Shown here piece by piece: positions 1 to 64,000 of a stretch of 64,000 nt of DNA; within the stretch, counting starts at the first letter, position 1, and every line of letters starts with the position of its first letter. The DNA lies in the NCBI RefSeq assembly GCF_018332695.1, contig NZ_BOQN01000071.1, positions 1 to 64,000 of the forward strand, in the 5' to 3' direction. The position numbers and the translations under genes are program-made. A model generated the notes under the pieces. It searched no databases and had not been told where the DNA came from. It was given only the letters and a program-made list of their open reading frames with translations. Origin of the DNA: Paractinoplanes toevensis. Its GTDB lineage: Bacteria > Actinomycetota > Actinomycetes > Mycobacteriales > Micromonosporaceae.

Positions 1-13
1 ACGAACATTTACC

Positions 14-43
14 GGCGGCGGTGCGCAGCCGCGCACCGCCGCC
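14..43. terminator. Hairpin terminator after the sugar-binding lipoprotein gene
   Basis: A perfect 13-bp GC-rich stem (GGCGGCGGTGCGC at 14-26 and its complement at 31-43) closes a 4-base loop. It begins six bases past the stop codon of the minus-strand lipoprotein gene. There is no strong U-tract, as is common for actinomycete terminators. Its position suggests the lipoprotein gene is the last or only gene of its transcript. Confidence 0.7.
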
Positions 44-49
44 GAGATC

Positions 50-1126
50 TCAGTACGCGCTTGCGAGGTCCGCCTTGGCGTTGTCCTCGCTGTACTGCCG
101 GTCGGAGATGATGACGTCCTGGTCGACCGGCTCACCGCCGAAGAACTTCTGCGCCGTGGCGAAGGAGAGTGGCCCGAAGCGCGGGTTGGATTCGATGACG
201 GCCGACGCCCAGCCGTCCACAATGGCCTGCACAGCGCCCTTGGTGCCGTCGATGGACACCACCTTCACCTCGCCGGCCTTCTTGCCGGCGCTCTTCAGTG
301 CCGTGATGGCGCCGAGCGCCATCTCGTCGTTCTCGCCGTAGATCCCGTTGATGTCCGGGTTGGACTGCAGTAGCTGCTCGGCGACTTTCTGCCCGTCCTC
401 GCGGGCGAAGTTGCCCGTCTGTTCAAAGACGATCTTGATGTCCGGGGCGACCTTGGCGATCTCGTCCTTGAAGCCGCTGGTGCGCAGCGTGGTCACGTTG
501 TTGCCGGGCGCGCCGAGCAGGATCGCCACCTTGCCCTTGTTGCCCAGCGACTTGGCCATCTCGTCGGCGGCGCGTTTGCCCTGCTCAGCGAAGTCCGACC
601 CGATGAAGGTCAGGTAGTCCTTGCAGGGCGTGGCGTTGATCTTCCGGTCGATCGTGATGATCGGGACCTTCTTGGCCGACGCCTTGGCGAACACCGAATC
701 CCAGCCGTCCGAGTTGAGCGGCGCGATCACCAGCAGCTGCACACCCGAGTCGATCATCTGCTCGACATCGCTGATCTGCTTGTTGAACTGGGAGTTTGCG
801 TTCGTTGTCGTGAGGTTGGTGATGCCGAGTTTGGCCGCCTCGTCCTTGATGGACTGGGTCTCGGCAATACGGAACGGGTTGGCCTCCTTCTCCGACTGGG
901 AGAAGCCGACCTTGGCCGTCTTGAGGTCCAGTTTGGTGCCGCCGTACTGGTCGATCGTGCAGGTGGCGGCGCCGGCCGAGGCCGATGCGACGACCTGGGC
1001 GCCGGCCGAGGCCGGGGCCGCGGAGCCCGTGGAGGAACCGTCGTCCTCGGATTTCGCGCAGGCTCCGGCACTGAGAATTAGTAGGGCCGCACCGAGAGTA
1101 GCGGCCGCTGGGCGCAAAAGACCCAT
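50..1126 (-). CDS. Sugar ABC transporter substrate-binding lipoprotein (RbsB-like)
   Basis: Extracytoplasmic sugar receptor of the Peripla_BP_4 (ribose/galactose-binding) type, 358 residues, expected to be lipid-anchored and to deliver a monosaccharide to an ABC permease. Residues 1-22 are a lipoprotein signal ending LSAGA before Cys23, followed by a Ser/Gly/Ala-rich linker to about residue 50. The body carries family signatures such as LLVIAPLNSDGW, GENDEMALGA and VVSIDGTKGA. I chose ATG at 1126 because AGGAG lies just upstream at 1136-1140; a longer in-frame start at 1183 would bury the signal peptide. No permease or ATPase gene lies nearby, so partners are elsewhere or off the left edge. 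The substrate cannot be read from sequence. Confidence 0.88.
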   Translation of the reverse strand: MGLLRPAAATLGAALLILSAGACAKSEDDGSSTGSAAPASAGAQVVASASAGAATCTIDQYGGTKLDLKTAKVGFSQSEKEANPFRIAETQSIKDEAAKLGITNLTTTNANSQFNKQISDVEQMIDSGVQLLVIAPLNSDGWDSVFAKASAKKVPIITIDRKINATPCKDYLTFIGSDFAEQGKRAADEMAKSLGNKGKVAILLGAPGNNVTTLRTSGFKDEIAKVAPDIKIVFEQTGNFAREDGQKVAEQLLQSNPDINGIYGENDEMALGAITALKSAGKKAGEVKVVSIDGTKGAVQAIVDGWASAVIESNPRFGPLSFATAQKFFGGEPVDQDVIISDRQYSEDNAKADLASAY

Positions 1127-1243
1127 GATTTTGTGCTCCTTAGCGGTGATGAGACATCGGGGAGTAACCGCCTGGAAACACATTCACGCACTATCGAACT
1201 TTTCCTGTCAAGGACGCACGCGCCGACCGTCCCGTGCGAAGGA

Positions 1244-4200
1244 TTAAACGACGGCGTTCGATGTGCGCGCCATGTCCCAGCGCGCCGACATCGAGGTGTA
1301 AAGGCGCAGCGCCTCGTCCGGCCGCTCGCCGCTGAGCACGGCCGCGTCCTCGAGAGCCGCGGCCAGCTCGAAGCGGCGGCCCACCCGTCGGTAGTGCTCG
1401 GCGGCCTCCCGAGCCGGGGCCGGATCACCGGTGCGCAGAGCCTGGCAACGCAGGTGGGCGGCGTGCGCGCGGGCCGGCCGCACCTCCTTGGCGGCCTCGG
1501 TCGCGCAGATCTCGGCGGCCCGCTCGGCGATGTCCATCCGGGACTCCCGCAGGGCGAGCCGCAGCACGTCGGGCAGCCACTGGTGGCGCAGCATCATCGG
1601 CGCGTACGACGGCTGGAGCAGCGGCGCCAGCAATTCGAGAGCCGGCCGGCCCTCCTGCTCGGCCGCGAGCGCGCGGGCCACCAGCAGGAAGTCGCAGTTC
1701 TCCCGTTCCGCCTCGCTGGCCGGCACCGCGTCGGCCGCGTCCAGGTGCGCGGCGGCCAGGTCGCGGGCGTCCCGGTGCAGCGCGATCAGCGCGGCCACCC
1801 CGTGCATCAGCATGGTCACCGCGCCCGGCTCGCGCAGGCCGTGGAACAGGATGCCCGGGCCGTCCTCGGTCACCGCCGACACCTCGGCCAGCGCGTCGTC
1901 CCACCGGCCCAGCCAGTAGTCCTGCACCGCCGTCGCGACCTGCATGTTCGCCGCCAGGCGGTGCGCGGCCGCGAACTCGGCGGCGGTCCGCAGGGTGCGC
2001 TGCGCCTCGTCCAGGCGGTCCAGATTTTGCAGCGAGAAGAGCCGATTGTCGAGCAGGTCGAAGTACGTCCCGGTGAGGTCGTCGCGGCCCTTGACCACGG
2101 CCAGCGCGCGGTCGACGTGGTCCAGGGCGCGTTCGTGATCACGGCGGATCGAGCTGGTCAGCCAGATCGTCTGGAGCGCGAACGCCGTCTCGTACGGCTG
2201 GCCGGCCGCCTCCGCCTCGGCGCGCACCGCCTCCGCCCGCTTCTCGGCCTGATCCAGGTCGTCGAGGTCGCCGCGGCGGAAGTTGGCCAGCAGCACCCGG
2301 TGCCGGGTCTGCCAGATCGTCGGCACCCGCGGGTCGTCGACGGCCTCCCGCAGCATCGCCACCGCCTCGGCCGACTCGCCCCGCCGGTAGCGCATGGTCG
2401 CCAGCAGGTGACGCATCTCGGCCCGGTCGGCCGGGTCGGTGGCGAGGCTCATCGCCTCCTCGGCCTCGGTCATCGGGTAACGGTCGCGGCGGAACTCGAG
2501 ACGGACCAGGGCGACCAGCAGCACGCCGCGCTGCGCCGCCGACGGCAGGTCGGTGCGCAGCGCGCGGCGGATCAGGTCGGCCGCGATCTGCGGGGTACGC
2601 CGGATCACCTCGGCGTGGTGTGCGAGCAGCCAATTCAGCACCCAGGTGTCGACCGCCGGGGTCTCCGCGTTGAGCTGCTCGGCGACCCGGGTGACCGAGC
2701 TGCCGCCGGCCGCGAGCACCTCGGCCGCGTGCCGGTGCAGCCCGGCCCGCAGCGCCGGCGGAACGCTCTGGACCAGCGCCTGCCGCAGGTATCCGTGCCG
2801 GAACGCGAGGTCGGTGCCGCTGTCCACCAGCACGTTCGCGGTCAGCGCCTCCTCCAGCGCGCCGACCAGGTCGAGCGCCGACCGGCCGGTCACCGCGACC
2901 ACCTCGCTCACCGAGAACTCGGCCCCGAGCAGCGCGGCCAGCCGCAGCACCTCGCGGGTCGGCCCGGAGAGCAGGTCCAGAGTGGAGTGCACGGCCGCGA
3001 GCAGGGTGCGCGGCGGTGCCACGGTGACGTCCGGGCCGATGTCGGCGCGGCCCCCGGCGACCTCGATGACGTCCCGCTGCCGCAGCGCGCCGACGAGTTC
3101 CCGGGCGAACAGCGGGTTGCCGCCCGACCGGGTCACCAGCGCCCGCAGGTTCGGGCCGGGCGGGGCACCGACCTGCGCCGCCACCAGGCGGTCGAGGTCG
3201 GCGGCCGGGAGCGGGCCGAGCCGCAGGCCCGGCGTGTGCCGCGGGCGATCGGTGGCGCGGGCGGCCGCGACCAGCAGCAACGGCAGCCGGCCGACCAGGC
3301 CCTGCAGCCGTTCCCACACCCGGACCGTGGCGCTGTCGGCCCACTGCATGTCGTCGACGATCAGGATCAGCGGCGTCGCGGCGCAGGCGGCCCGGACCGA
3401 GGCGACGATCTGGTCCTCGGCCACCTCCGGCTCGGCGACCGGGCTGCGCGGGCGGCGGGAGGCGGATTCCAGGCCGAGGGCCCGGGACAACACCTGCAGG
3501 GGTACGCGGGAGCCGAGCTGATCGGCCGCACCCCAGGCCACCCGGCAACCGCAGCGGGCCGCGTCGGCGAACGCGTGGGTCAGCAGCTCGGTCTTGCCGA
3601 TGCCCGGCTCACCCTCGATCCAGATCGACCCGCCGGCACCGGCCGCCACCTGCCGCACCAGACCCCGCAGGTGATCGACCTCGGCCTCGCGACCGAACCA
3701 GCCCCGATTGGTGAGGCCGTCCCGCAACGCCTTCGCCACCGCGGTCGGCACCACCGTGCGCAGCGGCTCGGGCACCGGCAGCGCGGCCGGTTGCTCGGCC
3801 GAGCCGGCCAGCACCTGCCGCTGCAACTCCTGCAGAGCCGGGCCCGGCTCGATGCCCAGCTCGGCGACCAGCGTGCGGCGGGCCGCGCGGAACACCTCGA
3901 GGGCCTCGGCGTGCCGGCCGGCCCGGTGCAGCGCGCGCATCAGCAACTCGTGCAGCGGCTCGTGCAGCGGGTTGTCTTTGACCAGGCCGGTGAGCTCGGC
4001 GATCAGGCCGTCATCACCGCCCCGGTCGAGCAGGAGCCGGGCCCGCTGCTCGGCGGTGCTCAGCCGCAGCTCGGCCAGGCGCTGCCGGTCCAGCTCCAGG
4101 AACGGGCCGGCCAGCGTCGCGTACGCGTCACCGCGCCACAGTTCGAGCGCCTCGTCCAGTCGCTCGGCGGCGGCCCGGTCGTCACCGGCGTGCATCAGCT

Positions 4201-4534
4201 CCGCCGCGGCCGACCGCAACTGCTGGAACCGGGCCGCGTCCAGGTCGGCCGGCTCGACCCGGAGCAGGTAACCGCCCGAGGCGGTGGTCAGCAGGCCCGG
4301 CGGCAGGGCCCGGCGCAGGCCCGACACGTACGTGTAGACGCTGCCGGCTGCGGTGGCCGGCGGCGAGTCGCCCCAGATCGCCGTGATCAGCTCATCCCGG
4401 CCGACGAGCCGGCCGGCGTGCGCGGCGAGCACCGCGAACACCGCGCGCTGCCGGGCCGCACCCAGCTCGATCTCCCGGTCGGCGATCCAGGCACGGACCG
4501 GCCCGAGCACGCTGACGCGCAAGACTTCCGGCAC
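1244..4534 (-). CDS. SARP-type transcriptional regulator with AAA ATPase and TPR-like C-terminus
   Basis: Large regulator of 1096 residues. Residues about 5-80 are an OmpR-like winged helix (Trans_reg_C), about 85-240 a bacterial transcriptional activation domain (BTAD), so the N-terminal third is a SARP. An STAND-like ATPase follows, with Walker A GEPGIGKT near 308-315 and Walker B LILIVDD near 390-396, then a long helical repeat region to the end. SARPs are pathway or global activators that bind direct heptamer repeats spaced 11 bp apart; exactly such repeats lie 152 bp upstream of this start. GTG 4534 is chosen because GGGAGG stands a few bases ahead of it. The upstream ATG at 4588 has no comparable site. 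The targets are inferred, not seen. Confidence 0.88.
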   Translation of the reverse strand: MPEVLRVSVLGPVRAWIADREIELGAARQRAVFAVLAAHAGRLVGRDELITAIWGDSPPATAAGSVYTYVSGLRRALPPGLLTTASGGYLLRVEPADLDAARFQQLRSAAAELMHAGDDRAAAERLDEALELWRGDAYATLAGPFLELDRQRLAELRLSTAEQRARLLLDRGGDDGLIAELTGLVKDNPLHEPLHELLMRALHRAGRHAEALEVFRAARRTLVAELGIEPGPALQELQRQVLAGSAEQPAALPVPEPLRTVVPTAVAKALRDGLTNRGWFGREAEVDHLRGLVRQVAAGAGGSIWIEGEPGIGKTELLTHAFADAARCGCRVAWGAADQLGSRVPLQVLSRALGLESASRRPRSPVAEPEVAEDQIVASVRAACAATPLILIVDDMQWADSATVRVWERLQGLVGRLPLLLVAAARATDRPRHTPGLRLGPLPAADLDRLVAAQVGAPPGPNLRALVTRSGGNPLFARELVGALRQRDVIEVAGGRADIGPDVTVAPPRTLLAAVHSTLDLLSGPTREVLRLAALLGAEFSVSEVVAVTGRSALDLVGALEEALTANVLVDSGTDLAFRHGYLRQALVQSVPPALRAGLHRHAAEVLAAGGSSVTRVAEQLNAETPAVDTWVLNWLLAHHAEVIRRTPQIAADLIRRALRTDLPSAAQRGVLLVALVRLEFRRDRYPMTEAEEAMSLATDPADRAEMRHLLATMRYRRGESAEAVAMLREAVDDPRVPTIWQTRHRVLLANFRRGDLDDLDQAEKRAEAVRAEAEAAGQPYETAFALQTIWLTSSIRRDHERALDHVDRALAVVKGRDDLTGTYFDLLDNRLFSLQNLDRLDEAQRTLRTAAEFAAAHRLAANMQVATAVQDYWLGRWDDALAEVSAVTEDGPGILFHGLREPGAVTMLMHGVAALIALHRDARDLAAAHLDAADAVPASEAERENCDFLLVARALAAEQEGRPALELLAPLLQPSYAPMMLRHQWLPDVLRLALRESRMDIAERAAEICATEAAKEVRPARAHAAHLRCQALRTGDPAPAREAAEHYRRVGRRFELAAALEDAAVLSGERPDEALRLYTSMSARWDMARTSNAVV

Positions 4535-4685
4535 GTGTCCTCCCGGGTCGGGTGTCCTCAACTTCGAGGGAGACGGGCCGGGTGTCAATGGATAACAGAA
4601 ACCGTCCTTACGGGCAGTCCTCCGGCACAGCCCTTCCCCGCCCGACGACCCCCTGGTGAACTGGCCTATCGGCCTCTATCACGCC

Positions 4686-4718
4686 CTGAAGAATCTCTGA
4701 AGGTTCTCTGAAGAACCT
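4686..4718. promoter_or_regulatory. Three tandem 11-bp direct repeats, SARP-type operator
   Basis: Three consecutive 11-mers, CTGAAGAATCT (4686-4696), CTGAAGGTTCT (4697-4707) and CTGAAGAACCT (4708-4718), share CTGAAG exactly once per helical turn. SARP proteins bind heptamer direct repeats with this 11-bp spacing next to a -10 box. To the right, GACACT (4724-4729) lies 9 bp after the third heptamer and could serve the LuxR-type gene at 4779. To the left, TGATAG on the minus strand (4681-4676) could serve the SARP gene itself. Units two and three also form an 8-bp inverted repeat (AAGGTTCT/AGAACCTT). Confidence 0.62.
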
Positions 4719-4778
4719 TTTCCGACACTTGCTCCCACACCTCGAGGAACTCGTGGGCACTCGTGGGAGGAGCGGGCC

Positions 4779-5402
4779 GTGGAACAGGTGAAGGTCGCGT
4801 TGCAGGCGATGGATCCGGTCAGTCATGCCGGGTTGGCCGCGCTGCTCCAGTTCCGGAACGACATGGTGGTGCTGCGCAGCAACCAGCGGCACGATGCCGA
4901 CGTGCTGGTCGCGGCGGCCGAGCGGCTGACCCCGGACGTGGTGGCGGCCCTGCGCCGCACCGGCGCCGACGTGAGTGCGCCGATCGTGCTGGTCTGCCAG
5001 GAGATCCTCGAGGCCGAGCTGATGACCGCGGTGGAGTGCCGGGTGGTGGGCATCCTGCCGCGCTCGGCGGTCACCGCCGAGCGGCTGGCGCACAGCGTGC
5101 GGGCCGCCGCGGCCGGTGGCGGGGTGATGCCCCCGAACCTGGTCGGCGAGCTGCTCAAGCAGGTCGAGCGGATGCAGCGGGACGTGCTGGCGCCGAACGG
5201 GCTGAACGCGTCGGGGCTGACCCCGCGGGAGATCGACGTGCTGCGGCTGATGGCGGACGGCTTCGACACCAACGAGATTGCCGGGAAGCTCTGCTACTCG
5301 GAGCGGACCGTCAAGAACGTCATCTACGGCGTGACCCACCGGCTGAAGCTGCGCAACCGCTCGCACGCGGTGGCCTACGCCCTGCGGGCCGGGATGATCT
5401 GA
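4779..5402 (+). CDS. LuxR-type DNA-binding regulator with a degenerate receiver-like domain
   Basis: A 207-residue regulator with a clear LuxR/NarL helix-turn-helix at residues 146-203 (SGLTPREIDVL, then SERTVKNVIYGV). Residues 1-120 resemble a receiver domain in length and strand-helix pattern. They lack the acidic pair and the phospho-acceptor aspartate block of true receivers, so phosphorylation by a histidine kinase is unlikely. The GTG start at 4779 follows GGGAGGAGC. The gene lies 60 bp downstream of the SARP-like repeats and runs into the S66 peptidase gene 7 bp later, so the two are probably co-transcribed. A role as a secondary regulator controlled by the neighbouring SARP is inference. 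Confidence 0.8.
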   Translation: MEQVKVALQAMDPVSHAGLAALLQFRNDMVVLRSNQRHDADVLVAAAERLTPDVVAALRRTGADVSAPIVLVCQEILEAELMTAVECRVVGILPRSAVTAERLAHSVRAAAAGGGVMPPNLVGELLKQVERMQRDVLAPNGLNASGLTPREIDVLRLMADGFDTNEIAGKLCYSERTVKNVIYGVTHRLKLRNRSHAVAYALRAGMI

Positions 5403-5409
5403 TACCGGG

Positions 5410-6441
5410 GTGGAAAACCCCCCAAAACTTCAGCGTGGTGACCGGGTCGCCGTCGTCTCGCCGTCGTGGGCCGGGCCGGGCACGTTTCCGGCCACCCACG
5501 ACCTGGCCCTGAGCCGCATCCGTGACCTGCTCGAACTCGAGCCGGTGGAGTTTCCCACCACTCGCCGGCAGGGCCAGCCGAAAGAGCGGGCGGCCGATCT
5601 CATGGCCGCCTACCGCGACCCGAGCATCCGGGCCGTCTTCGCCACGATCGGCGGTGACGACCAGATCACCGTGCTGCCGCACCTCGACCCGGCGCCGTTC
5701 CGGGCCGACCCGAAGCCCTTCTTCGGTTACTCGGACAACACCAACCTGCTCAACTGGCTGTGGCGGCACGGCGTGGCCGGCTACCACGGCGGCTCCACGA
5801 TGGTGCACCTCGCGCGGGGTGGCGCGGTCGACCCCGAGCACCTGGCGTCGCTGCGGGCCGCGCTCTTCGAGACGACCGATCTGGAGATCACGCCGGTCGC
5901 CGCCTTCAGCGACGAGGAGATGAGCTGGGCCGACCCGGTGTCGCTCACCACCTCGGTGCCGAAGATCCCGAGCCCGGGCTTCGGGTGGCACCGGGCCGAC
6001 CGGGTGGTCACCGGGCCGACCTGGGGCGGCAACCTGGAGATCCTGCACTGGAACCTGGCCGCGAACCGGTGGATCGGGCCGTCCGACTCCTACGCCGGCT
6101 CGATCCTGCTGCTGGAGACCTCGGAGGAGATGCCGCCGGCCGACGAGGTGTTCCGGATGCTGCGCAACGCCGGCGAGCGTGGCCTGTTGCAGCAGTTCCC
6201 GGCGGTCGTCGTCGCCACCGCCAAGGCCAGCAACATCGGCAACCGGCCGCCGCAGTCGGAGCGGGCCCGGTATCGGGACGAACAGCGGGAAGCGGTCATT
6301 CGCGCGCTAGCCGCCTACCATCCGTCGGCGATGGCCGTCTTCGGTGTCGATTTCGGACACACGGCCCCGCAGTGGATCCTCCCGTACGGCGGCCGGATGA
6401 CCATCGACGGCCCGGCCCGGCGGATCATCGCGCACTTTTGA
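5410..6441 (+). CDS. S66-family peptidase (LD-carboxypeptidase / MccF-like)
   Basis: Serine peptidase of family S66, 343 residues, the usual length. Members remove the C-terminal D-residue from muropeptides (LdcA) or cleave microcin C-type adenylates (MccF). The nucleophile is Ser108 in the GYSDNT motif (106-111). A glycine-rich GGDDQ segment precedes it, and the C-terminal GHTAPQWILPYGG block is where the family places its catalytic histidine. There is no signal peptide, so it acts in the cytoplasm. GTG 5410 starts 7 bp after the LuxR-type gene, suggesting translational linkage. The last 17 bases overlap the convergent exporter gene. Sequence alone does not separate the LdcA and MccF roles. 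Confidence 0.85.
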   Translation: MENPPKLQRGDRVAVVSPSWAGPGTFPATHDLALSRIRDLLELEPVEFPTTRRQGQPKERAADLMAAYRDPSIRAVFATIGGDDQITVLPHLDPAPFRADPKPFFGYSDNTNLLNWLWRHGVAGYHGGSTMVHLARGGAVDPEHLASLRAALFETTDLEITPVAAFSDEEMSWADPVSLTTSVPKIPSPGFGWHRADRVVTGPTWGGNLEILHWNLAANRWIGPSDSYAGSILLLETSEEMPPADEVFRMLRNAGERGLLQQFPAVVVATAKASNIGNRPPQSERARYRDEQREAVIRALAAYHPSAMAVFGVDFGHTAPQWILPYGGRMTIDGPARRIIAHF

Positions 6442-7903
6442 CGGCGTCCGCCCGCCGCAGCGGCGGGGAGCACGGGTCGCAGAACGTGTCGGCCGGCACG
6501 TGGGCGGCCAGCCGACTCGGGATCAGGATGAACGCGATCACGCTGCCGCTCGCCATCAGCCCCGCGCAGATCAACATCGCGTGCCGGTAGACCGGGTGCA
6601 GCTGGTCGGAAACGGTCAGGCTGCCAGCCCCGAGACCGGCCGCGAGCGGCAGGATCGCCACCGACAGCAGACCGGCCGCGCGGGCCACCGCGTTGTTCAC
6701 CCCGGAGGCGATTCCCGCGTACGCGTCGTCCAGCGAACCCAGCGCCGTCGACGTCAGCGGCGCGACCAGCAGGGACAGGCCCAGCCCGAAGATGATCACC
6801 GCGGGCAGCACGCCGGTCAGGTAGGACGTGCCCGGCCCGATCATCGACATCAGCACCAGCGCCACCGCGCACACCAGCGGCCCGACGGTCATCGGGATCC
6901 GCGGTCCGATCCGCTGCCCCAGCGCGCCCGAGCGGGACGACAGGAACAGCATCAGCACGGTCGCCGGCAGCATCGCGATGCCGGCGGCCAGCGGCGTGAA
7001 CCCGGCCACCACCTGCAGATTGATCACGACCAGGAAGAAGACGCCGCCGTTCGCCGCGTACACCAGCAGGGTCACCAGGTTGGCGCCCGCGAACGCGGTG
7101 GTCCGGAAGATCGACAGCGGCACCATCGGCTCCGGTGACCGGTGCTCGACCAGCACGAACGCCAGCAGGCCGGCCACCCCGACGGCCAGCGCGAGCAGCA
7201 CCACCGGATCGCCGGGGCCGCGCATCGGCCACGCGGTGAAACCGTAGGTGAGCCCGCCCAGCCCGGCCGCGCCGGTCAGCACCCCGGCGACGTCGATCCG
7301 GCGAGCGGCCGACGGGTTACGCGATTCCGGTACGTGCCGGGCCGCGACCCACAGCACGAACGCGGCCACCGGCACGTTGATCAGGAAGATGTAGCGCCAG
7401 CTGCCGGCCTCGACGAGCCAGCCGCCGAGGAACGGCCCGGCCGCACCGCCGATGCCGCCCAGCCCCGACCAGGCGCCGATCGCCCGGGCCCGGTCGTCGC
7501 GGATGAAGGACGCCTCCAGGATCGCCAGCGCTCCCGGGGTGAGCAGGGCGCCGCCGATGCCCTGCAGCACCCGGGCGCCGATCAGCAGCTCGATGTTCGG
7601 CGCCAGCCCGCACAGCAGCGAGGCGGTGGCGAACCAGGCGATGCCGATCATGAAGACGCGCTTGCGGCCGAACCGGTCACCCAGCGACCCGCCCAGCAGG
7701 ATCAGCGAGGCCAGGCTCAACGCGTACCCGTTGACGGTCCACTGCAGGCCGGACGCCTCGGCGGACAGGCTGCGCCCGATCTCGGGCAGCGCGATGTTCA
7801 CCACCGTGGCGTCGACGAAGGCCAGGCTGGTGCCGAGCACGGTGGCCAGCAGGACCCAGCGGCCGGTTGCGCTGCGGTATTTGATCAACTCGTCCTGGGC
7901 CAT
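6425..7903 (-). CDS. MFS drug exporter, DHA2 (EmrB/QacA) family
   Basis: Proton-driven multidrug exporter of 492 residues, the usual length for the 14-helix DHA2 group. Family motifs visible include LDRFGRK-like LGDRFGRKRVF (motif A, loop 2-3), the N-terminal FVDATVVNIALPEIG in helix 1 (motif D1), and GPFLGGWL in helix 5 (motif C, typical of antiporters). The start at ATG 7903 matches the cytosolic N-terminus MAQDELIKYRS. It is transcribed toward and overlaps by 17 bp the S66 peptidase gene. No dedicated local repressor is evident. The substrate is unknown. Confidence 0.88.
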   Translation of the reverse strand: MAQDELIKYRSATGRWVLLATVLGTSLAFVDATVVNIALPEIGRSLSAEASGLQWTVNGYALSLASLILLGGSLGDRFGRKRVFMIGIAWFATASLLCGLAPNIELLIGARVLQGIGGALLTPGALAILEASFIRDDRARAIGAWSGLGGIGGAAGPFLGGWLVEAGSWRYIFLINVPVAAFVLWVAARHVPESRNPSAARRIDVAGVLTGAAGLGGLTYGFTAWPMRGPGDPVVLLALAVGVAGLLAFVLVEHRSPEPMVPLSIFRTTAFAGANLVTLLVYAANGGVFFLVVINLQVVAGFTPLAAGIAMLPATVLMLFLSSRSGALGQRIGPRIPMTVGPLVCAVALVLMSMIGPGTSYLTGVLPAVIIFGLGLSLLVAPLTSTALGSLDDAYAGIASGVNNAVARAAGLLSVAILPLAAGLGAGSLTVSDQLHPVYRHAMLICAGLMASGSVIAFILIPSRLAAHVPADTFCDPCSPPLRRADAVKSAR

Positions 7904-7922
7904 GCGCCGAGGCTACGCGCGG

Positions 7923-8414
7923 TCAGGCCACGGTGTGGCTGCGCGGCTCCGAAGCGTGGGTGGCGGTCGGGCGTACGGCTCGGGTGGATGGCCGGAAGGC
8001 CGCGCTCGCCACAGCCGCCGACACGCTCGCCTGGCCGGCCAGGTACGGCCTGCGCAGGATCAGGCCGTCCAGGCGGGCGCAGAGCTCGGCGCGCTGGAAC
8101 GGCTTGGTCAGGTAGTCGTCGGCGCCGGCGTCCAGGGCGGCGAGGATCCGCTGGTCGTTGACGTCGGCGCTGATCAGCATCACCGGCAGGAGCGCGGTGG
8201 CCGGCTCGGATCGCAACCGGCGGCACAGCTCGATGCCGGACTCGCCGGGCATCCGCACGTCGAGCAGCGCGGCGTCGATGCCGCCACCGCGCAGCGCGGC
8301 CATCGCGGAGGCGGCGTCCTCGGCGGCGACGACCTCGTGCCCGGCCCGGCGCAGCGCGAGGGTGAGCAGCTCGCGGTGGTCGGCGTCGTCGTCGGCGATG
8401 AGCACGGTTGACAC
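7923..8414 (-). CDS. Stand-alone response regulator receiver protein
   Basis: A 163-residue protein consisting of one CheY-like receiver domain (about 1-122) and a 40-residue low-complexity tail with no output domain. Receiver landmarks are intact: acidic ADDD at 7-10, phospho-acceptor Asp52 in LLDVRMP, and the conserved Lys in YLTKPF. It probably relays phosphate or acts by protein contact. GTG 8414 is chosen because GGAGG lies at 8421-8425; longer starts would add residues unlike any receiver. It sits divergently from hipB, and its promoter must lie among or beside the three palindromes at 8493-8566. No kinase gene is adjacent. Confidence 0.82.
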   Translation of the reverse strand: MSTVLIADDDADHRELLTLALRRAGHEVVAAEDAASAMAALRGGGIDAALLDVRMPGESGIELCRRLRSEPATALLPVMLISADVNDQRILAALDAGADDYLTKPFQRAELCARLDGLILRRPYLAGQASVSAAVASAAFRPSTRAVRPTATHASEPRSHTVA

Positions 8415-8492
8415 GAGGGCCTCCAGGAACGGAAAGCTCGAACATCCTGATGTTCGGCAACCCGCCCGAAACCACTGAGCCGTTTCCCCTGA

Positions 8493-8566
8493 TGCGCACG
8501 TACGTGCACACCAAGGCGATTGTGCGCGTACGTGCACAACGGCTAGGATGTGCGCGTACGCGCACA
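8493..8566. promoter_or_regulatory. Three 18-bp palindromic operators with 28-bp spacing upstream of hipB
   Basis: Near-identical palindromes lie at 8493-8510, 8521-8538 and 8549-8566; the last, TGTGCGCGTACGCGCACA, is perfect. Their starts are exactly 28 bp apart. TAGGAT (8544-8549), between the second and third copies, is a good -10 for hipB, so bound repressor would cover the promoter. HipB-type antitoxins autoregulate through repeated palindromes, so these are the likely HipB operators. They could also affect the divergent receiver gene. Confidence 0.75.
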
Positions 8567-8578
8567 GCGGGAGGTGCC

Positions 8579-8839
8579 ATGCGTGTCAGCAACGCCCGGG
8601 ATCTCGGCCTCTACGTGCGCGACCGCCGACGGGCCGCCGGGCTGAGTCAGGCCGACCTGGCCACCCGCGCGACGGTCAGCCGCCGCTGGCTCTCCGACCT
8701 GGAGTCGGGCAAGCCCACCGCCGAGATCGGCCTGGTCTTCAAGATCGTCGGTGCGCTGGGCCTTTACCTCGACTGCCGCCCCGAGCCCACCCCGGCGGTT
8801 GATCTCGATGCCTACCTCGACTCGCTCGGAGGCCAGTGA
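8579..8839 (+). CDS. hipB: HipB-type XRE-family antitoxin/repressor
   Basis: An 86-residue helix-turn-helix protein of the XRE/Cro type (helices around residues 5-60: VRDRRRAAGLSQADLATRATVSRRWLSDLE within the fold). It resembles HipB, the antitoxin that neutralises the HipA kinase and represses the hipBA promoter. ATG 8579 follows GGGAGGTGCC, and a longer reading frame upstream would run through the operators. Its stop codon overlaps the start of the hipA remnant (TGATG at 8837-8841), the usual hipBA arrangement. Since hipA is broken, HipB now has no intact toxin here, and may persist as a plain repressor. No other hipA is in the window. Confidence 0.82.
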   Translation: MRVSNARDLGLYVRDRRRAAGLSQADLATRATVSRRWLSDLESGKPTAEIGLVFKIVGALGLYLDCRPEPTPAVDLDAYLDSLGGQ

Positions 8840-9268
8840 TGACCCGCGAGTTCCAGGTGTCGGCCGGAAACCCGTTCGCGCTGCTCACCCACGTCGGCGA
8901 GGACCGCCAAGAACTACTCCCTGCTGCTGGCCGGCGGGCAGATTCGGCTCGCTCCGCTGTACGACGTGGCGAGCAGCCTGCCCTACGGCGACATGTACCT
9001 GCCGCGGCTCCGGCTGGCCATGCGGATCGGGTCGGAGTACCGGGTGGAGACGATCACCGGGCGGCGCTGGCGGGCCTTCGCAAGCCAGAACGGCCTCGAT
9101 CTGGACCGGACCGTCGCGCGGATCGACGAGCTGGCCGCCCGGCTGCCGGCGGCGTTCCGGGAGGCGGCGAGCGCGACCCCGGTCGCTGCCTTGAAATCCG
9201 CGCTGCCGGAGCGGCTGGCCGCCGCCGTCGAGAATCATGCCGCCCGGTGCCGGAAAAACCTGGCCTAG
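8839..9268 (+). pseudogene. hipA: hipA toxin kinase remnant with large internal deletion and frame change
   Basis: HipA is a Ser/Thr kinase toxin of about 400-440 residues. Here the reading frame from ATG 8839 gives a typical HipA N-terminal piece (GNPFALLTHVGED) for about 20 residues. At about 8902-8908 the sequence jumps to the segment after the kinase catalytic loop, AKNYSLLLAGGQIRLAPLYD, which is in another frame and continues to the natural C-terminus at 9268. The nucleotide-binding region, catalytic residues and activation loop are gone. A single deletion event fits, because both flanks remain recognisable and undecayed. The product would be inactive. Confidence 0.8.
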
Positions 9269-9278
9269 GGTGGGGTCT

Positions 9279-10292
9279 ATGCGTGCTGCTGTCTTCGAAG
9301 AACCCGGGCCCGCCGCCGTCCTGCAGATCGTCGAGCGGGAGGTGCCGCCGGTCGGGACCGGTGAGGTCCGCGTCCGGATCGTGCTGTCCGCCGTCAACCC
9401 GACCGATACCGGCACCCGCGCGGGGCGCGGCGTCCCGGACGGGGTGAGCCCGCCCCGGGTGCCCAACCAGGATGGCGCCGGCGTCGTCGACGCCGTGGGT
9501 GATGGGGTCCACGGGCTCGAACCGGGTGACCGGGTCTGGGTCTGGGACGCCAGTTACGCCCGGGAGAACGGGACCGCCCAGGAGTTCGTGGTGCTGCCCC
9601 GCCGCCAGGTGGTCCGGATGAACGAGGACGTGCCGTTCGAGGTCGGCGCCGACCTGGGCATTCCGGCGCTCACCGCGCACCGCTGCCTCACTCTGGCCAG
9701 CGACGGGCCGGCCCGCCTCGAGCCGGGCGCCCTCGACGGGCGGACGGTGCTGGTGGCCGGTGGTGCGGGTGCGGTCGGCAACGCGTCCATCCAGCTGGCC
9801 AAGTGGGCCGGCGCGACCGTGCTGACCACGGTCAGCTCCAAGGAGAAGGCCGACCTCGCGGTCGCGGCCGGAGCCGACGCGGTGATCAACTACCGCGAGG
9901 AGGACGCGGTCGCGCGAATCAAGGAGCTGGCCCCGGGTGGGGTGCAGGTGGTCGTCGAGGTCAACACGGAAAACCTGCGCATCGACCTCAGCGTGATCGC
10001 CCCGGGCGGCAACATCGCCATCTACGTGGCCGGCGAGGTGACGATCCCGAGCTTCAAGGCGATGCTCAAGAATGTCAGCCTCGACTTCGTGCTGACCTAC
10101 ACGACCTCGACCGAGGAGAAGGACAACGCGGTCGCGGCGGTCGCCGAGGCGGTCAACGCCGGTGTGTTCAAGGTCGGCGAGGACGCCGGGCTGCCGATCC
10201 TGCGGTTCCCGTTCGAGCGGGTGAGCGACGCGCACGAGGCCGTCGAGCAGAACGCGATCGGCAAGGTCGTCATCGAGGTGACCGAACCCTAG
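9279..10292 (+). CDS. NADPH:quinone reductase-like zinc-independent MDR oxidoreductase
   Basis: Medium-chain dehydrogenase/reductase of the quinone oxidoreductase type, 337 residues. It has a GroES-like N-terminal domain (about 1-125), and a Rossmann domain with the nucleotide motif GGAGAVG at 160-166 followed by LAKWAGATVL. The zinc-ligand cysteines of alcohol dehydrogenases are absent, as in the QOR/zeta-crystallin group, which reduces quinones or activated alkenes with NADPH. ATG 9279 is 10 bp after the hipA remnant and starts with the typical MRAAVFEEPG. Its 3' end overlaps pseG on the other strand by 23 bp. No functional link with either neighbour is evident. Confidence 0.85.
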   Translation: MRAAVFEEPGPAAVLQIVEREVPPVGTGEVRVRIVLSAVNPTDTGTRAGRGVPDGVSPPRVPNQDGAGVVDAVGDGVHGLEPGDRVWVWDASYARENGTAQEFVVLPRRQVVRMNEDVPFEVGADLGIPALTAHRCLTLASDGPARLEPGALDGRTVLVAGGAGAVGNASIQLAKWAGATVLTTVSSKEKADLAVAAGADAVINYREEDAVARIKELAPGGVQVVVEVNTENLRIDLSVIAPGGNIAIYVAGEVTIPSFKAMLKNVSLDFVLTYTTSTEEKDNAVAAVAEAVNAGVFKVGEDAGLPILRFPFERVSDAHEAVEQNAIGKVVIEVTEP

Positions 10293-11283
10293 ACAACAGC
10301 GCGTCGGCCACCCGCTCGACGCCGCGCCCGTCCACGGCCGCCCACGCCCGGGCGGCCAGGGCGGTGCGCAGGCCGGCGTCGGTGAGCAGCGCCCGCAGTG
10401 TTTCCACGGCCGGCGGACCGAGGTGGCCGAGCTGCCCGAGCCCGGCCGCAAAGCCGCGAGCCATCGTCCGCTCGTACCCAAGAATTTGGTTGTCGACCAC
10501 CCAGACCAGCGCGGACGGCAGGCCGAGGCACAGCAGTTCCCAGGTCGAGGTGCCGCTGGCGCTGACCGCCAGGTCGGCGCCGGCCAGGAGTTTCGGCAGG
10601 TCGTCGGTGGGTGGAATGATCTCGAAGCGCTGGCCCGGCCCGGCCGCCACGGTCCGCAGTTCGGCCCGCAGATCCTCGTTCGCGCCGATGATCGTCGCGT
10701 CGAAGGGCACGCCGGTCGCGGCGAGCAGGGCGGCCGCCTGCGGCGCCGCCCGGTAGGCGTCGGTTCCGCCGAAAAAGGCCACCACCTTGGGCGTACGGAC
10801 GGAGCTGTGCACCGGCGCGGACAGTGGCCGCAACTGGCGCACCGAGCCGCGCAGCAAGGCGTAGTCGATCCCGGCCAGCCCGACCACCCCCTCGGCCGTG
10901 ATCACCGAGTCCAGGTTCTGGTCGACGTAGATGTCGGCGGACTGGCCGCGGAAGGCCCCGTCCACGATGGCCAGCACCGGCCGACCGGCCTTCCGGACGG
11001 CCACGCTGTGCAGCGGCGGCAGCGTGTACGAGTCGATCACCAGCGCGTCGAGTTCGAGTCGCTCGACCGCCGCCACCAGGCCGACCGGGTCGAACGGCGG
11101 TGGATGCCAGGGCAGCCCGCGCTGGGTGAGCTGGGCCTCGGCCCAGGCGACACCGCCGAGGTCGGACAGGAAGCGGACCCCGACGTCACGGGCGACCAGT
11201 TCCTCGGCGAGCGCCACGCACCGGACCAGATGCCCGACGCCGGTGCGGGGACCGGCGTCGCAGCGAATCCCGACGATCGTCAC
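10270..11283 (-). CDS. pseG: UDP-2,4-diacetamido-2,4,6-trideoxy-beta-L-altropyranose hydrolase
   Basis: Fourth pseudaminic acid step: removes UDP from the diacetamido-altropyranose nucleotide to give the free sugar for PseI. 337 residues with a GT-B-like fold. The N-terminal motif GIRCDAGPRTGVGHLVRC matches PseG, with the GxGH histidine at residue 18 where the catalytic histidine belongs. The C-terminal half has the UDP-binding type segment ADLAVSASGTSTWELLCLGLP. GTG 11283 overlaps the stop of pseF (GTGA), so the two are translationally coupled. It is the last gene of pseB-C-F-G and its 3' end runs 23 bp into the convergent quinone reductase-like gene. Confidence 0.88.
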   Translation of the reverse strand: MTIVGIRCDAGPRTGVGHLVRCVALAEELVARDVGVRFLSDLGGVAWAEAQLTQRGLPWHPPPFDPVGLVAAVERLELDALVIDSYTLPPLHSVAVRKAGRPVLAIVDGAFRGQSADIYVDQNLDSVITAEGVVGLAGIDYALLRGSVRQLRPLSAPVHSSVRTPKVVAFFGGTDAYRAAPQAAALLAATGVPFDATIIGANEDLRAELRTVAAGPGQRFEIIPPTDDLPKLLAGADLAVSASGTSTWELLCLGLPSALVWVVDNQILGYERTMARGFAAGLGQLGHLGPPAVETLRALLTDAGLRTALAARAWAAVDGRGVERVADALLSRVRSPR

Positions 11284-12005
11284 GCCTGCACGAGGGCCTT
11301 CTGCAGGACGTGCGCGTTCAGCTCGACCAGGTCGGGCCGGGTGGTCAGCCAGTTGGTGATCGTGCGCAGCGGGACCGGCTCGTCGCCGAACCGGTCGACG
11401 ATCGCCGAGACCACCTTCCAGTCGTCCTCGGTGTCCACGGTCAGCCGCAGGTGGGACAGGTCGGGCTGGACGGTCAGGCCGATCACGTCGAAGTCGTCGG
11501 CGTGCGTGTAGATGTACGACGTGACGTGCACCCGGTGATGGTCGGTGGCGAGCGGGTCGATCGCCCGCAGCACCGGCGTGCGGACCATCTCGACGTCCAT
11601 CCCGCGCGGCAGGGTGTGCGCGATCGACGTGGTCAGGTAGTCGGCCCCGGCCGCCACGAAGACCCGGTAGGCGCGGGCGATCAGCGCCGGGTCGACGAGC
11701 GGGTTGTCCGCGGTGAATCGCAGCACGATGTCGCTGTCGTACTCGTCGAGCACGCCCAGGAACCGGGCGAGCACGTCGTCGACCGGCCCGCGGTGGCAGG
11801 GCACCCCGATCCGGGCGCACTCCTCGACGATCACGTCGTCGGTCTCCTCGACGGTGGTGGCCACCACCACCTCGTCGAGGACGCCGCTCAGCTGGGCGCC
11901 GCGCACGCAGCGCTCGAGCACGCTGCGCTCGCCGAGCTTCAGGAGAACCTTGCCGGGCAGACGGGAGGAGTCCATCCGGGCTTGAACGATGCCGAGCGTG
12001 GTCAT
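11280..12005 (-). CDS. pseF: CMP-pseudaminic acid synthetase-like cytidylyltransferase
   Basis: Sugar-nucleotide cytidylyltransferase of 241 residues. It carries the activating signature GIVQARMDSSRLPGKVL (residues 5-21), in which the ARxxSxRxPGK loop binds CTP. Other family segments are RFTADNPLVDPALI and LRLTVDTEDDW. The closest named group is SpsF/KdsB-like. In this operon the expected job is the sixth step, activation of pseudaminic acid to CMP-pseudaminic acid (PseF). ATG 12005 lies 5 bases after the pseC stop, with GGGGAG upstream. The assignment to PseF rather than another cytidylyltransferase rests on context. Confidence 0.82.
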   Translation of the reverse strand: MTTLGIVQARMDSSRLPGKVLLKLGERSVLERCVRGAQLSGVLDEVVVATTVEETDDVIVEECARIGVPCHRGPVDDVLARFLGVLDEYDSDIVLRFTADNPLVDPALIARAYRVFVAAGADYLTTSIAHTLPRGMDVEMVRTPVLRAIDPLATDHHRVHVTSYIYTHADDFDVIGLTVQPDLSHLRLTVDTEDDWKVVSAIVDRFGDEPVPLRTITNWLTTRPDLVELNAHVLQKALVQA

Positions 12006-12010
12006 TTCCG

Positions 12011-13135
12011 CTAACTCCCCAGGATGTGACGCAGGGACTCCACGACGCGGTCCTGGTCGGCGTCGGTGAGATCGACGAAGAGCGGCAGCGACAGCTGCTC
12101 GGCGTAGAACGCCTCGGCCACCGGGCACATGCCGCGGCGGTAGCCCAGGTCCTGGTAGACCGGGTGCCAGTAGACCGGAATGTAGTTGACCTGCACGCCG
12201 ATCCCGGCCGCGCGCAGCCGGTCGTACACCTCGCGCCGCCGGCCGTCGAGGACGCGCACCGGGTAGAGGTGGCGCATCGGGTCGACGCCGTCGCGCTGCA
12301 CCGGCAGGCGCAGGCCCGGCACGTCGGCGAGCAGCTCGTCGTAGCGCGCGGTCAGCCGCTGGCGGGCGGCCTTGAAGTCGGCCAGCCGGGCCAGCTGCGA
12401 GCTGCCCAGCGCGCAGAGCAGGTCGGGGAGCCGGAAGTTCAGCCCGAACGACTGCACCTCGTAGTACCAGCCGCCCTCGTCCGGGTTCCGCAGCCGATCG
12501 GGTTCGCGGACCATGCCGATGTTGCGGAACGTGCGGGCCCGGGCCAGCAGGTCGGGCCGGGTGGAGGCGACCGCGCCGCCCTCGGCGGTGGTCAGGTTCT
12601 TGGTCGGGAAGAACGAGAAGGTGGTCAGGTCGGCGAGCGTGCCGACCGGACGGCCGTGGTAGGTCGAGCCGATCGCGTGCGCGGCATCGCCGACCAGCAC
12701 GGCGTCCACCCGCTCGGCGATCTTGCGGAGCGGGTCGTACTCGGCCGGATGGCCGGCGTAATCGACCGCCGCGATCACCCGGGTGCGGGCCGTGGCCACC
12801 GCCTCGACCGCGGCCGGGTCCAGGTTGGCGGTCTCGTCCTCGACGTCCGCGAAGATCACCGTGGCGCCGAGCAGGTTGGCGCAGGAAGCGGTGGCCACGA
12901 ACGTCATCGGGGTGGTGACGACCTCATCGCCGGGGCCGACCCCGGCCGCCGCGTACGCCGTGTGCAGCGCCGTCGTGCCGTTGGTGACCGTCACCGCCGG
13001 GGCACCGGCCACCGCCTCGACGTCCGCCTCGAACTGGGCCACCCGCGGGCCGGTGGTCAGCCAGTCGCTGCCGAGAGCCGCGAGCACCGCCTCGACGTCG
13101 GACCGGTCGATCGACTGCCGTCCGTACGGCAGCAT
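12011..13135 (-). CDS. pseC: UDP-4-amino-4,6-dideoxy-N-acetyl-beta-L-altrosamine transaminase
   Basis: PLP-dependent sugar aminotransferase of the DegT/DnrJ/EryC1 family, 374 residues. It performs the second pseudaminic acid step, adding a 4-amino group to the PseB product with glutamate as donor. The cofactor lysine is Lys179 in FFPTKNLTTAEGG; PLP-contact motifs NGTTALH and GDAAHAIGS precede it. The N-terminus LPYGRQSID and the WLTTGP segment are typical of PseC. ATG 13135 overlaps the pseB stop codon (TGATG), and a GTG one codon upstream is a less likely alternative. Order pseB-pseC-pseF-pseG with tight overlaps argues for one transcript. Confidence 0.9.
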   Translation of the reverse strand: MLPYGRQSIDRSDVEAVLAALGSDWLTTGPRVAQFEADVEAVAGAPAVTVTNGTTALHTAYAAAGVGPGDEVVTTPMTFVATASCANLLGATVIFADVEDETANLDPAAVEAVATARTRVIAAVDYAGHPAEYDPLRKIAERVDAVLVGDAAHAIGSTYHGRPVGTLADLTTFSFFPTKNLTTAEGGAVASTRPDLLARARTFRNIGMVREPDRLRNPDEGGWYYEVQSFGLNFRLPDLLCALGSSQLARLADFKAARQRLTARYDELLADVPGLRLPVQRDGVDPMRHLYPVRVLDGRRREVYDRLRAAGIGVQVNYIPVYWHPVYQDLGYRRGMCPVAEAFYAEQLSLPLFVDLTDADQDRVVESLRHILGS

Positions 13136-14121
13136 CACTTCTCCTCGGCCTCGATCAGCGCACGCATGTCGTCGACGGAGAGCCACAGGTCGTTGTTGTC
13201 GGACCGGTAGTTGAAGCCGTCGGCGACCTCGTCGCCGCCGACCGGGGCCCGGTAGCCCCAGCTCGCGGCGACCGGCTGCACCACATAACGGTCCGGGAAG
13301 CGAAGGGTGCGGCGGCTGTCGTCGGAGGCGATCATCTCTTCGTGCAGCTTCTCGCCGGGGCGGATGCCGGTCTCGTGCGTGGGTGACCCGGGGGCGACCG
13401 CCTCGACCAGGTCCATGATGCGCATGCTCGGGATGCGCGGCACGAACAGCTCGCCGCCCTCCATCCGGTCGAACGAGTCGACCACGAACTTCACCGCGGC
13501 CGGCAGCGTGATCCAGAAGCGGGTCATCCGCTTGTCGGTGATCGGCAGGCTCTGGCTGTTGGCGGCCAGCTTGCGGAACAGCGGCACGACCGAGCCGCGG
13601 CTGCCCATCACGTTGCCGTAGCGGACCACCGACAGGCGGGTCGGGTGAGTGGCGGCGTAGTGGTTGCCGGCGATGAACAGCTTGTCGGCGACCAGCTTGG
13701 TGGCGCCGTACAGGTTGATCGGGCTGGACGCCTTGTCGGTGGAGAGCGCGACGACCTTCTTCACGCCGGCGTTGATCGCGGCGTCGATCACGTTCTGCGA
13801 CCCGTTGATGTTCGTGTTCACGAACTCGGACGGGTTGTACTCGGCGGTGTCGACCTGCTTGAGCGCGGCCGCGTGCACGAGGTAGTCGACGCCGTGCATG
13901 GCGCGGGCCAGGCGGTCGCGGTCGCGGATGTCGCCGAGGAAGAAGCGGAGGCGACGGTCGTCACCGAACATCTGGCGGACCTCGTACTGCTTCAGCTCGT
14001 CCCGGGAGAAGACGACGATGCGGGCCGGATCCAGGTGGTTGAGGGCGTGGTCGAGAAACGCCTTCCCGAACGATCCGGTGCCACCGGTGATGAGGATCGA
14101 GGACCCGCTGATTTCAGACAC
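13135..14121 (-). CDS. pseB: UDP-N-acetylglucosamine 4,6-dehydratase (inverting)
   Basis: First enzyme of pseudaminic acid synthesis: an NADP-dependent SDR that dehydrates UDP-GlcNAc and inverts C5. 328 residues. The Rossmann motif is GGTGSFG at 13-19. Catalytic residues fall in the PseB-specific blocks STDKASSP (about 128-135) and NLYGATKLVADK, giving Tyr139 and Lys143. RFWITLPAAV and RPGEKLHEEM are also diagnostic of the PseB/FlaA1 group without the membrane domain. GTG 14121 is chosen because GGGAGC stands upstream and the ORF beyond has no family match. The first gene of the minus-strand operon, it diverges from the ACP operon. Confidence 0.92.
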   Translation of the reverse strand: MSEISGSSILITGGTGSFGKAFLDHALNHLDPARIVVFSRDELKQYEVRQMFGDDRRLRFFLGDIRDRDRLARAMHGVDYLVHAAALKQVDTAEYNPSEFVNTNINGSQNVIDAAINAGVKKVVALSTDKASSPINLYGATKLVADKLFIAGNHYAATHPTRLSVVRYGNVMGSRGSVVPLFRKLAANSQSLPITDKRMTRFWITLPAAVKFVVDSFDRMEGGELFVPRIPSMRIMDLVEAVAPGSPTHETGIRPGEKLHEEMIASDDSRRTLRFPDRYVVQPVAASWGYRAPVGGDEVADGFNYRSDNNDLWLSVDDMRALIEAEEK

Positions 14122-14174
14122 GATTGAGCTCCCGGGGGTGGGCCATAAGGCAGTACGAGGCGGAAGCATAACCA

Positions 14175-14202
14175 CGATCGGCGCCATTTCCAGGGCAGAT
14201 TA
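14175..14202 (-). promoter_or_regulatory. Possible FliA/WhiG-type promoter upstream of pseB
   Basis: On the minus strand TAAT (14202-14199) is followed after 16 bases by GCCGATCG (14182-14175). The flagellar/sporulation sigma factors FliA and WhiG recognise TAAA-N15/16-GCCGATAA, so three of four and six of eight positions match. It would give a leader of about 45 bases before pseB. On the plus strand TAAG (14232-14235) and GGGGATCA (14250-14257) form a much weaker similar pair ahead of the ACP gene. A 10-bp palindrome AACTCGAGTT lies at 14222-14231. Confidence 0.35.
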
Positions 14203-14308
14203 AAAAGGACAACAACCGTTCAACTCGAGTTAAGACGAGATTGGTCACGGGGATCATCAGGCTGTAAGAAGGTAGGAAGCCTCTATCGACCCCGACTTGG
14301 AGCAACCT

Positions 14309-14572
14309 GTGACTGAGCTGCAGAGACTGCGGGAAGCCTTCCGAGCCGCCCTGGATCTGCCGGCGGATGCGCCCGTGGATGACCTGCAGTATCAGGACAA
14401 CGAGAAGTGGGATTCCCTCGCGCACATGTCGCTGATTGCGACCATCGAGGATGAGTTCTCCGTCATGATTGACACCGATGACGTGATCAACTTGTCGAGC
14501 TTCGCGGAGGCTGTGCGAATTCTCGGTAAATACGGGGTGGCCAACCTCGAAAGGCTAGATGGCAATGAATGA
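14309..14572 (+). CDS. Acyl carrier protein
   Basis: An 87-residue acyl carrier protein, the usual size. Ser36 in WDSLAHM is the expected phosphopantetheine attachment site; the conserved DSL motif is complete, and helix II continues as LIATIEDEFSVMI. GTG 14309 is favoured because GGAG lies six bases upstream; a TTG at 14297 would add four residues. First gene of a tightly overlapping plus-strand operon with an SDR reductase, an adenylating ligase, LuxE-like and LuxC-like proteins. It is therefore likely a dedicated carrier for a small acyl group made in this locus, not the housekeeping fatty acid synthase ACP. Confidence 0.88.
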   Translation: MTELQRLREAFRAALDLPADAPVDDLQYQDNEKWDSLAHMSLIATIEDEFSVMIDTDDVINLSSFAEAVRILGKYGVANLERLDGNE

Positions 14573-15299
14573 TCGGGTGGCCTTGGTAACCGGGGCCTCC
14601 CGCGGAATTGGCCGGGCCACCGCGACGAAGCTCGCCGAGCGCGGCTACGACCTCGTGCTGCACGGGCACGGCGACGCCGTCGTCGCGGTAGGTGAAGAGC
14701 TTGCCGGGAAATTCGGCGGGACGGTGTTCACCGGCAGCGGTGACATCGGCGACCCGGCCACCAGCAAGGCGCTCATGCAGCTGGCGTTCACCAACTTCAA
14801 GCGGCTCGACGCGCTCGTGGTCAACGCCGGCACGCACGCCGCCGGGATGCTCGGCATGATCGACGACGCCACCATCCAGCGGCTGTTCGCGGTCAACTCG
14901 GCCGGAGCGGCGTACACCCTGCGCGGCGCGGCCCGGCTGCTCGCCCGTGGGCGTACCCCCGCAGTGGTTTTGGTGTCGTCGATCACCGCGACGCGCGGCA
15001 TCGCCGGCCAGGCCGTCTACGCCGCGTCGAAGGCCGCCGTGGCGGCCCTGGCCAAATCAGCCGCCAAGGAGTTCGGCCCGCAGGGGATCCGGGTCAACGC
15101 CGTCGAGCCGGGTTTCATCGCCACCGACATGCTGGACTCGCTCGACGAGAAGGGGCGCGCGGAACGGATCGGCGACACCGCGCTGGGCCGCCTCGGCGAG
15201 GCCGACGAGGTCGCCGACGTGATCGCTTTCCTCCTCTCCGAGCAGGCCCGGTTCGTGACCGGCCAGGTGCTGGGCGTCGACGGAGGATTGACGCTGTGA
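14559..15299 (+). CDS. SDR-family 3-oxoacyl-ACP reductase-like protein (FabG-like)
   Basis: Classical short-chain dehydrogenase of 246 residues with NAD(P)-binding TGASRGIG at 11-18, NAG at 90-92, and the catalytic set Ser141, Tyr154 and Lys158 (YAASK). The fold ends in the usual GQVLGVDGGLTL. The closest functional group is FabG, which reduces beta-ketoacyl-ACP to the 3-hydroxy form. It overlaps the ACP gene by 14 bp, and its stop overlaps the next start, so it probably acts on the acyl group carried by that ACP. ATG 14559 or the ATG two codons later are both possible starts. Confidence 0.88.
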   Translation: MAMNDRVALVTGASRGIGRATATKLAERGYDLVLHGHGDAVVAVGEELAGKFGGTVFTGSGDIGDPATSKALMQLAFTNFKRLDALVVNAGTHAAGMLGMIDDATIQRLFAVNSAGAAYTLRGAARLLARGRTPAVVLVSSITATRGIAGQAVYAASKAAVAALAKSAAKEFGPQGIRVNAVEPGFIATDMLDSLDEKGRAERIGDTALGRLGEADEVADVIAFLLSEQARFVTGQVLGVDGGLTL

Positions 15300-16522
15300 A
15301 CCTGCTCCACCCTGGCGCGCGCGTGATCGACGCCGCGACCGGCGAAACGCTCACGGCCTCGATGGTTGACGCCGCCGCTGAAGAACTCGGGCCGGGTGGC
15401 GCGGTCTTCCTGCCCTTCTCGACGACCATTTCGGATATAGCGCGCTATCTGGCCGCGTTGCTTGTGGGGCGCCCGGTCGTGCTGCTCGACCCCGATGGCG
15501 ACAACACGCACTGGGCCGAGCGGTTCGCCACCGACGACGTGCATCCCGACCTCGCACTGCTGCTCACCACCAGTGGATCGACCGGCAACCCCAAGCTGGT
15601 GCGGCTCTCCGCCGGCGCGGTGCTGGCCAACGCTCGCCAGATCGCCGACGTCCTCGACATCACCGCGGACGACGTCGCGATCACGACGCTGCCGCTCTTC
15701 TACTCGTACGGCATGTCGGTCCTGAATTCGCATCTGCTGCGCGGCGCCACGGTGATCCTCGAGCGCACCGGCATCATGCAGCGCGACTTCTGGACCGCGG
15801 CGGTCGAGCACAACGTCACGTCGATGGCCTTCGTGCCGTACCAGTACGAGATGCTGCGCCGGCTGCGCTTCGACCCGGCGAAATACCCGGCGCTGCGCAA
15901 GCTCACCCAGGCCGGCGGGCGATTGCGCGCCGAGCTGGTTACCGACTTCGCCGACCGGATGGCGACAGTCGGCGGTTCGCTCTACGTGATGTACGGCCAG
16001 ACCGAGGCCGCACCGCGGATGGCCACCCTGCCGCCCGCGCGCCTGGCCGAGAAGCTCGGCTCGGTCGGGCTGGCGCTGCCGGGCGGCCGCTTCGCGATCG
16101 CGCCCGACGGCGAGGTCGTCTATCACGGCCCCAACGTCATGATGGGGTACGCCGACACCGCCGCCGATCTGGCCAAGGGCGACGAGATGGACGGCGTGCT
16201 GCGCACCGGTGATCTCGGGCGGCTCGACGACGAGGGCTTCCTGTTCATCACCGGCCGGATCAAGCGGATGGGCAAGGTCTTCGGCGTCCGGATCAACCTG
16301 GACGACGTGGAGAAGAACTTCCCGGTCACCGCGGTGGCCGGCGACGACAAGCTCACCGTCTTCGCCCTCGGCGCCACCGATGACGAGGCCCGGGACCTGC
16401 GCACGAAGATCTCCGAGTGGCTCGGGACACATTTCTCCGGCGTGGTCGTACGTAGCATCGAATCGCTGCCGCTGCTCCCCACCGGCAAGGTCGATTACCG
16501 CGCCCTGGAGGCGTCGCTGTGA
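15296..16522 (+). CDS. ANL-superfamily acyl-adenylate-forming ligase
   Basis: Adenylate-forming enzyme of 408 residues, shorter than the 500-600 of ordinary acyl-CoA synthetases because the N-terminal subdomain is reduced. Core motifs are intact: P-loop TTSGSTGNPK (91-100), YGQTEAAPRM, RTGDLGRLDDEGFLFITGR, and the C-terminal lysine in PTGKVDY that completes the adenylation. It should activate a carboxylic acid with ATP and load it on CoA or, given the operon, on the ACP. GTG 15296 overlaps the reductase stop (GTGA), and its own stop overlaps the LuxE-like gene. The acid substrate is unknown. Confidence 0.87.
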   Translation: MNLLHPGARVIDAATGETLTASMVDAAAEELGPGGAVFLPFSTTISDIARYLAALLVGRPVVLLDPDGDNTHWAERFATDDVHPDLALLLTTSGSTGNPKLVRLSAGAVLANARQIADVLDITADDVAITTLPLFYSYGMSVLNSHLLRGATVILERTGIMQRDFWTAAVEHNVTSMAFVPYQYEMLRRLRFDPAKYPALRKLTQAGGRLRAELVTDFADRMATVGGSLYVMYGQTEAAPRMATLPPARLAEKLGSVGLALPGGRFAIAPDGEVVYHGPNVMMGYADTAADLAKGDEMDGVLRTGDLGRLDDEGFLFITGRIKRMGKVFGVRINLDDVEKNFPVTAVAGDDKLTVFALGATDDEARDLRTKISEWLGTHFSGVVVRSIESLPLLPTGKVDYRALEASL

Positions 16523-17553
16523 GTGTCTTCACCCTTCCGCAGGCGGCCAAGGAAGCGGCGCTGGTGTCGCAGCTTTCGGCCCTGACCGAGCATCACCGCC
16601 TGGCCTGCGAGCCCTACGCCCGGATCCTGGCCGCCGCCGGCTTCGAGAAGGCGGAGACGGTCGCCGACCTGCCCTGGCTGCCGGTCCGGCTGTTCAAGAA
16701 CCTCGAGCTCAAAAGCATCCCGGACGACGAGGTCTTCAAGGTGCTGACCTCGAGCGGCACCACCGGCGAGGTCAGCAAGATCTACCTGGACAAGCACGCG
16801 GCCGCCGAACAGACCCGCCGGCTCGGCGCCACCGTGCAGACCGTGCTCGGCCCCAAACGGCTGCCGATGCTGCTGGTCGACACCAAAGCGATGCTCAAGG
16901 ACCGCCGCTCGTTCTCGGCCCGCGGCGCCGGCGTGCTCGGCATGTCCACCTTCGGGCGCGACCACGTGTGGGCGCTCGACAACGACGGGCAGGTCGACCT
17001 CGACGCCATCCGCGGTTTCCTGGAGAAGCACGGCGCCCAGCCGTTCCTGATCTTCGGCTTCACCTACCTGGTCTGGCTGCACCTCTACGAGGTCGCCCGG
17101 GACAACGGGCTCGATCTGAGCAACGGCATCCTGATCCACTCCGGCGGCTGGAAGAAGCTGATCGACCAGGCCGTCTCACCGTCAGAATTTCGCGAGCGCC
17201 TGGCCGGGGTAGGCCTGACCAACGTGCACAACTACTACGGCATGGTCGAGCAGATCGGCACGGTCTTCCTGGAAGGACCCTCGGGTGGCTCGCTCTACTG
17301 CCCCGACTTCGCCGACGTGGTCGTTCGCGACCCGCAGACCTGGCGGGAACTCCCGCCCGGCGAGCCCGGCCTGCTCGAGGTGCTGAGCACGCTGCCCACC
17401 TCGTACCCCGGGCACGTGCTGCTGACCGAAGACCTCGGCGTGGTGCACGGCATCGACGACGGCGACTGGCCCGGCAAACGCTTCTCGGTGCTCGGGCGAC
17501 TGCCCCGGGCCGAGGCGCGCGGCTGCTCCGACACGTACCGGGAGGCGGCATGA
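16519..17553 (+). CDS. LuxE-family acyl-protein synthetase
   Basis: Member of the LuxE acyl-protein synthetase family (PF04443), 344 residues, near the 370 of bioluminescent LuxE. In Vibrio and Photobacterium LuxE adenylates a fatty acid and transfers it to its own C-terminal cysteine, then to the reductase LuxC. The adenylation loop SSGTTGEVSK (78-87) and the NYYGMVEQIGTVF block are clear. Cys336, nine residues from the end in RGCSDTY, is at the place of the acyl-accepting cysteine. GTG 16519 overlaps the ligase stop. No luciferase genes are near, so the role differs from light production. Confidence 0.85.
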   Translation: MSVFTLPQAAKEAALVSQLSALTEHHRLACEPYARILAAAGFEKAETVADLPWLPVRLFKNLELKSIPDDEVFKVLTSSGTTGEVSKIYLDKHAAAEQTRRLGATVQTVLGPKRLPMLLVDTKAMLKDRRSFSARGAGVLGMSTFGRDHVWALDNDGQVDLDAIRGFLEKHGAQPFLIFGFTYLVWLHLYEVARDNGLDLSNGILIHSGGWKKLIDQAVSPSEFRERLAGVGLTNVHNYYGMVEQIGTVFLEGPSGGSLYCPDFADVVVRDPQTWRELPPGEPGLLEVLSTLPTSYPGHVLLTEDLGVVHGIDDGDWPGKRFSVLGRLPRAEARGCSDTYREAA

Positions 17554-17617
17554 CCGAGCGAAGCGAGCGTCAGGATCGCGGTTTTGGTCTTTCGGTTTTT
17601 CCCGAAGGGAGGACGGC

Positions 17618-18802
17618 GTGATCAAGTTCAGGTTCGGTGCTCAGGGTGACCTCACCGCCCCGGTCGACGACCGCCTCACCGTCGGTGACCAGCGGGTCGT
17701 CGACTTCCTGGCCAAGGTCGCCCGCAAGCTGCTCGCGCCCGCGGTCGCCCGCCGGCACCCCGAGCTGGGCTCGCTCGGCTACTTCCTGCGCCCCGCCGAA
17801 CTGCACCGGGCGATCGCCCGGATGCAGCGGGACGACGCGATCACCTTCCCGCGCGGCAACGTCTTCCACGTGCCGCCGGCCAACGTCGACACCATCTTCG
17901 TGTACTCATGGGCGCTGTCCGCGCTGGCCGGCAACCACAACGTCGTACGCATCTCGGAACGCTCGGCCACCGCGGCCGACACCATCCTCGAAGCGCTCAA
18001 CGAGGTGCTGACCGACGCCGACCCGGTGATCGGCCGCACCCAGCGCATGATCACCTACGGCCGGGACGACGCGATCACCGCGGCGCTGAGCCGGTGGTGC
18101 GACCTACGGGTGATCTGGGGCGGCGACACCGCGGTCGAGGCGATCCGCAAGCACCCGCTGCGGCCGTCGGCCCGCGACCTCACCTTCCCGGACCGTACGT
18201 CGTGGGCCGCGCTCTCGGCCGACGGCTGGCGGGCAGCCTCGCCCGCGGCCCGCCGTGACGCCGTGGTCGGCTTCTCCAACGACGCCTACTGGTTCGACCA
18301 GGCCGCCTGCTCGTCCCCGCGCACGATCTTCCTGGTCGGCACCGACACCGGCGACGTGCGGGCCGAGTTCGTCGAGCTGCTGCTGGAGGTGGTCGACCAG
18401 CGCGGCTGGGCGGTCGACGCGGCGATGGCGGTGGAGAAGCGGGTCAACGCGTACGGGATGGCCGCCACCGGCGCGATCTCGGCGATGTCGTTCCCGGCCA
18501 ACGCGGTCACCGAGATGTCCCTGACCGCGGTGCCGGACGCACCGCGGCGCTGGATCGGCGCCGGCGCGTTCCCGTTCGCCGAGGTCGGCTCGCTGCTCGA
18601 CCTGGTGCCGGCGATGAACCGGCAGGACCAGACGTTCAGCCACTTCGGCTTCACCCCCAGCCAACTGCGGGAGTTCGCCCTGGCCCTGGGAGGGCGCGGA
18701 GTCGACCGAATCGTCCCGTTCGGCCAGGCCCTGACCTTCGGCTCGATCTGGGACGGCTACGACCTGCCCCACGAGTTCACCCGCCTGACCACGATCGCCT
18801 GA
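17618..18802 (+). CDS. LuxC-family acyl-CoA/acyl-protein reductase
   Basis: Reductase of the LuxC family (PF05893, aldehyde dehydrogenase-like), 394 residues against about 480 for bioluminescent LuxC. It reduces an activated acyl group to an aldehyde with NADPH. Cys231 in FDQAACSSPRTIF is the expected catalytic nucleophile; the ACSSP context is characteristic. The C-terminal HFGFTPSQLREFA and RIVPFGQAL segments are also family-like. GTG 17618 has a strong GAAGGGAGG site upstream. The 64-bp gap after the LuxE-like gene is the only break in this five-gene operon. The expected substrate is the acyl group delivered by the LuxE-like protein. Confidence 0.86.
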   Translation: MIKFRFGAQGDLTAPVDDRLTVGDQRVVDFLAKVARKLLAPAVARRHPELGSLGYFLRPAELHRAIARMQRDDAITFPRGNVFHVPPANVDTIFVYSWALSALAGNHNVVRISERSATAADTILEALNEVLTDADPVIGRTQRMITYGRDDAITAALSRWCDLRVIWGGDTAVEAIRKHPLRPSARDLTFPDRTSWAALSADGWRAASPAARRDAVVGFSNDAYWFDQAACSSPRTIFLVGTDTGDVRAEFVELLLEVVDQRGWAVDAAMAVEKRVNAYGMAATGAISAMSFPANAVTEMSLTAVPDAPRRWIGAGAFPFAEVGSLLDLVPAMNRQDQTFSHFGFTPSQLREFALALGGRGVDRIVPFGQALTFGSIWDGYDLPHEFTRLTTIA

Positions 18803-18967
18803 CCCAGGGGTCCCCCGCTGCCTCACCCGCGAGGAGATCCCCAAGCCCCGCTCTAAAGCCCAGCCACAAACGGACCGGAAGCCCTCCGGCAGGCGGATCT
18901 CCGAGCGCCCGGCCGGGGTCCGGGGCAGCGCTCCGAAGGAGGGCCCCCGCAAAACAGGCCCCCGAAC

Positions 18968-18983
18968 GTAGGGTTAGCCCTAC
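18968..18983. promoter_or_regulatory. Inverted repeat upstream of the DesK-type kinase gene
   Basis: GTAGGG (18968-18973) and CCCTAC (18978-18983) form a perfect 6-bp inverted repeat around TTAG, 41 bp ahead of the kinase start. Response regulators of the DesR/LiaR type often bind such repeats at their own promoters and at neighbouring transporter operons, so autoregulation by the adjacent response regulator is plausible. No terminator is clear between the LuxC-like gene and this site. Confidence 0.45.
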
Positions 18984-19024
18984 CGAGGATCCGGCAGGCA
19001 GCGGGATCGGATGGGAGGCCACCG

Positions 19025-20347
19025 ATGCCTAGCGTCGAAGACATGACAACGACCTACGCCGAAGCCGCTGCCGCGCCCGTCCGTCGCGCCGGGGTCCTGC
19101 GCCAGATCGGCCTCGATACCCAGTACGTTCTGCTCGGCTTCCCGCTCGGCATCATCGCGATCTCGCTGTGCATGCCGCTGTTCTGGCTCGGTGTGGGTAC
19201 CAGCATCATCTGGATCGGCCTGCCCATCCTGATGGCGACCATGTATGTGGCGCGTGGCCTGGCCACGCTCGAACGCGCCCGAATCGGCCCGATCTTCCAG
19301 CGGCAGATCCAGCATCCGTATTACAAGAAGCGGCCCGGCGCGACCCCGATCGGCAAGCTGCTCACCCCGCTCACCGATGGGCAGAGCTGGCTCGACCTGG
19401 TGCACGGCATCTTCCGGTTCATCCCCAGCACGATCGCCTTCGTCTTCGTGATCACCTGGTGGTCGGGCGCGATCGGCGGCCTCTCCTGGGGCCTGTGGGG
19501 ATGGTCGCTGCCGGACGGACCGGACGACCAGGACCTGCCCGAGCTGCTCGGCTTCGACGGCAGCTATGGCACCCGGGTCGCGTTCTACCTGGCCATGGGC
19601 GTCTTCTTCGCCGGCACGCTGTATTGGGTGGTTCGCGCGGCGGCACTGCTGGAGGCGTACTTCGCGAAGGGTCTGCTCTGTGGGGTCAACGACCTGCGTA
19701 ACCAGGTCGCCGCGGCGAACGCCGCCCGCGAGGTCGCCCAGCAGCAGAAAGCCGCCGCCGTCTCGGCCGAGGCCACCGCGCTGCGCCGGCTCGAACGCGA
19801 CATCCACGACGGGCCGCAGCAGCGCCTGGTCCGGCTGGCCATGGACCTGGGCCGAGCCGAGCAGCAGTTCGCCACCGACCCCGACGCGGCCCGCGCGACG
19901 GTCGCCGAGGCGCTGACCCAGACCCGGGAGACCCTCGACGAGCTGCGCGCCCTGTCCCGCGGCATCGCCCCGCCGATCCTGGTCGACCGTGGTCTGCAGG
20001 CCGCCCTGACCGCCCTGGCCGGCCGCTGCACCATCCCGGTCGATCTGGACGCGCCGCAGTTCGAGCGGCTCGACCCGGCCGTCGAGTCGACCGCCTACTT
20101 CGTGGTCGCCGAGGCCCTGACCAACGTGGCGAAGCACAGCAACGCCACCGAGGTGCAGGTCAGCGTGCAGCGGGCCAGCGCCGGCCTGCTGGTGGAGGTC
20201 GCCGACAACGGCGTGGGTGGCGCCAGCCTGGCCAAGGGGCACGGCCTCGCCGGGCTGGAGGACCGGGTCATGGCCGCGGGTGGCGTCCTGGGCGTGGACA
20301 GCCCGATCGGTGGAGGGACACGGCTCACCGCGGCGCTGCCGATCTGA
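19025..20347 (+). CDS. Sensor histidine kinase, DesK/NarX (HPK7) type
   Basis: Membrane histidine kinase of 440 residues. Residues about 30-210 form a sensor with two membrane pairs (about 33-75 and 130-205) and little outside the membrane. A coiled-coil follows at about 222-255, rich in Ala/Gln. The HisKA_3 site is His261 in RRLERDIHDGPQQRL, and the ATP-binding domain has EALTNVAKHS (N box) and DNGVGG (G1 box). ATG 19025 follows GGGAGG; the ATG six codons later is possible. It precedes its response regulator by 12 bp, and an MMPL transporter follows. Kinases of this group with MMPL partners often sense membrane or envelope stress; that is inference here. Confidence 0.9.
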   Translation: MPSVEDMTTTYAEAAAAPVRRAGVLRQIGLDTQYVLLGFPLGIIAISLCMPLFWLGVGTSIIWIGLPILMATMYVARGLATLERARIGPIFQRQIQHPYYKKRPGATPIGKLLTPLTDGQSWLDLVHGIFRFIPSTIAFVFVITWWSGAIGGLSWGLWGWSLPDGPDDQDLPELLGFDGSYGTRVAFYLAMGVFFAGTLYWVVRAAALLEAYFAKGLLCGVNDLRNQVAAANAAREVAQQQKAAAVSAEATALRRLERDIHDGPQQRLVRLAMDLGRAEQQFATDPDAARATVAEALTQTRETLDELRALSRGIAPPILVDRGLQAALTALAGRCTIPVDLDAPQFERLDPAVESTAYFVVAEALTNVAKHSNATEVQVSVQRASAGLLVEVADNGVGGASLAKGHGLAGLEDRVMAAGGVLGVDSPIGGGTRLTAALPI

Positions 20348-20359
20348 CAGCATGGCGGC

Positions 20360-21004
20360 ATGCGAGTGGTTATTGCCGATGACGCGGTGCTGTTGCGCGA
20401 GGGACTGATCAGGCTCGTCGAGGAGAACGGCCACACCGTGGTGTCGGCCGTCGGCGACGGGCCTGCCCTCGTGTCGGCGATCCTCGAGCACCGGCCGGAC
20501 GTGTCCATCGTGGACGTTCGGATGCCGCCCTCGCACACCGACGAGGGCTTGCGTGCCGCCGTCGAGGCCCGCTCCAAGATCCCGGGCAGCCCGATTCTCG
20601 TGCTTTCCCAATACGTCGAGGTCTCGTACGCCGATGACCTGCTGGCCGACCGCGCGGGCGCGGTCGGCTATCTGCTCAAGGACCGGGTTTCCCAGGTCGC
20701 CGAGTTCCTCGACGCTCTGCGCCGGGTGGCTACCGGCGGCACCGTGCTCGACCCCGAGGTGGTCGGCCAGCTGCTGGTCCGCCGTCGCCGGGACGACCCG
20801 CTGGCCAGCCTCACCCCGCGCGAGCGCGAGGTGCTGGGCCTGATGGCCGAGGGCATGTCCAACACCGCGATCGCCCGCAAGATGGTCGTCACCGACGGCG
20901 CGGTGGAGAAGCACGTCCGCAACATCTTCACCAAACTCGACCTGCACCAGGACGAGGAACAGCACCGCCGGGTGCTGGCAGTGCTGGCCTACCTGCAGGG
21001 GTAG
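20360..21004 (+). CDS. Response regulator, NarL/LuxR type
   Basis: A 214-residue response regulator. The receiver domain spans about 1-120 with acidic DD at 7-8, phospho-acceptor Asp52 in IVDVRMP and the conserved Lys in LLKDRV. The C-terminal LuxR helix-turn-helix (about 148-205) contains LTPREREVLGLMAEG and NTAIARKMVVTDGAVEKHV. It is the partner of the kinase 12 bp upstream. Its probable targets are this operon, including the MMPL gene next to it, and perhaps the inverted repeat at 18968-18983. Start ATG 20360 gives the canonical MRVVIADD. Confidence 0.92.
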   Translation: MRVVIADDAVLLREGLIRLVEENGHTVVSAVGDGPALVSAILEHRPDVSIVDVRMPPSHTDEGLRAAVEARSKIPGSPILVLSQYVEVSYADDLLADRAGAVGYLLKDRVSQVAEFLDALRRVATGGTVLDPEVVGQLLVRRRRDDPLASLTPREREVLGLMAEGMSNTAIARKMVVTDGAVEKHVRNIFTKLDLHQDEEQHRRVLAVLAYLQG

Positions 21005-21075
21005 TGCTAGCACCACCACGAAGACGGCAGCCTGCTTCATCGAGACTGGTCTCCCCGATCCATAGCGTTTTCCCC

Positions 21076-23220
21076 ATGACGCAGGGGGAGAACGTAAAGG
21101 GAATCGCGGCTCGGGCCGCGATGTGGAGCGCCCGGCACCGGGCGCTCGCGATCCTCGGCTGGATCGCTTTCGTGATCGGCGTGACCGTCCTCAGCGGGCA
21201 GATCGGCACCCATCAGGCGACCGACGCCGACCAGGGGCACGGCGACTCGGGCAAAGCCGACCGGATCGTGGCGGCGGCCGGTTTCCCGGTGCAGCCGGCC
21301 GGCGAGATGGTGATCGTGCAGAATCGGACCGGCAGCGACCGGGCCGCCGCGCTCACCGACCTCGCCAGGCAGCTGAAGGTCACCAGCAACGTGACCGGCG
21401 TGCAGGCACCGATCGAGTCGCCCGACAAGAAGTCGTCGCTGATCACCTTCAGCATCTCCGGCGACCCCGACACCGCCAAGGACCGGGTTTCCCCGGCCCT
21501 GGACACCGTGGCCAAGGTGCAGACCGCGCATCCGGATCTCTACATCGCCGAGGGCGGCGACGCGAGCGGTGACAAGCTGATCGGCGACGACCTCGACGAG
21601 GGTCTGTCCCGGCTGGGGATGCTGTCCATCCCGGTGACCCTGGGCATTCTGCTGATCGCCTTCGGCGCGGTGGTGGCGGCGCTGCTGCCGGTCGCGCTGG
21701 CGATCACGGCCGTGGTAGCGGCGGTCGGCCTGCTCGCCGCGGCCAGCCGGTTCGCGCCCACGGTCGACACCACGATGCACGTGATGCTGCTGGTCGGGCT
21801 GGCGGTCGGGGTCGACTACTGCCTCTTCTACATCCGGCGGGAGCGGGACGAGCGGCGTAACGGCGCCGATCCGCATCGCGCCCTGCTGATTGCCGCGCAG
21901 ACCTCGGGCCGGTCGATCTGGATCTCCGGTCTCACCGTGATCGTGGCGATGGCCGGCATGTTCCTGACCTTCGACACCACCTTCGTGAGCTTCGCGATCG
22001 GCACCATCCTGGTGGTCGCGACGACCGTGCTGGGTTCGCTCACCGTGCTGCCGGCCATGCTGTCGGCGCTCGGCGACAAGGTCGACGCCGTCAAGATTCC
22101 CGGGCTCTACCGTCGCCGCAGCGACGGCCGGTTCTGGAACGCGTTCCTCGGCCTGGTCCTGGCCAAGCCGCTGATCTCGACGATCGTGGCGGTCGGCGCG
22201 CTGGCCGCGATCGCCGCTCCGGCGCTGGACCTGCGCACCAAGGCCGAGGGCATCGAGGACCTCCCGCCGAACGCGTCGATCGTGCAGGCGTTCAAGGCGG
22301 TGGACGAGGCCTTCCCGAGCAAGACGTCACCGGCCGAGGTGGTGGTGCCGGCCGCGGTACCGAAGCAGCAGTTGGCGACGTTCACCAAGGCGGTCGAGAA
22401 CAGCGGGGGGAAGCTCACCGGCCCGGTCGAGACCAGGGTCAACCCGGCCGGGACGGTAACCGTGATCTCGCTCGGGCTGGTCGGCGACGACGCGCTCGAC
22501 GTGTTGCGCAAGCAGGTGGTGCCGACGACCTTCGGTAAGGATGCCCTGGTCGCGGGGGAGAGGGCGGGGAACGCCGATTTCAACGCGCGGCTCGACGCGA
22601 GCATGCCGTGGGTGTTCGGCTTCGTGCTCGGCCTGGCCTTCCTGCTCCTGCTGGTGTCGTTCCGCTCGGTGGTCGTGGCGATCACCGGCGTGGTGCTCAA
22701 CCTGCTCTCGGTGGCTGCCGCCTACGGCATGCTGGTCTGGGTCTTCCAGTACGGGCACTTCGAGAAGCAGTTGCAGTTCCAGGCCTCGCCGGGGATCACC
22801 AACTGGATGCCGCTCTTCCTTTTCATCATCCTGTTCGGCCTTTCGATGGACTACCACGTCTTCGTGCTGAGCCGGATCCGCGAGGGGCACGACCGGGGCC
22901 TGTCCACCCGGGAGGCGGTGCGTGAGGGCATCGGCCGTACGGCCGGCGTCATCACCAGCGCCGCGGTGGTGATGGTGGCGGTGTTCTCGCTGTTCGCGAC
23001 GCTTCCGCTGGCCTCGACCAAGCAGCTGGGCATCGGCCTGGCCGCCGCGGTCCTGTTGGACGCGACGATCATCCGGGCGGTGCTGCTGCCGGCCGTGATG
23101 GCTCTGCTCGGCGAGCGCAACTGGTGGTTGCCGCGGTGGCTGGGCTGGCTGCCGCAGATCGCGCACGAGCCGCCGCCGGCGGCCACGCCGGACCGGGAGC
23201 GTGCGCTGGCGGGGGTCTGA
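21076..23220 (+). CDS. MMPL/RND-family membrane transporter
   Basis: Transporter of 714 residues with two MMPL modules (PF03176). Each has an extracytoplasmic loop of roughly 130-190 residues followed by a bundle of five to six helices; the segment VGLAVGVDYCLFYIRRERDE in the first and LFGLSMDYHVFVLSRIREG in the second are family hallmarks with the GxxxDY proton-relay motif. Such proteins export lipids, siderophores or drugs in actinomycetes. ATG 21076 is chosen; GTG/ATG choices upstream begin in non-homologous sequence, and ATG 21121 (MWSARHRA) is also possible. It follows the two-component pair by 71 bp and is its likely target. Confidence 0.88.
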   Translation: MTQGENVKGIAARAAMWSARHRALAILGWIAFVIGVTVLSGQIGTHQATDADQGHGDSGKADRIVAAAGFPVQPAGEMVIVQNRTGSDRAAALTDLARQLKVTSNVTGVQAPIESPDKKSSLITFSISGDPDTAKDRVSPALDTVAKVQTAHPDLYIAEGGDASGDKLIGDDLDEGLSRLGMLSIPVTLGILLIAFGAVVAALLPVALAITAVVAAVGLLAAASRFAPTVDTTMHVMLLVGLAVGVDYCLFYIRRERDERRNGADPHRALLIAAQTSGRSIWISGLTVIVAMAGMFLTFDTTFVSFAIGTILVVATTVLGSLTVLPAMLSALGDKVDAVKIPGLYRRRSDGRFWNAFLGLVLAKPLISTIVAVGALAAIAAPALDLRTKAEGIEDLPPNASIVQAFKAVDEAFPSKTSPAEVVVPAAVPKQQLATFTKAVENSGGKLTGPVETRVNPAGTVTVISLGLVGDDALDVLRKQVVPTTFGKDALVAGERAGNADFNARLDASMPWVFGFVLGLAFLLLLVSFRSVVVAITGVVLNLLSVAAAYGMLVWVFQYGHFEKQLQFQASPGITNWMPLFLFIILFGLSMDYHVFVLSRIREGHDRGLSTREAVREGIGRTAGVITSAAVVMVAVFSLFATLPLASTKQLGIGLAAAVLLDATIIRAVLLPAVMALLGERNWWLPRWLGWLPQIAHEPPPAATPDRERALAGV

Positions 23221-23230
23221 CCAGCACGGA

Positions 23231-23272
23231 CCGATCCGGTGCGAGATGGGGGCATATCTCGCACCGGATCGG
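23231..23272. terminator. Perfect 17-bp inverted repeat after the MMPL gene
   Basis: CCGATCCGGTGCGAGAT (23231-23247) is repeated in exact inverse at 23256-23272 around an 8-base loop, 10 bp past the MMPL stop codon. It lacks a U-tract, but position and strength suit an actinomycete terminator for the kinase-regulator-MMPL operon. A 17-bp perfect arm is longer than needed, so an operator or processing role is also possible. Confidence 0.6.
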
Positions 23273-23308
23273 CTTGGTGCGATCGGGGCAGTCATGGCGG
23301 CGCTGACC

Positions 23309-23328
23309 CCGATCCGACCGCGGATCGG
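23309..23328. repeat. 8-bp inverted repeat reusing the CCGATCCG core
   Basis: CCGATCCG (23309-23316) and CGGATCGG (23321-23328) face each other across ACCG. The same 8-mer forms the outer part of the larger hairpin at 23231-23272, so the octamer occurs four times within 100 bp. This could be a second terminator or a duplicated protein-binding half-site. Confidence 0.45.
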
Positions 23329-23567
23329 CCCTGGGGGAGGGTCGGTCCACGGGCGCTTACGAGGATTATTCATATTGCTGAACGTCCACTGAAAGTGGGT
23401 GGGCAAACCGACAGATCCGGCAATCGACAAAAGCCATTAAATCTGCAGTTCGGCAAAAATTAACCCTTGGGTGGTACGTTTCCGCGTCGACCTGACGGGC
23501 TTCATTCGGGGCGGAAGCGTAATTGTTATGTGGGGCTCTCGCCCCTTGAAGACAGAGAGGCAGATGC

Positions 23568-25397
23568 ATGTCGGACACCGCTGCTCTGGTCCCCACCCAG
23601 GGCACCGATTATGCCGCCGCCCTGGCGGCCCCACCGGTGTCCAACCTGCGGCGCATCGGCGGCGAGATGTTCGCCTGGACCGACCACAACCCGGTGCGCG
23701 GTGCCCTCCTACGTCACCTGGCCACCCAGTTCGCCGGCCCCGGCCGCCGCGTGCTGGTCGCCGGTCCGCACGCTGACGACCTCGTCACGGCGCTGACCGA
23801 CGGCGGCGCGACGGTCTCCTGGCTGATCCGCTCGCTCGGCGACGCCGAGAACACCGCCCGCGAGCACCCGAAGGTCACCGTGCTGGCCGGCACCATCGTC
23901 AAGCTCGACCCCGAGGAGAAGTTCGACCTGGTCGTGGCGGCCGACGGCGTCGAGCGGCTGAACTCGACCGAGGGCGACCAGATGTCCGCCGGCGAGCTGC
24001 TCGACCGGCTCGCCGAGGCGGTCCGCCCCGACGGCGTGCTGCTGCTCGCGCACGACAACCACCTCGGCGTGCACCACACCGTCCGGCTCCAGCCCGGCGC
24101 CCGCGAGGCGGAGACCGCGGCGTGGTACCCGCTGGACGACCACGACCCGCACCGCCCGGCGTCGAGCGAGCAGCTCACCGACCGTCTGACCGCCGCCGGC
24201 CTGACCGTCGACGTCACCTACGCCGCGTTTCCCGAGCCGGCGGCGCCGACCGTCCTGGTCGGACCGGCGCTGCTCGGCAACATCGGCTCGCCGCTGCGCC
24301 CGCGCCTGGGGACCGCCCTCGCGCAGGCGTTCGCCCTCGGCTACCGCGGCCGCGCGGTCCTCAGCGACCCGCGCCGGCTGGTCCACCGGGCCCTGCGGGC
24401 CGGTGCCGAGGGCACGATCGCACCGTCGTGGCTGGTCATCGCGCGGGCGCCCGGCGCGAGCGCCGCCCCGCCCATCCCCGGAGATGAGCTCTTGGTGGGC
24501 GACGTGCGCGGCACCTTCGCGTACGCGGTGAGCACCGCCGACGACGGCAAGGTCCGCACCGAGGTGCTCGCCTCCCTGGAGGAGCCGACCGAGCGCGACG
24601 GCCTGCGCCGCGTCGCGCAGCCGAGCGCCCCCGGCGCCGACACCGGTTACGTGCTGGAGGAGCGACTGCTGCACCTGTGCGCGACGGCCGGCCTGGCCGA
24701 GTTGCGCGGCGAACTGGCCCGCTTCGAGTCGTGGCTGCGGGGACAGGCCGCCGACGACACGCTGTCCGGCCCGGTCGCGCTGGCCGGTCTGGCCGACGTG
24801 TTCATCACCCCGTCCGGGCTGACGCTGCTGCCCACCCGGTGGGAGCCGATCGAGCCGGTGCCGCTGGACACCGCGCTGGTCCGGGCGCTCTGGGAGTTCG
24901 CGGTCCAGCTGATCACCTCAGCCCAGCCGCACCCCTGGCCGATCAGTTCGAGCGCCGTCGACCTGACCGCGACCATGCTCGGCATGGTCGGGCGGGGCAT
25001 CTCCGACACCGAGGTCCGTGCCGCCGTCGACCTGCACGTGCTGCGGGAGGCCGCCGACCTCGACCTGAGCCTGGCCGCCCAGCAGGCCCTCACGCTGCAG
25101 CTGCTCGCCGTGACGCCGGGCACCGCCCCGGTCGACATCGAGGGCTTCCGGGAGCTGTCCGAGGCACTGTGGCGGCAGCGCTACCAGGCCAGTCACCTGC
25201 TCGCGCTGATGGAATGGACCGAGCAGATCATCCAGTCCCGGGACAACGCACTCAGCCGGATGGACCGGGAGATCCAGTTCTACCGCAGCGGCCCGGCCGG
25301 CAAGGCCATCGTGATGGCGCGGGAGGCGTACCGGGTGGTCGGCCGCGACGGCAAGAAGCTCCTGCGCAAGCGCCGCGAGCGCAAGGCCGGCAACTAG
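23568..25397 (+). CDS. Unknown protein with N-terminal methyltransferase-like domain
   Basis: I do not recognise this 609-residue protein. Residues about 40-250 have the strand-helix pattern of a class I SAM methyltransferase, with VLVAGPHADDLV (about 64-75) at motif I and FDLVVAADGVERL near motif IV. The glycine-rich loop is degenerate, so catalysis is doubtful. The middle (about 250-500) has no clear match; the C-terminus is helical and ends in a very basic tail KKLLRKRRERKAGN. There is no signal peptide. ATG 23568 follows an AGAGGCAG site and a long AT-rich leader. Placed between two halves of the pseudaminic acid locus and facing pseI, it may act on the glycan or its protein target, but that is only context. 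Confidence 0.7.
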   Translation: MSDTAALVPTQGTDYAAALAAPPVSNLRRIGGEMFAWTDHNPVRGALLRHLATQFAGPGRRVLVAGPHADDLVTALTDGGATVSWLIRSLGDAENTAREHPKVTVLAGTIVKLDPEEKFDLVVAADGVERLNSTEGDQMSAGELLDRLAEAVRPDGVLLLAHDNHLGVHHTVRLQPGAREAETAAWYPLDDHDPHRPASSEQLTDRLTAAGLTVDVTYAAFPEPAAPTVLVGPALLGNIGSPLRPRLGTALAQAFALGYRGRAVLSDPRRLVHRALRAGAEGTIAPSWLVIARAPGASAAPPIPGDELLVGDVRGTFAYAVSTADDGKVRTEVLASLEEPTERDGLRRVAQPSAPGADTGYVLEERLLHLCATAGLAELRGELARFESWLRGQAADDTLSGPVALAGLADVFITPSGLTLLPTRWEPIEPVPLDTALVRALWEFAVQLITSAQPHPWPISSSAVDLTATMLGMVGRGISDTEVRAAVDLHVLREAADLDLSLAAQQALTLQLLAVTPGTAPVDIEGFRELSEALWRQRYQASHLLALMEWTEQIIQSRDNALSRMDREIQFYRSGPAGKAIVMAREAYRVVGRDGKKLLRKRRERKAGN

Positions 25398-25399
25398 TC

Positions 25400-25421
25400 G
25401 GAGGGGGCCGTGGCCCCCTCC
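25400..25421. terminator. Bidirectional terminator between the unknown gene and pseI
   Basis: GGAGGGGGCC (25400-25409) and GGCCCCCTCC (25412-25421) pair perfectly around two bases. It lies between the convergent stops at 25397 and 25428 and can serve both. Confidence 0.75.
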
Positions 25422-25427
25422 TCTCCG

Positions 25428-26456
25428 CTAGATGAGGTCCCAGGTCAGCGGGGTGCCCTTGGGTGCGTCGGTGGTGAAGGTGCGGCCGAGGGCCAGGCCG
25501 ATCGCGTCGGGTTCCAGGCCGCCGGTCGGGCGGATCGAGCGCACGTTCTCCGGGGTGACCCGGTCGCCGGCCTTGACGTCCGCGACCACGTAGAGCGACC
25601 GGCGGAACCGCAGGCCCTCCTTCTCGTGCTCGGTCGGGCCGATGTGCGTGGTGCCGAGCGCCTGCCAGGCCCGCTCCGACTCCTCGCGGAGCAGTTTCAG
25701 CTCGGCCGGGTTCAGCGAGAACGCCGAGTCGACGCCGCCGTCCTCGCGGTCCAGCGTGATGTGCTTCTCGATCAGGCAGGCGCCGAACGCGACCGCCGCG
25801 ACCGGCACGCCGATGCCGAGCGTGTGGTCGCTGAGGCCGATCGGCACCTCGAGCATCTGGGCCAGCACCGGGATGCGGCGCAGGTTGGTCTCTTCGGGCG
25901 GGGCCGGGTAGGACGCCGTGCAGCTCAGCACGGTCACGTCGGTGGCGCCGGCACCCTGGGCGGCCTCGACCGCGGCCGCGATCTCGCGCACCGAGGCCAT
26001 GCCGGTCGAGATGATCACCGGCTTGCCGGTGCTCGCGCAGAGCCGGATCAGCGGCAGGTCGGTGATCTCGGAGGACGCGATCTTGTACATCGGTGCGTCC
26101 AGCTTCTCCAGCAGTTCCACCGCGGTGCGGTCGAACGGGCTGGAGAACGCCTCGATGCCGCGCTCGCGGGCCCGCTCGAAGATCGGCTGGTGCCAGTCCC
26201 ACGGCGTGTGCGCCCGCTCGTACAGCTGGTAGAGGTACTCGCCGCCCCAGAGCTCGTGGCCCTGGGAGATCTGGAACCGGGGGTGTTTCACGTCCACGGT
26301 CATCGTCTCGGCCGTGTAGGTCTGGATCTTGATGGCATCCGCGCCGGCCTCCGCCGCCACGTCGACCAGCGCCAGCGCCCGGTCGAGCGAGCCGTTGTGG
26401 TTGCCGGACATCTCCGCAACGATGTATGGCCGTTTGTCGGGCCCGAACTTAGTCAT
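25428..26456 (-). CDS. pseI: Pseudaminic acid synthase
   Basis: NeuB-family synthase of 342 residues that condenses phosphoenolpyruvate with the diacetamido-altrose released by PseG, giving pseudaminic acid (fifth step). The TIM-barrel part (about 1-270) has KIQTYTAETMT, IASSEITD, LSDHTLG and EKHITLDR, blocks that hold the metal and PEP sites. The SAF antifreeze-like domain occupies about 285-342 (RSLYVVADVKAGDRVT). The segment LWGGEYLYQLYERAHTPW is the mark of PseI versus sialic or legionaminic synthases. It overlaps pseH by 8 bp and is the last gene of the GT2-pseH-pseI transcript. Confidence 0.92.
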   Translation of the reverse strand: MTKFGPDKRPYIVAEMSGNHNGSLDRALALVDVAAEAGADAIKIQTYTAETMTVDVKHPRFQISQGHELWGGEYLYQLYERAHTPWDWHQPIFERARERGIEAFSSPFDRTAVELLEKLDAPMYKIASSEITDLPLIRLCASTGKPVIISTGMASVREIAAAVEAAQGAGATDVTVLSCTASYPAPPEETNLRRIPVLAQMLEVPIGLSDHTLGIGVPVAAVAFGACLIEKHITLDREDGGVDSAFSLNPAELKLLREESERAWQALGTTHIGPTEHEKEGLRFRRSLYVVADVKAGDRVTPENVRSIRPTGGLEPDAIGLALGRTFTTDAPKGTPLTWDLI

Positions 26457-26904
26457 CTTTGCCTCTCTCCGTCACCACGACGGTCTTCATGACGCCGTCG
26501 ACGGAGCGCTCGTATCGACGGACTTCCCGGAAGCCGAAGCGCCGGTGCAATGCCAGGACCTGCTTGTTCTCCTCGAGGGTCTCGCCGTCGAGGCGCTCGA
26601 GATCGAGCGTGCCGAAGGCGTACTCGATGGCTTCCTTCTCCAGGCGCATCCAGGCCGGCAGCATGCGCCGGCCGAGCCCCTGGCTGTCGAGATAGAACGA
26701 CCAGGTCTCCCGATTGAAGATCACTACTCCGGCCGGGACGCCCTCGTCCTCGTAAATGAGGACGTTCTCCCACTTCTTCTCCCACCAGGCCGCGTGTTCC
26801 TCCGGGCGGATCTCGTGCGTGGTCATGCTGACCGCACGAACCGACGGATGGTTGCGCCAGGGCAGGATCAGATCTCGTTCGGCGTACGCCGCGGGTCGAA
26901 GCAC
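26449..26904 (-). CDS. pseH: UDP-4-amino-4,6-dideoxy-N-acetyl-beta-L-altrosamine N-acetyltransferase
   Basis: GNAT acetyltransferase of 151 residues, a little shorter than Campylobacter PseH. It would put the 4-N-acetyl group on the PseC product (third step). The family pattern is visible: LILPWRNHPSVRAVSM at the start, GVVIFNRETWSFYL in the core, then the acetyl-CoA loop region LGRRMLPAWMRLEKEAIEYAF and the C-terminal NKQVLALHRRFGF. GTG 26904 gives the typical MLRPA beginning, with GAGG close upstream. It lies 4 bp after the GT2 gene and overlaps pseI by 8 bp. The role rests on family plus context, since GNAT proteins are diverse. Confidence 0.85.
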   Translation of the reverse strand: MLRPAAYAERDLILPWRNHPSVRAVSMTTHEIRPEEHAAWWEKKWENVLIYEDEGVPAGVVIFNRETWSFYLDSQGLGRRMLPAWMRLEKEAIEYAFGTLDLERLDGETLEENKQVLALHRRFGFREVRRYERSVDGVMKTVVVTERGKDD

Positions 26905-26908
26905 AACC

Positions 26909-27955
26909 TCAAATTATGGACGCGGCCTGTGCCCGGTATGGCGGAGAAACGACGTCCGCGGAAACCGGGAGTGTCCGTTCGGGGTTGCCGGCCCGTATCC
27001 CGGCCAGGCGGTAACCGGCCCGGAGCAGCGCGTACAGCCCGTACGCTCCGGCCGCCACCAGCCGGTGCTTGACGCCGTGCGGGCGATAACCGGCCGGGCG
27101 GTGCCGCCGGTGCAGCGCGGCCAGCCGGCGGAAGAAGTTCCGCCGGTGGCCCGGGTGCATCCGGCCGTCGTTGCCGGCCACCACCAGCAGGTGGTTGATC
27201 ATCAGGACGAACAGCCGGCGGCGGATCGCCGGGTCGACGCCGTGCTCGTCCATCCACTCCTGCAGGCGGTCGTACTGCTCGAACGCCTCGAAGTGCCGGT
27301 GGCTGCGGGTCGACGTGATCGCGCCCGGGCGGCCGATGCGGTAGTGGTAGCAGACCCGGTTCAGGGCGGTGATCCGGTCGGCGGCCAGCAGCACCGGGTG
27401 GCTGAACGAGACGTCCTCGTACCACCCCGAGCCGAACCGCAGGCCGTGGCGCAGCAGGAACTCCCGGCCGACGATCCGGTTCCAGGCGGTGTGCTGCACG
27501 CCGAGCATCCGGTCCAGCGTCGGCGCCCCGGCCAGCAGGTGCGAGCTGGCGTCCATCTTCGGCCGGCCGTCCTGCACCCGCAGGTGGTCGATGAGCAGCA
27601 CGTCCGGTTTCTCGTCGGCCAGTGCCGCCAGGACCGCCCGCACGGAACCGGGCGGCAGCCAGTCGTCGCTGTCCACGAACCAGACGTAGTCGCCGGTGGC
27701 GGCGGCGAGACCCGCGTTGCGCGCCAGGCCCAGGCCCACATTGGCGGAGAGGTGCTCAACCCGTACGCCCGAATGGTCTTTCGCATAGTCGTCGAGCATG
27801 CGGCCGCAGCGGTCCGGGGAGGCGTCGTCGACCGCGATGATCTCGACGCGGGCGCGTTCGTCCGCGGTCAGCCCGGCGTGCAGGGAGTCGAGGCACTGGT
27901 ACAGGTAGCCCTCGACCGCGTAGACCGGTACGACAATGCTCAATGAAACGGGCAT
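26909..27955 (-). CDS. GT2-family glycosyltransferase
   Basis: Inverting GT-A glycosyltransferase of 348 residues. The GT2 domain spans about 3-220 with SIVVPVYAVEGYL, the nucleotide-binding AVDDASPD, and the metal-binding DSDD at about 96-99 (YVWFVDSDDWLPPG). The ED-type catalytic acid is probably in SGWYEDVSF. The last 100 residues are basic and helical without membrane segments. It is the first gene of the minus-strand operon GT2-pseH-pseI. It could build the glycan that carries pseudaminic acid or transfer a neighbouring sugar; classical Pse transferases (Maf) are of another fold, so it is not obviously the pseudaminyltransferase. Confidence 0.85.
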   Translation of the reverse strand: MPVSLSIVVPVYAVEGYLYQCLDSLHAGLTADERARVEIIAVDDASPDRCGRMLDDYAKDHSGVRVEHLSANVGLGLARNAGLAAATGDYVWFVDSDDWLPPGSVRAVLAALADEKPDVLLIDHLRVQDGRPKMDASSHLLAGAPTLDRMLGVQHTAWNRIVGREFLLRHGLRFGSGWYEDVSFSHPVLLAADRITALNRVCYHYRIGRPGAITSTRSHRHFEAFEQYDRLQEWMDEHGVDPAIRRRLFVLMINHLLVVAGNDGRMHPGHRRNFFRRLAALHRRHRPAGYRPHGVKHRLVAAGAYGLYALLRAGYRLAGIRAGNPERTLPVSADVVSPPYRAQAASII

Positions 27956-28086
27956 CCACCCACGCTGGTTTACACGCGTGAAATCCCAGCAAACCGCGGG
28001 TGGCCGGAACCTGCGCCACAGGGCAATTCCTCATCTCGGCCGTCGGCCGGCCGATCCAAGCCGGGCAGATCTAGTCGAGGAGGCTG

Positions 28087-30318
28087 ATGTTGCCCTGGTC
28101 CCGGCGGCCGGAAGGCCGTTTGCTGCGCGCCTCAGCCGCGATCGCCGCGGTGGCTTTCGCCCTTTTGGTCGGCAATGCGATCCACCCCGTGCTGCCCTGG
28201 CTGCTGCTGTGGCTCCCGTGTATCGCCGGCGCCGGTCTGCTGGCGGTGAACTTCTGGCGAACTTCCCGGTCGGATCACCTGCCGGCACCGACGTTACGGT
28301 TCTGGCGGCATCTGTTCGTGGTGACCGTGCTGGTCGGCCTCGGCACCATCGCGCAGACCGCTGACGTCGTCACCGCCGCCGACCTGTCCGGTGCGCACAT
28401 CAGCAACGGCCAACTCGTCTTCGACGGCACCGCCGTCATCATGATCATTTACGCCCTGCTGCGGCTGCCGTTCGGCCGACAGACCCGGGGCGACCTGTTC
28501 CGCGTCGTTCTCGACGCCGGCACCGTCATGCTGGCCTGCGCCGTCTTCGTCTGGCATTTCTCGGCGAGACACGCCATCGTCGCCGACGACCCGCGGGTCG
28601 TCTTCAGCACGCTGGCCATCACGGTGCTGGCCCTGCTCGCCGTCTTCGCCGTCGCCAAGGTAATGCTGACCCCGAACTCGTCGTTCCTGGACCGCGGCGC
28701 CATGCGGTTCATCGGGATAGCGGTCGCGATCGGCGCGGTCGGCCCGATCCTGCGACCGGTGCTCGAGCCGATCGACCCGCACCTGTTCCCCGACATGGTC
28801 ACCCTGCCGGCGCTGTTCTTCTTCGGGTCCTGGGCCGCCGAGCGGCAACGCGAGGCCGACTACAGCCCGCGCCGGGGCGTACGCGAACCGCGTCGCCGCA
28901 GCTTCAGCGTGCTGCCCTACGTCGCCGTGGCCGGGGTCGACGCCCTGCTGCTCGCTGTCGCCCTGCCGGCCGGCGCGCCGGACCGCCGGGTGGTGGTGAT
29001 CAGCGCGGTCGCGCTGACCGCCCTCGTGGTGCTCCGCCAGATGACCGCGTTCATCGACAACGGGCGTCTCCTGCGCCGGCTCGACCACAGCGCCACCCAC
29101 GACGGGCTCACCCAGCTGCCGAACCGGGTGCTGTTCCACGAGCGCCTGCTCAAGGCGCTGAGCATGCCGGGCGAGCGGCCGGTCGCGGTGGCGCTGATCG
29201 ACCTCGACGACTTCAAGGAGGTCAACGACACCCTCGGCCACGAGGTGGGCGACCTGCTGCTGATCGCGGTGGCCCAGCGCCTGGACGCCTGCATCCGGGC
29301 CGAGGACACGGTCGCCCGGCTGGGCGGCGACGAGTTCGTGGTGGTCCTCGACGGTGCCGATCCGGAGGCCGCCGACCTCGCCGCCCAGCGCATGATCGAG
29401 GCGCTCCGCCGGCCGGTCCAGGCCGACGGGCACGAGCTCCCGATTCGGGCCAGCATCGGCATCGCCGACGGCCACTCCGGCGACGACGCCAGCCTGCTGC
29501 TGCGCCAGGCCGACATCGCCATGTACCGCGCGAAGGGCATTCCCGGCACCGCGGCCCTGCACTTCACGCCCGGCGCCGACCACCACGACCTGGGGGCGGA
29601 ACTGCGTGAGGCGATCGACGGCGGCCAGCTGTACCTGGTCTACCAGCCGATCGTCGCGCTCCCGGACCGCCGCGTCCTCGGGGCCGAGGCGCTGGTCCGC
29701 TGGCAGCACCCGACCCACGGCACGATGCCGCCGGACAGCTTCATCCCGCTGGCCGAGCGCACCGGCCTGATCGTCCCGCTCAGCCAGTGGGTGCTGCGCG
29801 CGGCGGTCAGCCGGCTGGCCACCTGGACCGACACCGCGCTGACGCTCAGCATCAACGTCTCCGCGCGGGACCTGCGCGAACCCGACTTCGCCGACTCGGT
29901 CGCCGCGGTCCTGGCCGAGTTCGGCATCGCCCCGCACCGGCTCACCCTCGAGGCCACCTCGATCGACCCCGGTGAGTCCTGGCCGAGTGTGGCGGCGCTG
30001 CGCTCGATGGGCGTGCGGGTGGCCCTCGACGACTTCGGAACCGGCCCGTCGTCCCTGACCATGCTCACCGACTGCCCGGTCGACGAACTGAAGCTGGACA
30101 GCTCCTTCACCCAGGCCGGCAGTCCGGCCGCGGCAACGGTGCTGACCCTGGCGAACAGCCTGGGCATGACGGCCGTGGCCGAAGGCGTGGAGACCCCCGA
30201 CCAGGCGAGCCGGCTCCAGGACCTCGGCTACCGGTCGGCCCAGGGTTTCTACTTCGCGCGGCCGGTGTCGCCGGAGAAATTCTCCGAACTGCTGGCGGGT
30301 ACGCCGATGGCCGCCTGA
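28087..30318 (+). CDS. Membrane GGDEF-EAL protein (c-di-GMP turnover)
   Basis: A 743-residue signalling protein. Residues 1-320 hold about eight to ten hydrophobic helices in two blocks, without a periplasmic sensor domain. The GGDEF domain (about 335-495) keeps the active-site GGDEF at 413-417, and the EAL domain (about 505-740) keeps EAL at 534-536, NVSA, LDDFGTG and AEGVET, so both synthesis and hydrolysis of cyclic di-GMP are possible. DDFGTG is followed by Pro where Tyr is usual. ATG 28087 is preceded by GAGGAGG. It starts 131 bp from the divergent GT2 gene. Which activity dominates cannot be told from sequence. Confidence 0.9.
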   Translation: MLPWSRRPEGRLLRASAAIAAVAFALLVGNAIHPVLPWLLLWLPCIAGAGLLAVNFWRTSRSDHLPAPTLRFWRHLFVVTVLVGLGTIAQTADVVTAADLSGAHISNGQLVFDGTAVIMIIYALLRLPFGRQTRGDLFRVVLDAGTVMLACAVFVWHFSARHAIVADDPRVVFSTLAITVLALLAVFAVAKVMLTPNSSFLDRGAMRFIGIAVAIGAVGPILRPVLEPIDPHLFPDMVTLPALFFFGSWAAERQREADYSPRRGVREPRRRSFSVLPYVAVAGVDALLLAVALPAGAPDRRVVVISAVALTALVVLRQMTAFIDNGRLLRRLDHSATHDGLTQLPNRVLFHERLLKALSMPGERPVAVALIDLDDFKEVNDTLGHEVGDLLLIAVAQRLDACIRAEDTVARLGGDEFVVVLDGADPEAADLAAQRMIEALRRPVQADGHELPIRASIGIADGHSGDDASLLLRQADIAMYRAKGIPGTAALHFTPGADHHDLGAELREAIDGGQLYLVYQPIVALPDRRVLGAEALVRWQHPTHGTMPPDSFIPLAERTGLIVPLSQWVLRAAVSRLATWTDTALTLSINVSARDLREPDFADSVAAVLAEFGIAPHRLTLEATSIDPGESWPSVAALRSMGVRVALDDFGTGPSSLTMLTDCPVDELKLDSSFTQAGSPAAATVLTLANSLGMTAVAEGVETPDQASRLQDLGYRSAQGFYFARPVSPEKFSELLAGTPMAA

Positions 30319-31229
30319 TCCCGCAGGAATTCGACGATCTCGGCGCGGGCGGCCCGAGCCCGCCGTGGCACGAGGCCCGGCATGCTGAGGAACGCGTGCG
30401 GTGCACCCGGATGCTCGGTGACCCGCGCAGGCGTGCCGGCCGCCCGCAGCCGCTCGGCGTAAGTGCGCCCGTGGTCGGCCAGCGGGTCGGCGGTCGGCAC
30501 CACCACCAGCGCCGGGGCCAGCCCGCCCAGGTCGTCGGCGTAGAGCGGGGAGACGGCGCGGGCATCGTGACCGTCCGGAACGGCCAGGCGGCAGAACAGT
30601 TCCAGCAGCGCCAGGTCGTCCGGGTAGGCCGCCATCGAGGGATGGTCGAACGCCGTGGTGGTCACGTCGACACAGGGATTGACCAGCACCTGAGCCCGCA
30701 GCCGCAGGCCGGAGTCGTGGGCCCGGATGGCGGCCAGGGCAGCGACCACCGCGCCGGCACTCTCGCCGAGGACCGCGACCCGGTCGGGGTCGATTCCCCA
30801 CTCGGCCGCGTGGTCGACCACGTGGCGCAGGGTCTGCCAGCCGTCGTCGACGGCCGCCGACAGCGGGGTGCCGGGGGCGAGGAGGCGGTGCTCGACCGAC
30901 ACCACCACCGCGCCCAGCCGGCCGGCCAGGTGGCTGTTGATCCAGTCGCTCTGCGCCGCCGTGCCCACGAACCCGCCGCCGTGCACGTGGAGCACCAGTG
31001 GCTTGGCCAGGCTCGGGCCGGCGTCACGATAGACCCGGACCGGGAGCTCGTGGTGCCAGCCGATCGTGACCCCGCGCCGCGGAAAGCCGGTGACCAGCCG
31101 CATCGCGCGGGAGGCCCGCTTGCGGTTCTCCGCCTCGCGGTAGGCGTCGAGCTCGGCGGCCGACATGGCGAGCCAGTCCGGTTGTTTGCGCAGAGCGTGC
31201 AGCAGCCGGATGCCGATGCTGTGACTCAT
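30249..31229 (-). CDS. Alpha/beta hydrolase, hormone-sensitive lipase family
   Basis: Carboxylesterase-like enzyme of 326 residues. The HSL signatures are present: oxyanion-hole HGGGF at 83-87, nucleophile Ser157 in GESAG, then acid in PTADPLADHG and base His in PGAPHAF. The first 45 residues form the usual helical cap. No signal peptide is seen, so it is cytoplasmic. The gene overlaps the 3' end of the convergent GGDEF-EAL gene by 70 bp; the final 20 or so residues look like run-on sequence beyond the normal end of the fold, so an ancestral stop codon may have been lost. The divergent TetR gene and the palindrome at its start suggest direct repression. Confidence 0.87.
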   Translation of the reverse strand: MSHSIGIRLLHALRKQPDWLAMSAAELDAYREAENRKRASRAMRLVTGFPRRGVTIGWHHELPVRVYRDAGPSLAKPLVLHVHGGGFVGTAAQSDWINSHLAGRLGAVVVSVEHRLLAPGTPLSAAVDDGWQTLRHVVDHAAEWGIDPDRVAVLGESAGAVVAALAAIRAHDSGLRLRAQVLVNPCVDVTTTAFDHPSMAAYPDDLALLELFCRLAVPDGHDARAVSPLYADDLGGLAPALVVVPTADPLADHGRTYAERLRAAGTPARVTEHPGAPHAFLSMPGLVPRRARAARAEIVEFLRDQAAIGVPASSSENFSGDTGRAK

Positions 31230-31236
31230 GGATCCT

Positions 31237-31284
31237 CCCCATTACGCTACTCAAGGTATCGATACTAGAGGTAGCATAATGGGG
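31237..31284. promoter_or_regulatory. 48-bp near-palindrome between hydrolase and TetR genes
   Basis: Centred between 31260 and 31261, the two 24-base arms match at 18 positions, including the outer CCCCATTA, the middle GCTAC and the inner GTATC next to TATCGATA. It fills the whole divergent promoter region, reaching within a few bases of both start codons and covering the hydrolase ribosome-binding site. It is the probable operator of the adjacent TetR protein; the length suggests two dimers. Confidence 0.6.
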
Positions 31285-31286
31285 CC

Positions 31287-31844
31287 ATGCCCGTCACCGC
31301 CAGACCACCCGGCCGCCCGCGAGCCGGCATCGACGCCACGGTCTTCGCCGCCACCCTGACCACGGTCACCGACCTCGGGTATGCGAACGCCACGGTCGAC
31401 CGCATCGCCGCCGCGGCCGGCGTCGCGAAGACCACGATCTACCGCCGCTGGCCGTCCAAGGGCGCGCTGATCACCGCATGCCTCGTCGACGCGTTCGGCC
31501 CGGTGCCGCTGACCGGCGCCGACCGCGCGGAGATCCTGGCGGCGGCCATCCGCTGGGCCGCGGCGAAGATCGCCGAACCGGGCATCGGAGCAGCCTTCGC
31601 CGGTGTCTTCACCGACGCGGTGAGCGACCCCGACCTGCGGCGGATTCTCTCCACCCAGCTGCAGGACCCCTATCGGATCGCCTTGCAGGAGGCGCTGGAC
31701 GAGCCGGAGACCCGGGTCCTGTTCTTCATCGACGTCGTCATCGGAACCCTGATCCACCGCATGGGCATGACCGGCGAGCCGATGGTCGCCGCCGACGTGG
31801 ACGCCCTGGTCGACATGGTCCTGCGAGTGCTCGAACGACCCTGA
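31287..31844 (+). CDS. TetR-family transcriptional regulator
   Basis: Repressor of 185 residues with an N-terminal helix-turn-helix at about 25-62 (VDRIAAAAGVAKTTIYRRWPSKGAL) and an all-helical C-terminal ligand domain of the TetR_C type often seen with the sequence FIDVVIGTLIHRM. ATG 31287 lies only two bases from the long palindrome, so binding there would block its own transcription and that of the divergent hydrolase. The inducer is unknown; a substrate or product of the hydrolase is a reasonable guess. Confidence 0.87.
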   Translation: MPVTARPPGRPRAGIDATVFAATLTTVTDLGYANATVDRIAAAAGVAKTTIYRRWPSKGALITACLVDAFGPVPLTGADRAEILAAAIRWAAAKIAEPGIGAAFAGVFTDAVSDPDLRRILSTQLQDPYRIALQEALDEPETRVLFFIDVVIGTLIHRMGMTGEPMVAADVDALVDMVLRVLERP

Positions 31845-31939
31845 TGATTTTTCCGGCCGGAGAGTGTCGGATCCGCCGGACGCCGTTCGTAGCCTAGGCG
31901 AAGGCGGACACCGGGTCCGGCCGAGCAGAGGGAGCGACC

Positions 31940-32278
31940 ATGCCCCAGTACCTCATCTACTTCAACCAGCAATGGGTGGGTGACCACACCGAGGAGTGGT
32001 TCCGCGGCCGCGGGCCACTCGCCCGGGCGGTGGTCGACGAGATCAAGGACGCCGGAGCGCTCGTCGCCGCGGGAGGTCTGGAGGAGGACGGCCCGGTCTT
32101 CAGCGCCGACGCCACGAGCGGCACCGTGTTGTTCACCGACGGGCCCTACGTCGAGACCAAGGAGTTCCTCGGCGGACTGACCATCGTGGACGTGCCCGAC
32201 GAGGCGGCGGCCCGGATGTGGGCCGGCAAGATCGCGGAAGCGTGTGGCTGGCCCCAGGAGGTTCGCCGGCTCAAGTAA
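31940..32278 (+). CDS. YCII/DGPF-domain protein
   Basis: Small protein of 112 residues of the YCII-related dimeric alpha-beta barrel family, with the diagnostic TDGPYVETKEFLGG block at about 63-76. Such proteins are common near ECF sigma factors and transporters but their activity is mostly undefined. ATG 31940 has GAGGGAGCGACC upstream. The last 8 bases overlap the convergent methyltransferase gene. It lies 95 bp after the TetR gene on the same strand, so it may be read from the same transcript, though a GC-rich inverted segment intervenes. Confidence 0.82.
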   Translation: MPQYLIYFNQQWVGDHTEEWFRGRGPLARAVVDEIKDAGALVAAGGLEEDGPVFSADATSGTVLFTDGPYVETKEFLGGLTIVDVPDEAAARMWAGKIAEACGWPQEVRRLK

Positions 32279-32996
32279 CGCCGAGCTGAGGATCGGGACC
32301 GCCGTCCGGGGCGGCTTCGACCACCCAGGCACGGGAATCGAGCCAGACGCCGTCCTCTCTCAGATGGGCGGTGAATGTCCGGCGTAGATGGTCGTCCGCG
32401 GTGGTCGGGACCCAGCCGTGGACCCAGTCGAGGGCGGCGGTCACGTCCGGGCCGTAGTAGACCGGCTCGTCGACCTCGGTGAAGGTGACGCCGGTGAAGC
32501 CGGCCGCCTGCAGAATCCCGGTCACGGTCGGCGGGTCGGCCAGCGAGAACGGGTTCGGCCCCGCGCCGGCACCGGCCGCGCCGAGCGCCCGGCGGATCTC
32601 GACGGCCCACTCGTTGCGGTCGGCGGCCTGCCAGACCATCATCACCAGCCGTCCGGACGGTCGCAGCGCGCGCCGGATGTTGACGAACGCGGCGACCGGG
32701 TCGGCGAAGAACATCGTGCCGAACCGGCTGATCGCCAGGTCGAAGTGCGCCGGCGGAAACGGGTACAGCTGCGCGTCGGCCTGCTCGAAGGTGACGTCAG
32801 GGTGCGGCTCCGCGCGGGCGCGCTCGATCGCGGCCGCCGAGATGTCGACGCCGAGAACACTCCGGGCGGTCTGCGCGACCTGCCGGGTCGTCGCGCCGGC
32901 ACCGCAGCCGATGTCGAGGACGCGGTCGCCCGGCCGGACGCCGATGGCCCGGTGCAGCACGGCGTTGTGCCGCCGAAGCTCGTCGTCGTAGTTCAT
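32271..32996 (-). CDS. Class I SAM-dependent methyltransferase
   Basis: Methyltransferase of 241 residues. Motif I is VLDIGCGAGATT (about 26-37), followed by GVDISAAAIERA, motif IV with FDLAISRFGTMFF, and LRPSGRLVMMVW. This is the UbiE/Methyltransf_11/25 type that methylates small molecules; the substrate is not apparent. ATG 32996 overlaps the stop codon of the NB-ARC regulator gene (ATGA), so it is translated together with that regulator. The overlap makes a functional connection with the regulator more likely than with the YCII gene that converges on it. Confidence 0.87.
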   Translation of the reverse strand: MNYDDELRRHNAVLHRAIGVRPGDRVLDIGCGAGATTRQVAQTARSVLGVDISAAAIERARAEPHPDVTFEQADAQLYPFPPAHFDLAISRFGTMFFADPVAAFVNIRRALRPSGRLVMMVWQAADRNEWAVEIRRALGAAGAGAGPNPFSLADPPTVTGILQAAGFTGVTFTEVDEPVYYGPDVTAALDWVHGWVPTTADDHLRRTFTAHLREDGVWLDSRAWVVEAAPDGGPDPQLGVT

Positions 32997-35521
32997 GCCA
33001 GCAGGGTCTCGAGTCGGGCGCGGTCGGGAAGTTCCTGCTCGATCGCGTACGGAAGGGCTTCCGCCCACAGGTCGCGGGCCGCACCGAGCCGGCCGAGGGC
33101 GGCGTGGGCCTGCCCGATCAGGATGCGCAGCCGCATCGCGGGCAGGCGGTAACCGGCCTTCTCGTGCTCGGCCAGCGCCGCGAGACCCACCTCCAGGGCC
33201 TTCTCCGGGCGGCCGGCGGCCAGGTGGGCCTCGACGATCGCGGCGTACGCCAGATCGTCGCCGGTATAGCTGGACATGCCCCGGCTCAGCAACTCCTCCA
33301 GGGCCGTCGCCCAGGATTCGGCCTCGGTGGCCCGGCCGGTGCGGGCGCAGACCAGGACCAGCCCGGACAGCGCGTCGTACACGTCGAGTTCGCTGCCCGC
33401 CTCGCCGGCCGCGACGTGCGCGCTGAGCAGCAGCGGTTCGGCGGCCGCCGGGTCACCCAGTTCGAGGTGGGTCAGGGCCATGCCGACCTGGGCGGTCGCG
33501 ACCAGCATCGGATCACCGGTGCGCTCGGCGAACCGGTGGCTGGCGGCGTCGAGCCGCAGCGCCTCGGCGTGGTCGCCGCGGATCCGCCGGATGATGGCCA
33601 GGTTGCTGCAGGCGATGCCCTCGACCGCGGTGCGGATCATGTCGTCCGGCTGAACGTCCTCGAAGAGGCGCAGGGCGCGGTTGATGTCGCCGGTCCGGAT
33701 CGAGACGTCGCCCAGGTTGCCGGTGGCGACCTGACTGCCGTGCGCGTGCCCGGCCAGGTGGAAGAGTTCGCGGGCGGCGGCGTACTCGTCGACCGCCGCG
33801 TCCAGCAGCCGCAGGTTGATGCACGCGAAGCCCAGGCACATGTGGCATTGGGCCCGGCCGACGGTGTCGCCGGCGGCCTCGGCCGCGCGCAGCCCGGTGC
33901 GGGCCAGGGCGAGTTGCGCGACGCCGGCGCCGCGGGTGTAGAGGAAGTAGCCGAGGCTCTGCACGATGTGCCAGGAGAACGGCGCCGGGCCGTGTTCGGC
34001 GGCGTGGGCCACGGCCGCGGTCAGGTTGGCAAGCTCGGTCTCGATCCAGACACCGGCGTCCTCGGGGCCGGTGCACCGGTGCGGTGTGCCGGTCATCCCC
34101 AGCGGGCTGCGGTCCTCGATCCACCGACCGGGGAAGATCGTCTCGACCGCGGCGTCGGCGCTGAGCAGGTACCACGAGAAGAGCCGGTGGAGAGCCTCCG
34201 GCGGCTCACCGGCGGCCCGCCGCCGGGCGTACAGCGACAGCAGGTCGTGGCTGCGGAACCGGTCCGGCGCGGGTTCCGCGACCAGGTGGGCCGCGATGAG
34301 TTCGTCGAGTTCCGGCACCGGGTCGCTCAGATCCCGGTCCAGCAGCACCGCGGCGGCCTCCCGGCTGACCTCCGGCCCCGGGACCAGGCCGAGCAGCCGG
34401 AACAGGCGCTGCGCCTCGCCCGGCAGGGCCCGGTAGGAGATGTCGAAGGCGGCGGCGACCGCGCTCTCCGGGTCGCCGACCACCTGCAGCCGACCGAGCA
34501 GGTCGGTGCCGCGCAGCTCACGCACGGCGGCCGCGACGGTGTGGTGGGGCCGGGCCGCCAGGTTGGCGGCGACGATGCGCAGCGCGAGCGGCAGGTGCGC
34601 GCACAGCCCGGCCAGCTCGGCGGCGGCCTCCGGTTCCGCGCTGACCCGGGCCTCGCCCAGGTGGGTGGCGAGCAGGTTCATCGACTCGCTCGCGGCGAGA
34701 GTGTCCAGCGTGACCCGGGCCGCGCCCTCGCGCACCACCAGACCGGTCAGGGCGTCCCGGCTGGTGATCAGCGCGTGGCAGCCGGCCCCGCTGGGCACCA
34801 GCGGGCGCACGTGCGCGGTGTCCACGACGTTGTCCAGCACGACGAGCACCCGGCGGCCGGCCAGGATCGACCGGTAGAGGCCGGTCTGCAGCGCCAGGTC
34901 GGCCGGGATCCGCTCACCCGGCACCCCGAGCGACTGCAACAGCAGCGACAGCGCCTCGACCGGCGCGATGGTCGGGTCGCCGGAGTGTCCGCGGAGGTCG
35001 AGGTAGAGCTGACCGTCCGGGAACCGCTCGGTGATCCGGTGCGCCCAGTGCACGGCCAGCGCGGTCTTCCCGACCCCGGCGGTCCCGGTGATGATGGTAG
35101 CCGGCGCTTGCCCGGACGTGGCGAGCAACGCGTCGAGTGCGTCCCGCCGCCCGGCGAAACCGGCCACGTCCGACGGCAGCTGCCGCGGCGTCCAGCCGTG
35201 CTCGGCGGCAGGCTCCGGCGGCAGAAAAGGCGACGGGTCAGGCGGCAGGAAAGTGGCGGAAACCGCGCGCCACGCCCGCTCCCACGCGGCAACGTCGGCC
35301 GGCTGGGCACCGCAGGCGATGACGACCGCCCGGACGATCTCCAGCGACGGTAGCCGCCGCCGGTTCAGGTTGAAGGCGTCGGACAGCGTGCTGGTGGCCA
35401 CCCCGGTGCGCCGGCGCAACACGTCCAGCGACGGATTGCCGCCCCACACCTTGGCGTCACGCAGCGCACGGACGAATCCGGCGACATCGACCGTCTCGTC
35501 CGGCCGGGGAAAGGTCGACAC
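32993..35521 (-). CDS. NB-ARC/TPR regulator with N-terminal helix-turn-helix
   Basis: An 842-residue STAND ATPase. Residues about 10-80 resemble the XRE-like helix-turn-helix found at the start of many actinomycete NB-ARC proteins (DVLRRRTGVATSTLSDAFN). The NB-ARC ATPase follows, with Walker A GTAGVGKT at 146-153, Walker B RRVLVVLDNV and the LPLALRIVAA segment of the GLPL type. The last 350 residues are tetratricopeptide-like repeats. It resembles AfsR without the SARP/BTAD module. GTG 35521 is the first in-frame start; its ribosome site is weak. It is coupled to the methyltransferase gene. The signal it senses is unknown; an innate-defence role of STAND proteins is a remote alternative. Confidence 0.85.
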   Translation of the reverse strand: MSTFPRPDETVDVAGFVRALRDAKVWGGNPSLDVLRRRTGVATSTLSDAFNLNRRRLPSLEIVRAVVIACGAQPADVAAWERAWRAVSATFLPPDPSPFLPPEPAAEHGWTPRQLPSDVAGFAGRRDALDALLATSGQAPATIITGTAGVGKTALAVHWAHRITERFPDGQLYLDLRGHSGDPTIAPVEALSLLLQSLGVPGERIPADLALQTGLYRSILAGRRVLVVLDNVVDTAHVRPLVPSGAGCHALITSRDALTGLVVREGAARVTLDTLAASESMNLLATHLGEARVSAEPEAAAELAGLCAHLPLALRIVAANLAARPHHTVAAAVRELRGTDLLGRLQVVGDPESAVAAAFDISYRALPGEAQRLFRLLGLVPGPEVSREAAAVLLDRDLSDPVPELDELIAAHLVAEPAPDRFRSHDLLSLYARRRAAGEPPEALHRLFSWYLLSADAAVETIFPGRWIEDRSPLGMTGTPHRCTGPEDAGVWIETELANLTAAVAHAAEHGPAPFSWHIVQSLGYFLYTRGAGVAQLALARTGLRAAEAAGDTVGRAQCHMCLGFACINLRLLDAAVDEYAAARELFHLAGHAHGSQVATGNLGDVSIRTGDINRALRLFEDVQPDDMIRTAVEGIACSNLAIIRRIRGDHAEALRLDAASHRFAERTGDPMLVATAQVGMALTHLELGDPAAAEPLLLSAHVAAGEAGSELDVYDALSGLVLVCARTGRATEAESWATALEELLSRGMSSYTGDDLAYAAIVEAHLAAGRPEKALEVGLAALAEHEKAGYRLPAMRLRILIGQAHAALGRLGAARDLWAEALPYAIEQELPDRARLETLLA

Positions 35522-35681
35522 CCGTCACAGTCTAGAGATCGCATCCGGATCCGGCCGGATCCCACCGAAAAGCTCGCCGGACTCCACTCCGGACAGATCG
35601 GATGACGGTGACGACACACCGAGCACCGGAGGTTCCGATGACCACTACGCCGAGCCGCGCCCGCGACCTGCCGAGCCTCTC

Positions 35682-36581
35682 CTAATTCCGTCGACGGCGA
35701 CGCGGATGGCGGCGGGCGGCAACGGCCGCCACCTCGCCGCCGGCCACGATCGCCGCGCCCGGAAGGCCGGCCAGATGGATAACAAGGACCATTCCGCCGA
35801 TGTGACGCATGACGTCAGCGGTCTCGATCGCCAGCAGCGCCTGGTCGGTCGCACCGATGGTGTCAATCAGTTCGGCGCTGCTGCCGATGGGGTCGTAGAG
35901 CAGGGCGACCGGCCGACCGCGAAGCTGCGTGTGCCACACGGGCCGATGTAGGCGGTGCTGGTCGAGGGACTCGGTCCGCAGTTTGGTGACCGCGTCTCGG
36001 ACCGCGGAGAACTCCTCGTCCACCCGCCGCCGAACCCATCCGCCCTCGAGCAGGGCCGCGCTCGTGCCATCGACGCGATAGCCGGTCGGCGTGAGGCCAA
36101 GCCAGCGTTCGACGAACCAGGCCACGGTGTCGGTGTCGCCGTCGAGCACGGCTCCACGAGCGAGCATGGCCGCGGCGAGGGTGAGCCGGGCGACCTCCCG
36201 CTGTTCGCCGGTGGTGTGCCGAACAAGATCACACCATCGCCGCAGAACCGCCCGGAGCGCAGGCACGATGCTGACGTCGTTCTGACCGGCGAGCAGCCTC
36301 ATCGGCATCGCCGGCCGGACGGTCGGTTCCAGGGTGGCCGCGGTGGCGTCCCGAGATTGTGCGCCAACCGATCGGACCAGGGCCACCGAGGGCCGGCTCA
36401 ACGCGCGCCAGACCGCACCCGCCGGCGGCGCAACCAGGTTCAGTCGCCCGTAGGCGTCGGCGGCCTCGGCGAGCACTTCGTCATTGAGCTTCTCGATGTC
36501 GTCGTGTGCACTGGCGGCCCCGAGGCGGCGCAGGTGCCCGACACCCTGCCCCGCGTCCCCGGCCTCGAGGATGCTCCACAC
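35682..36581 (-). CDS. Hypothetical protein
   Basis: I do not recognise this 299-residue protein. It is predicted mostly helical, with a hydrophobic patch near the end (GGMVLVIHLAGLPGAAIVAGG, about 263-283) that may be a membrane segment, then an Arg-rich tail. GTG 36581 is the only start after an in-frame stop upstream, and its ribosome site is poor, so the start is uncertain. The amino acid composition and codon pattern are more natural than the overlapping frame on the plus strand (35955-36620), which is Pro/Gly/His-rich. It follows the possible toxin-immunity pair by 51 bp on the same strand and may belong to that transcript. Confidence 0.5.
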   Translation of the reverse strand: MWSILEAGDAGQGVGHLRRLGAASAHDDIEKLNDEVLAEAADAYGRLNLVAPPAGAVWRALSRPSVALVRSVGAQSRDATAATLEPTVRPAMPMRLLAGQNDVSIVPALRAVLRRWCDLVRHTTGEQREVARLTLAAAMLARGAVLDGDTDTVAWFVERWLGLTPTGYRVDGTSAALLEGGWVRRRVDEEFSAVRDAVTKLRTESLDQHRLHRPVWHTQLRGRPVALLYDPIGSSAELIDTIGATDQALLAIETADVMRHIGGMVLVIHLAGLPGAAIVAGGEVAAVAARRHPRRRRRN

Positions 36582-36632
36582 CGGTTCGAGGACTGGTTTT
36601 ACTACACCAGGAACGCGTGATGTGGGTCACAT

Positions 36633-36923
36633 CTAGTAGGTAAGCGCGATCAGCTCCCGAAGCTCTTCCACCGCGACCGGCGACAGCTCCTTTTCGGCGG
36701 CTCGCAGCAGTCCCGCTCGCAGCAAGTCGTAGATCTCCGTCTGGGTGTCGGACGGCAGGTCGGGGATCCACAGGCTGCCGAGGTTCTCCTCGATCACCGT
36801 GCGCAGCCATTCGGCGGTCGCGGCGTCGGAGAGGCGGGGGATCAGGTATTCCAGGGTCCAGTCGAAGAGGCCGCCGGAGGACTGCCAGTCCCGGCCGGGG
36901 CGGACCATGATCAGCGCGGCCAT
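36633..36923 (-). CDS. Small acidic protein, possible immunity partner
   Basis: A 96-residue acidic helical protein (LSDAATAEWLRTVIEENLG, then EKELSPVAVEELRELIALTY) that I cannot place in a named family. Its ATG at 36923 overlaps the stop codon of the upstream 126-residue gene (TGATG), so the two are translated together. Size, acidity and coupling resemble immunity proteins that follow small toxins, but no residue match supports that. It ends 51 bp before the hypothetical gene at 36581. Confidence 0.6.
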   Translation of the reverse strand: MAALIMVRPGRDWQSSGGLFDWTLEYLIPRLSDAATAEWLRTVIEENLGSLWIPDLPSDTQTEIYDLLRAGLLRAAEKELSPVAVEELRELIALTY

Positions 36924-37303
36924 CAGTGCCCCAGGGTGAAGACGCGCGGGGACAGCCGGTGTTCCGCGATGAACAATTCGATGACCTCGATCTGAGTGGG
37001 GGTGAACAGCGAGACGTCCACCGGCACGAATTGTGCCTTGTTCAGGTGCAGCAGGATCTGTTCCGAGAAACGCCGCCACTGTCGCTCGAAGCGGAACGCC
37101 GAGAACGGCCCCACCGCGTCGTAGGAGACGCCGAACTGGTCGAACCAGTCGGCCCGAGACCAACGCGGCGCTCGGGTCAGCCTGACCCCGAGCGCCGCTT
37201 CGATGCGTACAGCCGTTATCGCCTCGTTGTGGCGATATCGGCCGGTTGCCGTATCCATCCCGAGCGCGCGTATGCGATCCGTGTCCAAGAGCATGATCGT
37301 CAT
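36923..37303 (-). CDS. Small protein resembling an orphan polymorphic-toxin domain
   Basis: A 126-residue protein. The pattern of a helix with RIEAALG, then DWFDQFGVSYDAVGPF, and a C-terminal VDVSLFTPTQIEVIELFI before a final RVFTLGH recalls nuclease-like domains at the C-termini of CDI/RHS polymorphic toxins. I cannot name a family with confidence. The PD-(D/E)xK metal motif is only partly visible (Glu in IEAALG, Asp in YDAVG; no clear Lys). There is no secretion signal or pre-toxin region. ATG 37303 follows GGAGGTGGCGG and lies 18 bp after the permease gene. The overlapping acidic gene downstream fits a toxin-immunity layout. Confidence 0.55.
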   Translation of the reverse strand: MTIMLLDTDRIRALGMDTATGRYRHNEAITAVRIEAALGVRLTRAPRWSRADWFDQFGVSYDAVGPFSAFRFERQWRRFSEQILLHLNKAQFVPVDVSLFTPTQIEVIELFIAEHRLSPRVFTLGH

Positions 37304-37321
37304 CCGCCACCTCCGGGTTGG

Positions 37322-38911
37322 TCAGCGCTTTACTCGCTCTGGTCGATGTGCTCCGGGCTCCCGCTGCTGCGGGATGGTGCGCGCCACGGTGGGCGGGATC
37401 GGGGTGACCACCACGGGCGATCCGCCCTGGCCGACACCCGCGTAGATGACCGGACGACTGCCGCGCAGCGCCGCGCCGTGGATCAGGCCGATGCCGGCCA
37501 CCGCCACGAACGCGGCCGGCACCGACCACACCAGGGCGGAGTCGGCCGGCACCCCGAGCAGCGACGGGATGTTCCAGAAGGCCAGGTAGCCGAGGGTGCC
37601 GAGAGCCACCGTGGACAGGATCGGGGCGACGAACCGGCCCCACGTGCCCTCGCCGTTCGGCACCCGGTTGAGGTGCAGCAGGGCGGCGAGCGCGGTGGCC
37701 AGCAGGACGACCAGGATGCCGAGCCCGCCGATCACGCCGAGCCGGTGCGCGAGGATCGACGGCGTGCGCACCCCGGCCAGGTAGGCCGCGGCGAGCGCGA
37801 TCGCGGTCACCGCCGAGAGGGTCAGCGCGGCTGTGCGCGGCACGTGGGTGCGGGGTGCGGTGCGGGCGAACGCCCGGGGCAGGGCGTGTTCCTTGCCCAT
37901 CGCGTACAGATATCGGGACATCGGGTTGTGCAGCGCGAGCATCGCGGCGATCAGGCCGGCGAGCAGCACGATCCGGCCGGCGGTGACGGCCCACGGCGCC
38001 AGCCGGGCCGCGGCCAGGTCGAAGACCAGCTCACTGCCGCGGGCTCGGGCGAGGGCGGTGATCTCGCCGGGGCCGGCCCCGGCACTGAACGACCAGGAGA
38101 CCCCACCCAGGAACAAGGCCAGGACCACCACCGATGCGTACGCGGCGTAGCCCGCCTCCCGCCGCGGGCGCATGGTCTCCTCGGCGTACGTGCCGGCGGT
38201 CTCGAACCCGATGAAGGCCAGCACGCCGACCGCGAGCAGCAGGCCCAGGGCGGGCCGGTCGACGGCGCTCGACGGCAGGATCGAGTCGGCGCTGAGCCGG
38301 CCGCCGGCCGGGTCGAGCAGGTTGGCGGTGGCGAACCCGGCGGCGACCGCGAGCTCGGCCAGCACGAGCAGGGCGAGCAGTCCACTGGCGATCTCGACCC
38401 GGACCGTGCTGAGCACCGTGACCAGCAGCCAGCAGACCCCGGCCACCATCCACCAGGCGGCCTCGACGCCGAACCAGCTGTGCAGCAGAGGTGCCGCCGC
38501 GACCCCGGCGACGCCGTAGATCCCGAGCTGAACGGCCAGGTAGGAGGCGATCGCGAGCCAGGCGCCGGCCAGGCCGGCCGGGCGGCCCAGGCCTCGGGAG
38601 ACGTAGGTGTACAGCGCACCGGCGTACGGCGCCCGGTGCACCATGGCCGCGTAGGCGCCGGCGAACAGGAGCAGGACGACCGCGATCGCGGCGAAGGTCA
38701 GTGGGATGAGAGGCCCGCCGCCTCGGGCGTAGGCGGCGGGCACGACGCTGGTCAACACGGCGAGCGGCGCAGTCGCGGCAAGCGCGAAGAACGTGACGGC
38801 GGCCGCGCCGATGCGGCTGGGGGCGAGGGTCGGCAAAACCTCGGGGGTTCCCACGGATCCATTGAGCCTGATCGGCCCCGAACTGACAACAGCCCGTGTT
38901 GTTTCACTCAC
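37322..38911 (-). CDS. APC-superfamily amino acid permease
   Basis: Transporter of 529 residues with 12 predicted helices from about residue 35 to 480. APC signs are the first helix AAAVTFFALAATAPLAVL with the unwound-helix glycine/alanine region, and AFIGFETAGTYAEETMRPRREAGYA near residue 225-250, a family signature (GFE). The hydrophilic tail of about 45 residues is Pro/Arg-rich. ATG 38911 starts the gene just after the alcohol dehydrogenase gene on the same strand (36 bp away), so it might be read through from the sugar operon. The transported amino acid or amine is not evident. Confidence 0.86.
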   Translation of the reverse strand: MSETTRAVVSSGPIRLNGSVGTPEVLPTLAPSRIGAAAVTFFALAATAPLAVLTSVVPAAYARGGGPLIPLTFAAIAVVLLLFAGAYAAMVHRAPYAGALYTYVSRGLGRPAGLAGAWLAIASYLAVQLGIYGVAGVAAAPLLHSWFGVEAAWWMVAGVCWLLVTVLSTVRVEIASGLLALLVLAELAVAAGFATANLLDPAGGRLSADSILPSSAVDRPALGLLLAVGVLAFIGFETAGTYAEETMRPRREAGYAAYASVVVLALFLGGVSWSFSAGAGPGEITALARARGSELVFDLAAARLAPWAVTAGRIVLLAGLIAAMLALHNPMSRYLYAMGKEHALPRAFARTAPRTHVPRTAALTLSAVTAIALAAAYLAGVRTPSILAHRLGVIGGLGILVVLLATALAALLHLNRVPNGEGTWGRFVAPILSTVALGTLGYLAFWNIPSLLGVPADSALVWSVPAAFVAVAGIGLIHGAALRGSRPVIYAGVGQGGSPVVVTPIPPTVARTIPQQREPGAHRPERVKR

Positions 38912-38947
38912 TTTCGGTCAGTAGGTTGGCACAGACCCGCCCTGACC

Positions 38948-39937
38948 TCAGGGTTCTATGAGAATTTTCCGACCGACGCCCGCGCGGAACTGTTCCAGAG
39001 CCGTGGAGTACGAGGTCAGCGGGAATCTATGAGAGACGAAGATCGATGGATCCAGCACCCCCGCGGCGAGCATCTGCCCGGCCCGGTCGAAGCTGTGCAG
39101 CACGGCCATCGAACCGGTGATGGTGATCTCCCGCCGATAGATCTCGTACGGTTCGATCGCCACCCGCGCGTCGTAACTCGCCACTCCGAACTGGAGGAAC
39201 GTCCCGCCCCGGCCGACCCGGGGCAACCCGTCCCGGATCGCCGCCTCCACGCCCGTACAGTCGATGACCACGTCGAATCCGCGGGGCGCGACCAACTCGT
39301 CGGCGGACGCGACGGCTGCGGAGCAGCCGAGCCGGGACGCCGTGGCCAGTCGTTCCGGGTTGAGATCGACCACCGAGACCGACTCGGCGCCCGCCCGTTT
39401 CGCGAGCTCGAGCATCATCAGGCCCATCGTTCCGGAGCCGTAGATCAGGTAGGACGAGGCCATCTGCCGGGGCAGCACGTCGAAGCCGCGCAGCGCACAC
39501 GAGAGCGGCTCGATCAGGGCGGCGTCCCGCGCGGCCAGGTGCGCCGGCAGGGCGAACAGGTTGGCCATCGGCGCGACCACGAACTCGGCCGCGCCGCCGG
39601 CCACCGTCACCCCGATCGCGGCCCAGTTCTCGCACTGGTTACCGCGGGCGCGCTTGCAGTAGTAGCAGTACCCGCAGTACAGCGACGGGTCGACGGCCAC
39701 CTGGTCGCCCACCCGGTAGCCGGTGACCGCCGACCCCACCGCGACGATCTCGCCGGCCATCTCGTGGCCGGGCACGATCGGGAACGACGGGGCGAACTCG
39801 CCGTCCATGATGTGCAGGTCGGTGCCGCAGATGCCGACCGCGGCCGGCTTGACCACCACGTCGGTCGGGCCGGGCGCCGGGTCCGGGATCTCCGAGATCT
39901 CCAGGATCCCGGGCGTGACGACGACGGCAGCCCTCAC
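38948..39937 (-). CDS. Zinc-dependent alcohol/polyol dehydrogenase
   Basis: Medium-chain dehydrogenase of 329 residues. Catalytic-zinc ligands are Cys in GICGTDLH (about 36-42) and His in PGHEMAGE. The structural-zinc cysteines are C-GYC-YYC-KRARGNQC. The NAD-binding motif is YGSGTMGLMMLELA, with VVDLNPER for an acidic residue favouring NAD. The family includes sorbitol, threonine and galactitol dehydrogenases. GTG 39937 overlaps the permease stop (GTGA). As the last gene of a DeoR-SBP-permease-permease operon it probably oxidises the imported polyol or sugar, as polyol dehydrogenases do in Smo/Mtl-type operons. Confidence 0.9.
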   Translation of the reverse strand: MRAAVVVTPGILEISEIPDPAPGPTDVVVKPAAVGICGTDLHIMDGEFAPSFPIVPGHEMAGEIVAVGSAVTGYRVGDQVAVDPSLYCGYCYYCKRARGNQCENWAAIGVTVAGGAAEFVVAPMANLFALPAHLAARDAALIEPLSCALRGFDVLPRQMASSYLIYGSGTMGLMMLELAKRAGAESVSVVDLNPERLATASRLGCSAAVASADELVAPRGFDVVIDCTGVEAAIRDGLPRVGRGGTFLQFGVASYDARVAIEPYEIYRREITITGSMAVLHSFDRAGQMLAAGVLDPSIFVSHRFPLTSYSTALEQFRAGVGRKILIEP

Positions 39938-40749
39938 TTGACGGCTCCCATCGACAGGCCGCGGACCAGCTTGTTCTGCGCCAGCCATCCGGCGATGAGC
40001 ACCGGCAGCGACACCAGCGTCGCGGCCGCGCACAGCCGGGCCAGGAAGAGCCCCTCGGACGAGATGAAACCGACCAGGAAGATCGGCGCGGTGCCGGCCG
40101 CGGTGGCGGTCAGGTTCACCGCCAGGAAAAACTCGTTCCAGGCGAAGATGAAGCAGATCAGCGCGGTGGCGGCGAGACCGGGCGAGACGATCGGCATGAT
40201 GATTTTGCGGATCGAGGTGATCAGGCCGGCGCCGTCCACCTCGCCGGCTTCGAGGACCTCGCGCGGCACCTCCAGGAGGAAGGACCGCATCATCCAGACC
40301 GCGAGCGGCAGGTTCATCGACGTGTAGAGGATGACCATGGTCCAGATGTTGTCGAGCATGCCGAGGTGCTTGGCCAGCAGATAGACCGGCAGCAGCGCGG
40401 CCACGGCCGGCATCATCTTGGTGCTGATGAAGAAGAACAGCGTGTCGGTCCACTTCGCCACCGGGCGCAGCGAAAGGGCGTACGCCGCCGGGGTGGCCAG
40501 CAGGATGACCAGCAGGGTGGAGAAGATGCTGGCCATCAGCGAGTTCAGCAGGTACGGCGTGATGTTGCGGTCGAAGATCTGCGCGTACTGGTCGAGCGTG
40601 GGCGTGAAGGTCCAGCTCGGCGGGTTGCTGGCGGCGGCCTGCTCCTGCTTGAAGCTGGTGAGCACCATCCAGATGACCGGGAAGACGAAGATGATTCCGG
40701 CGATCCAGGCGACCGTGCCCCAGATCGTGTTGTGCAGCCTCGCCCTCAT
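39934..40749 (-). CDS. Sugar ABC transporter permease, MalG type
   Basis: Inner-membrane permease of 271 residues with six predicted helices, beginning with WGTVAWIAGIIFVFPVIWMVLTSFK. The conserved EAA loop that contacts the ATPase is EAGEVDGAGLITSIRKIIMPIVSPG (within about 180-205; key residues E-A, D-G and the final P). Family CUT1. ATG 40749 overlaps the stop of the MalF-type gene (ATGA), and its own stop overlaps the dehydrogenase start. The operon lacks an ATPase, so a shared one such as MsiK would have to serve it. Confidence 0.9.
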   Translation of the reverse strand: MRARLHNTIWGTVAWIAGIIFVFPVIWMVLTSFKQEQAAASNPPSWTFTPTLDQYAQIFDRNITPYLLNSLMASIFSTLLVILLATPAAYALSLRPVAKWTDTLFFFISTKMMPAVAALLPVYLLAKHLGMLDNIWTMVILYTSMNLPLAVWMMRSFLLEVPREVLEAGEVDGAGLITSIRKIIMPIVSPGLAATALICFIFAWNEFFLAVNLTATAAGTAPIFLVGFISSEGLFLARLCAAATLVSLPVLIAGWLAQNKLVRGLSMGAVK

Positions 40750-41675
40750 CGGTTGTCCTCCATCCGGAAGAGGCTGGAGATGACCCGCAACGCGAACGTC
40801 GCCACGATGATCGTCAGGATCACCACGACCACGCCGGCCGCCGATGCCTCGCCGTACTCGAACTTGCGGAACGTGGTCAGGTAGATCTCGTACGGCAGGT
40901 TGGTGGTCGCCGTGCCCGGACCGCCCTGGGTGATCGTGAAGATCGCGTCGAACGTGTTGACCAGGTAGATCGAACCGAGCAGCGCGCCGAGCTCCAGGTA
41001 CTGCCGCAGGTGCGGGAGGGTCATCCGGCGGAAGATCTGCCAGGCGTTCGCGCCGTCCACGCGGGCCGCCTCGAGCACTTCGGTCGACTGCGACTGCAGG
41101 CCGGCCAGCAGGATCAGCATCATGAACGGCGTCCACTGCCAGACCAGCGTGGCGATCACGGCCGCCTTCGGGTACGACGAGATCCAGTCGGTCGACCCGC
41201 CGAAAATGCCGTTGATCAGGCCGTACGCCGGGTTGAAGATCGCATGTTTCCAGAGCAGCGCGGCCGCCACCGGCATGATCAGGAACGGCGTGATCAGCAG
41301 GGTCCGCACGATCGAGCGGCCGATGAACTTCCGGTCCAGCAGCAGGGCCAGCATCAGCCCGAGGATGATCGAGAAGAGCACCGCCCCGGCCGTCAGCAGG
41401 ACCGTGTTGAACAGCGCCGACCGCAGCCGGGTGTCGTTGAAAACGGTGATGTAGTTGTCCAGCCCGACGAACGGCTTGTCACCGGGGCGCAGCGCGTTCC
41501 AGCTCAGCGTGGACAGGTAGAGCGTGTAGAGGAACGGCACCTGCGTGACGACCAGCGCGAAGATCAGCGCAGGCAGCAGCGGTGCCCGGCGCACCCAGCG
41601 ATCCTTGGCTCCGCCCTTGGTGGGCGGGACGGGCGCCTGGGTGCGCTCGTCCCGCCGGGCCACCATCGTGGTCAT
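40746..41675 (-). CDS. Sugar ABC transporter permease, MalF type
   Basis: Permease of 309 residues, partner of the MalG-type gene. A 25-residue polar N-terminus leads into helices starting APLLPALIFALVVTQVPFLYTLYLS. The EAA loop is EAARVDGANAWQIFRRMTLPHLR (key residues E-A-A, D-G, P). ITQGGPGTATTNLPYEIY before the last helices is typical of CUT1 permeases. It follows the binding-protein stop directly and overlaps the next gene by 4 bp, so translation is coupled along the operon. Confidence 0.9.
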   Translation of the reverse strand: MTTMVARRDERTQAPVPPTKGGAKDRWVRRAPLLPALIFALVVTQVPFLYTLYLSTLSWNALRPGDKPFVGLDNYITVFNDTRLRSALFNTVLLTAGAVLFSIILGLMLALLLDRKFIGRSIVRTLLITPFLIMPVAAALLWKHAIFNPAYGLINGIFGGSTDWISSYPKAAVIATLVWQWTPFMMLILLAGLQSQSTEVLEAARVDGANAWQIFRRMTLPHLRQYLELGALLGSIYLVNTFDAIFTITQGGPGTATTNLPYEIYLTTFRKFEYGEASAAGVVVVILTIIVATFALRVISSLFRMEDNR

Positions 41676-43025
41676 CTACTTGTACTTCTTCGCCACATCT
41701 TCGGCCTGCTTCTGACCGTCGGCGAGCGCCTTGTCGACCGTGTTGCTGCCGGCTATCGAAGCGCTCACCTCCTGCGACACCTTGGTGCCGAGGTCGGCGA
41801 ACTCGGGGATGCCGACGAACTGCACGCCCAGCGCGGGCCGGGGCTGCACGCCCGGGTTGGTCGGGTCGGCGTGCTCGATCGAGCCGAGCGTGATGTCGGC
41901 GAACGCGGCGGCCGAGGCCTTGTACTCCGGGATCGAGTAGGTCGAGGTGCGCTTACCCGAGGGCACCCGGGACCAGCCGAGCTTCTCGCCGACCAGCTTC
42001 TCGTAGTCCTTGCTGGTCGCCCACGAGATGAACTTCCAGGCGGCGTCGGCCTTCTTGGTGGTCTTCGGCATCGCCCACGCCCAGGTCCACAGCCAGCCCG
42101 AGTACTCGGTCTTGTTCACCGGCGCGTACGCGTAGCCGACCTTGCCCGCGACCTTGCTGGCGTTCTTGTCCTCCAGGGTGCCGGCGGCCGAGGTGGCGTC
42201 GTACCACATGGCGGCCTTGCCCTGGCCGAACGTGTTCAGGCACTCGGTGAAGCCGGCCTGCGGTGCGCCCGCCTCGCCGTGCTTCTTGACCAGGTCGACG
42301 TAGAAGTTGGTGGCCGCGGTGAACTCCGGGGAGTTGACCTTGGGCGTCCAGTCCTTCTCGAACCAGGTGCCGCCGTAGGTGTTGACCACGGTGGTGAGCG
42401 GCGCGAACAGCTCACCCCAGCCGGGCAGGCCGCGGAGGCAGATGCCGGCGACGCCCTTGCTCTTGTCGTCGAGCTTGGCCGCGAAGTCGGCGACCTGCGC
42501 CCAGGTCGGGTGCTCGGGCATGGTCAGGTTCTTGGCCGCGAAGAGTTCCTTGTTGTACATGAGGAACGACGACTCGCCGTAGAACGGTGCGGCGTACATC
42601 TTGCCGTCCTCGCCGGTCAGCGACTCGACCATCGGCTTGAGCAGGTCGCCGGAGTCGTACGCGGAGTCGGCCTGGGCCTGCGTCGACAGCTCGTGCAGCC
42701 AGTTGTTCTTGGCCCAGATCGGCACCTCGTACGCGCCGACGGTGGCCACGTCGTACTGTCCGCCCTGGTTTGCTACGTCCTGGGTGACTTTGTCGCGAAG
42801 CTCGTTCTCCGGGAGGATCGTGAACTTCACGGTGATCCCGGTCTGCTTGGTGAAGTTGTCGGCGGTCAGCTTCTGGATGTCTTCCATCTGCGGGTTGCCG
42901 ACCATCAGCGCGGTGATGGTGGTGGCACCGGAGTCGCCGCTGTCGCCGCCGGTCGAGCCGGCGCCGGAGCAGCCGGCGGTCAGCAGCAACAGGCCGGCCG
43001 CCGCTATGGCAAGTTTTTTGGGCAT
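41676..43025 (-). CDS. Sugar/polyol ABC transporter substrate-binding lipoprotein
   Basis: CUT1-type solute-binding protein of 449 residues (SBP_bac_1). The lipoprotein signal MPKKLAIAAAGLLLLTAGC puts the lipidated cysteine at residue 19. Conserved blocks include KFTILPENELRDKVTQDVA, DVATVGAYEVPIWA, and the C-terminal half with AWKFISWATSKDYE. This arrangement and length resemble sorbitol/mannitol-binding SmoE-like proteins. ATG 43025 follows a very good GGAGGTTCC. It is the first transporter gene after the DeoR regulator, with 50 bp between them. Confidence 0.9.
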   Translation of the reverse strand: MPKKLAIAAAGLLLLTAGCSGAGSTGGDSGDSGATTITALMVGNPQMEDIQKLTADNFTKQTGITVKFTILPENELRDKVTQDVANQGGQYDVATVGAYEVPIWAKNNWLHELSTQAQADSAYDSGDLLKPMVESLTGEDGKMYAAPFYGESSFLMYNKELFAAKNLTMPEHPTWAQVADFAAKLDDKSKGVAGICLRGLPGWGELFAPLTTVVNTYGGTWFEKDWTPKVNSPEFTAATNFYVDLVKKHGEAGAPQAGFTECLNTFGQGKAAMWYDATSAAGTLEDKNASKVAGKVGYAYAPVNKTEYSGWLWTWAWAMPKTTKKADAAWKFISWATSKDYEKLVGEKLGWSRVPSGKRTSTYSIPEYKASAAAFADITLGSIEHADPTNPGVQPRPALGVQFVGIPEFADLGTKVSQEVSASIAGSNTVDKALADGQKQAEDVAKKYK

Positions 43026-43075
43026 AGTGGAACCTCCGTTTTATTCGAAAACGGCTTCGGGGTTTTCTGGCAAAA

Positions 43076-43837
43076 TCAGACGCGAATTACCTGCGGACCG
43101 AGCCGGGAATAGCGGTGGGCCTCGGAAACCGGCAGGGCGGTGTCGGTGATCAGTGACTCGAAATCAGAGATCTCGGCGAAACGGCAGAACGTGCGTACGC
43201 CGAATTTGGTGTGCAAGCCGGCGAAAATGCGCCGGCGGGAGGCCCGGACGGCATGTGCCTTGATGTCCGCGACGGCCGGGTCCGGGGTGGTGAGCCCCGC
43301 CTCCCGGGAGATGCCGTTCGCGCCGACGAAGGCCAGGTCGATGACGAACCCGGACAGCATCCCGGCCGCCCAGTGGTCGACGGTGGCCAGCGTGCGACCG
43401 CGGACCCTGCCCCCGAGCAGGAGAACCGTGGCCGGCGAGTTCGCGGCGAGCCAGGCCGCGGTGTTCAGGGAGGCGGTGACCACGGTGAGCGGCCGGTCGG
43501 TCGGGAGCGCCTCGGCGATCAGCTGCGGCGTGAAGCCCTCATCGATGAAGATGGTCTCGGCGTCGCCGATGAGGCCGGCCGCGGTGGCCGCGATCCGGCG
43601 TTTCTCCGGCACCCCGCGGGTGGTGCGGATCGCCAGATCGGTTTCGAATTTAGCGGTCTCCACCGGGTACGCACCGCCATGCGTACGACGGATCAGGCCG
43701 TTTTTTTCCAGCAGCCGCAGATCGCGGCGAATTGTTTCGGCCGAGACGTTCAGTTCGGCGGCGAGTTTGGCGACATTGACCTCGCCGTGTCGGCGGGCCA
43801 GCGCGACGATCTGATGCTGTCGCTCGTCCCCATTCAT
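43076..43837 (-). CDS. DeoR-family transcriptional regulator
   Basis: Repressor of 253 residues. The N-terminal winged helix (about 4-58) has the DeoR signature INVAKLAAELNVSAETIRRD-like VNVAKLAAELNVSAETIRRD followed by LIRRTHGGA. The C-terminal DeoRC sensor (about 75-230) contains IFIDEGFTP, VVTASLN and FVGANGIS, the sugar-phosphate binding elements. ATG 43837 is chosen because GAGGGG lies five bases upstream; a GTG two codons earlier is possible. It heads the polyol ABC operon and probably represses it until a phosphorylated sugar or polyol derivative appears. Confidence 0.9.
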   Translation of the reverse strand: MNGDERQHQIVALARRHGEVNVAKLAAELNVSAETIRRDLRLLEKNGLIRRTHGGAYPVETAKFETDLAIRTTRGVPEKRRIAATAAGLIGDAETIFIDEGFTPQLIAEALPTDRPLTVVTASLNTAAWLAANSPATVLLLGGRVRGRTLATVDHWAAGMLSGFVIDLAFVGANGISREAGLTTPDPAVADIKAHAVRASRRRIFAGLHTKFGVRTFCRFAEISDFESLITDTALPVSEAHRYSRLGPQVIRV

Positions 43838-44081
43838 CCGCACCCCTCGACTCGATTAACCGTGGACTATTTGTAACACCGGAGAAACTTGTGGTCCGCA
43901 TCACCACTCAGGCAAGTTAGTTGTTTACTTGCCCGCTTGGCCATCATGAGTTCGCGGTACATTGCCCCCTCTGGGGTATAAATCCGGCAAATCATCTGAC
44001 CGTTTGTTCCAGAAGCGTGACCGGTTCCTGCCCGAGGTGTGCAACCCGGGCTTTCCTCAAGTGCCACAGGTCCCGGCCGAC

Positions 44082-46358
44082 ATGGGATGCGTGCTAGCAA
44101 CTCAGCAACTGACGGAGTTCCTCTCCGTCGTCGCCGAACGGCCCGACAGCCCGGCCGTGCAGCATGCTGCCGTGGGCTGCGCCGCTCGGGCCCTCCACGC
44201 CGACGTGGCCGTCCTGCTGATCGACGAGGGCGTGGCCGCCACCGTCGGGGTGAACGCCGACGACGTACCCGTCTATGCGCTCGGGGAGGTCGCCGCCGGG
44301 CACCGCAACAGCCTCGACCTGGCCGGCCGCCGCTACGCGGTGACGTTCGCCCTGCTCGACGGCGGGGTCAACGGCGTACTCGTGCTGGGTCGGCCGGACG
44401 ACCGGGCGTTCACCGTCGACGAGGTCTGCCTGCTACGCAACATGGCCCGGGTCTTTCAGCTGAGCCTCAGCTCGGTGCAGATGTTCGCGAACGAACGCCG
44501 CTACACCGAGGAGAACGACCGCCTGCTCGACTCGCTCCAGCAGCGGCAGCGCCTTTTCGAGAAGCTCACCGAGGTGCAGCGGGCCATCGCCCGCCGGTCC
44601 CCGCTCGACAAGATCCTGGCAACCGTCACCAGTTCGGCCCGCGAGCTGCTCAACGTCGAGATGGCCAGTCTCAACCTGGTCGACCGGGACGACCCCACGA
44701 CCGGCAGCATGGCCGCCGCGTCCGGCGTACCGGAAGAGGTCGTGGCGCAGGTCGACCGCATGCCGCTCGCCGCCGGGGGTGTCTCCGGCCTCGCCATCCT
44801 GGGCGACGAACTGGTCATGGTCGAGGACTACCAGGCCTCCCCGATCGCCATGCCGACCATGATGAAAGCGCGGCTGCGCTCGGTGATGGCCACCCCCGTG
44901 CACGAGAACGGGCACGCCGTCGGCAGCCTCACCGTCGGCATGTACAGCGAAGCCCGCGAGTGGGACAAGCCGGCCCAGGAGATGCTGCGGGCGTTCGCCG
45001 AGCACATCAGCCTGGCCATCACCGACGCGCGCACCCTGGAAGCGATGAACCAGGCCTTCCTGGACTCGCTGACCGGGCTGCCCAGCCGCTCGCTCTTCCA
45101 GACCCGGATGGAGGAGACCCTGGCCGCCGACCACGGCGGCCTCGCCGTGCTCTTCATCGACCTCGACCGCTTCAAGATGGTCAACGACTCGCTCGGCCAC
45201 GCCGCCGGCGACCAGCTGCTGGCCGGGGTCGCCGAGCGCATCCTGGTCTGCCTGCGCGACGACGACATCGCGGCCCGCCTCGGCGGCGACGAGTTCGCCG
45301 TCCTGCTGCCCGGCCTCGGCTCACCCGCGGAGGCGGTGCCGATCGCGAACCGCGTGCTGGAACAGCTGCGGGCACCCTTCGAACTCAACGGCGCCGAGGC
45401 GTACGTGACCGCCAGCATCGGCATCGCGTACTGCCCGGCCGGCTCGCCCGAGCCGCCGAGCGCGCAGGACCTGATGGTCGACGCCGACCTCGCCATGTAC
45501 CAGGCGAAGAAGCACGGCAAGGACAAATTCGAGATGTTCGAGCCGGGCATGCGGGTCGCCTTCCAGGCCACCATCGACATGGAGAGCGACCTGCGCCGCG
45601 CGGTCGTCCGGCACGAGTTCGAACTGCGCTACCAGCCCATCGTCCGGCTCAACTCCGGCGAGATCACCGGCGTCGAGGCGCTGATCCGCTGGATGCACCC
45701 CGAGCGCGGCGTCGTCCCGCCGGTCGAGTTCATCCCGCTCGCCGAGGAGACCGGCCTGATCGTGCCGATCGGCGAATGGGTGCTGCGCGAGGCGACCCAG
45801 CAGGTGGCCGCCTGGAACACCCGCCGCTCCGGGCGCCCGCTGACGGTCAGCGTGAACATCTCCGCCGTCCAGCTGGAACACAGCGTGCTGCCCGAGATCG
45901 TGCAGTCGGCGCTGGACGCGTCCGGCTTGCGTGCCGACCGGCTGACCCTCGAACTCACCGAGAGCCTGCTCGTCGACCACCGCCCGGAGACCCTGCAACG
46001 CCTTCATGACATCAAAGCCTTGGGCGTACGCCTGGCCATCGACGATTTCGGTACGGGTTACTCGTCGCTCGCCTACCTGCGCCAGTTCCCGGTCGACATC
46101 ATCAAGATCGACAAGTCCTTCGTGGACGACGTCGTCGACGAGCCGACCGCGGCCGCCCTGACCCACGGCATCATCCAGCTGGGCCGGGCCCTCTCCCTGT
46201 CGACGATCGCCGAGGGCATCGAACACGCCGGCCAACTGACCTCGCTGGCCGGCGGCAACTGCGAACTGGGCCAGGGCTACTACTTCGCCGAGCCGCTGAC
46301 CCGCTCCGACTTCGACGACCTGCTGTTCCCGATCGACGTGCCCGGCGAGTGCGATTGA
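44082..46358 (+). CDS. GAF-GGDEF-EAL protein (c-di-GMP turnover)
   Basis: Cytoplasmic signalling protein of 758 residues. The N-terminal 135 residues are GAF-like, then a short coiled-coil, then a full GAF domain (about 155-315, with AAGGVSGLAILGDELVMVEDY and GHAVGSLTVGM). GGDEF follows at about 325-485 with an intact GGDEF at 402-406, and EAL at about 500-750 with EAL at 532-534, NISAVQ, ELTESLL, DDFGTGYSSL, KIDKSFV and AEGIE. Both active sites look complete. ATG 44082 and GTG 44091 are both plausible starts. The upstream 240 bp contain the AT-rich promoter region shared with the divergent DeoR gene. Confidence 0.9.
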   Translation: MGCVLATQQLTEFLSVVAERPDSPAVQHAAVGCAARALHADVAVLLIDEGVAATVGVNADDVPVYALGEVAAGHRNSLDLAGRRYAVTFALLDGGVNGVLVLGRPDDRAFTVDEVCLLRNMARVFQLSLSSVQMFANERRYTEENDRLLDSLQQRQRLFEKLTEVQRAIARRSPLDKILATVTSSARELLNVEMASLNLVDRDDPTTGSMAAASGVPEEVVAQVDRMPLAAGGVSGLAILGDELVMVEDYQASPIAMPTMMKARLRSVMATPVHENGHAVGSLTVGMYSEAREWDKPAQEMLRAFAEHISLAITDARTLEAMNQAFLDSLTGLPSRSLFQTRMEETLAADHGGLAVLFIDLDRFKMVNDSLGHAAGDQLLAGVAERILVCLRDDDIAARLGGDEFAVLLPGLGSPAEAVPIANRVLEQLRAPFELNGAEAYVTASIGIAYCPAGSPEPPSAQDLMVDADLAMYQAKKHGKDKFEMFEPGMRVAFQATIDMESDLRRAVVRHEFELRYQPIVRLNSGEITGVEALIRWMHPERGVVPPVEFIPLAEETGLIVPIGEWVLREATQQVAAWNTRRSGRPLTVSVNISAVQLEHSVLPEIVQSALDASGLRADRLTLELTESLLVDHRPETLQRLHDIKALGVRLAIDDFGTGYSSLAYLRQFPVDIIKIDKSFVDDVVDEPTAAALTHGIIQLGRALSLSTIAEGIEHAGQLTSLAGGNCELGQGYYFAEPLTRSDFDDLLFPIDVPGECD

Positions 46359-46383
46359 CCCGCGACCGGCCTAACGTCGGGGA

Positions 46384-46767
46384 ATGCTCGAGTCCATCTA
46401 CCGCGAGTACCTCGCCGCGCTCAACGAACGACGCCTGGACGACCTGAATCGCTTCGTGCACGACGAGCTGACCTACAACGGCGAGCCGATGACCCGCGGG
46501 CAGTACCGAGACCTGATCGCCGCCGACATCGAGGCGGTCCCCGACCTGTTCTACGACGCCCGCATCATCGTCACCGACGACACCCGGGTGGCCTGCCGCC
46601 TGCTCTTCAGCTGCACGCCGCAGCGGGACTTCCTCGGCTTCACCCCGGACGGCCGCCGCCTGACCTTCGCCGAACACGTCTTCTACGACTTCCGCGACGG
46701 CCGGATAGCCGCCGTGTCCTCCCTGATCGACCGCCACGCCATCCAGACCCAGCTGAACTCGCCCTGA
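46384..46767 (+). CDS. SnoaL-like ester cyclase-fold protein
   Basis: A 127-residue protein of the SnoaL/NTF2-like alpha+beta cone fold (SnoaL-like ester cyclase group): MLESIYREYLAALNERRLDDLNRFVHDELTYNGEPMTRG at the start and LTFAEHVFYDFRDGRIAAVSSLIDR at the end. In polyketide pathways such proteins close rings, but stand-alone members have many roles. There is no polyketide cluster nearby. ATG 46384 lies 25 bp after the GAF-GGDEF-EAL stop and could be co-transcribed. It converges on the caspase-like gene, whose stop is 2 bp away. Confidence 0.82.
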   Translation: MLESIYREYLAALNERRLDDLNRFVHDELTYNGEPMTRGQYRDLIAADIEAVPDLFYDARIIVTDDTRVACRLLFSCTPQRDFLGFTPDGRRLTFAEHVFYDFRDGRIAAVSSLIDRHAIQTQLNSP

Positions 46768-46769
46768 GG

Positions 46770-48791
46770 TCACGCACTCCGGCGCAGAGCCGGCCGGATC
46801 GAGGTAGGCCGGGTCTCGTCGTCGCCGCGGACCCGGGCCGCGATCTCCTTGCGGACCTCGGCGGCCAGCGGCCGGAGCTCCGGTGCGCCGCGCTCGCCGG
46901 TGATGTAGCCCTGCACGTGCCGGATGCCGCTGCGATAGATCTGCCGGAGGGTGACCAGGGACTCCTCGTCCACTCCCTCGACGACCACCGCGCGGGGAGC
47001 GTCCATCGTCTGGCGAGCCACCGCCACGACCAGTTCGAGCTCCCGCGTCGCCAGCTCATGCTGCAGGATCGCGCGGTCGACCTTGATGTGGGTCAGCCGC
47101 AGGTCGACCATCCGGGCCAGCGAGGCGTGCCCGACCCCGAAGTCGTCGAGCGAGAACGCGACCCCGACGTCCTGGGCGATCGCCGCCAGCCGCTTGTTGA
47201 AGTAGTCGTGCGGAGCCTCGCCCCACTGCTCGCCGGCCCACGGCTCGATCGCGTCCTGCTCGGAGATCTCCAGCGTGACGGCGCCCGCGTCCAACTCCAG
47301 CTCGGAGATCAACTGGCGAAGTGTGTCGACGTAGGAGTCGTCGAGCAGCGAGCGCACCGACACGTTCACCGAGACCGGCTTCGGCTCGTCCGCGCTCCAC
47401 GGGCTGTCGGCATGGGCCAGCTTGTACGCCGTCAGCGCCCGGCCCAGGATCGACCGGTCCCGCTCGACCACGAAGTGATCGCCCCAGGTGTGCGCGAGCT
47501 GCAGCATCGCGACCGGCGCGCGCTGGTCGTCCAGGGAACGACGGGCCAGGGCCTCGTAGCTGTACACCCCCACCTGGGTCCACGCCTCGCCGATCGTGAC
47601 CACCGGCTGGAACACGATGCGGAACGACTCGAGCACCTCGCGGTAGAGGTCCAGGGCCCGCTCGAACATCTCGTCCGGGAGCCGTCCGAATACCGAACGC
47701 AGGGCGCTGAGGAAGTGGAGCTCCGACTCCTGCGGCGAATCGGCGGTGTTGGTGTGCCAGATGGTCTCCAGCACCTTGGCGCCGGTCTGGCCGAGCTCGA
47801 CCAGCCACTCCGGCGGATCGACCACGGCCAGCAGGCGGGCCGTGCTCGACGCCGGTCCGAGCGGGGCGCACCACAGCCGGCGCGGCCCCTCGCTCGCGGT
47901 GTGCCCGAATCCCCGGGGCCAGGCGGCCTGCAGCAGATGGCGTACGGCGTCGAGGTCGAACCCGTCGGTGGCGTCGACCGCGACGTATCCGTCCTCGCCG
48001 CTGCCGAGATAGGCCACCGCACCGGCCCCGAGTGCCGACCGCACCCGCTCGACGTGGCCGACCATCGGCCCGTTGCGCGCCAGCCGCCGGATCAGCCGGG
48101 TCAGTTGGGGTGCGTGCCGGTCGAGCGGGTTGCCCAGCGGAACGATCGACACCTGGTCCGCGCCCGCGTGCCGCGGGTCGAGACCGCTCAGCGTCTCGAC
48201 GGACGCGCCGTCGCGCAACGCCTCGAGGACGTGGTGGGTGAAGACCCCGTGCTGAAGCGTCGCATCCTCGCGAGCATCCGCGTCGGGCGCGCAGGCGACC
48301 AGAACGCCGTGCCGCGGGTCGTCGCGGCCACCGGCGTTGACCAGGTCGGTGCCCTGGAACGTGGCGGAATCGTCGGCCCGGCAGCAGTCCAGGATCGCCA
48401 CGGCCGTCCCGCGGAAGTGCGGCAGGACGTCCCGGTTCAGGAAGGTCATGCGCAAGCCCGCGTCCGGTCGCTCCGGCAGCGCCGACTCATCGAGGTCCGG
48501 CGTCACCAGATAGAACTCCGTGCCGCGACTCCAGGACGGCTCGACCACCTGGCCGGCGTAATAGACCAGGAGGACATCGGACTCGTCGGACTCGAGCGCG
48601 ATGCGGCGAAGGGTCCGCTTGATCTCGGCGGCCCGCACCCGCGATCCGGCGAACAACGTTATTTCGTACGCATCGCCCAGAACATCGTGAACCGCGACAG
48701 CATCTCGCTCGGCGTAGCGAAGGGGTGACATTGAGCTTCGAACGCCGACCCCATTGACTCCAATGATCACTGCGAGGCGTCGATGTGCCAC
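46770..48791 (-). CDS. Caspase-like (C14) / GAF-like / EAL fusion protein
   Basis: A 673-residue fusion. Residues 1-205 form a caspase-fold domain like the bacterial caspases of conflict systems: RRLAVIIGVNGV, the basic-site strand DVLLVYYAGQ (72-81), and AILDCCRAD with Cys137/138. The catalytic His of the usual YYAGHG is Gln81 here, so peptidase activity is doubtful. Residues about 245-370 look GAF-like. Residues about 385-650 are an EAL domain with Glu413, Asn476, Glu508, Asp549/550, Lys570, Glu605 and Gln627, the full set needed for c-di-GMP hydrolysis. GTG 48791 is the start. It stands alone, next to another c-di-GMP gene. I do not know a described system with this order. Confidence 0.82.
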   Translation of the reverse strand: MAHRRLAVIIGVNGVGVRSSMSPLRYAERDAVAVHDVLGDAYEITLFAGSRVRAAEIKRTLRRIALESDESDVLLVYYAGQVVEPSWSRGTEFYLVTPDLDESALPERPDAGLRMTFLNRDVLPHFRGTAVAILDCCRADDSATFQGTDLVNAGGRDDPRHGVLVACAPDADAREDATLQHGVFTHHVLEALRDGASVETLSGLDPRHAGADQVSIVPLGNPLDRHAPQLTRLIRRLARNGPMVGHVERVRSALGAGAVAYLGSGEDGYVAVDATDGFDLDAVRHLLQAAWPRGFGHTASEGPRRLWCAPLGPASSTARLLAVVDPPEWLVELGQTGAKVLETIWHTNTADSPQESELHFLSALRSVFGRLPDEMFERALDLYREVLESFRIVFQPVVTIGEAWTQVGVYSYEALARRSLDDQRAPVAMLQLAHTWGDHFVVERDRSILGRALTAYKLAHADSPWSADEPKPVSVNVSVRSLLDDSYVDTLRQLISELELDAGAVTLEISEQDAIEPWAGEQWGEAPHDYFNKRLAAIAQDVGVAFSLDDFGVGHASLARMVDLRLTHIKVDRAILQHELATRELELVVAVARQTMDAPRAVVVEGVDEESLVTLRQIYRSGIRHVQGYITGERGAPELRPLAAEVRKEIAARVRGDDETRPTSIRPALRRSA

Positions 48792-48855
48792 CCAGAATCC
48801 CCGAAGGTGAGCGCTACCCGGATGTCTGGCCTAAGTGATACTAGTGGTCACCGGG

Positions 48856-49323
48856 TTAAGCAAGTTCGACCTGCGCCCCCTCGACATTTTCGATCATTTG
48901 CCGCAGCACCTTCAGCGCGACGACATAGTCCGCGTCGTCGACACCCCGGTGAATCAGAGCCCGGATCCGCGGGGCGTGCGACGCCAGATAGGCCCGCGCC
49001 GCGTCGCCGGCATCGGTGATTCGGCACAGGCCGTCGTCACAGGTCAGCCAGCCGCGCTCCAGCAGGACCTCCGCCTCGGCCGCCAGATCGTCCTCGGGCC
49101 GGAGATAGGAGGTCATCGCCTGCCGGAGTTCCGGGATCGACCGGCCCTGGCCGTCCGGTGACAGGTCGTTCTTCGAGAGGTTACGCAGGATCCAGAACTG
49201 CGGCTGGGTGAAACCCAGCTCGGCCTGACAGGCCCGGGTGAAGGCGATCAGCGCCGCATAGGCGACGCCGGTCCAGTAGGCAGCCGGCTGAGCGGCCAGC
49301 TCAGCATCGGAAAGGGTCTTCAT
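48856..49323 (-). CDS. MarR-like winged-helix regulator
   Basis: A 155-residue protein with the helical dimer ends and central winged helix of MarR-type regulators: LGFTQPQFWILRNLS (helix 2-3), SIPELRQAMTSYLRPEDDLAAEAEVLLERGWL (recognition and support helices) and the wing CDDGLCRITDAG. It is atypical in having a proline/glutamate-rich recognition segment, so DNA contact residues differ from common MarR. ATG 49323 has no strong ribosome site in view. Its target is unknown; the closest genes are the caspase-like fusion, transcribed in the same direction 64 bp beyond, and a kinase remnant upstream. Confidence 0.7.
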   Translation of the reverse strand: MKTLSDAELAAQPAAYWTGVAYAALIAFTRACQAELGFTQPQFWILRNLSKNDLSPDGQGRSIPELRQAMTSYLRPEDDLAAEAEVLLERGWLTCDDGLCRITDAGDAARAYLASHAPRIRALIHRGVDDADYVVALKVLRQMIENVEGAQVELA

Positions 49324-49357
49324 GGCCGGAAACGTAGAACCTCAACCTCGCTCGAGG

Positions 49358-49736
49358 TCAAGGCACATTCGGCGGGACCGAAGTCCCGGCGCAGTGCGGG
49401 CAGCGCGTCGGGCACGGCGTCCCCGGCACCGCTCCCGACAAGCCACCGGCGTGCAGGATCGTCGCCACCGTGTCGTCCAGGGCGGACGCCTCCGGGATGA
49501 CCTGTTCACCGGGGACGCCGAGCAGGTCCAGCCGCCGGTACCAGTCGCGCATCTCCCGCTCGCCGAACCCGGCGGTCGCCGCCCGGCCCGCGTGCCGCCG
49601 GACCGTCTCCTCGAACGACACGTCCAGGTAGAACACGAAGCTCGGCCCACCGTGCGTGCCGATCAGCTCGGACAGCGCCCACGGTGGTCTTCCCGCTGCC
49701 GGAGTTGCCGCGCACCACCACCAGGTTGGTGTTCAC
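49358..49736 (-). pseudogene. P-loop kinase gene with internal deletion
   Basis: From ATG 49736 the frame encodes an intact Walker A (VVVRGNSGSGKTTVG). At about 49678-49684 it joins, one frame off, to the downstream part of the same kind of small kinase: ALSELIGTHGGPSFVFYLDVSFEETVRRH, running to a stop at 49358. The expected 60-80 residues between these blocks, including the substrate-binding acidic region, are missing. Both flanks are otherwise undecayed, so a recent deletion is likely. The family is the AAA_33-type nucleotide/small-molecule kinase group. No functional product is expected. It ends close after the asparaginase gene on the same strand. Confidence 0.72.
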
Positions 49737-49754
49737 CAGCGGCTCCTCACGTGT

Positions 49755-50717
49755 TCAAGCGGCGGCCGCGGCCATTATCTCGGCACGGATCTGGGCCGGG
49801 TTCGCGGTGGTGGTCAGCAGCAGGTGCAGCAGGAGGCGGGCCTTGTACGGGTCCAGGCTGCCGGCCGGGATGAGGCCCCGCTCGAGGAGGTCTCGTTCGG
49901 AGCCGGGGAAGCCGTACGTGTCGGTGCCGACGTAGCCGGCGCCGGTGCGCGAGGCCAGCACGACCGGGATGCGGGTCGCCGCCTCGGCCAGGTGCGGCAC
50001 CCACGAGTCGGGCACGTGCCCGACCCCGAAGGCGGCGACGACCAGGCCGTCGACCTGCTGGGACAGGGTCGCCAGCAGGGTTCCGTCGTCGCCGAGGGTG
50101 GCGGTGCAGAGGCCCACCCGCACCGGTTCCCGGGTCGGCGGCGACGGCAGCGTATAGCGGTGCGGCGGCCGGTTGACGATGCGGGGCCGGCCTTCGGCGA
50201 GGTAGCCGAGGGGGCCGCCGTTCGGCGACGTGAAAGCGGCTACGTGCGTCGCGTGGGTCTTGCGCACCCGGGCCGCGGCGTGGATCTCGTCGGCCAGCAC
50301 CACCAGGCAGCCGAGGTCGCGGGCGGCCGGGTCGGCGGCGACGGTGACGGCGGCCAGGAGGTTGGCCGGGCCGTCCGCACCGGCGAGGGTGGGGTTGCGC
50401 ATGGCGCCGGTGACCACGATCGGCTCGGAGCCGGTGTGCAGCAGGTCGAGGACGTACGCGGTCTCCTCGATGGTGTCGGTCCCCTGGGTGACCACCGCCC
50501 CGGCGGCGGAACGCTGCCGGATCAGCTCGGCCAGGTCGATCAGGTCGGCCAGGGTCAGCGAGCCGCCGGGTTTGCTCCGGAAGTCGTGCACCTCCAGCTC
50601 GCCGGTCAGGCCGGGCACGGAGTCGACCACCTGCTGCGCGGTCAGGTCGGGCGCGACACCGGCCGCGCCGGTCATCGCGATCGTCCCGCCGAGCCCGACG
50701 ACCAGGACGCCGGTCAT
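49755..50717 (-). CDS. L-asparaginase (type I/II, bacterial fold)
   Basis: Asparaginase of 320 residues that hydrolyses asparagine to aspartate and ammonia. The first catalytic threonine is Thr12 in GLGGTIAMTG; the second site is Thr80-Asp81 in VTQGTDTIEET, and a lysine in VRKTHATH stands at the place of the third. No signal peptide is present, so it is cytoplasmic. ATG 50717 overlaps the stop of the upstream membrane-protein gene (ATGA). It is the last intact gene of the three-gene operon, with the kinase remnant following. Why it is coupled to a glycosyltransferase and a membrane protein is unclear. Confidence 0.88.
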   Translation of the reverse strand: MTGVLVVGLGGTIAMTGAAGVAPDLTAQQVVDSVPGLTGELEVHDFRSKPGGSLTLADLIDLAELIRQRSAAGAVVTQGTDTIEETAYVLDLLHTGSEPIVVTGAMRNPTLAGADGPANLLAAVTVAADPAARDLGCLVVLADEIHAAARVRKTHATHVAAFTSPNGGPLGYLAEGRPRIVNRPPHRYTLPSPPTREPVRVGLCTATLGDDGTLLATLSQQVDGLVVAAFGVGHVPDSWVPHLAEAATRIPVVLASRTGAGYVGTDTYGFPGSERDLLERGLIPAGSLDPYKARLLLHLLLTTTANPAQIRAEIMAAAAA

Positions 50718-51697
50718 CGGACCTCGGCGACCAGGGCGTCGGGGCTCTCGGTGGGGTAGAGCGCCCAGCGCCGCGCCCGGCGGGCCCGGGCCAGGAACGC
50801 CTCGACCCGGTTGGGCCGAACGGTTTGATACCAGAGGGCACCGTCGTCCTCGAGGAGGCCGTAATACTCCTCGGCGGGCGGCGGGGTGAAGCCCTCGGTC
50901 TCGGTGGCGGCGGGCGGCTGGGGGAAGACCGTCACGACCGCTCCGGCGGGCAGGGCCGAGCGGACGGCGTCGAGGTCGCCGTCGACGAGCAGCCAGCGCC
51001 GGGCCACCGCGTCGGTGGTCTCCAGCACCGCGACGCCGTCACCCAGCGCGGCGACCCCCAGCCAGAAGTCGTCGTCGGCGGACGGCAGATCGGCCCGGGC
51101 CACCGCGGCCAGGGCCGGGGCCGAGGCCGCCAGGTTGAGCGGTTCCAGTCGGCGGCGTGCGGGGCGCAGGATGATGCCGGAACCGGCCACCTGGGTACGC
51201 ACCTGGTCGCGGATCTGCCAGACGGCGGTCAGCAGGAAGGCCAGCCCGACGAGCCGGAGGCCCATCCGTACGGCGTCCCACTGCAGCAACTCGACCGGGT
51301 CGTCGGTCGACTCACCGGCGAGGGCGAGCGTGAACGACCCGGTGAGCGCGAGGTAGAACGCCGCCACCGTCCAGTGCACGACCGATTTCCCGGTCTCGTC
51401 GCCGGCCGAGCGCAGCATCGCCCGGGTGCTGCTGCGCCACCAGTAGAAGCCGGCCAGGTAGCCGAACCCGAGGAGTAGGAACAGCACGCTGATCGCTTCC
51501 CAGTGCTCGACCATCCAGGCGACCAGGGGTGACAGGCCGTCCGCGCCCTCGGCGACCAGGTAGGAGCGCAGGGCCAGATCGGTCACCAGCAGCAGGATGC
51601 CGAGCAGGGTGGCGGCCGCGATGGCGGCGATCAGGGCGAAGGTGCGCGCCTCCCACTCACGTGGGGGCCGGGCGGTCGGCGCGTCGACCGGGGTCAT
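50714..51697 (-). CDS. Membrane protein of unknown function
   Basis: A 327-residue protein with four predicted helices in the first half (about 20-42, 66-86, 108-130 and 143-163), where WWRSSTRAMLRSAGD and the arrangement recall DUF4328-type proteins. The second half (about 170-327) is soluble and cytoplasmic, with a strand-rich segment VAALGDGVAVLETTDAVARRWLLVDG and a C-terminal basic region. I cannot name a function. It is translationally coupled on both sides: its start overlaps the GT39-type stop and its stop overlaps the asparaginase start. Confidence 0.78.
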   Translation of the reverse strand: MTPVDAPTARPPREWEARTFALIAAIAAATLLGILLLVTDLALRSYLVAEGADGLSPLVAWMVEHWEAISVLFLLLGFGYLAGFYWWRSSTRAMLRSAGDETGKSVVHWTVAAFYLALTGSFTLALAGESTDDPVELLQWDAVRMGLRLVGLAFLLTAVWQIRDQVRTQVAGSGIILRPARRRLEPLNLAASAPALAAVARADLPSADDDFWLGVAALGDGVAVLETTDAVARRWLLVDGDLDAVRSALPAGAVVTVFPQPPAATETEGFTPPPAEEYYGLLEDDGALWYQTVRPNRVEAFLARARRARRWALYPTESPDALVAEVR

Positions 51698-53169
51698 CGG
51701 CTGGGGTTCCGTTCCAGGAGGGTGATGCCGAGGAGCGAATACTGCCAGCGACGGACCGGGTGGTAACTGTCGGCGAGGCGCTTCCGCTTGGGAGCATCCA
51801 TATTGGCGTACGGGTCGGCGCTGTTGTCAACGCGGATCACCCAGATCCGTGGCGGGGAGCCCAGGCACGCCGCCGCCGGGCATTCGGTGGCCAGGAAGTG
51901 GCCGTCGGTCCTCTGTGGTGCGACGCGCAGCACGTCCGGCGGGCGCGGGGCCGGCAGGTAGCGCTCGTAGATGTCGCGCGGCGCCCACGGGATGCTCGGG
52001 TGGGTGTCGGGGAAGACCGCGACGTCGCCGGGGCGGTAGAGCGGGGCGATCACCGCGGCGACCTTCGCCGAGTCCTCGGAGTGGCCGGCCGGGCCGCGGG
52101 CGGCGAGTTGGGCGGGCCAGCCGATCAGGGTGAGCAGCAGCAGGACCACGGCGGCGGGGCGGGCGCCGGAACGCACCGCGGCCAGGGCGGCCAGGACGGC
52201 CAGGACGGGCAGCGCCACCAGCACGTACCGGGCGTTCCAGATGGGTTCGACCAGGCCCGCGGCCAGCAGCAGGAGGATCGGGCCGAAGCCGGCCGCGGCC
52301 AGGCTCACCGACTCCGCCGATCCGCGTACGCCGAGGACGGCCAGGCCCAGGACGATGCCGGCCACCGCGCCGGACAGGAAGATCCGTTCCGGGACCACCT
52401 GGAGCAGGTCGGCGGTGAGGACCTTGATCCAGGAGAGCTGGCCGCGCTGCCGGGCGCCGAGCGCGGTGAGCACGAGGGCGGGCAGCGCGCCGAGCGCGGC
52501 CGCGGGGGTCCAGAAGGCCGCGATCCGCGGACTGCGCCGCCAGGCCACGGCCACGGCGTGCGCGGCCGGCACCAGCAGTGCGCTGAGCGGGTGGCTCAGC
52601 CCGGTCACGACCAACGCGCCCGCATAGCCGGCCGCCCGCGGCACGGTGGGCCGGTCCAGCAGCCGGATCAGGCATAACAGGGCGAGCGTGGCGGCGAGCA
52701 TCGCGAACGCGTAGGAGCGCGCCTCCTGGCCGTACCGGGAGGTGGCCGGCAGGACCGCGAAGATCAGCCCGGCGACCAGGCCGGCGGCGGGGCCGCCGAG
52801 CCGGCGCCCCAGCGCCGTCGTGAGCAGGGTGGTCGCGACGATCGCGAGCAGGGCGGGGAGGCGCAGGGCGACCGTCGAGGTGCCGGCGATCGAGGCGTAC
52901 GCCTTCATGGCCGCGTAGTAGGGCGCGAGCACGATGTCGACGGTGCCGGTCAGCTCCCGCAGTTGCCCCCAGCTGAGCCGCACGGCTCCCCAGGTGGCCA
53001 GCTCGTCGGCCCAGAGTGCCGGCCCGGTCAGCCGCCACCCGCCGAGCACCGCGGCGACCAGCGCGGGCGCTACCCAGGTGAGCCACGAAGATCGCGGCAC
53101 GGCGGGCGGAACCGCCCGTTGCCGGGGGATGACCGTCGTTCGAGCATCCGAACCGGCGACCGTTTCCAT
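51694..53169 (-). CDS. GT39-type polyprenol-dependent glycosyltransferase
   Basis: Integral membrane transferase of 491 residues with about ten to twelve helices. The N-terminal acidic pair ALWADELATW (Asp55-Glu56) just after the first helix is the catalytic signature of the GT-C/ArnT-PMT group, and RYGQEARSYAFAM the usual second motif. The last 100 residues form an extracytoplasmic domain with DTHPSIPWAPRDIY. Such enzymes move mannose or another sugar from a lipid carrier to proteins or lipids outside the membrane. It starts a three-gene operon (transferase, membrane protein, asparaginase) through two ATGA overlaps. No link with the pse locus is visible. Confidence 0.85.
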   Translation of the reverse strand: METVAGSDARTTVIPRQRAVPPAVPRSSWLTWVAPALVAAVLGGWRLTGPALWADELATWGAVRLSWGQLRELTGTVDIVLAPYYAAMKAYASIAGTSTVALRLPALLAIVATTLLTTALGRRLGGPAAGLVAGLIFAVLPATSRYGQEARSYAFAMLAATLALLCLIRLLDRPTVPRAAGYAGALVVTGLSHPLSALLVPAAHAVAVAWRRSPRIAAFWTPAAALGALPALVLTALGARQRGQLSWIKVLTADLLQVVPERIFLSGAVAGIVLGLAVLGVRGSAESVSLAAAGFGPILLLLAAGLVEPIWNARYVLVALPVLAVLAALAAVRSGARPAAVVLLLLTLIGWPAQLAARGPAGHSEDSAKVAAVIAPLYRPGDVAVFPDTHPSIPWAPRDIYERYLPAPRPPDVLRVAPQRTDGHFLATECPAAACLGSPPRIWVIRVDNSADPYANMDAPKRKRLADSYHPVRRWQYSLLGITLLERNPSR

Positions 53170-53213
53170 CGTGGAGGCACGCTAAACGCCGCCGGTGTAC
53201 GGCGGGTGAACGG

Positions 53214-54104
53214 TCAGCCGAAGAACTCCTGGATCTGGGCGAGAGTCAGGTAGCCCTGCGGTTCCAGCTCGGCCGGCATCGCGGCCAGCGGCTTGGTGGT
53301 GACCGGCACCTCGGGCACGTCGGCCGGCAGGGTCGGCACGGGCGGGGTGGGCGGGAGACCGGGCAGAGACATCGCCTGCCGGATCACCTCGAACATGGAC
53401 CGCACCTCGGCGACCGCCCGGGCGGAGAGGTCGGCGCCGCCGCCGGGCGACGCGCAGGTGAAGTTGGCCCGCAGCCGGTCGGAGCAGCGGCGGATGTCGG
53501 CGCTGGGCCGCAGGTGGTCGAGCTTGCCCTCGGCGACGATGCCCAGTTCGCAGGCGGTCAGCCCGGACTGCCGCCACCAGGAGCGCCAGGCCGGGTCGGC
53601 GTCCAGGGTGAGCGCCACGTGCCGCAGCGCGATCATGTAGTCCTGCGGGGCGTGGCGCTCGACGGTGGTGGTGCCCATGTGCGGGTGCAGCCACGAGGCG
53701 CCCCAGGCCGCGACGTTGGAGCCAGTGCGGACGCTGACCGCGGTCTGGTGCTTCCAGTCGGCCCGGGTGGACGTGCGGTAGGCGCGTTCGGCGACCGGGA
53801 GCAGTTGGGCGCCGGGGGAGCGGGTGTAGGAGGCGAGCACCCCCGGGGCACCGAGAACCCTCCGGTAGGCCCGCTTCCCGGCGGCGACGGCCGCGCAGCG
53901 TACGCCCAGGAACGACGCGCCGGAGGTCGCCACCGCGCGATAGTGCGCGGGGGTGTCCAGCGCGTGCAGCGCGCGGGCCAGGTGGTCGGCGAAGTCCCGG
54001 ATGTCTGCGGCGCCGTGGTCGGAGAGCTCGTCGGCCAGGCGTTCGAGGTTGGCCGGGTCGGGGCCGGTCCGGTCGACCAGTTCCCAGAAGGTCTGCTCGT
54101 CCAT
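53214..54104 (-). CDS. DUF4240-domain protein
   Basis: A 296-residue protein whose first 150 residues match the DUF4240 pattern (MDEQTFWELVDRTG at the start, then LADELSDHGAADIRDFADHL). The middle (about 120-230) is a helical region including WRSWWRQSGLTACELGI, followed by a Pro/Val-rich linker (LPPTPPVPTLPADVPEVPVTTK) and a short end that may form a helix (YLTLAQIQEFFG). DUF4240 proteins are often linked with polymorphic toxin or WGR-type contexts, but no activity is known. It stands alone between the glycosyltransferase operon and the divergent MarR-MFS operon. Confidence 0.78.
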   Translation of the reverse strand: MDEQTFWELVDRTGPDPANLERLADELSDHGAADIRDFADHLARALHALDTPAHYRAVATSGASFLGVRCAAVAAGKRAYRRVLGAPGVLASYTRSPGAQLLPVAERAYRTSTRADWKHQTAVSVRTGSNVAAWGASWLHPHMGTTTVERHAPQDYMIALRHVALTLDADPAWRSWWRQSGLTACELGIVAEGKLDHLRPSADIRRCSDRLRANFTCASPGGGADLSARAVAEVRSMFEVIRQAMSLPGLPPTPPVPTLPADVPEVPVTTKPLAAMPAELEPQGYLTLAQIQEFFG

Positions 54105-54224
54105 GACGGCATGCTGTCACCCGGGGCACGCTCCGCTAGTCAGGACAATTCGGCACGTCTGGGCGACTACCGGAGAGTAACGAGCCCTTGGTCACCTCGT
54201 CGGTGGGCTTTCATAAGTGCGTGA

Positions 54225-54230
54225 TATAAA
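54225..54230 (+). promoter_or_regulatory. -10 box giving a probably leaderless MarR transcript
   Basis: TATAAA is six bases from the GTG start at 54237. The usual distance from a -10 to the first transcribed base puts the transcript start at the codon itself, and there is no ribosome-binding site between. No clear -35 is present. Leaderless messages are frequent in actinomycetes. Confidence 0.5.
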
Positions 54231-54236
54231 AATTGG

Positions 54237-54695
54237 GTGCGGGATACAGACATCGTTTCGGACGAAGACCTGGCCATCGCCGGCGGTTTCGAGCGCTTCT
54301 ACGAGGTGCTTCGCCGGCTGACGCCGCGTTCCGAGCTGAGCCTGACCGCCGCCTCGACCCTGCGCCGCCTCGAGCGGTCGGGCCCGCACCGGCTCTGCGA
54401 GCTGCACGCGCCCGAAGGGGTGAGCCAGCCCGCGATGACGCAGCTGATCACCCGGCTAGAGAAGGAAGGGCTGGCGAAGCGCGGCAGCGACCCGGACGAC
54501 GGCCGGGCCGTGATCGTCACCATCACCGACGCCGGCCGGGCCGCGGTGGCGCGCCGCCGGGACGGTCGCACCCGGGCGCTGTCCGCCCTGCTGGAGCAGC
54601 TCCCGGCCGCCGATCACGCGGCCATCGTCGCGGTGCTGCCGGCGCTGGAGCGGCTCGGCGACCTGATGGCCGAGCAGCCTCCCTCGGAAAAGTGA
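54237..54695 (+). CDS. MarR-family transcriptional regulator
   Basis: A 152-residue MarR repressor. The winged helix is at about 38-105: [49 protein letters not shown] within the fold, then the wing with [19 protein letters not shown] 54237 begins probably a leaderless message. Its stop lies 13 bp before the MFS exporter gene, so it likely controls that exporter in response to a toxic ligand, the common MarR-exporter arrangement. The start region itself (54205-54236) would be the operator, but no strong palindrome is seen. Confidence 0.87.
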
Positions 54696-54708
54696 AAGGG
54701 GTACTCGA

Positions 54709-56472
54709 TTGATCACGGTCGACCACCCTCGGTACAAGTGGGTCGCGCTGTCGAACACCACGCTCGGCAACCTGCTCGCCACGATCAACTCGTCGATCGT
54801 CCTGATCTCGCTTCCGGCGATCTTCAAGGGCATCCACGTCGACCCGCTCGACGCCGGCAACGTCAGCTATCTGCTCTGGATGCTGATGGGCTACATGCTG
54901 GTCACCGCGGTGCTGGTGGTGACGCTGGGCCGGCTCGGCGACATGTACGGCCGGGTCAAGATCTACAACGCCGGCTTCGCGATCTTCACGATCACCAGCA
55001 TCATCCTGTCGCTCGACCCGTTCGACGGCGGTGGCGGCGCGCTCTGGCTGATCGGCTGGCGGGTGCTGCAGGCGGTCGGCGGCGCGATGCTGATGGCCAA
55101 CTCGGCCGCGATCATCACCGACGCGTTCTCGGCCGAGCAGCGCGGCATGGCGCTCGGCGTCAACATCGTCTCGGCCCTGGCCGGCTCGTTCATCGGCCTG
55201 GTGCTCGGTGGCGTGCTCGCCGAGTGGGACTGGCGCTCGATCTTCTGGGTCAACATCCCGCTGGGCGTGCTCGGCACCGTCTGGGCGTACCGGTCGCTGC
55301 ACGACACCGGCGTCCGCCGGCCCGCGAAAATCGACTGGTGGGGCAACGCGACCTTCGCGGTCGGCCTCACGGCCGTGCTGGCCGCCATCACGTACGGGAT
55401 CCAGCCGTACGGCGGCCACACCATGGGCTGGTCGAATCCGTGGGTGCTGACCGGCCTGATCGGTGGCGCGCTCGTGCTGGTCGCGTTCGGCGTCATCGAG
55501 ACCCGGGTGGCCGAGCCGATGTTCCCGCTCGGCCTGTTCAAGAACATCGGCTTCACCAGCGGTAACGCAGCGAACCTGCTGGCCAGCATCGCCCGCGGTG
55601 GCCTCCAGTTCATGCTGATCATCTGGTTGCAGGGCATCTGGCTGCCGCTGCACGGGTACGACTACGAGTCCACCCCGCTGTGGGCCGGCATCTATCTGGT
55701 CCCGATGACGATCGGCTTCCTGGCGGCCGGCCCGCTCGCCGGTTACCTCTCCGACAAGTTCGGGCCGCGGTTGTTCGCGTCCGGCGGCCTGCTGGTGATG
55801 GCCGTGTCCTTCGTCGGACTGCTGTTGCTGCCGGGCGACTTCAACTACGCGGTCTTCGCGACCCTGATCTTCATCAACGGCCTGGGCGGTGGCCTGTTCG
55901 CGGCGCCGAACACGTCGCTGATCATGTCGAGCGTGCCGGCCAACATGCGCGGTGCCGCCTCCGGCATGCGGGCCACCTTCCAGAACGCCGGTCAGGTGCT
56001 CTCCATCGGCGTCTTCTTCTCGCTGATGGTGGCCGGCCTGGCCGACTCGCTGCCGGGCACCCTCAGCACCGGCCTGACCTCGCAGGGCGTGCCGGTCGAC
56101 ACGGCCAACACGATCGCCCAGCTGCCGCCGGTGGGCACGCTGTTCGCGGCGTTCCTCGGCTTCAACCCGATCGGCGAGCTGCTCGGCCCGGCCGTGCTGG
56201 GCGCGCTGCCGGCCGCCAACGCGGCCAACCTGACCGGCCTGCAGTTCTTCCCGCGGCTGATCGCCGAACCGTTCCACGACGGCCTGGTGATCGTCTTCTG
56301 GATGGCGATCGCGATGGCCGTGGCCGGTGCGCTGCTCTCCCTGCTGCGTAGCCGGAAGGTGGCGCCCGCGGCGGAGTTCGTCGCGCACGAGGCCGAGGTC
56401 AAGGCCGAGCTGTCCGACGCGCAGCCACTGAGTCCGGCGACCGGCGTTTCGGAGCCGTTGGACCGGGCATAG
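54709..56472 (+). CDS. MFS drug exporter, DHA2-type, large form
   Basis: Exporter of 587 residues with 14 predicted helices and longer loops than the DHA2 gene at 6425. Motifs include [14 protein letters not shown] (motif A), [23 protein letters not shown] (motif C region) and [15 protein letters not shown] in helix 1. The last 40 residues are a hydrophilic tail. TTG 54709 is chosen, with AAAGGGG eight bases ahead, because the next in-frame start lies within the first helix region. It follows the MarR gene and ends at a strong bidirectional terminator shared with the convergent TetR gene. Substrate unknown. Confidence 0.87.
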
Positions 56473-56490
56473 CAATGGGCAAGCACGTAG

Positions 56491-56517
56491 CGAGGCCCGG
56501 CGGTTCGCCGGGCCTCG
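56491..56517. terminator. Bidirectional terminator between MFS and TetR genes
   Basis: CGAGGCCCGGCG (56491-56502) and its perfect complement (56506-56517) form a 12-bp stem with a GTT loop. It lies between the MFS stop (56472) and the convergent TetR stop (56520), so it can end both transcripts. Confidence 0.8.
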
Positions 56518-56519
56518 TT

Positions 56520-57116
56520 CTATGCGGCGGCAGTGATGGCGGCGTCGAGCAGGCGCTCGGCGATCGAGCGGGCCAGCACGGCGGCGCCGGCCTGCTTGTC
56601 CATCCGCCCGCCGACCGAGGCGCCGTCGTAGAGGATCACCAGCTGGGCGGCGAGGGCCGGTGCGTCCGCGACGCCGGCATCCCGGGCCAGCTCGGTGAAC
56701 AGGCCCCTGGTCCAGGCTCGGTTGGCGCTGGTGACCTGCTCGACCGCGCCGCCCTCGTCGACCGACTCGGCGCTGGCGTTGTAGAAGGCGCAGCCCCGGA
56801 ACCCGGGCGTGGCGGCCACCTCAGCGAGCACTTCGAAGACACCGAGGAGCCGGTCGCGGGGGTTGTCGAACCGCTCGAGCCCGGCCAGCAGCCGGGTGCG
56901 GCGCAGCTGGTGCCGGTTTTCCAGATAGGCCCGGACCAGCTCCTCCTTGCTGCCGAAGGAGCTGTAGAGGGACGCCTTGGCGACCCCGGCGCGCTCGATG
57001 ACGCGGTCGATGCCGACGGTGTGCACGCCCTCGGCGTAGAAGAGCTCGTCCGCGGCGGCCAGCAGGCGCTCACGCGCTGATGGTTTGCGCTCCGCGGTAG
57101 GTGATGCGGGTGACAT
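56520..57116 (-). CDS. TetR-family transcriptional regulator
   Basis: Repressor of 198 residues. The helix-turn-helix is at about 30-60 (VGIDRVIERAGVAKASLYSSFGSKEEL), and the C-terminal domain includes GCAFYNASAE and ILYDGASVGGRMDK, typical of the AcrR/TetR_C group that binds small aromatic or drug-like ligands. ATG 57116 leaves the two repeated operators at 57132-57171 in the divergent region with the MFS gene. It almost certainly represses itself and that exporter. Confidence 0.9.
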   Translation of the reverse strand: MSPASPTAERKPSARERLLAAADELFYAEGVHTVGIDRVIERAGVAKASLYSSFGSKEELVRAYLENRHQLRRTRLLAGLERFDNPRDRLLGVFEVLAEVAATPGFRGCAFYNASAESVDEGGAVEQVTSANRAWTRGLFTELARDAGVADAPALAAQLVILYDGASVGGRMDKQAGAAVLARSIAERLLDAAITAAA

Positions 57117-57131
57117 GCGTTTGACGATACC

Positions 57132-57171
57132 AGACAGGTCTGTCTAGTCTCTGGTGCAGACAGACCTGTCT
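57132..57171. promoter_or_regulatory. Twin TetR operators AGACAG-N2-CTGTCT
   Basis: Two perfect copies, 57132-57145 (spacer GT) and 57158-57171 (spacer AC), have centres 26 bp apart, in the short space between the divergent TetR and MFS genes. Two same-face dimers could bind the pair. The first lies 16 bp before the TetR start codon and the second 24 bp before the MFS start codon. Confidence 0.78.
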
Positions 57172-57194
57172 GTTCACGATGCGAAAGGCTCGAC

Positions 57195-58412
57195 ATGACC
57201 ACCGTTGCCGAAGCGCCACCGGACGTCCGCAACCGGCGGCTGTCTCGCCCGGTCGCGTTCGCGGCCATCGCCGCGATCTTCGTGACCTTCGCCGCCGCGT
57301 CCGCCGCGCCCTCCCCGCTGTACGTCGTCTACCAGCACCTGTGGGGCTTCTCGGCGACCACGCTCACGGTGGTCTTCGCGGTCTACGTGGTCGGCTTGAT
57401 CGGCTCGCTGCTGATGCTCGGCGCGCTCTCCGACCACGTCGGCCGCCGCCCGGTGCTGGCCGCCGCGATCGCACTCGAGGCCGCCTCGCTCATCCTCTTC
57501 CTGGCCGCCGGTGACGTGACCGTCCTGCTGGTGGCCCGGCTGCTGCAGGGCATCGCCACCGGCGCCGCGCTCACCACGCTCGGTGCGGCCCTGGTCGACC
57601 TCAACCCGCCGCACGCGCCCGGGCGGGCCGGCCTGATCAACGGCATCGCGCCCACCGCCGGGCTGGCCGTCGGTGCTCTGGGCTGCGGTGCTCTCGTGCA
57701 GTTCGCGCCAGAGCCCACCCACCTGGTCTGGGCGCTGCTGCTCGCCGCCATGCTGCTGTCGGGCGTCGTCGTGGCCCGCCTCCCGGAGACCTCGGCCCGC
57801 CGCCCCGGCGCGGTCGCCTCCCTCTCGCCCCGGCTCGGGGTGCCGGCCCGGCTGCGCGGCGACGTGCTGGCCCTGGTGCCGGTGATCGTGGCCAGCTGGG
57901 CGATCGGCGGGCTCTACCTGTCGCTCGGCCCGTCGGTCGCGGCCGCCGAACTCGGGCTCACCAACCACCTGGTCGGCGGGTTCGTGGTGACGCTGCTCTG
58001 CGGCACCGGCGCCATCACCTCGTACGCCATGCGCAACCTGCCCACCCCGCGCGTGCTCACCCTGGCCGCCGCCCTGCTCACGGTGGGTTCGGTGATCAGC
58101 GTGGCCGGGGTCGAGTGGTCGAACATCGCGGTCGCCGCGGCCGGCACGGTGATCTCCGGCGTCGGCTTCGGCGCCTCGGCGCTGGCCTCGTTCGGCACCC
58201 TTGCGGTGCTGGCCGCGCCGCACGAGCGGGGCGAGCTGTTCGCAGTCGCGCTGACCATCGCGTACACCGCGTTCAGCGTGCCCGCCGTGATCGCCGGATT
58301 CGCCGCGACCTCGGAGGGGCTGCACCGCACCACGCTGGTGTACGGCCTGGTCGTGGCGGTGCTGGCGGCGGTCGCCCTGACGGCGCAACGGCTGAGGTCA
58401 CGAATCAGCTAA
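57195..58412 (+). CDS. MFS transporter
   Basis: A 12-helix MFS protein of 405 residues. Motif A is GALSDHVGRRPVL between helices 2 and 3, and the APSPLYVVYQHLWGFS segment at the end of helix 1 is typical of the sugar-efflux/bicyclomycin-like group of actinomycetes. The central loop is short (about residues 195-215). ATG 57195 lies 24 bp from the second operator. With the divergent TetR gene and twin operators it forms an inducible efflux module. Substrate unknown. A hairpin terminator follows the gene at 58438-58468. Confidence 0.88.
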   Translation: MTTVAEAPPDVRNRRLSRPVAFAAIAAIFVTFAAASAAPSPLYVVYQHLWGFSATTLTVVFAVYVVGLIGSLLMLGALSDHVGRRPVLAAAIALEAASLILFLAAGDVTVLLVARLLQGIATGAALTTLGAALVDLNPPHAPGRAGLINGIAPTAGLAVGALGCGALVQFAPEPTHLVWALLLAAMLLSGVVVARLPETSARRPGAVASLSPRLGVPARLRGDVLALVPVIVASWAIGGLYLSLGPSVAAAELGLTNHLVGGFVVTLLCGTGAITSYAMRNLPTPRVLTLAAALLTVGSVISVAGVEWSNIAVAAAGTVISGVGFGASALASFGTLAVLAAPHERGELFAVALTIAYTAFSVPAVIAGFAATSEGLHRTTLVYGLVVAVLAAVALTAQRLRSRIS

Positions 58413-58437
58413 AAGGCCCATCTTTCGTGCTCCTCCG

Positions 58438-58468
58438 GCGTGGACGGTCTCTCTTAGGCCGTCCACGC
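58438..58468. terminator. Terminator after the MFS gene
   Basis: GCGTGGACGG (58438-58447) pairs exactly with CCGTCCACGC (58459-58468) around an 11-base loop, 26 bp past the MFS stop codon and 40 bp before the hydrolase start. Confidence 0.75.
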
Positions 58469-58508
58469 CTCAGCATATGGGGCGAAACGGACACGAGAGG
58501 GCTTGAGG

Positions 58509-60092
58509 ATGCGAAGAAGACTTCTGGCTGCGGCCATCACGATCGCCGTGGCGGCGGCCGGCGCCACGGCGACCGGGGCGCGCGCAGAACCGCGGCTCAA
58601 GCCCGGTTACCCCAAGCTCACCTGGGGCACCTGCACCGACCCGTCGCTGGTGAGCCGCAAGGCCGAGTGCGGCTTCGTCACGGTGCCGCTGGACTACAAG
58701 GACCCGGACGGCGAGACGATCGAGCTGGCCATCTCGCGGATCAAGCACACCGTCCCGCAGAACCGGTACCAGGGCATCATGCTGGTCAACCCGGGCGGCC
58801 CGGGCGGGAAGGGCCAGTCCCTCGGGGTGATCGGGTCGCTGGTGCCGAAGAAGGCCGGCGACGCGTACGACTGGATCGGCTTCGACCCACGCGGGGTGGG
58901 CGCCAGCAAGCCGTCGCTGAGCTGTGACAGCGACTACGCCGGCTACAACCGGCCGGAGTACGTGCCGACCACCACCGAGATCGAGAAGACCTGGCTGGAG
59001 CGGGCCGAGAAGTACGCGGCGGACTGCGCCAAGGCCGGCGGCAAGCTGCTCGACCACCTCAAGACCCAGGACACCGTCCGGGACATGGAGAGCATCCGCC
59101 TCGTCCTCGGCGCCACCCAGATCAACTTCTACGGCTTCTCGTACGGCACCTACCTGGGCCAGGTCTACGCCACCATGTTCCCGTCCCGGGTGCGCCGGAT
59201 GGTGCTCGACGGCAACGTCAACCCGGCCCGGGTCTGGTACGACTCGAACCTCGACCAGGACCTCGCGTTCGACAAGAACATGAAGGTCTATTTCGGGTGG
59301 CTCGCGAAGTACGACCGGGTCTACCACCTCGGCCGCACCGCGAAGGCCGTCGAGAAGCTCTACTACGCCGAGCGGGCCAAGCTCGCCGCCAAGCCGGCCG
59401 GCGGGGTGATCGGCCCGTCCGAGTTCACCGACGTCTTCCTGCAGGCCGGGTACTACATCTTCGGCTGGGAGGACATCGCGCAGGCGTTCGCGGCCTGGGT
59501 GCGTAAGAAGGACGCGGCACCGCTGAAGAAGCTCTACGACAAGAACAACGACCAGAAGGACGGCGGCGACAACGGGTACGCCATCTACCTGGGCGTGCAG
59601 TGCACCGACGTGCAGTGGCCGCTGAGCTGGACCAAGTGGACCGCGGACAACTGGGAGGTGCACCGCAAGGCGCCGTTCGAGACCTGGGCCAACGCCTGGT
59701 ACAACGCGCCCTGCCGCACCTGGGCCGGCAAGCCGGGCATCCCGACCACCGTCTCCGGCGAGGCCGTGCCGCCGATCCTGCTGATCAGCGAGACCCGGGA
59801 CGCGGCCACCCCGTTCAGCGGCAGCCTCGAGGTGCGCAAGCGGTTCCCCCGTTCGGTCCTGGTCGAGGGCGTCGGCGGGACCACCCACGCGGGCTCGCTG
59901 TTCGGCGACGAGTGCATCGACAACACGATCGCCGATTACCTGGCCACCGGCGCACTCCCCAAGCGCAAGCCGGGTGAGCGGTCCGACAAGCGTTGTCCCC
60001 CGATTCCGCAGCCCGATCCCGCCAGCGGTGCGGGCGACGTCAAGGGCAAGCGGCCTGCCGAGGCCGTGCTGCGGCGGGCGCTCATGAAATAA
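58509..60092 (+). CDS. Secreted alpha/beta hydrolase, tripeptidyl aminopeptidase-like
   Basis: Exported hydrolase of 527 residues in the S33-like group of Streptomyces tripeptidyl aminopeptidases (SlpD/SlpE/Tap). The signal peptide occupies about 1-27, ending TATGARA. The oxyanion loop is NPGGPGGKG, the nucleophile Ser211 in GFSYGTYLG; the acid is in SETRDAATP and the base in GTTHAGS near the C-terminus, where the family-typical TAP-like domain lies. ATG 58509 is chosen, with GAGAGGG upstream; a TTG at 58503 adds only two residues. Lipoprotein cysteine is absent, so it should be released. It likely trims peptides outside the cell. Confidence 0.88.
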   Translation: MRRRLLAAAITIAVAAAGATATGARAEPRLKPGYPKLTWGTCTDPSLVSRKAECGFVTVPLDYKDPDGETIELAISRIKHTVPQNRYQGIMLVNPGGPGGKGQSLGVIGSLVPKKAGDAYDWIGFDPRGVGASKPSLSCDSDYAGYNRPEYVPTTTEIEKTWLERAEKYAADCAKAGGKLLDHLKTQDTVRDMESIRLVLGATQINFYGFSYGTYLGQVYATMFPSRVRRMVLDGNVNPARVWYDSNLDQDLAFDKNMKVYFGWLAKYDRVYHLGRTAKAVEKLYYAERAKLAAKPAGGVIGPSEFTDVFLQAGYYIFGWEDIAQAFAAWVRKKDAAPLKKLYDKNNDQKDGGDNGYAIYLGVQCTDVQWPLSWTKWTADNWEVHRKAPFETWANAWYNAPCRTWAGKPGIPTTVSGEAVPPILLISETRDAATPFSGSLEVRKRFPRSVLVEGVGGTTHAGSLFGDECIDNTIADYLATGALPKRKPGERSDKRCPPIPQPDPASGAGDVKGKRPAEAVLRRALMK

Positions 60093-60150
60093 CGAGAGCC
60101 GCACCACCTCGGGGCCGGTCGGCACCCGGCGGCGGCTATGCTCGATCACG

Positions 60151-60242
60151 CGAAGGGGAGTAGCTCCTAACGTCGCGGTCGACATGCTGACGCCTCCGGG
60201 TGTCCGGCCGCACGGCCTCACCAGAGGCGAGCGAGACCTTCG
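60151..60242 (+). promoter_or_regulatory. yybP-ykoY manganese riboswitch aptamer
   Basis: The region carries the yybP-ykoY consensus: closing helix P1 from CGAAGG (60151-60156) with CCTTCG (60237-60242), the conserved GGGGAGTAG (60155-60163) on the 5' side, and GCGAGCGAGACC (60227-60238) on the 3' side. An internal GC-rich hairpin arm lies between. This class binds Mn2+ and switches on efflux genes. It stands ahead of a TMEM165/GDT1-type exporter gene, whose eukaryotic and bacterial relatives carry manganese, which supports the call. Confidence 0.85.
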
Positions 60243-60295
60243 ACTTGGCTGTTGTTGACAACGGCCGGGTCGAGGTCGCCCTGAGCGCAAACTTC

Positions 60296-60327
60296 CTCCC
60301 GGTCTTGACGTACTCCCGGGAGTTTTT
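60296..60327 (+). terminator. Riboswitch expression platform: terminator/RBS-masking hairpin
   Basis: CTCCCGG (60296-60302) pairs with CCGGGAG (60316-60322) around a 13-base loop, followed by TTTTT (60323-60327) and the ATG at 60329. It has the form of an intrinsic terminator, and its 3' arm contains the GGGAG that serves as the ribosome site. Ligand-free RNA would stop or hide the RBS; Mn2+ binding to the aptamer would favour expression. A shorter palindrome ACTCCCGGGAGT overlaps it. Confidence 0.72.
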
Positions 60328-60328
60328 G

Positions 60329-60916
60329 ATGGATGGCTTTCTCGCCGCGCTGACGATCAGCTTCGCGGTCATCTTCGTGGCCGAGCTCGGCGACAAATCG
60401 CAGCTCATGGCCCTCACCTTCGCCACCCGCTTCAAGCCGGTGCCGGTGCTGATCGGCATCACGGTGGCCACCGGCGTGGTGCACGCCGTGTCGGTCGGCA
60501 TCGGTTACGGCCTCGGCGCCACCCTGCCGACCGGCTGGATCTCGCTGGTCGCGGGCATCGCGTTCCTGGCCTTCGGCGCCTGGACGCTGCGCGGCGACAA
60601 GCTCACCGACGATGAGAAGACCAAGGCCGAGCGCACCACCGGCTCGGCGATCTGGGCCGTCGGCGGCGCGTTCTTCCTGGCCGAGCTCGGTGACAAGACC
60701 ATGCTGGCGACAATCACCCTGGCCACCCAGCACGGCTGGTTCGGCACCTGGCTCGGCTCGACCGTCGGCATGGTCGCCGCCGACGCGCTGGCCATTCTGG
60801 TCGGCCGGATGCTCGGCCGCCATCTGCCGGAGAAATTCATCAAGTACGGTGCGGCCGCGCTCTTCGCTATCTTCGGCATCTGGTTGATCGTGGAAGCGAT
60901 CATCGAACTGCGTTAG
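60329..60916 (+). CDS. TMEM165/GDT1-family manganese exporter
   Basis: Membrane protein of 195 residues (UPF0016), with two similar halves of three helices each. Each half has the ExGD(K/R) ion-binding motif: AELGDKS at 18-24 and AELGDKT at 118-124. Bacterial members such as MneA-like proteins export Mn2+. ATG 60329 is chosen because GGGAG (60318-60322) is the only ribosome site and the riboswitch hairpin ends there; the frame is open upstream through the aptamer but has no family similarity there. Expression should rise with manganese. Confidence 0.9.
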   Translation: MDGFLAALTISFAVIFVAELGDKSQLMALTFATRFKPVPVLIGITVATGVVHAVSVGIGYGLGATLPTGWISLVAGIAFLAFGAWTLRGDKLTDDEKTKAERTTGSAIWAVGGAFFLAELGDKTMLATITLATQHGWFGTWLGSTVGMVAADALAILVGRMLGRHLPEKFIKYGAAALFAIFGIWLIVEAIIELR

Positions 60917-60925
60917 GGGTTTGCC

Positions 60926-61876
60926 GTGCTGCAGTACCGGGCGGAGCTGGATGCCGAGATCACCCTGGCCAACGGCGGCAGCGTGACCGCGCGCGCTCTG
61001 CTCGTGGAGGTGCCGCACGCGGACGTCACGCACCCCGAGATCGCCCGGCTGGTGAGCGCCGCGCTCGGGCTGGCCGGCGCGGGCGTCGAGCTCACGTCGG
61101 TCCGGGTCTTCGGCGAGGAGGTCGCCGGCGTCGGCGGCACGAGCGCACAACGGATCGAGTACGTCGAGCTCAGTCACGTCATCGAGGCGGGCATGACCAC
61201 CTGCCCCGGTCTGCCCGGCCCGGTCGTCACTGCCTATCGCACCTGGGCGGAGTCGCGGTCCGGCTACGCCGAGGGCACCGAGTTCAGCTTCGACCGGATC
61301 GAGATGATCGGGCAGACCGGCACCTACCTCGACAGCCCTCGGCACCGTTACGAGGGCGGCACCGACCTGGCCGGAATCCCGCTCGGCCGGCTCGCCGACC
61401 TGCCGGCCGTCGTGGTCCGCACGGTGGACAGCAGCCGCCGCGAGGTCGACGCCGACGACCTCGAACCGTACGTGGTGGCGGGCCGCGCGGTGCTGCTGCA
61501 CACCGGCGGCGACCGGCACTGGGGGACGGCCGCCTACGGCCCGGACGCGCCGTTCCTGACCGAGGCGGGCGCCCGGTTGCTGGTCGAGCGCGGCGCCGCC
61601 CTGGTCGGCATCGACTCGGCCAACATCGACGACGCCGTGCCGGGCGGGCCGCGGCCGGCACACAGCGTGCTGCTGGCGGCCGGCGTACCGATCGTCGAGC
61701 ACCTCACCAACCTCGGCGAGCTACCGCCGCTGGGCGCCCGGTTCACCGCGGCTCCGCCCCGGATCGTCGGCTTCGGCACGTTCCCGGTGCGGGCGTTCGC
61801 GACGATGCCGTGGTTCGAACCGCACGATCACACCCGCTCGGCGGGCTGGCTACCGACCACGCCGCAGCAGTCATGA
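60926..61876 (+). CDS. Cyclase-family (kynurenine formamidase-like) protein with N-terminal extension
   Basis: A 316-residue protein. Residues about 77-300 are the cyclase/KynB fold (YVELSHVIEAGM, then the metal-site region, VGIDSANIDD and IVEHLTNLGELP). In KynB the metal site is HxGTHxD; here it reads QTGTYLD (Gln130, Tyr134, Asp136), so two histidine ligands are missing and chemistry may differ. Residues 1-75 form a small separate alpha-beta region not usual in the family. GTG 60926 has GGGG upstream. It lies 9 bp after the Mn exporter and overlaps the TPR gene by 4 bp, making one operon. Confidence 0.78.
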   Translation: MLQYRAELDAEITLANGGSVTARALLVEVPHADVTHPEIARLVSAALGLAGAGVELTSVRVFGEEVAGVGGTSAQRIEYVELSHVIEAGMTTCPGLPGPVVTAYRTWAESRSGYAEGTEFSFDRIEMIGQTGTYLDSPRHRYEGGTDLAGIPLGRLADLPAVVVRTVDSSRREVDADDLEPYVVAGRAVLLHTGGDRHWGTAAYGPDAPFLTEAGARLLVERGAALVGIDSANIDDAVPGGPRPAHSVLLAAGVPIVEHLTNLGELPPLGARFTAAPPRIVGFGTFPVRAFATMPWFEPHDHTRSAGWLPTTPQQS

Positions 61877-63132
61877 CCGAGACGGGCACGGCCGTCGCCA
61901 TGGCGGCCGTGCAGTTCCAGCGGGGCGACCCGGACGCCGCGGCCGGTCTGCTCGGGCCGGTGCTCGCGGCCGAGCCGGACAATGTGCGCGCGCTGGTGCT
62001 GATGACCCACACCCAGCTCGCGCTCAAGCACCCGGACCTCGCCTACCAGGTCGCCCAGCGGGCGGTGCAGGTGGCGCCGGACTCGGCCGAGGCGCTCGGC
62101 GCGCTCAGCCGGGCCCTGACCGGGCTGGACCGGCACGACGAGGCGATCGAGGTGGCGCAGCGGGCCAGCCGGCTCGAGCCGGACAACGCGTACCGGCACA
62201 ACCGGCTCGCCTGGGCGCTGCTCGGCGACGGCCGGCGGGCGATCGAGGCCGAGCACGCGGCCCGGCTGGCCGTGCAACTCGACCCGAACGAGGCCGACTT
62301 CCGGATCACCTACGCCATGGTGATGAAGCAGCTCGACTACACCGACCGGGCCCGGCAGGCACTGCGCGACGCGCTCGCCCTGGAACCCGACAACGCGGTG
62401 GCGCAGCACGAACTGGCCACCCTCGACGTGGTGCACCGCAATCCGTTCGCGCTGGGCCGGCTCGCCCGGGGTGCCAGCGGGCTGGCCGGTGCGCTGCGCT
62501 CCGACCCCCGGCAGCAGGCCAGCCGGTTCATGCTCGACGTGGCGCTGCGGCGCTTCCTGGTCTACACGGCCGTGCTGCTCGCGGTGCTGGCCTACGTGGG
62601 CTGGCGGATGACCGAGTTCTCGGTGGCCGGTGCTCGCCTGCTGGCCGGGGCGTCCGCGCTGACCTCGGTGGGGTTCGCGGCGTACTTCGTGCTGCGGCTG
62701 GACCGCCCGCTCCGGGCGTACCTGCTGAACGTGCTCGCCTACGGCCGGCAGCGGATCGCCGCGATCGGCTTCGCGGTCTGCCTTCTGCTGCTGCTCACCT
62801 CGACGTTCGCGCCGGCCGGATGGCTGCCCTGGCTGCTCGGCACCGCCGCCCTGGGCGGCTTCGCGGTCCGGCTGCTGACCGTCTCGGCCAGCAACGCGCA
62901 CGTGCGGGCGGCCGGCGTCGGCGCCCAGCCGGACCGGGTCAGCGTCGTGCTCTGGTGGGTGATCATCGCCTGCATGATCACCGCGATCCTGCTGCAGATC
63001 GGCACGGCCGACGCCGCCTGGTGGTTCTCGGCCGCCGCGCTGACCCTGGTGGCCGCGGCCATGGTGTGCCTCGCCGTGATCGTTCGGCGCCGTCGCGCCC
63101 GTCGGGAGGCTTTCCGGGGAATCCGCAGATGA
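61873..63132 (+). CDS. TPR protein with C-terminal membrane region
   Basis: A 419-residue protein. Residues about 8-195 hold five tetratricopeptide-like repeats (for example AAGLLGPVLAAEPDN and ALRDALALEPDNA). After a linker, residues about 240-410 have five or six predicted helices. The TPR part thus faces the cytoplasm and could dock partners at the membrane. ATG 61873 overlaps the cyclase stop (ATGA), so it is coupled to it. A second TPR protein follows 28 bp downstream. The function is not known. Confidence 0.82.
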   Translation: MTETGTAVAMAAVQFQRGDPDAAAGLLGPVLAAEPDNVRALVLMTHTQLALKHPDLAYQVAQRAVQVAPDSAEALGALSRALTGLDRHDEAIEVAQRASRLEPDNAYRHNRLAWALLGDGRRAIEAEHAARLAVQLDPNEADFRITYAMVMKQLDYTDRARQALRDALALEPDNAVAQHELATLDVVHRNPFALGRLARGASGLAGALRSDPRQQASRFMLDVALRRFLVYTAVLLAVLAYVGWRMTEFSVAGARLLAGASALTSVGFAAYFVLRLDRPLRAYLLNVLAYGRQRIAAIGFAVCLLLLLTSTFAPAGWLPWLLGTAALGGFAVRLLTVSASNAHVRAAGVGAQPDRVSVVLWWVIIACMITAILLQIGTADAAWWFSAAALTLVAAAMVCLAVIVRRRRARREAFRGIRR

Positions 63133-63160
63133 ATTGCGGCTTTTTGCCGAGAATGGGCGA

Positions 63161-63799
63161 GTGAGCCCCGACTCCAGCGCGAAGAGTGCCACCGAGTTGG
63201 GCATTGCCCGTGCCGCGGCGCTGTTCGAGCGGCTCGACGTCCCGGCCGCGATCGCCGCCCTCGAGCCGGCGCTCGCCGCCGACCCCAGCTCGGTGGAGGG
63301 CTGGAACCTGATGGCCCGCCTGCGGCTCGCCGCCGACCAGGCGCCGGCCGCGTTCGACGCGGCCAACCGGGCGATCGCGCTGGCTCCGGACAACCCGCGG
63401 TCGCTGGCCACCGCCAGTCGCGCGCTGTCTCTGCTCGGGCGGCACGAGGAAGCCGTCACGATGGCCTATCGAGCGGTGATCGTCGAGCCGATCAACCCGC
63501 TCTGGCACGACCGGGTGGCGTGGGCGCTGCTCGCCGCCGACCGCCAGTACGCCGACGCCGAGCAGTCCGCGCGCACCGCGATCGGGCTCGACCCGAACGA
63601 GGCCCACTACTACTTCACGCACGGCGTGACGCTGGACGCGCTCGGGCACTCCGACCAGGCCCGGCAGGCGCTGCTCACCTCGTTGAAGATGGAACCGGAG
63701 AACCCGGTCGCCCAGCATCGGCTGGCTCTGCTCAACGGCGACGCCGTCCGCGAACCGGAACCGAAGAAGCGCGGCTGGCGCCTCTTCCGCCGTAAGTAA
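63161..63799 (+). CDS. TPR protein, soluble
   Basis: A 212-residue protein with about four TPR units (for example LEPALAADPSSVEGWNLMARL, ANRAIALAPDNPRSLATASRAL and AIGLDPNEAHYYF), similar in sequence to the TPR half of the gene before it, so the pair may come from duplication. It ends in a basic tail KKRGWRLFRRK. GTG 63161 is favoured; a TTG at 63134 would give nine more residues. Last gene of the exporter-cyclase-TPR-TPR series. No enzymatic domain. Confidence 0.78.
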   Translation: MSPDSSAKSATELGIARAAALFERLDVPAAIAALEPALAADPSSVEGWNLMARLRLAADQAPAAFDAANRAIALAPDNPRSLATASRALSLLGRHEEAVTMAYRAVIVEPINPLWHDRVAWALLAADRQYADAEQSARTAIGLDPNEAHYYFTHGVTLDALGHSDQARQALLTSLKMEPENPVAQHRLALLNGDAVREPEPKKRGWRLFRRK

Positions 63800-63848
63800 C
63801 CAGGAGGGCCTTCAGTCCGGTCAAGGAGGTTGGCGGGGCCGGTGGAGG

Positions 63849-64000
63849 TTAACGGGTGTAGGCCAGCAGGTTCAGGTCGCTGACCGACGCCGGCTCGGTC
63901 GCCTGCACCAGCAGTTTTCCGGCGGGGGAGAAGAGCCAGAGCGTCGTGCCCTCGTCGGTGCGGGCCCGGATCAGCAGATTGCCGTCCGGATCGAAGACCG
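63849..64000 (-). CDS. 3' end of a gene cut by the window edge
   Basis: An open minus-strand frame enters from the right edge and ends at TAA (63849-63851). The 50 visible residues, including FDPDGNLLIRARTDEGTTLWLFSPAGKLLV in two overlapping beta-type repeats, resemble the last blade of a beta-propeller or RHS-like repeat protein (DG(N)LL... pattern). It converges on the soluble TPR gene. The full size and function cannot be seen. Confidence 0.6.
   Translation of the reverse strand, partial: VFDPDGNLLIRARTDEGTTLWLFSPAGKLLVQATEPASVSDLNLLAYTR

Follow-up and report, generated by a model that had tools for sequence, protein, structure and literature searches.

The caspase-based conflict systems of actinobacteria in which EACC1 is the constant partner consist of two genes, EACC1 first and then a caspase, whose C-terminal domain is drawn from up to 50 kinds (Kaur et al. 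2020, PMC7159879). The main text of that paper nowhere contains the word EAL, and in the accessible part of PMC8195603, which mentions EACC1, the letters EAL were found only within an author's name. Among sensor-EAL phosphodiesterases, DosP, RocR and PdeA share the EAL fold and catalytic residues of the family described here, whereas its N-terminal module is a caspase. CalpL, a type III CRISPR protease of the Lon type with a SAVED domain (PMC11417357), can be compared solely in the way it works, as a protease joined to a domain that handles a cyclic nucleotide: protease type and messenger differ, being a caspase and, as predicted, c-di-GMP in the present family. In streptomycetes, c-di-GMP governs morphological differentiation (PMC7026642).

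The window, a stretch of 64,000 nucleotides from Paractinoplanes toevensis, encodes a protein in which a caspase domain, a GAF-like middle region and an EAL domain follow one another (Table 1). The family to which it belongs is like the EACC1-caspase systems in having an N-terminal caspase nearest the EACC1-associated type, a variable C-terminal module and a home in the actinobacteria, and apparently also in the small adjoining partner, with a hydrophobic central segment, that most intact relatives possess. It is unlike them in that the C-terminal module is GAF-like plus EAL, in that the partner gene (F1) is remotely similar and lies 3' of the caspase gene, whereas EACC1 is described as upstream, and in that both the partner and the caspase His are missing from the window copy. 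An earlier note on this DNA knew of no described system with such an architecture. That holds for the fusion itself, which is as unusual as had been claimed: in the literature on caspases with EAL domains and c-di-GMP, and on EACC1, as far as its text was accessible, no caspase-EAL fusion was found. For the arrangement as a whole it needs a reservation, since EACC1-caspase systems with variable C-termini were described in 2020 (PMC7159879) and most intact relatives have an EACC1-like partner. The finding connects c-di-GMP with conflict systems of multicellular actinobacteria that are built on caspases. Because intact relatives mostly have the small partner gene and broken ones are without it, a signalling switch under caspase control is suggested, now decayed in the window copy.

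Domain architecture of the window protein

Table 1. Features of the caspase-EAL locus, with positions in the window
Feature	Position	Strand	Details
Caspase / GAF-like / EAL gene	46770..48791	-	673 aa, GTG start
Caspase (C14) domain, aa 1-198, catalytic His gone	48198..48791	-	Pfam E 2e-13; MALT1 fold match, Z 17.7, 183 residues
Gln81 codon at the caspase His position	48549..48551	-	Alignment
Cys137 codon, kept Cys at the presumed catalytic position, motif LDCCRAD	48381..48383	-	Alignment
Middle region, aa 222-350	47742..48128	-	GAF-like secondary structure, weak profile support
EAL domain, aa 385-640, expected catalytic residues present	46872..47639	-	Pfam, alignment, structure match
Conserved stretch, aa 512-531, ExxE motif to DDFG	47199..47258	-	Alignment
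SnoaL-like gene, convergent; slot holds the EACC1-like gene in most intact relatives	46384..46767	+	

The start codons of homologues align with the GTG start of the gene. Pfam Peptidase_C14 (aa 4-197) and Pfam EAL (aa 388-631, E = 1e-23) match the protein above their curated cut-offs, and because both do so and the architecture recurs in relatives, chance similarity is ruled out as the source of the two matches. The order caspase-middle-EAL, which the earlier note had read from the letters, is that of a conserved family. The whole-protein AlphaFold model (built from 35 sequences) has a pLDDT of 82.7 and a pTM of 0.67. Since the 50 best Foldseek matches and the 50 best VIA matches listed for it were all EAL proteins, aa 1-350 were modelled separately (pLDDT 80.3, pTM 0.61).

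The separate model matches the MALT1 paracaspase (rmsd 3.0, other values in Table 1) and metacaspases as well, and the 50 best Foldseek matches listed comprise 49 caspase-type proteins and one sensor histidine kinase. These matches to paracaspases and metacaspases rule out the reading that the N-terminal region is not a caspase; the fold assigned to residues 1-205 in the earlier note is correct, but the domain extends only to about aa 198. Of 35 family members, 19 match Pfam C14 at E <= 1 and all match Pfam EAL. The NCBIfam family "caspase, EACC1-associated type" matches 33 of the 35 (best 1.6e-28), which is the number that have a caspase domain; the window copy scores 57.9 bits against this model (caspase_w_EACC1), below the cut-off of 140.

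The replacement of the caspase His by Gln81 is confirmed by the alignment. The Cys pair is retained as was claimed, but its numbering is Cys136/Cys137 and not 137/138; the second, Cys137, is taken to be at the catalytic position from its motif. This motif is LDCCRAD in the window copy and mostly LDCCxAG in intact relatives. Among 38 aligned copies, 20 have an intact His/Cys pair, 16 have a broken one and two (L076 and L080) are without the domain; of the 36 rows with a caspase, 25 have His at position 81. Both residues have been lost from nine of the broken copies, Cys from five and His from two (the window copy and that of P. tereljensis). In an 11-member clade of Actinoplanes and Paractinoplanes, Cys has been lost from all 11 and His from nine. 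The lesion differs even between adjoining lineages, P. durhamensis having His and Ser where the window copy has Gln and Cys.

The middle region is better called GAF-like than GAF, and even that is weakly supported. The predicted order of helices and strands, compared by eye in the whole-protein and aa 1-350 models, agrees with the earlier description of a GAF-like middle, but no GAF family appears among the Pfam matches of the 35 members. Comparison with a GAF profile built from 25 such domains encoded in the window genome gave a probability of 4.2%, low in absolute terms, though higher than that of any of 37 control families (best 1.1%) or 40 column-shuffled GAF alignments (best 0.6%). The 50 VIA matches listed for the aa 1-350 model span aa 1-220 only, and so barely probe the fold of the middle region.

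The EAL domain of the window copy is apparently intact and is predicted to degrade c-di-GMP. All the residues named in the earlier note (E413, N476, E508, D549, D550, K570, E605 and Q627) are indeed present, as is E511, and positions 413, 415, 476, 508, 511, 549, 550, 570, 605 and 627 do not vary in any of the 38 copies. The best structural match of the EAL part of the whole-protein model is PdeA (Z 23.3, 247 residues, rmsd 3.1). Close to the expected active site, aa 512-531 read EP..GE.W..P..YF..RL in most members, and the stretch between ExxE and DDFG seems long for an EAL protein.

Distribution and phylogeny of the family

A first search covered 100 genomes, of which 60 counted as the same genus (the window's own included), and the family was found in 18 of these 60; in the 40 genomes of the same order the best E was 6e-17, and among the matches listed, all lay in the EAL part. 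A pattern scan with one genome per species yielded 35 loci in Actinoplanes/Paractinoplanes, Mangrovihabitans, Micromonospora, Verrucosispora, Dactylosporangium, Asanoa, Frankia and two MAGs (one of Acidimicrobiales). A profile of the caspase plus the middle region gave 14 matches at E < 1e-80 in 200 genomes of the window's taxonomic family, with one further genome, G546, matching in the middle part only, and at E 1e-25 an N-terminal profile matched only the window's own genome among 396 genomes from across the phylum. The caspase-EAL family thus looks rare beyond its taxonomic family, yet not confined there, since Frankia and the two MAGs carry copies. The closest relative is that of Paractinoplanes tereljensis (96% identity).

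The alignment of 38 distinct copies comprises the window copy, 34 of the 35 loci from the pattern scan and three further copies; a locus with a broken reading frame (L082), duplicate genomes and G546, from which the caspase part is absent, were left out before counting. Three intact copies read later (G636, G587 and G575) were counted apart and stand outside the tree and the selection tests. On a maximum-likelihood tree of the middle and EAL columns, the distribution of intact and other copies needs four changes.

A small partner gene downstream of most intact copies

Gene calls on the flanks, followed by clustering and a six-frame profile scan, identified F1, a gene of about 107 codons on the same strand and immediately 3' of the caspase-EAL gene; at 11 of the 16 loci with a measured gap, the two genes share 4 bases. 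F1 adjoins 17 of the 20 intact copies, in all 17 on the 3' side, and none of the 18 others. With the three copies read later the count is 18 of 23, G636 having an intact pair and F1, and G587 and G575 having intact motifs (LDCCRAG, AGH) and F1 nowhere in the genome. The five intact copies without adjacent F1 are those of M. lutea, Actinoplanes KI2, G587, G575 and A. subtropicus, so F1 is not strictly needed for an intact pair; from the whole genomes of M. lutea and Actinoplanes KI2 it is absent. Whole-genome searches, in which the positive controls were detected (three in one run, one in the other), found F1 nowhere in the 18 genomes of non-intact copies (13 broken, two caspase-less, the window's own, G048 and G034), and thus neither adjoining the window gene nor elsewhere in the window genome. 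An F1 profile likewise had no match in the 396 phylum-wide genomes, in a run without a positive control in which 12 candidates were scored in the genomes listed.

On the tree of 38 copies, the joint loss of F1 and of an intact caspase reduces to four independent pairs, of which 3.4 agree on average and none opposes (sign-test median p = 0.25); because kinship leaves only these four, the co-loss falls short of significance. The data would fit an order in which F1 was lost first and the caspase later, since G587 and G575 are intact without F1 and two genomes of the same genus, G541 and G595, have lost the Cys and also have no F1. Two exceptional loci were seen besides: a second caspase-EAL copy of A. 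subtropicus (L082:6001-7450) has a broken frame and an intact adjoining F1, and G546 (L155:4249-8500) keeps F1 and the EAL part without the caspase part, with transposase- or recombinase-like ORFs upstream, as judged by eye.

Relationship of F1 to EACC1

The profile of F1 gave seven matches in the 200 genomes of the window's taxonomic family, six of them adjoining the caspase-EAL family and the seventh a true EACC1 gene (86.5 bits) with a caspase gene behind it that has the motifs GHG and LDCC. Profile-profile comparison of F1 with EACC1 gave 40% (45% in another run); the best of 36 other families reached 3.7%, the best of 60 column-shuffled EACC1 alignments 5.8% and the reversed control 0.3%. 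Searches of single sequences gave less: Pfam EACC1 matched one of ten F1 proteins (12.6 bits, under the cut-off of 23.6), NCBIfam gave an EACC1 match in none of eight, the F1 profile scored at most 9.0 bits on 25 other EACC1 sequences and did not separate them from shuffles (8.2), and the EACC1 profile scored at most 13.3 bits on F1 proteins, with shuffles up to 11.6 and 10.5 in two runs. The hydrophobic central segment is alike in hydropathy in the two groups, the top 19-residue value being at least 1.6 in 15 of 19 F1 and 20 of 25 EACC1 proteins, although hydropathy alone is no proof of a membrane helix. F1 is best described as EACC1-like and appears to be remotely related to EACC1.

The window genome contains three canonical EACC1 genes, none of them beside the caspase-EAL gene, and each is followed, on its own strand and within a single frame, by the motifs GHG and LDCC. 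Because these loci keep their motifs, the broken pair is specific to the caspase-EAL protein and does not extend to the EACC1 caspases of the organism.

Unequal constraint on the caspase and EAL domains

In the 11 broken copies of Actinoplanes/Paractinoplanes, residue change amounts to 0.276 per caspase column and 0.078 per EAL column, a ratio of 3.5 (95% interval 2.6-5.0); in 11 intact copies of Micromonospora/Verrucosispora the values are 0.258 and 0.232, a ratio of 1.1 (0.9-1.4). Median dN/dS for the caspase and the EAL domain, respectively, is 0.30 and 0.14 in the broken clade, 0.23 and 0.08 in Asanoa (Cys lost), 0.18 and 0.18 in the intact Micromonospora group, 0.13 and 0.09 for A. subtropicus and KI2, and 0.15 and 0.09 in Frankia, and between the window copy and that of P. 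tereljensis dN/dS is 0.22 and 0.03. Constraint on a broken caspase is lowered, but the domain does not change freely. In the EAL domain dN/dS is not raised beside a broken caspase (0.14 and 0.03, versus 0.09-0.18 in intact groups), and together with the ratios above this indicates that the EAL domain is kept by selection whether or not the caspase works. Because the EAL domain is not relaxed when the caspase breaks, it can be argued to be the output and the caspase the input. The proposal in the earlier note that a caspase fold might be controlled in a different way is thus a poor fit to the window copy, in which the His has been lost, the caspase is changing fast and the EAL domain is kept.

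Possible functions of the fusion

An explanation with about an even chance of being correct is that the family is an offshoot of the EACC1-caspase systems with a c-di-GMP phosphodiesterase as its output, and that the window copy has decayed to a GAF-EAL phosphodiesterase. In the ancestral intact form, which might have had a role in defence, the EACC1-like protein from the next gene would sense a trigger and then switch the caspase domain on; through self-cleavage or a conformational change, this domain would in turn release or activate the GAF-like-EAL part, the putative phosphodiesterase. In the window organism, where the EACC1-like gene is gone and the caspase His is lost, the protein would most likely still be a GAF-EAL phosphodiesterase on a caspase-shaped N-terminal scaffold. 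Control may instead run in the opposite direction, the intact members being c-di-GMP-gated caspases in which the EAL domain is the sensor, hydrolysis of the ligand a built-in timer and the caspase the output. In CalpL, the domain coupled to the protease both binds the cyclic messenger and breaks it down (PMC11417357), and the EAL domain has the residues of an active enzyme, but such gating is unlikely, as a sensor deprived of its output should decay and the EAL domain stays constrained next to a broken, fast-changing caspase. A more elaborate version, a two-gene switch in which the caspase and the c-di-GMP enzyme joined in one intact protein control each other, with binding and breakdown of c-di-GMP as gate and timer and the EACC1-like protein as trigger, is likewise improbable; if true, such a mutual-control switch would link caspase conflict systems to c-di-GMP signalling, a link not found in the literature searched, as far as its text was accessible.

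It is also doubtful that the caspase fold of the window copy is a pseudoenzyme with its own job, for example in regulating the EAL domain by acting as a decoy or a platform for binding. A broken caspase domain is still carried by 16 copies, with dN/dS of about 0.2-0.3 in the groups measured, and about 70% of effector-position caspase domains in vWA systems are inactive (PMC7159879); yet in the 11-member broken lineage the caspase changes 3.5 times as fast as the EAL domain, and L076 is without it, both of which count against such a job. That the protein is an ordinary EAL phosphodiesterase with an acquired caspase domain of no lasting function is very improbable: the caspase-less members L076 and L080 would suit it, but the pair is intact in 20 of the 36 caspase-bearing copies, in several genera, and the caspase changes no faster than the EAL domain in the Micromonospora-Verrucosispora group. 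Closely related copies that are intact, half-broken or caspase-less, some with the partner and some not, make the family a natural experiment in which tests can tell the domain that serves as switch from the one that serves as output.

Other features of the locus and its relatives

The gene of a GAF-GGDEF-EAL protein (43962-46358) is convergent to the caspase-EAL gene, with the SnoaL-like gene between them, and in P. tereljensis a gene of this neighbour's cluster also adjoins the caspase-EAL copy. The neighbour was considered as a partner and set aside, the cluster being a loose one in three loci. The C-terminus has the form R/K-G/S-A (as in LRRSA and LQRGA; 46773-46790 in the window) in all 21 copies of the Actinoplanes-Mangrovihabitans-Asanoa clade, whether or not F1 is present, and in none of the 17 others; it may mark the protein for degradation or act as a docking tail. 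On the upstream flank of nine to ten loci (L053-L061 and others), often directly adjoining, there is a shared block of three gene clusters (F4, F2 and F3), whose products, guessed from the letters, would be a YihY-like membrane protein, a phosphatase-like protein and an endonuclease/exonuclease-like protein.
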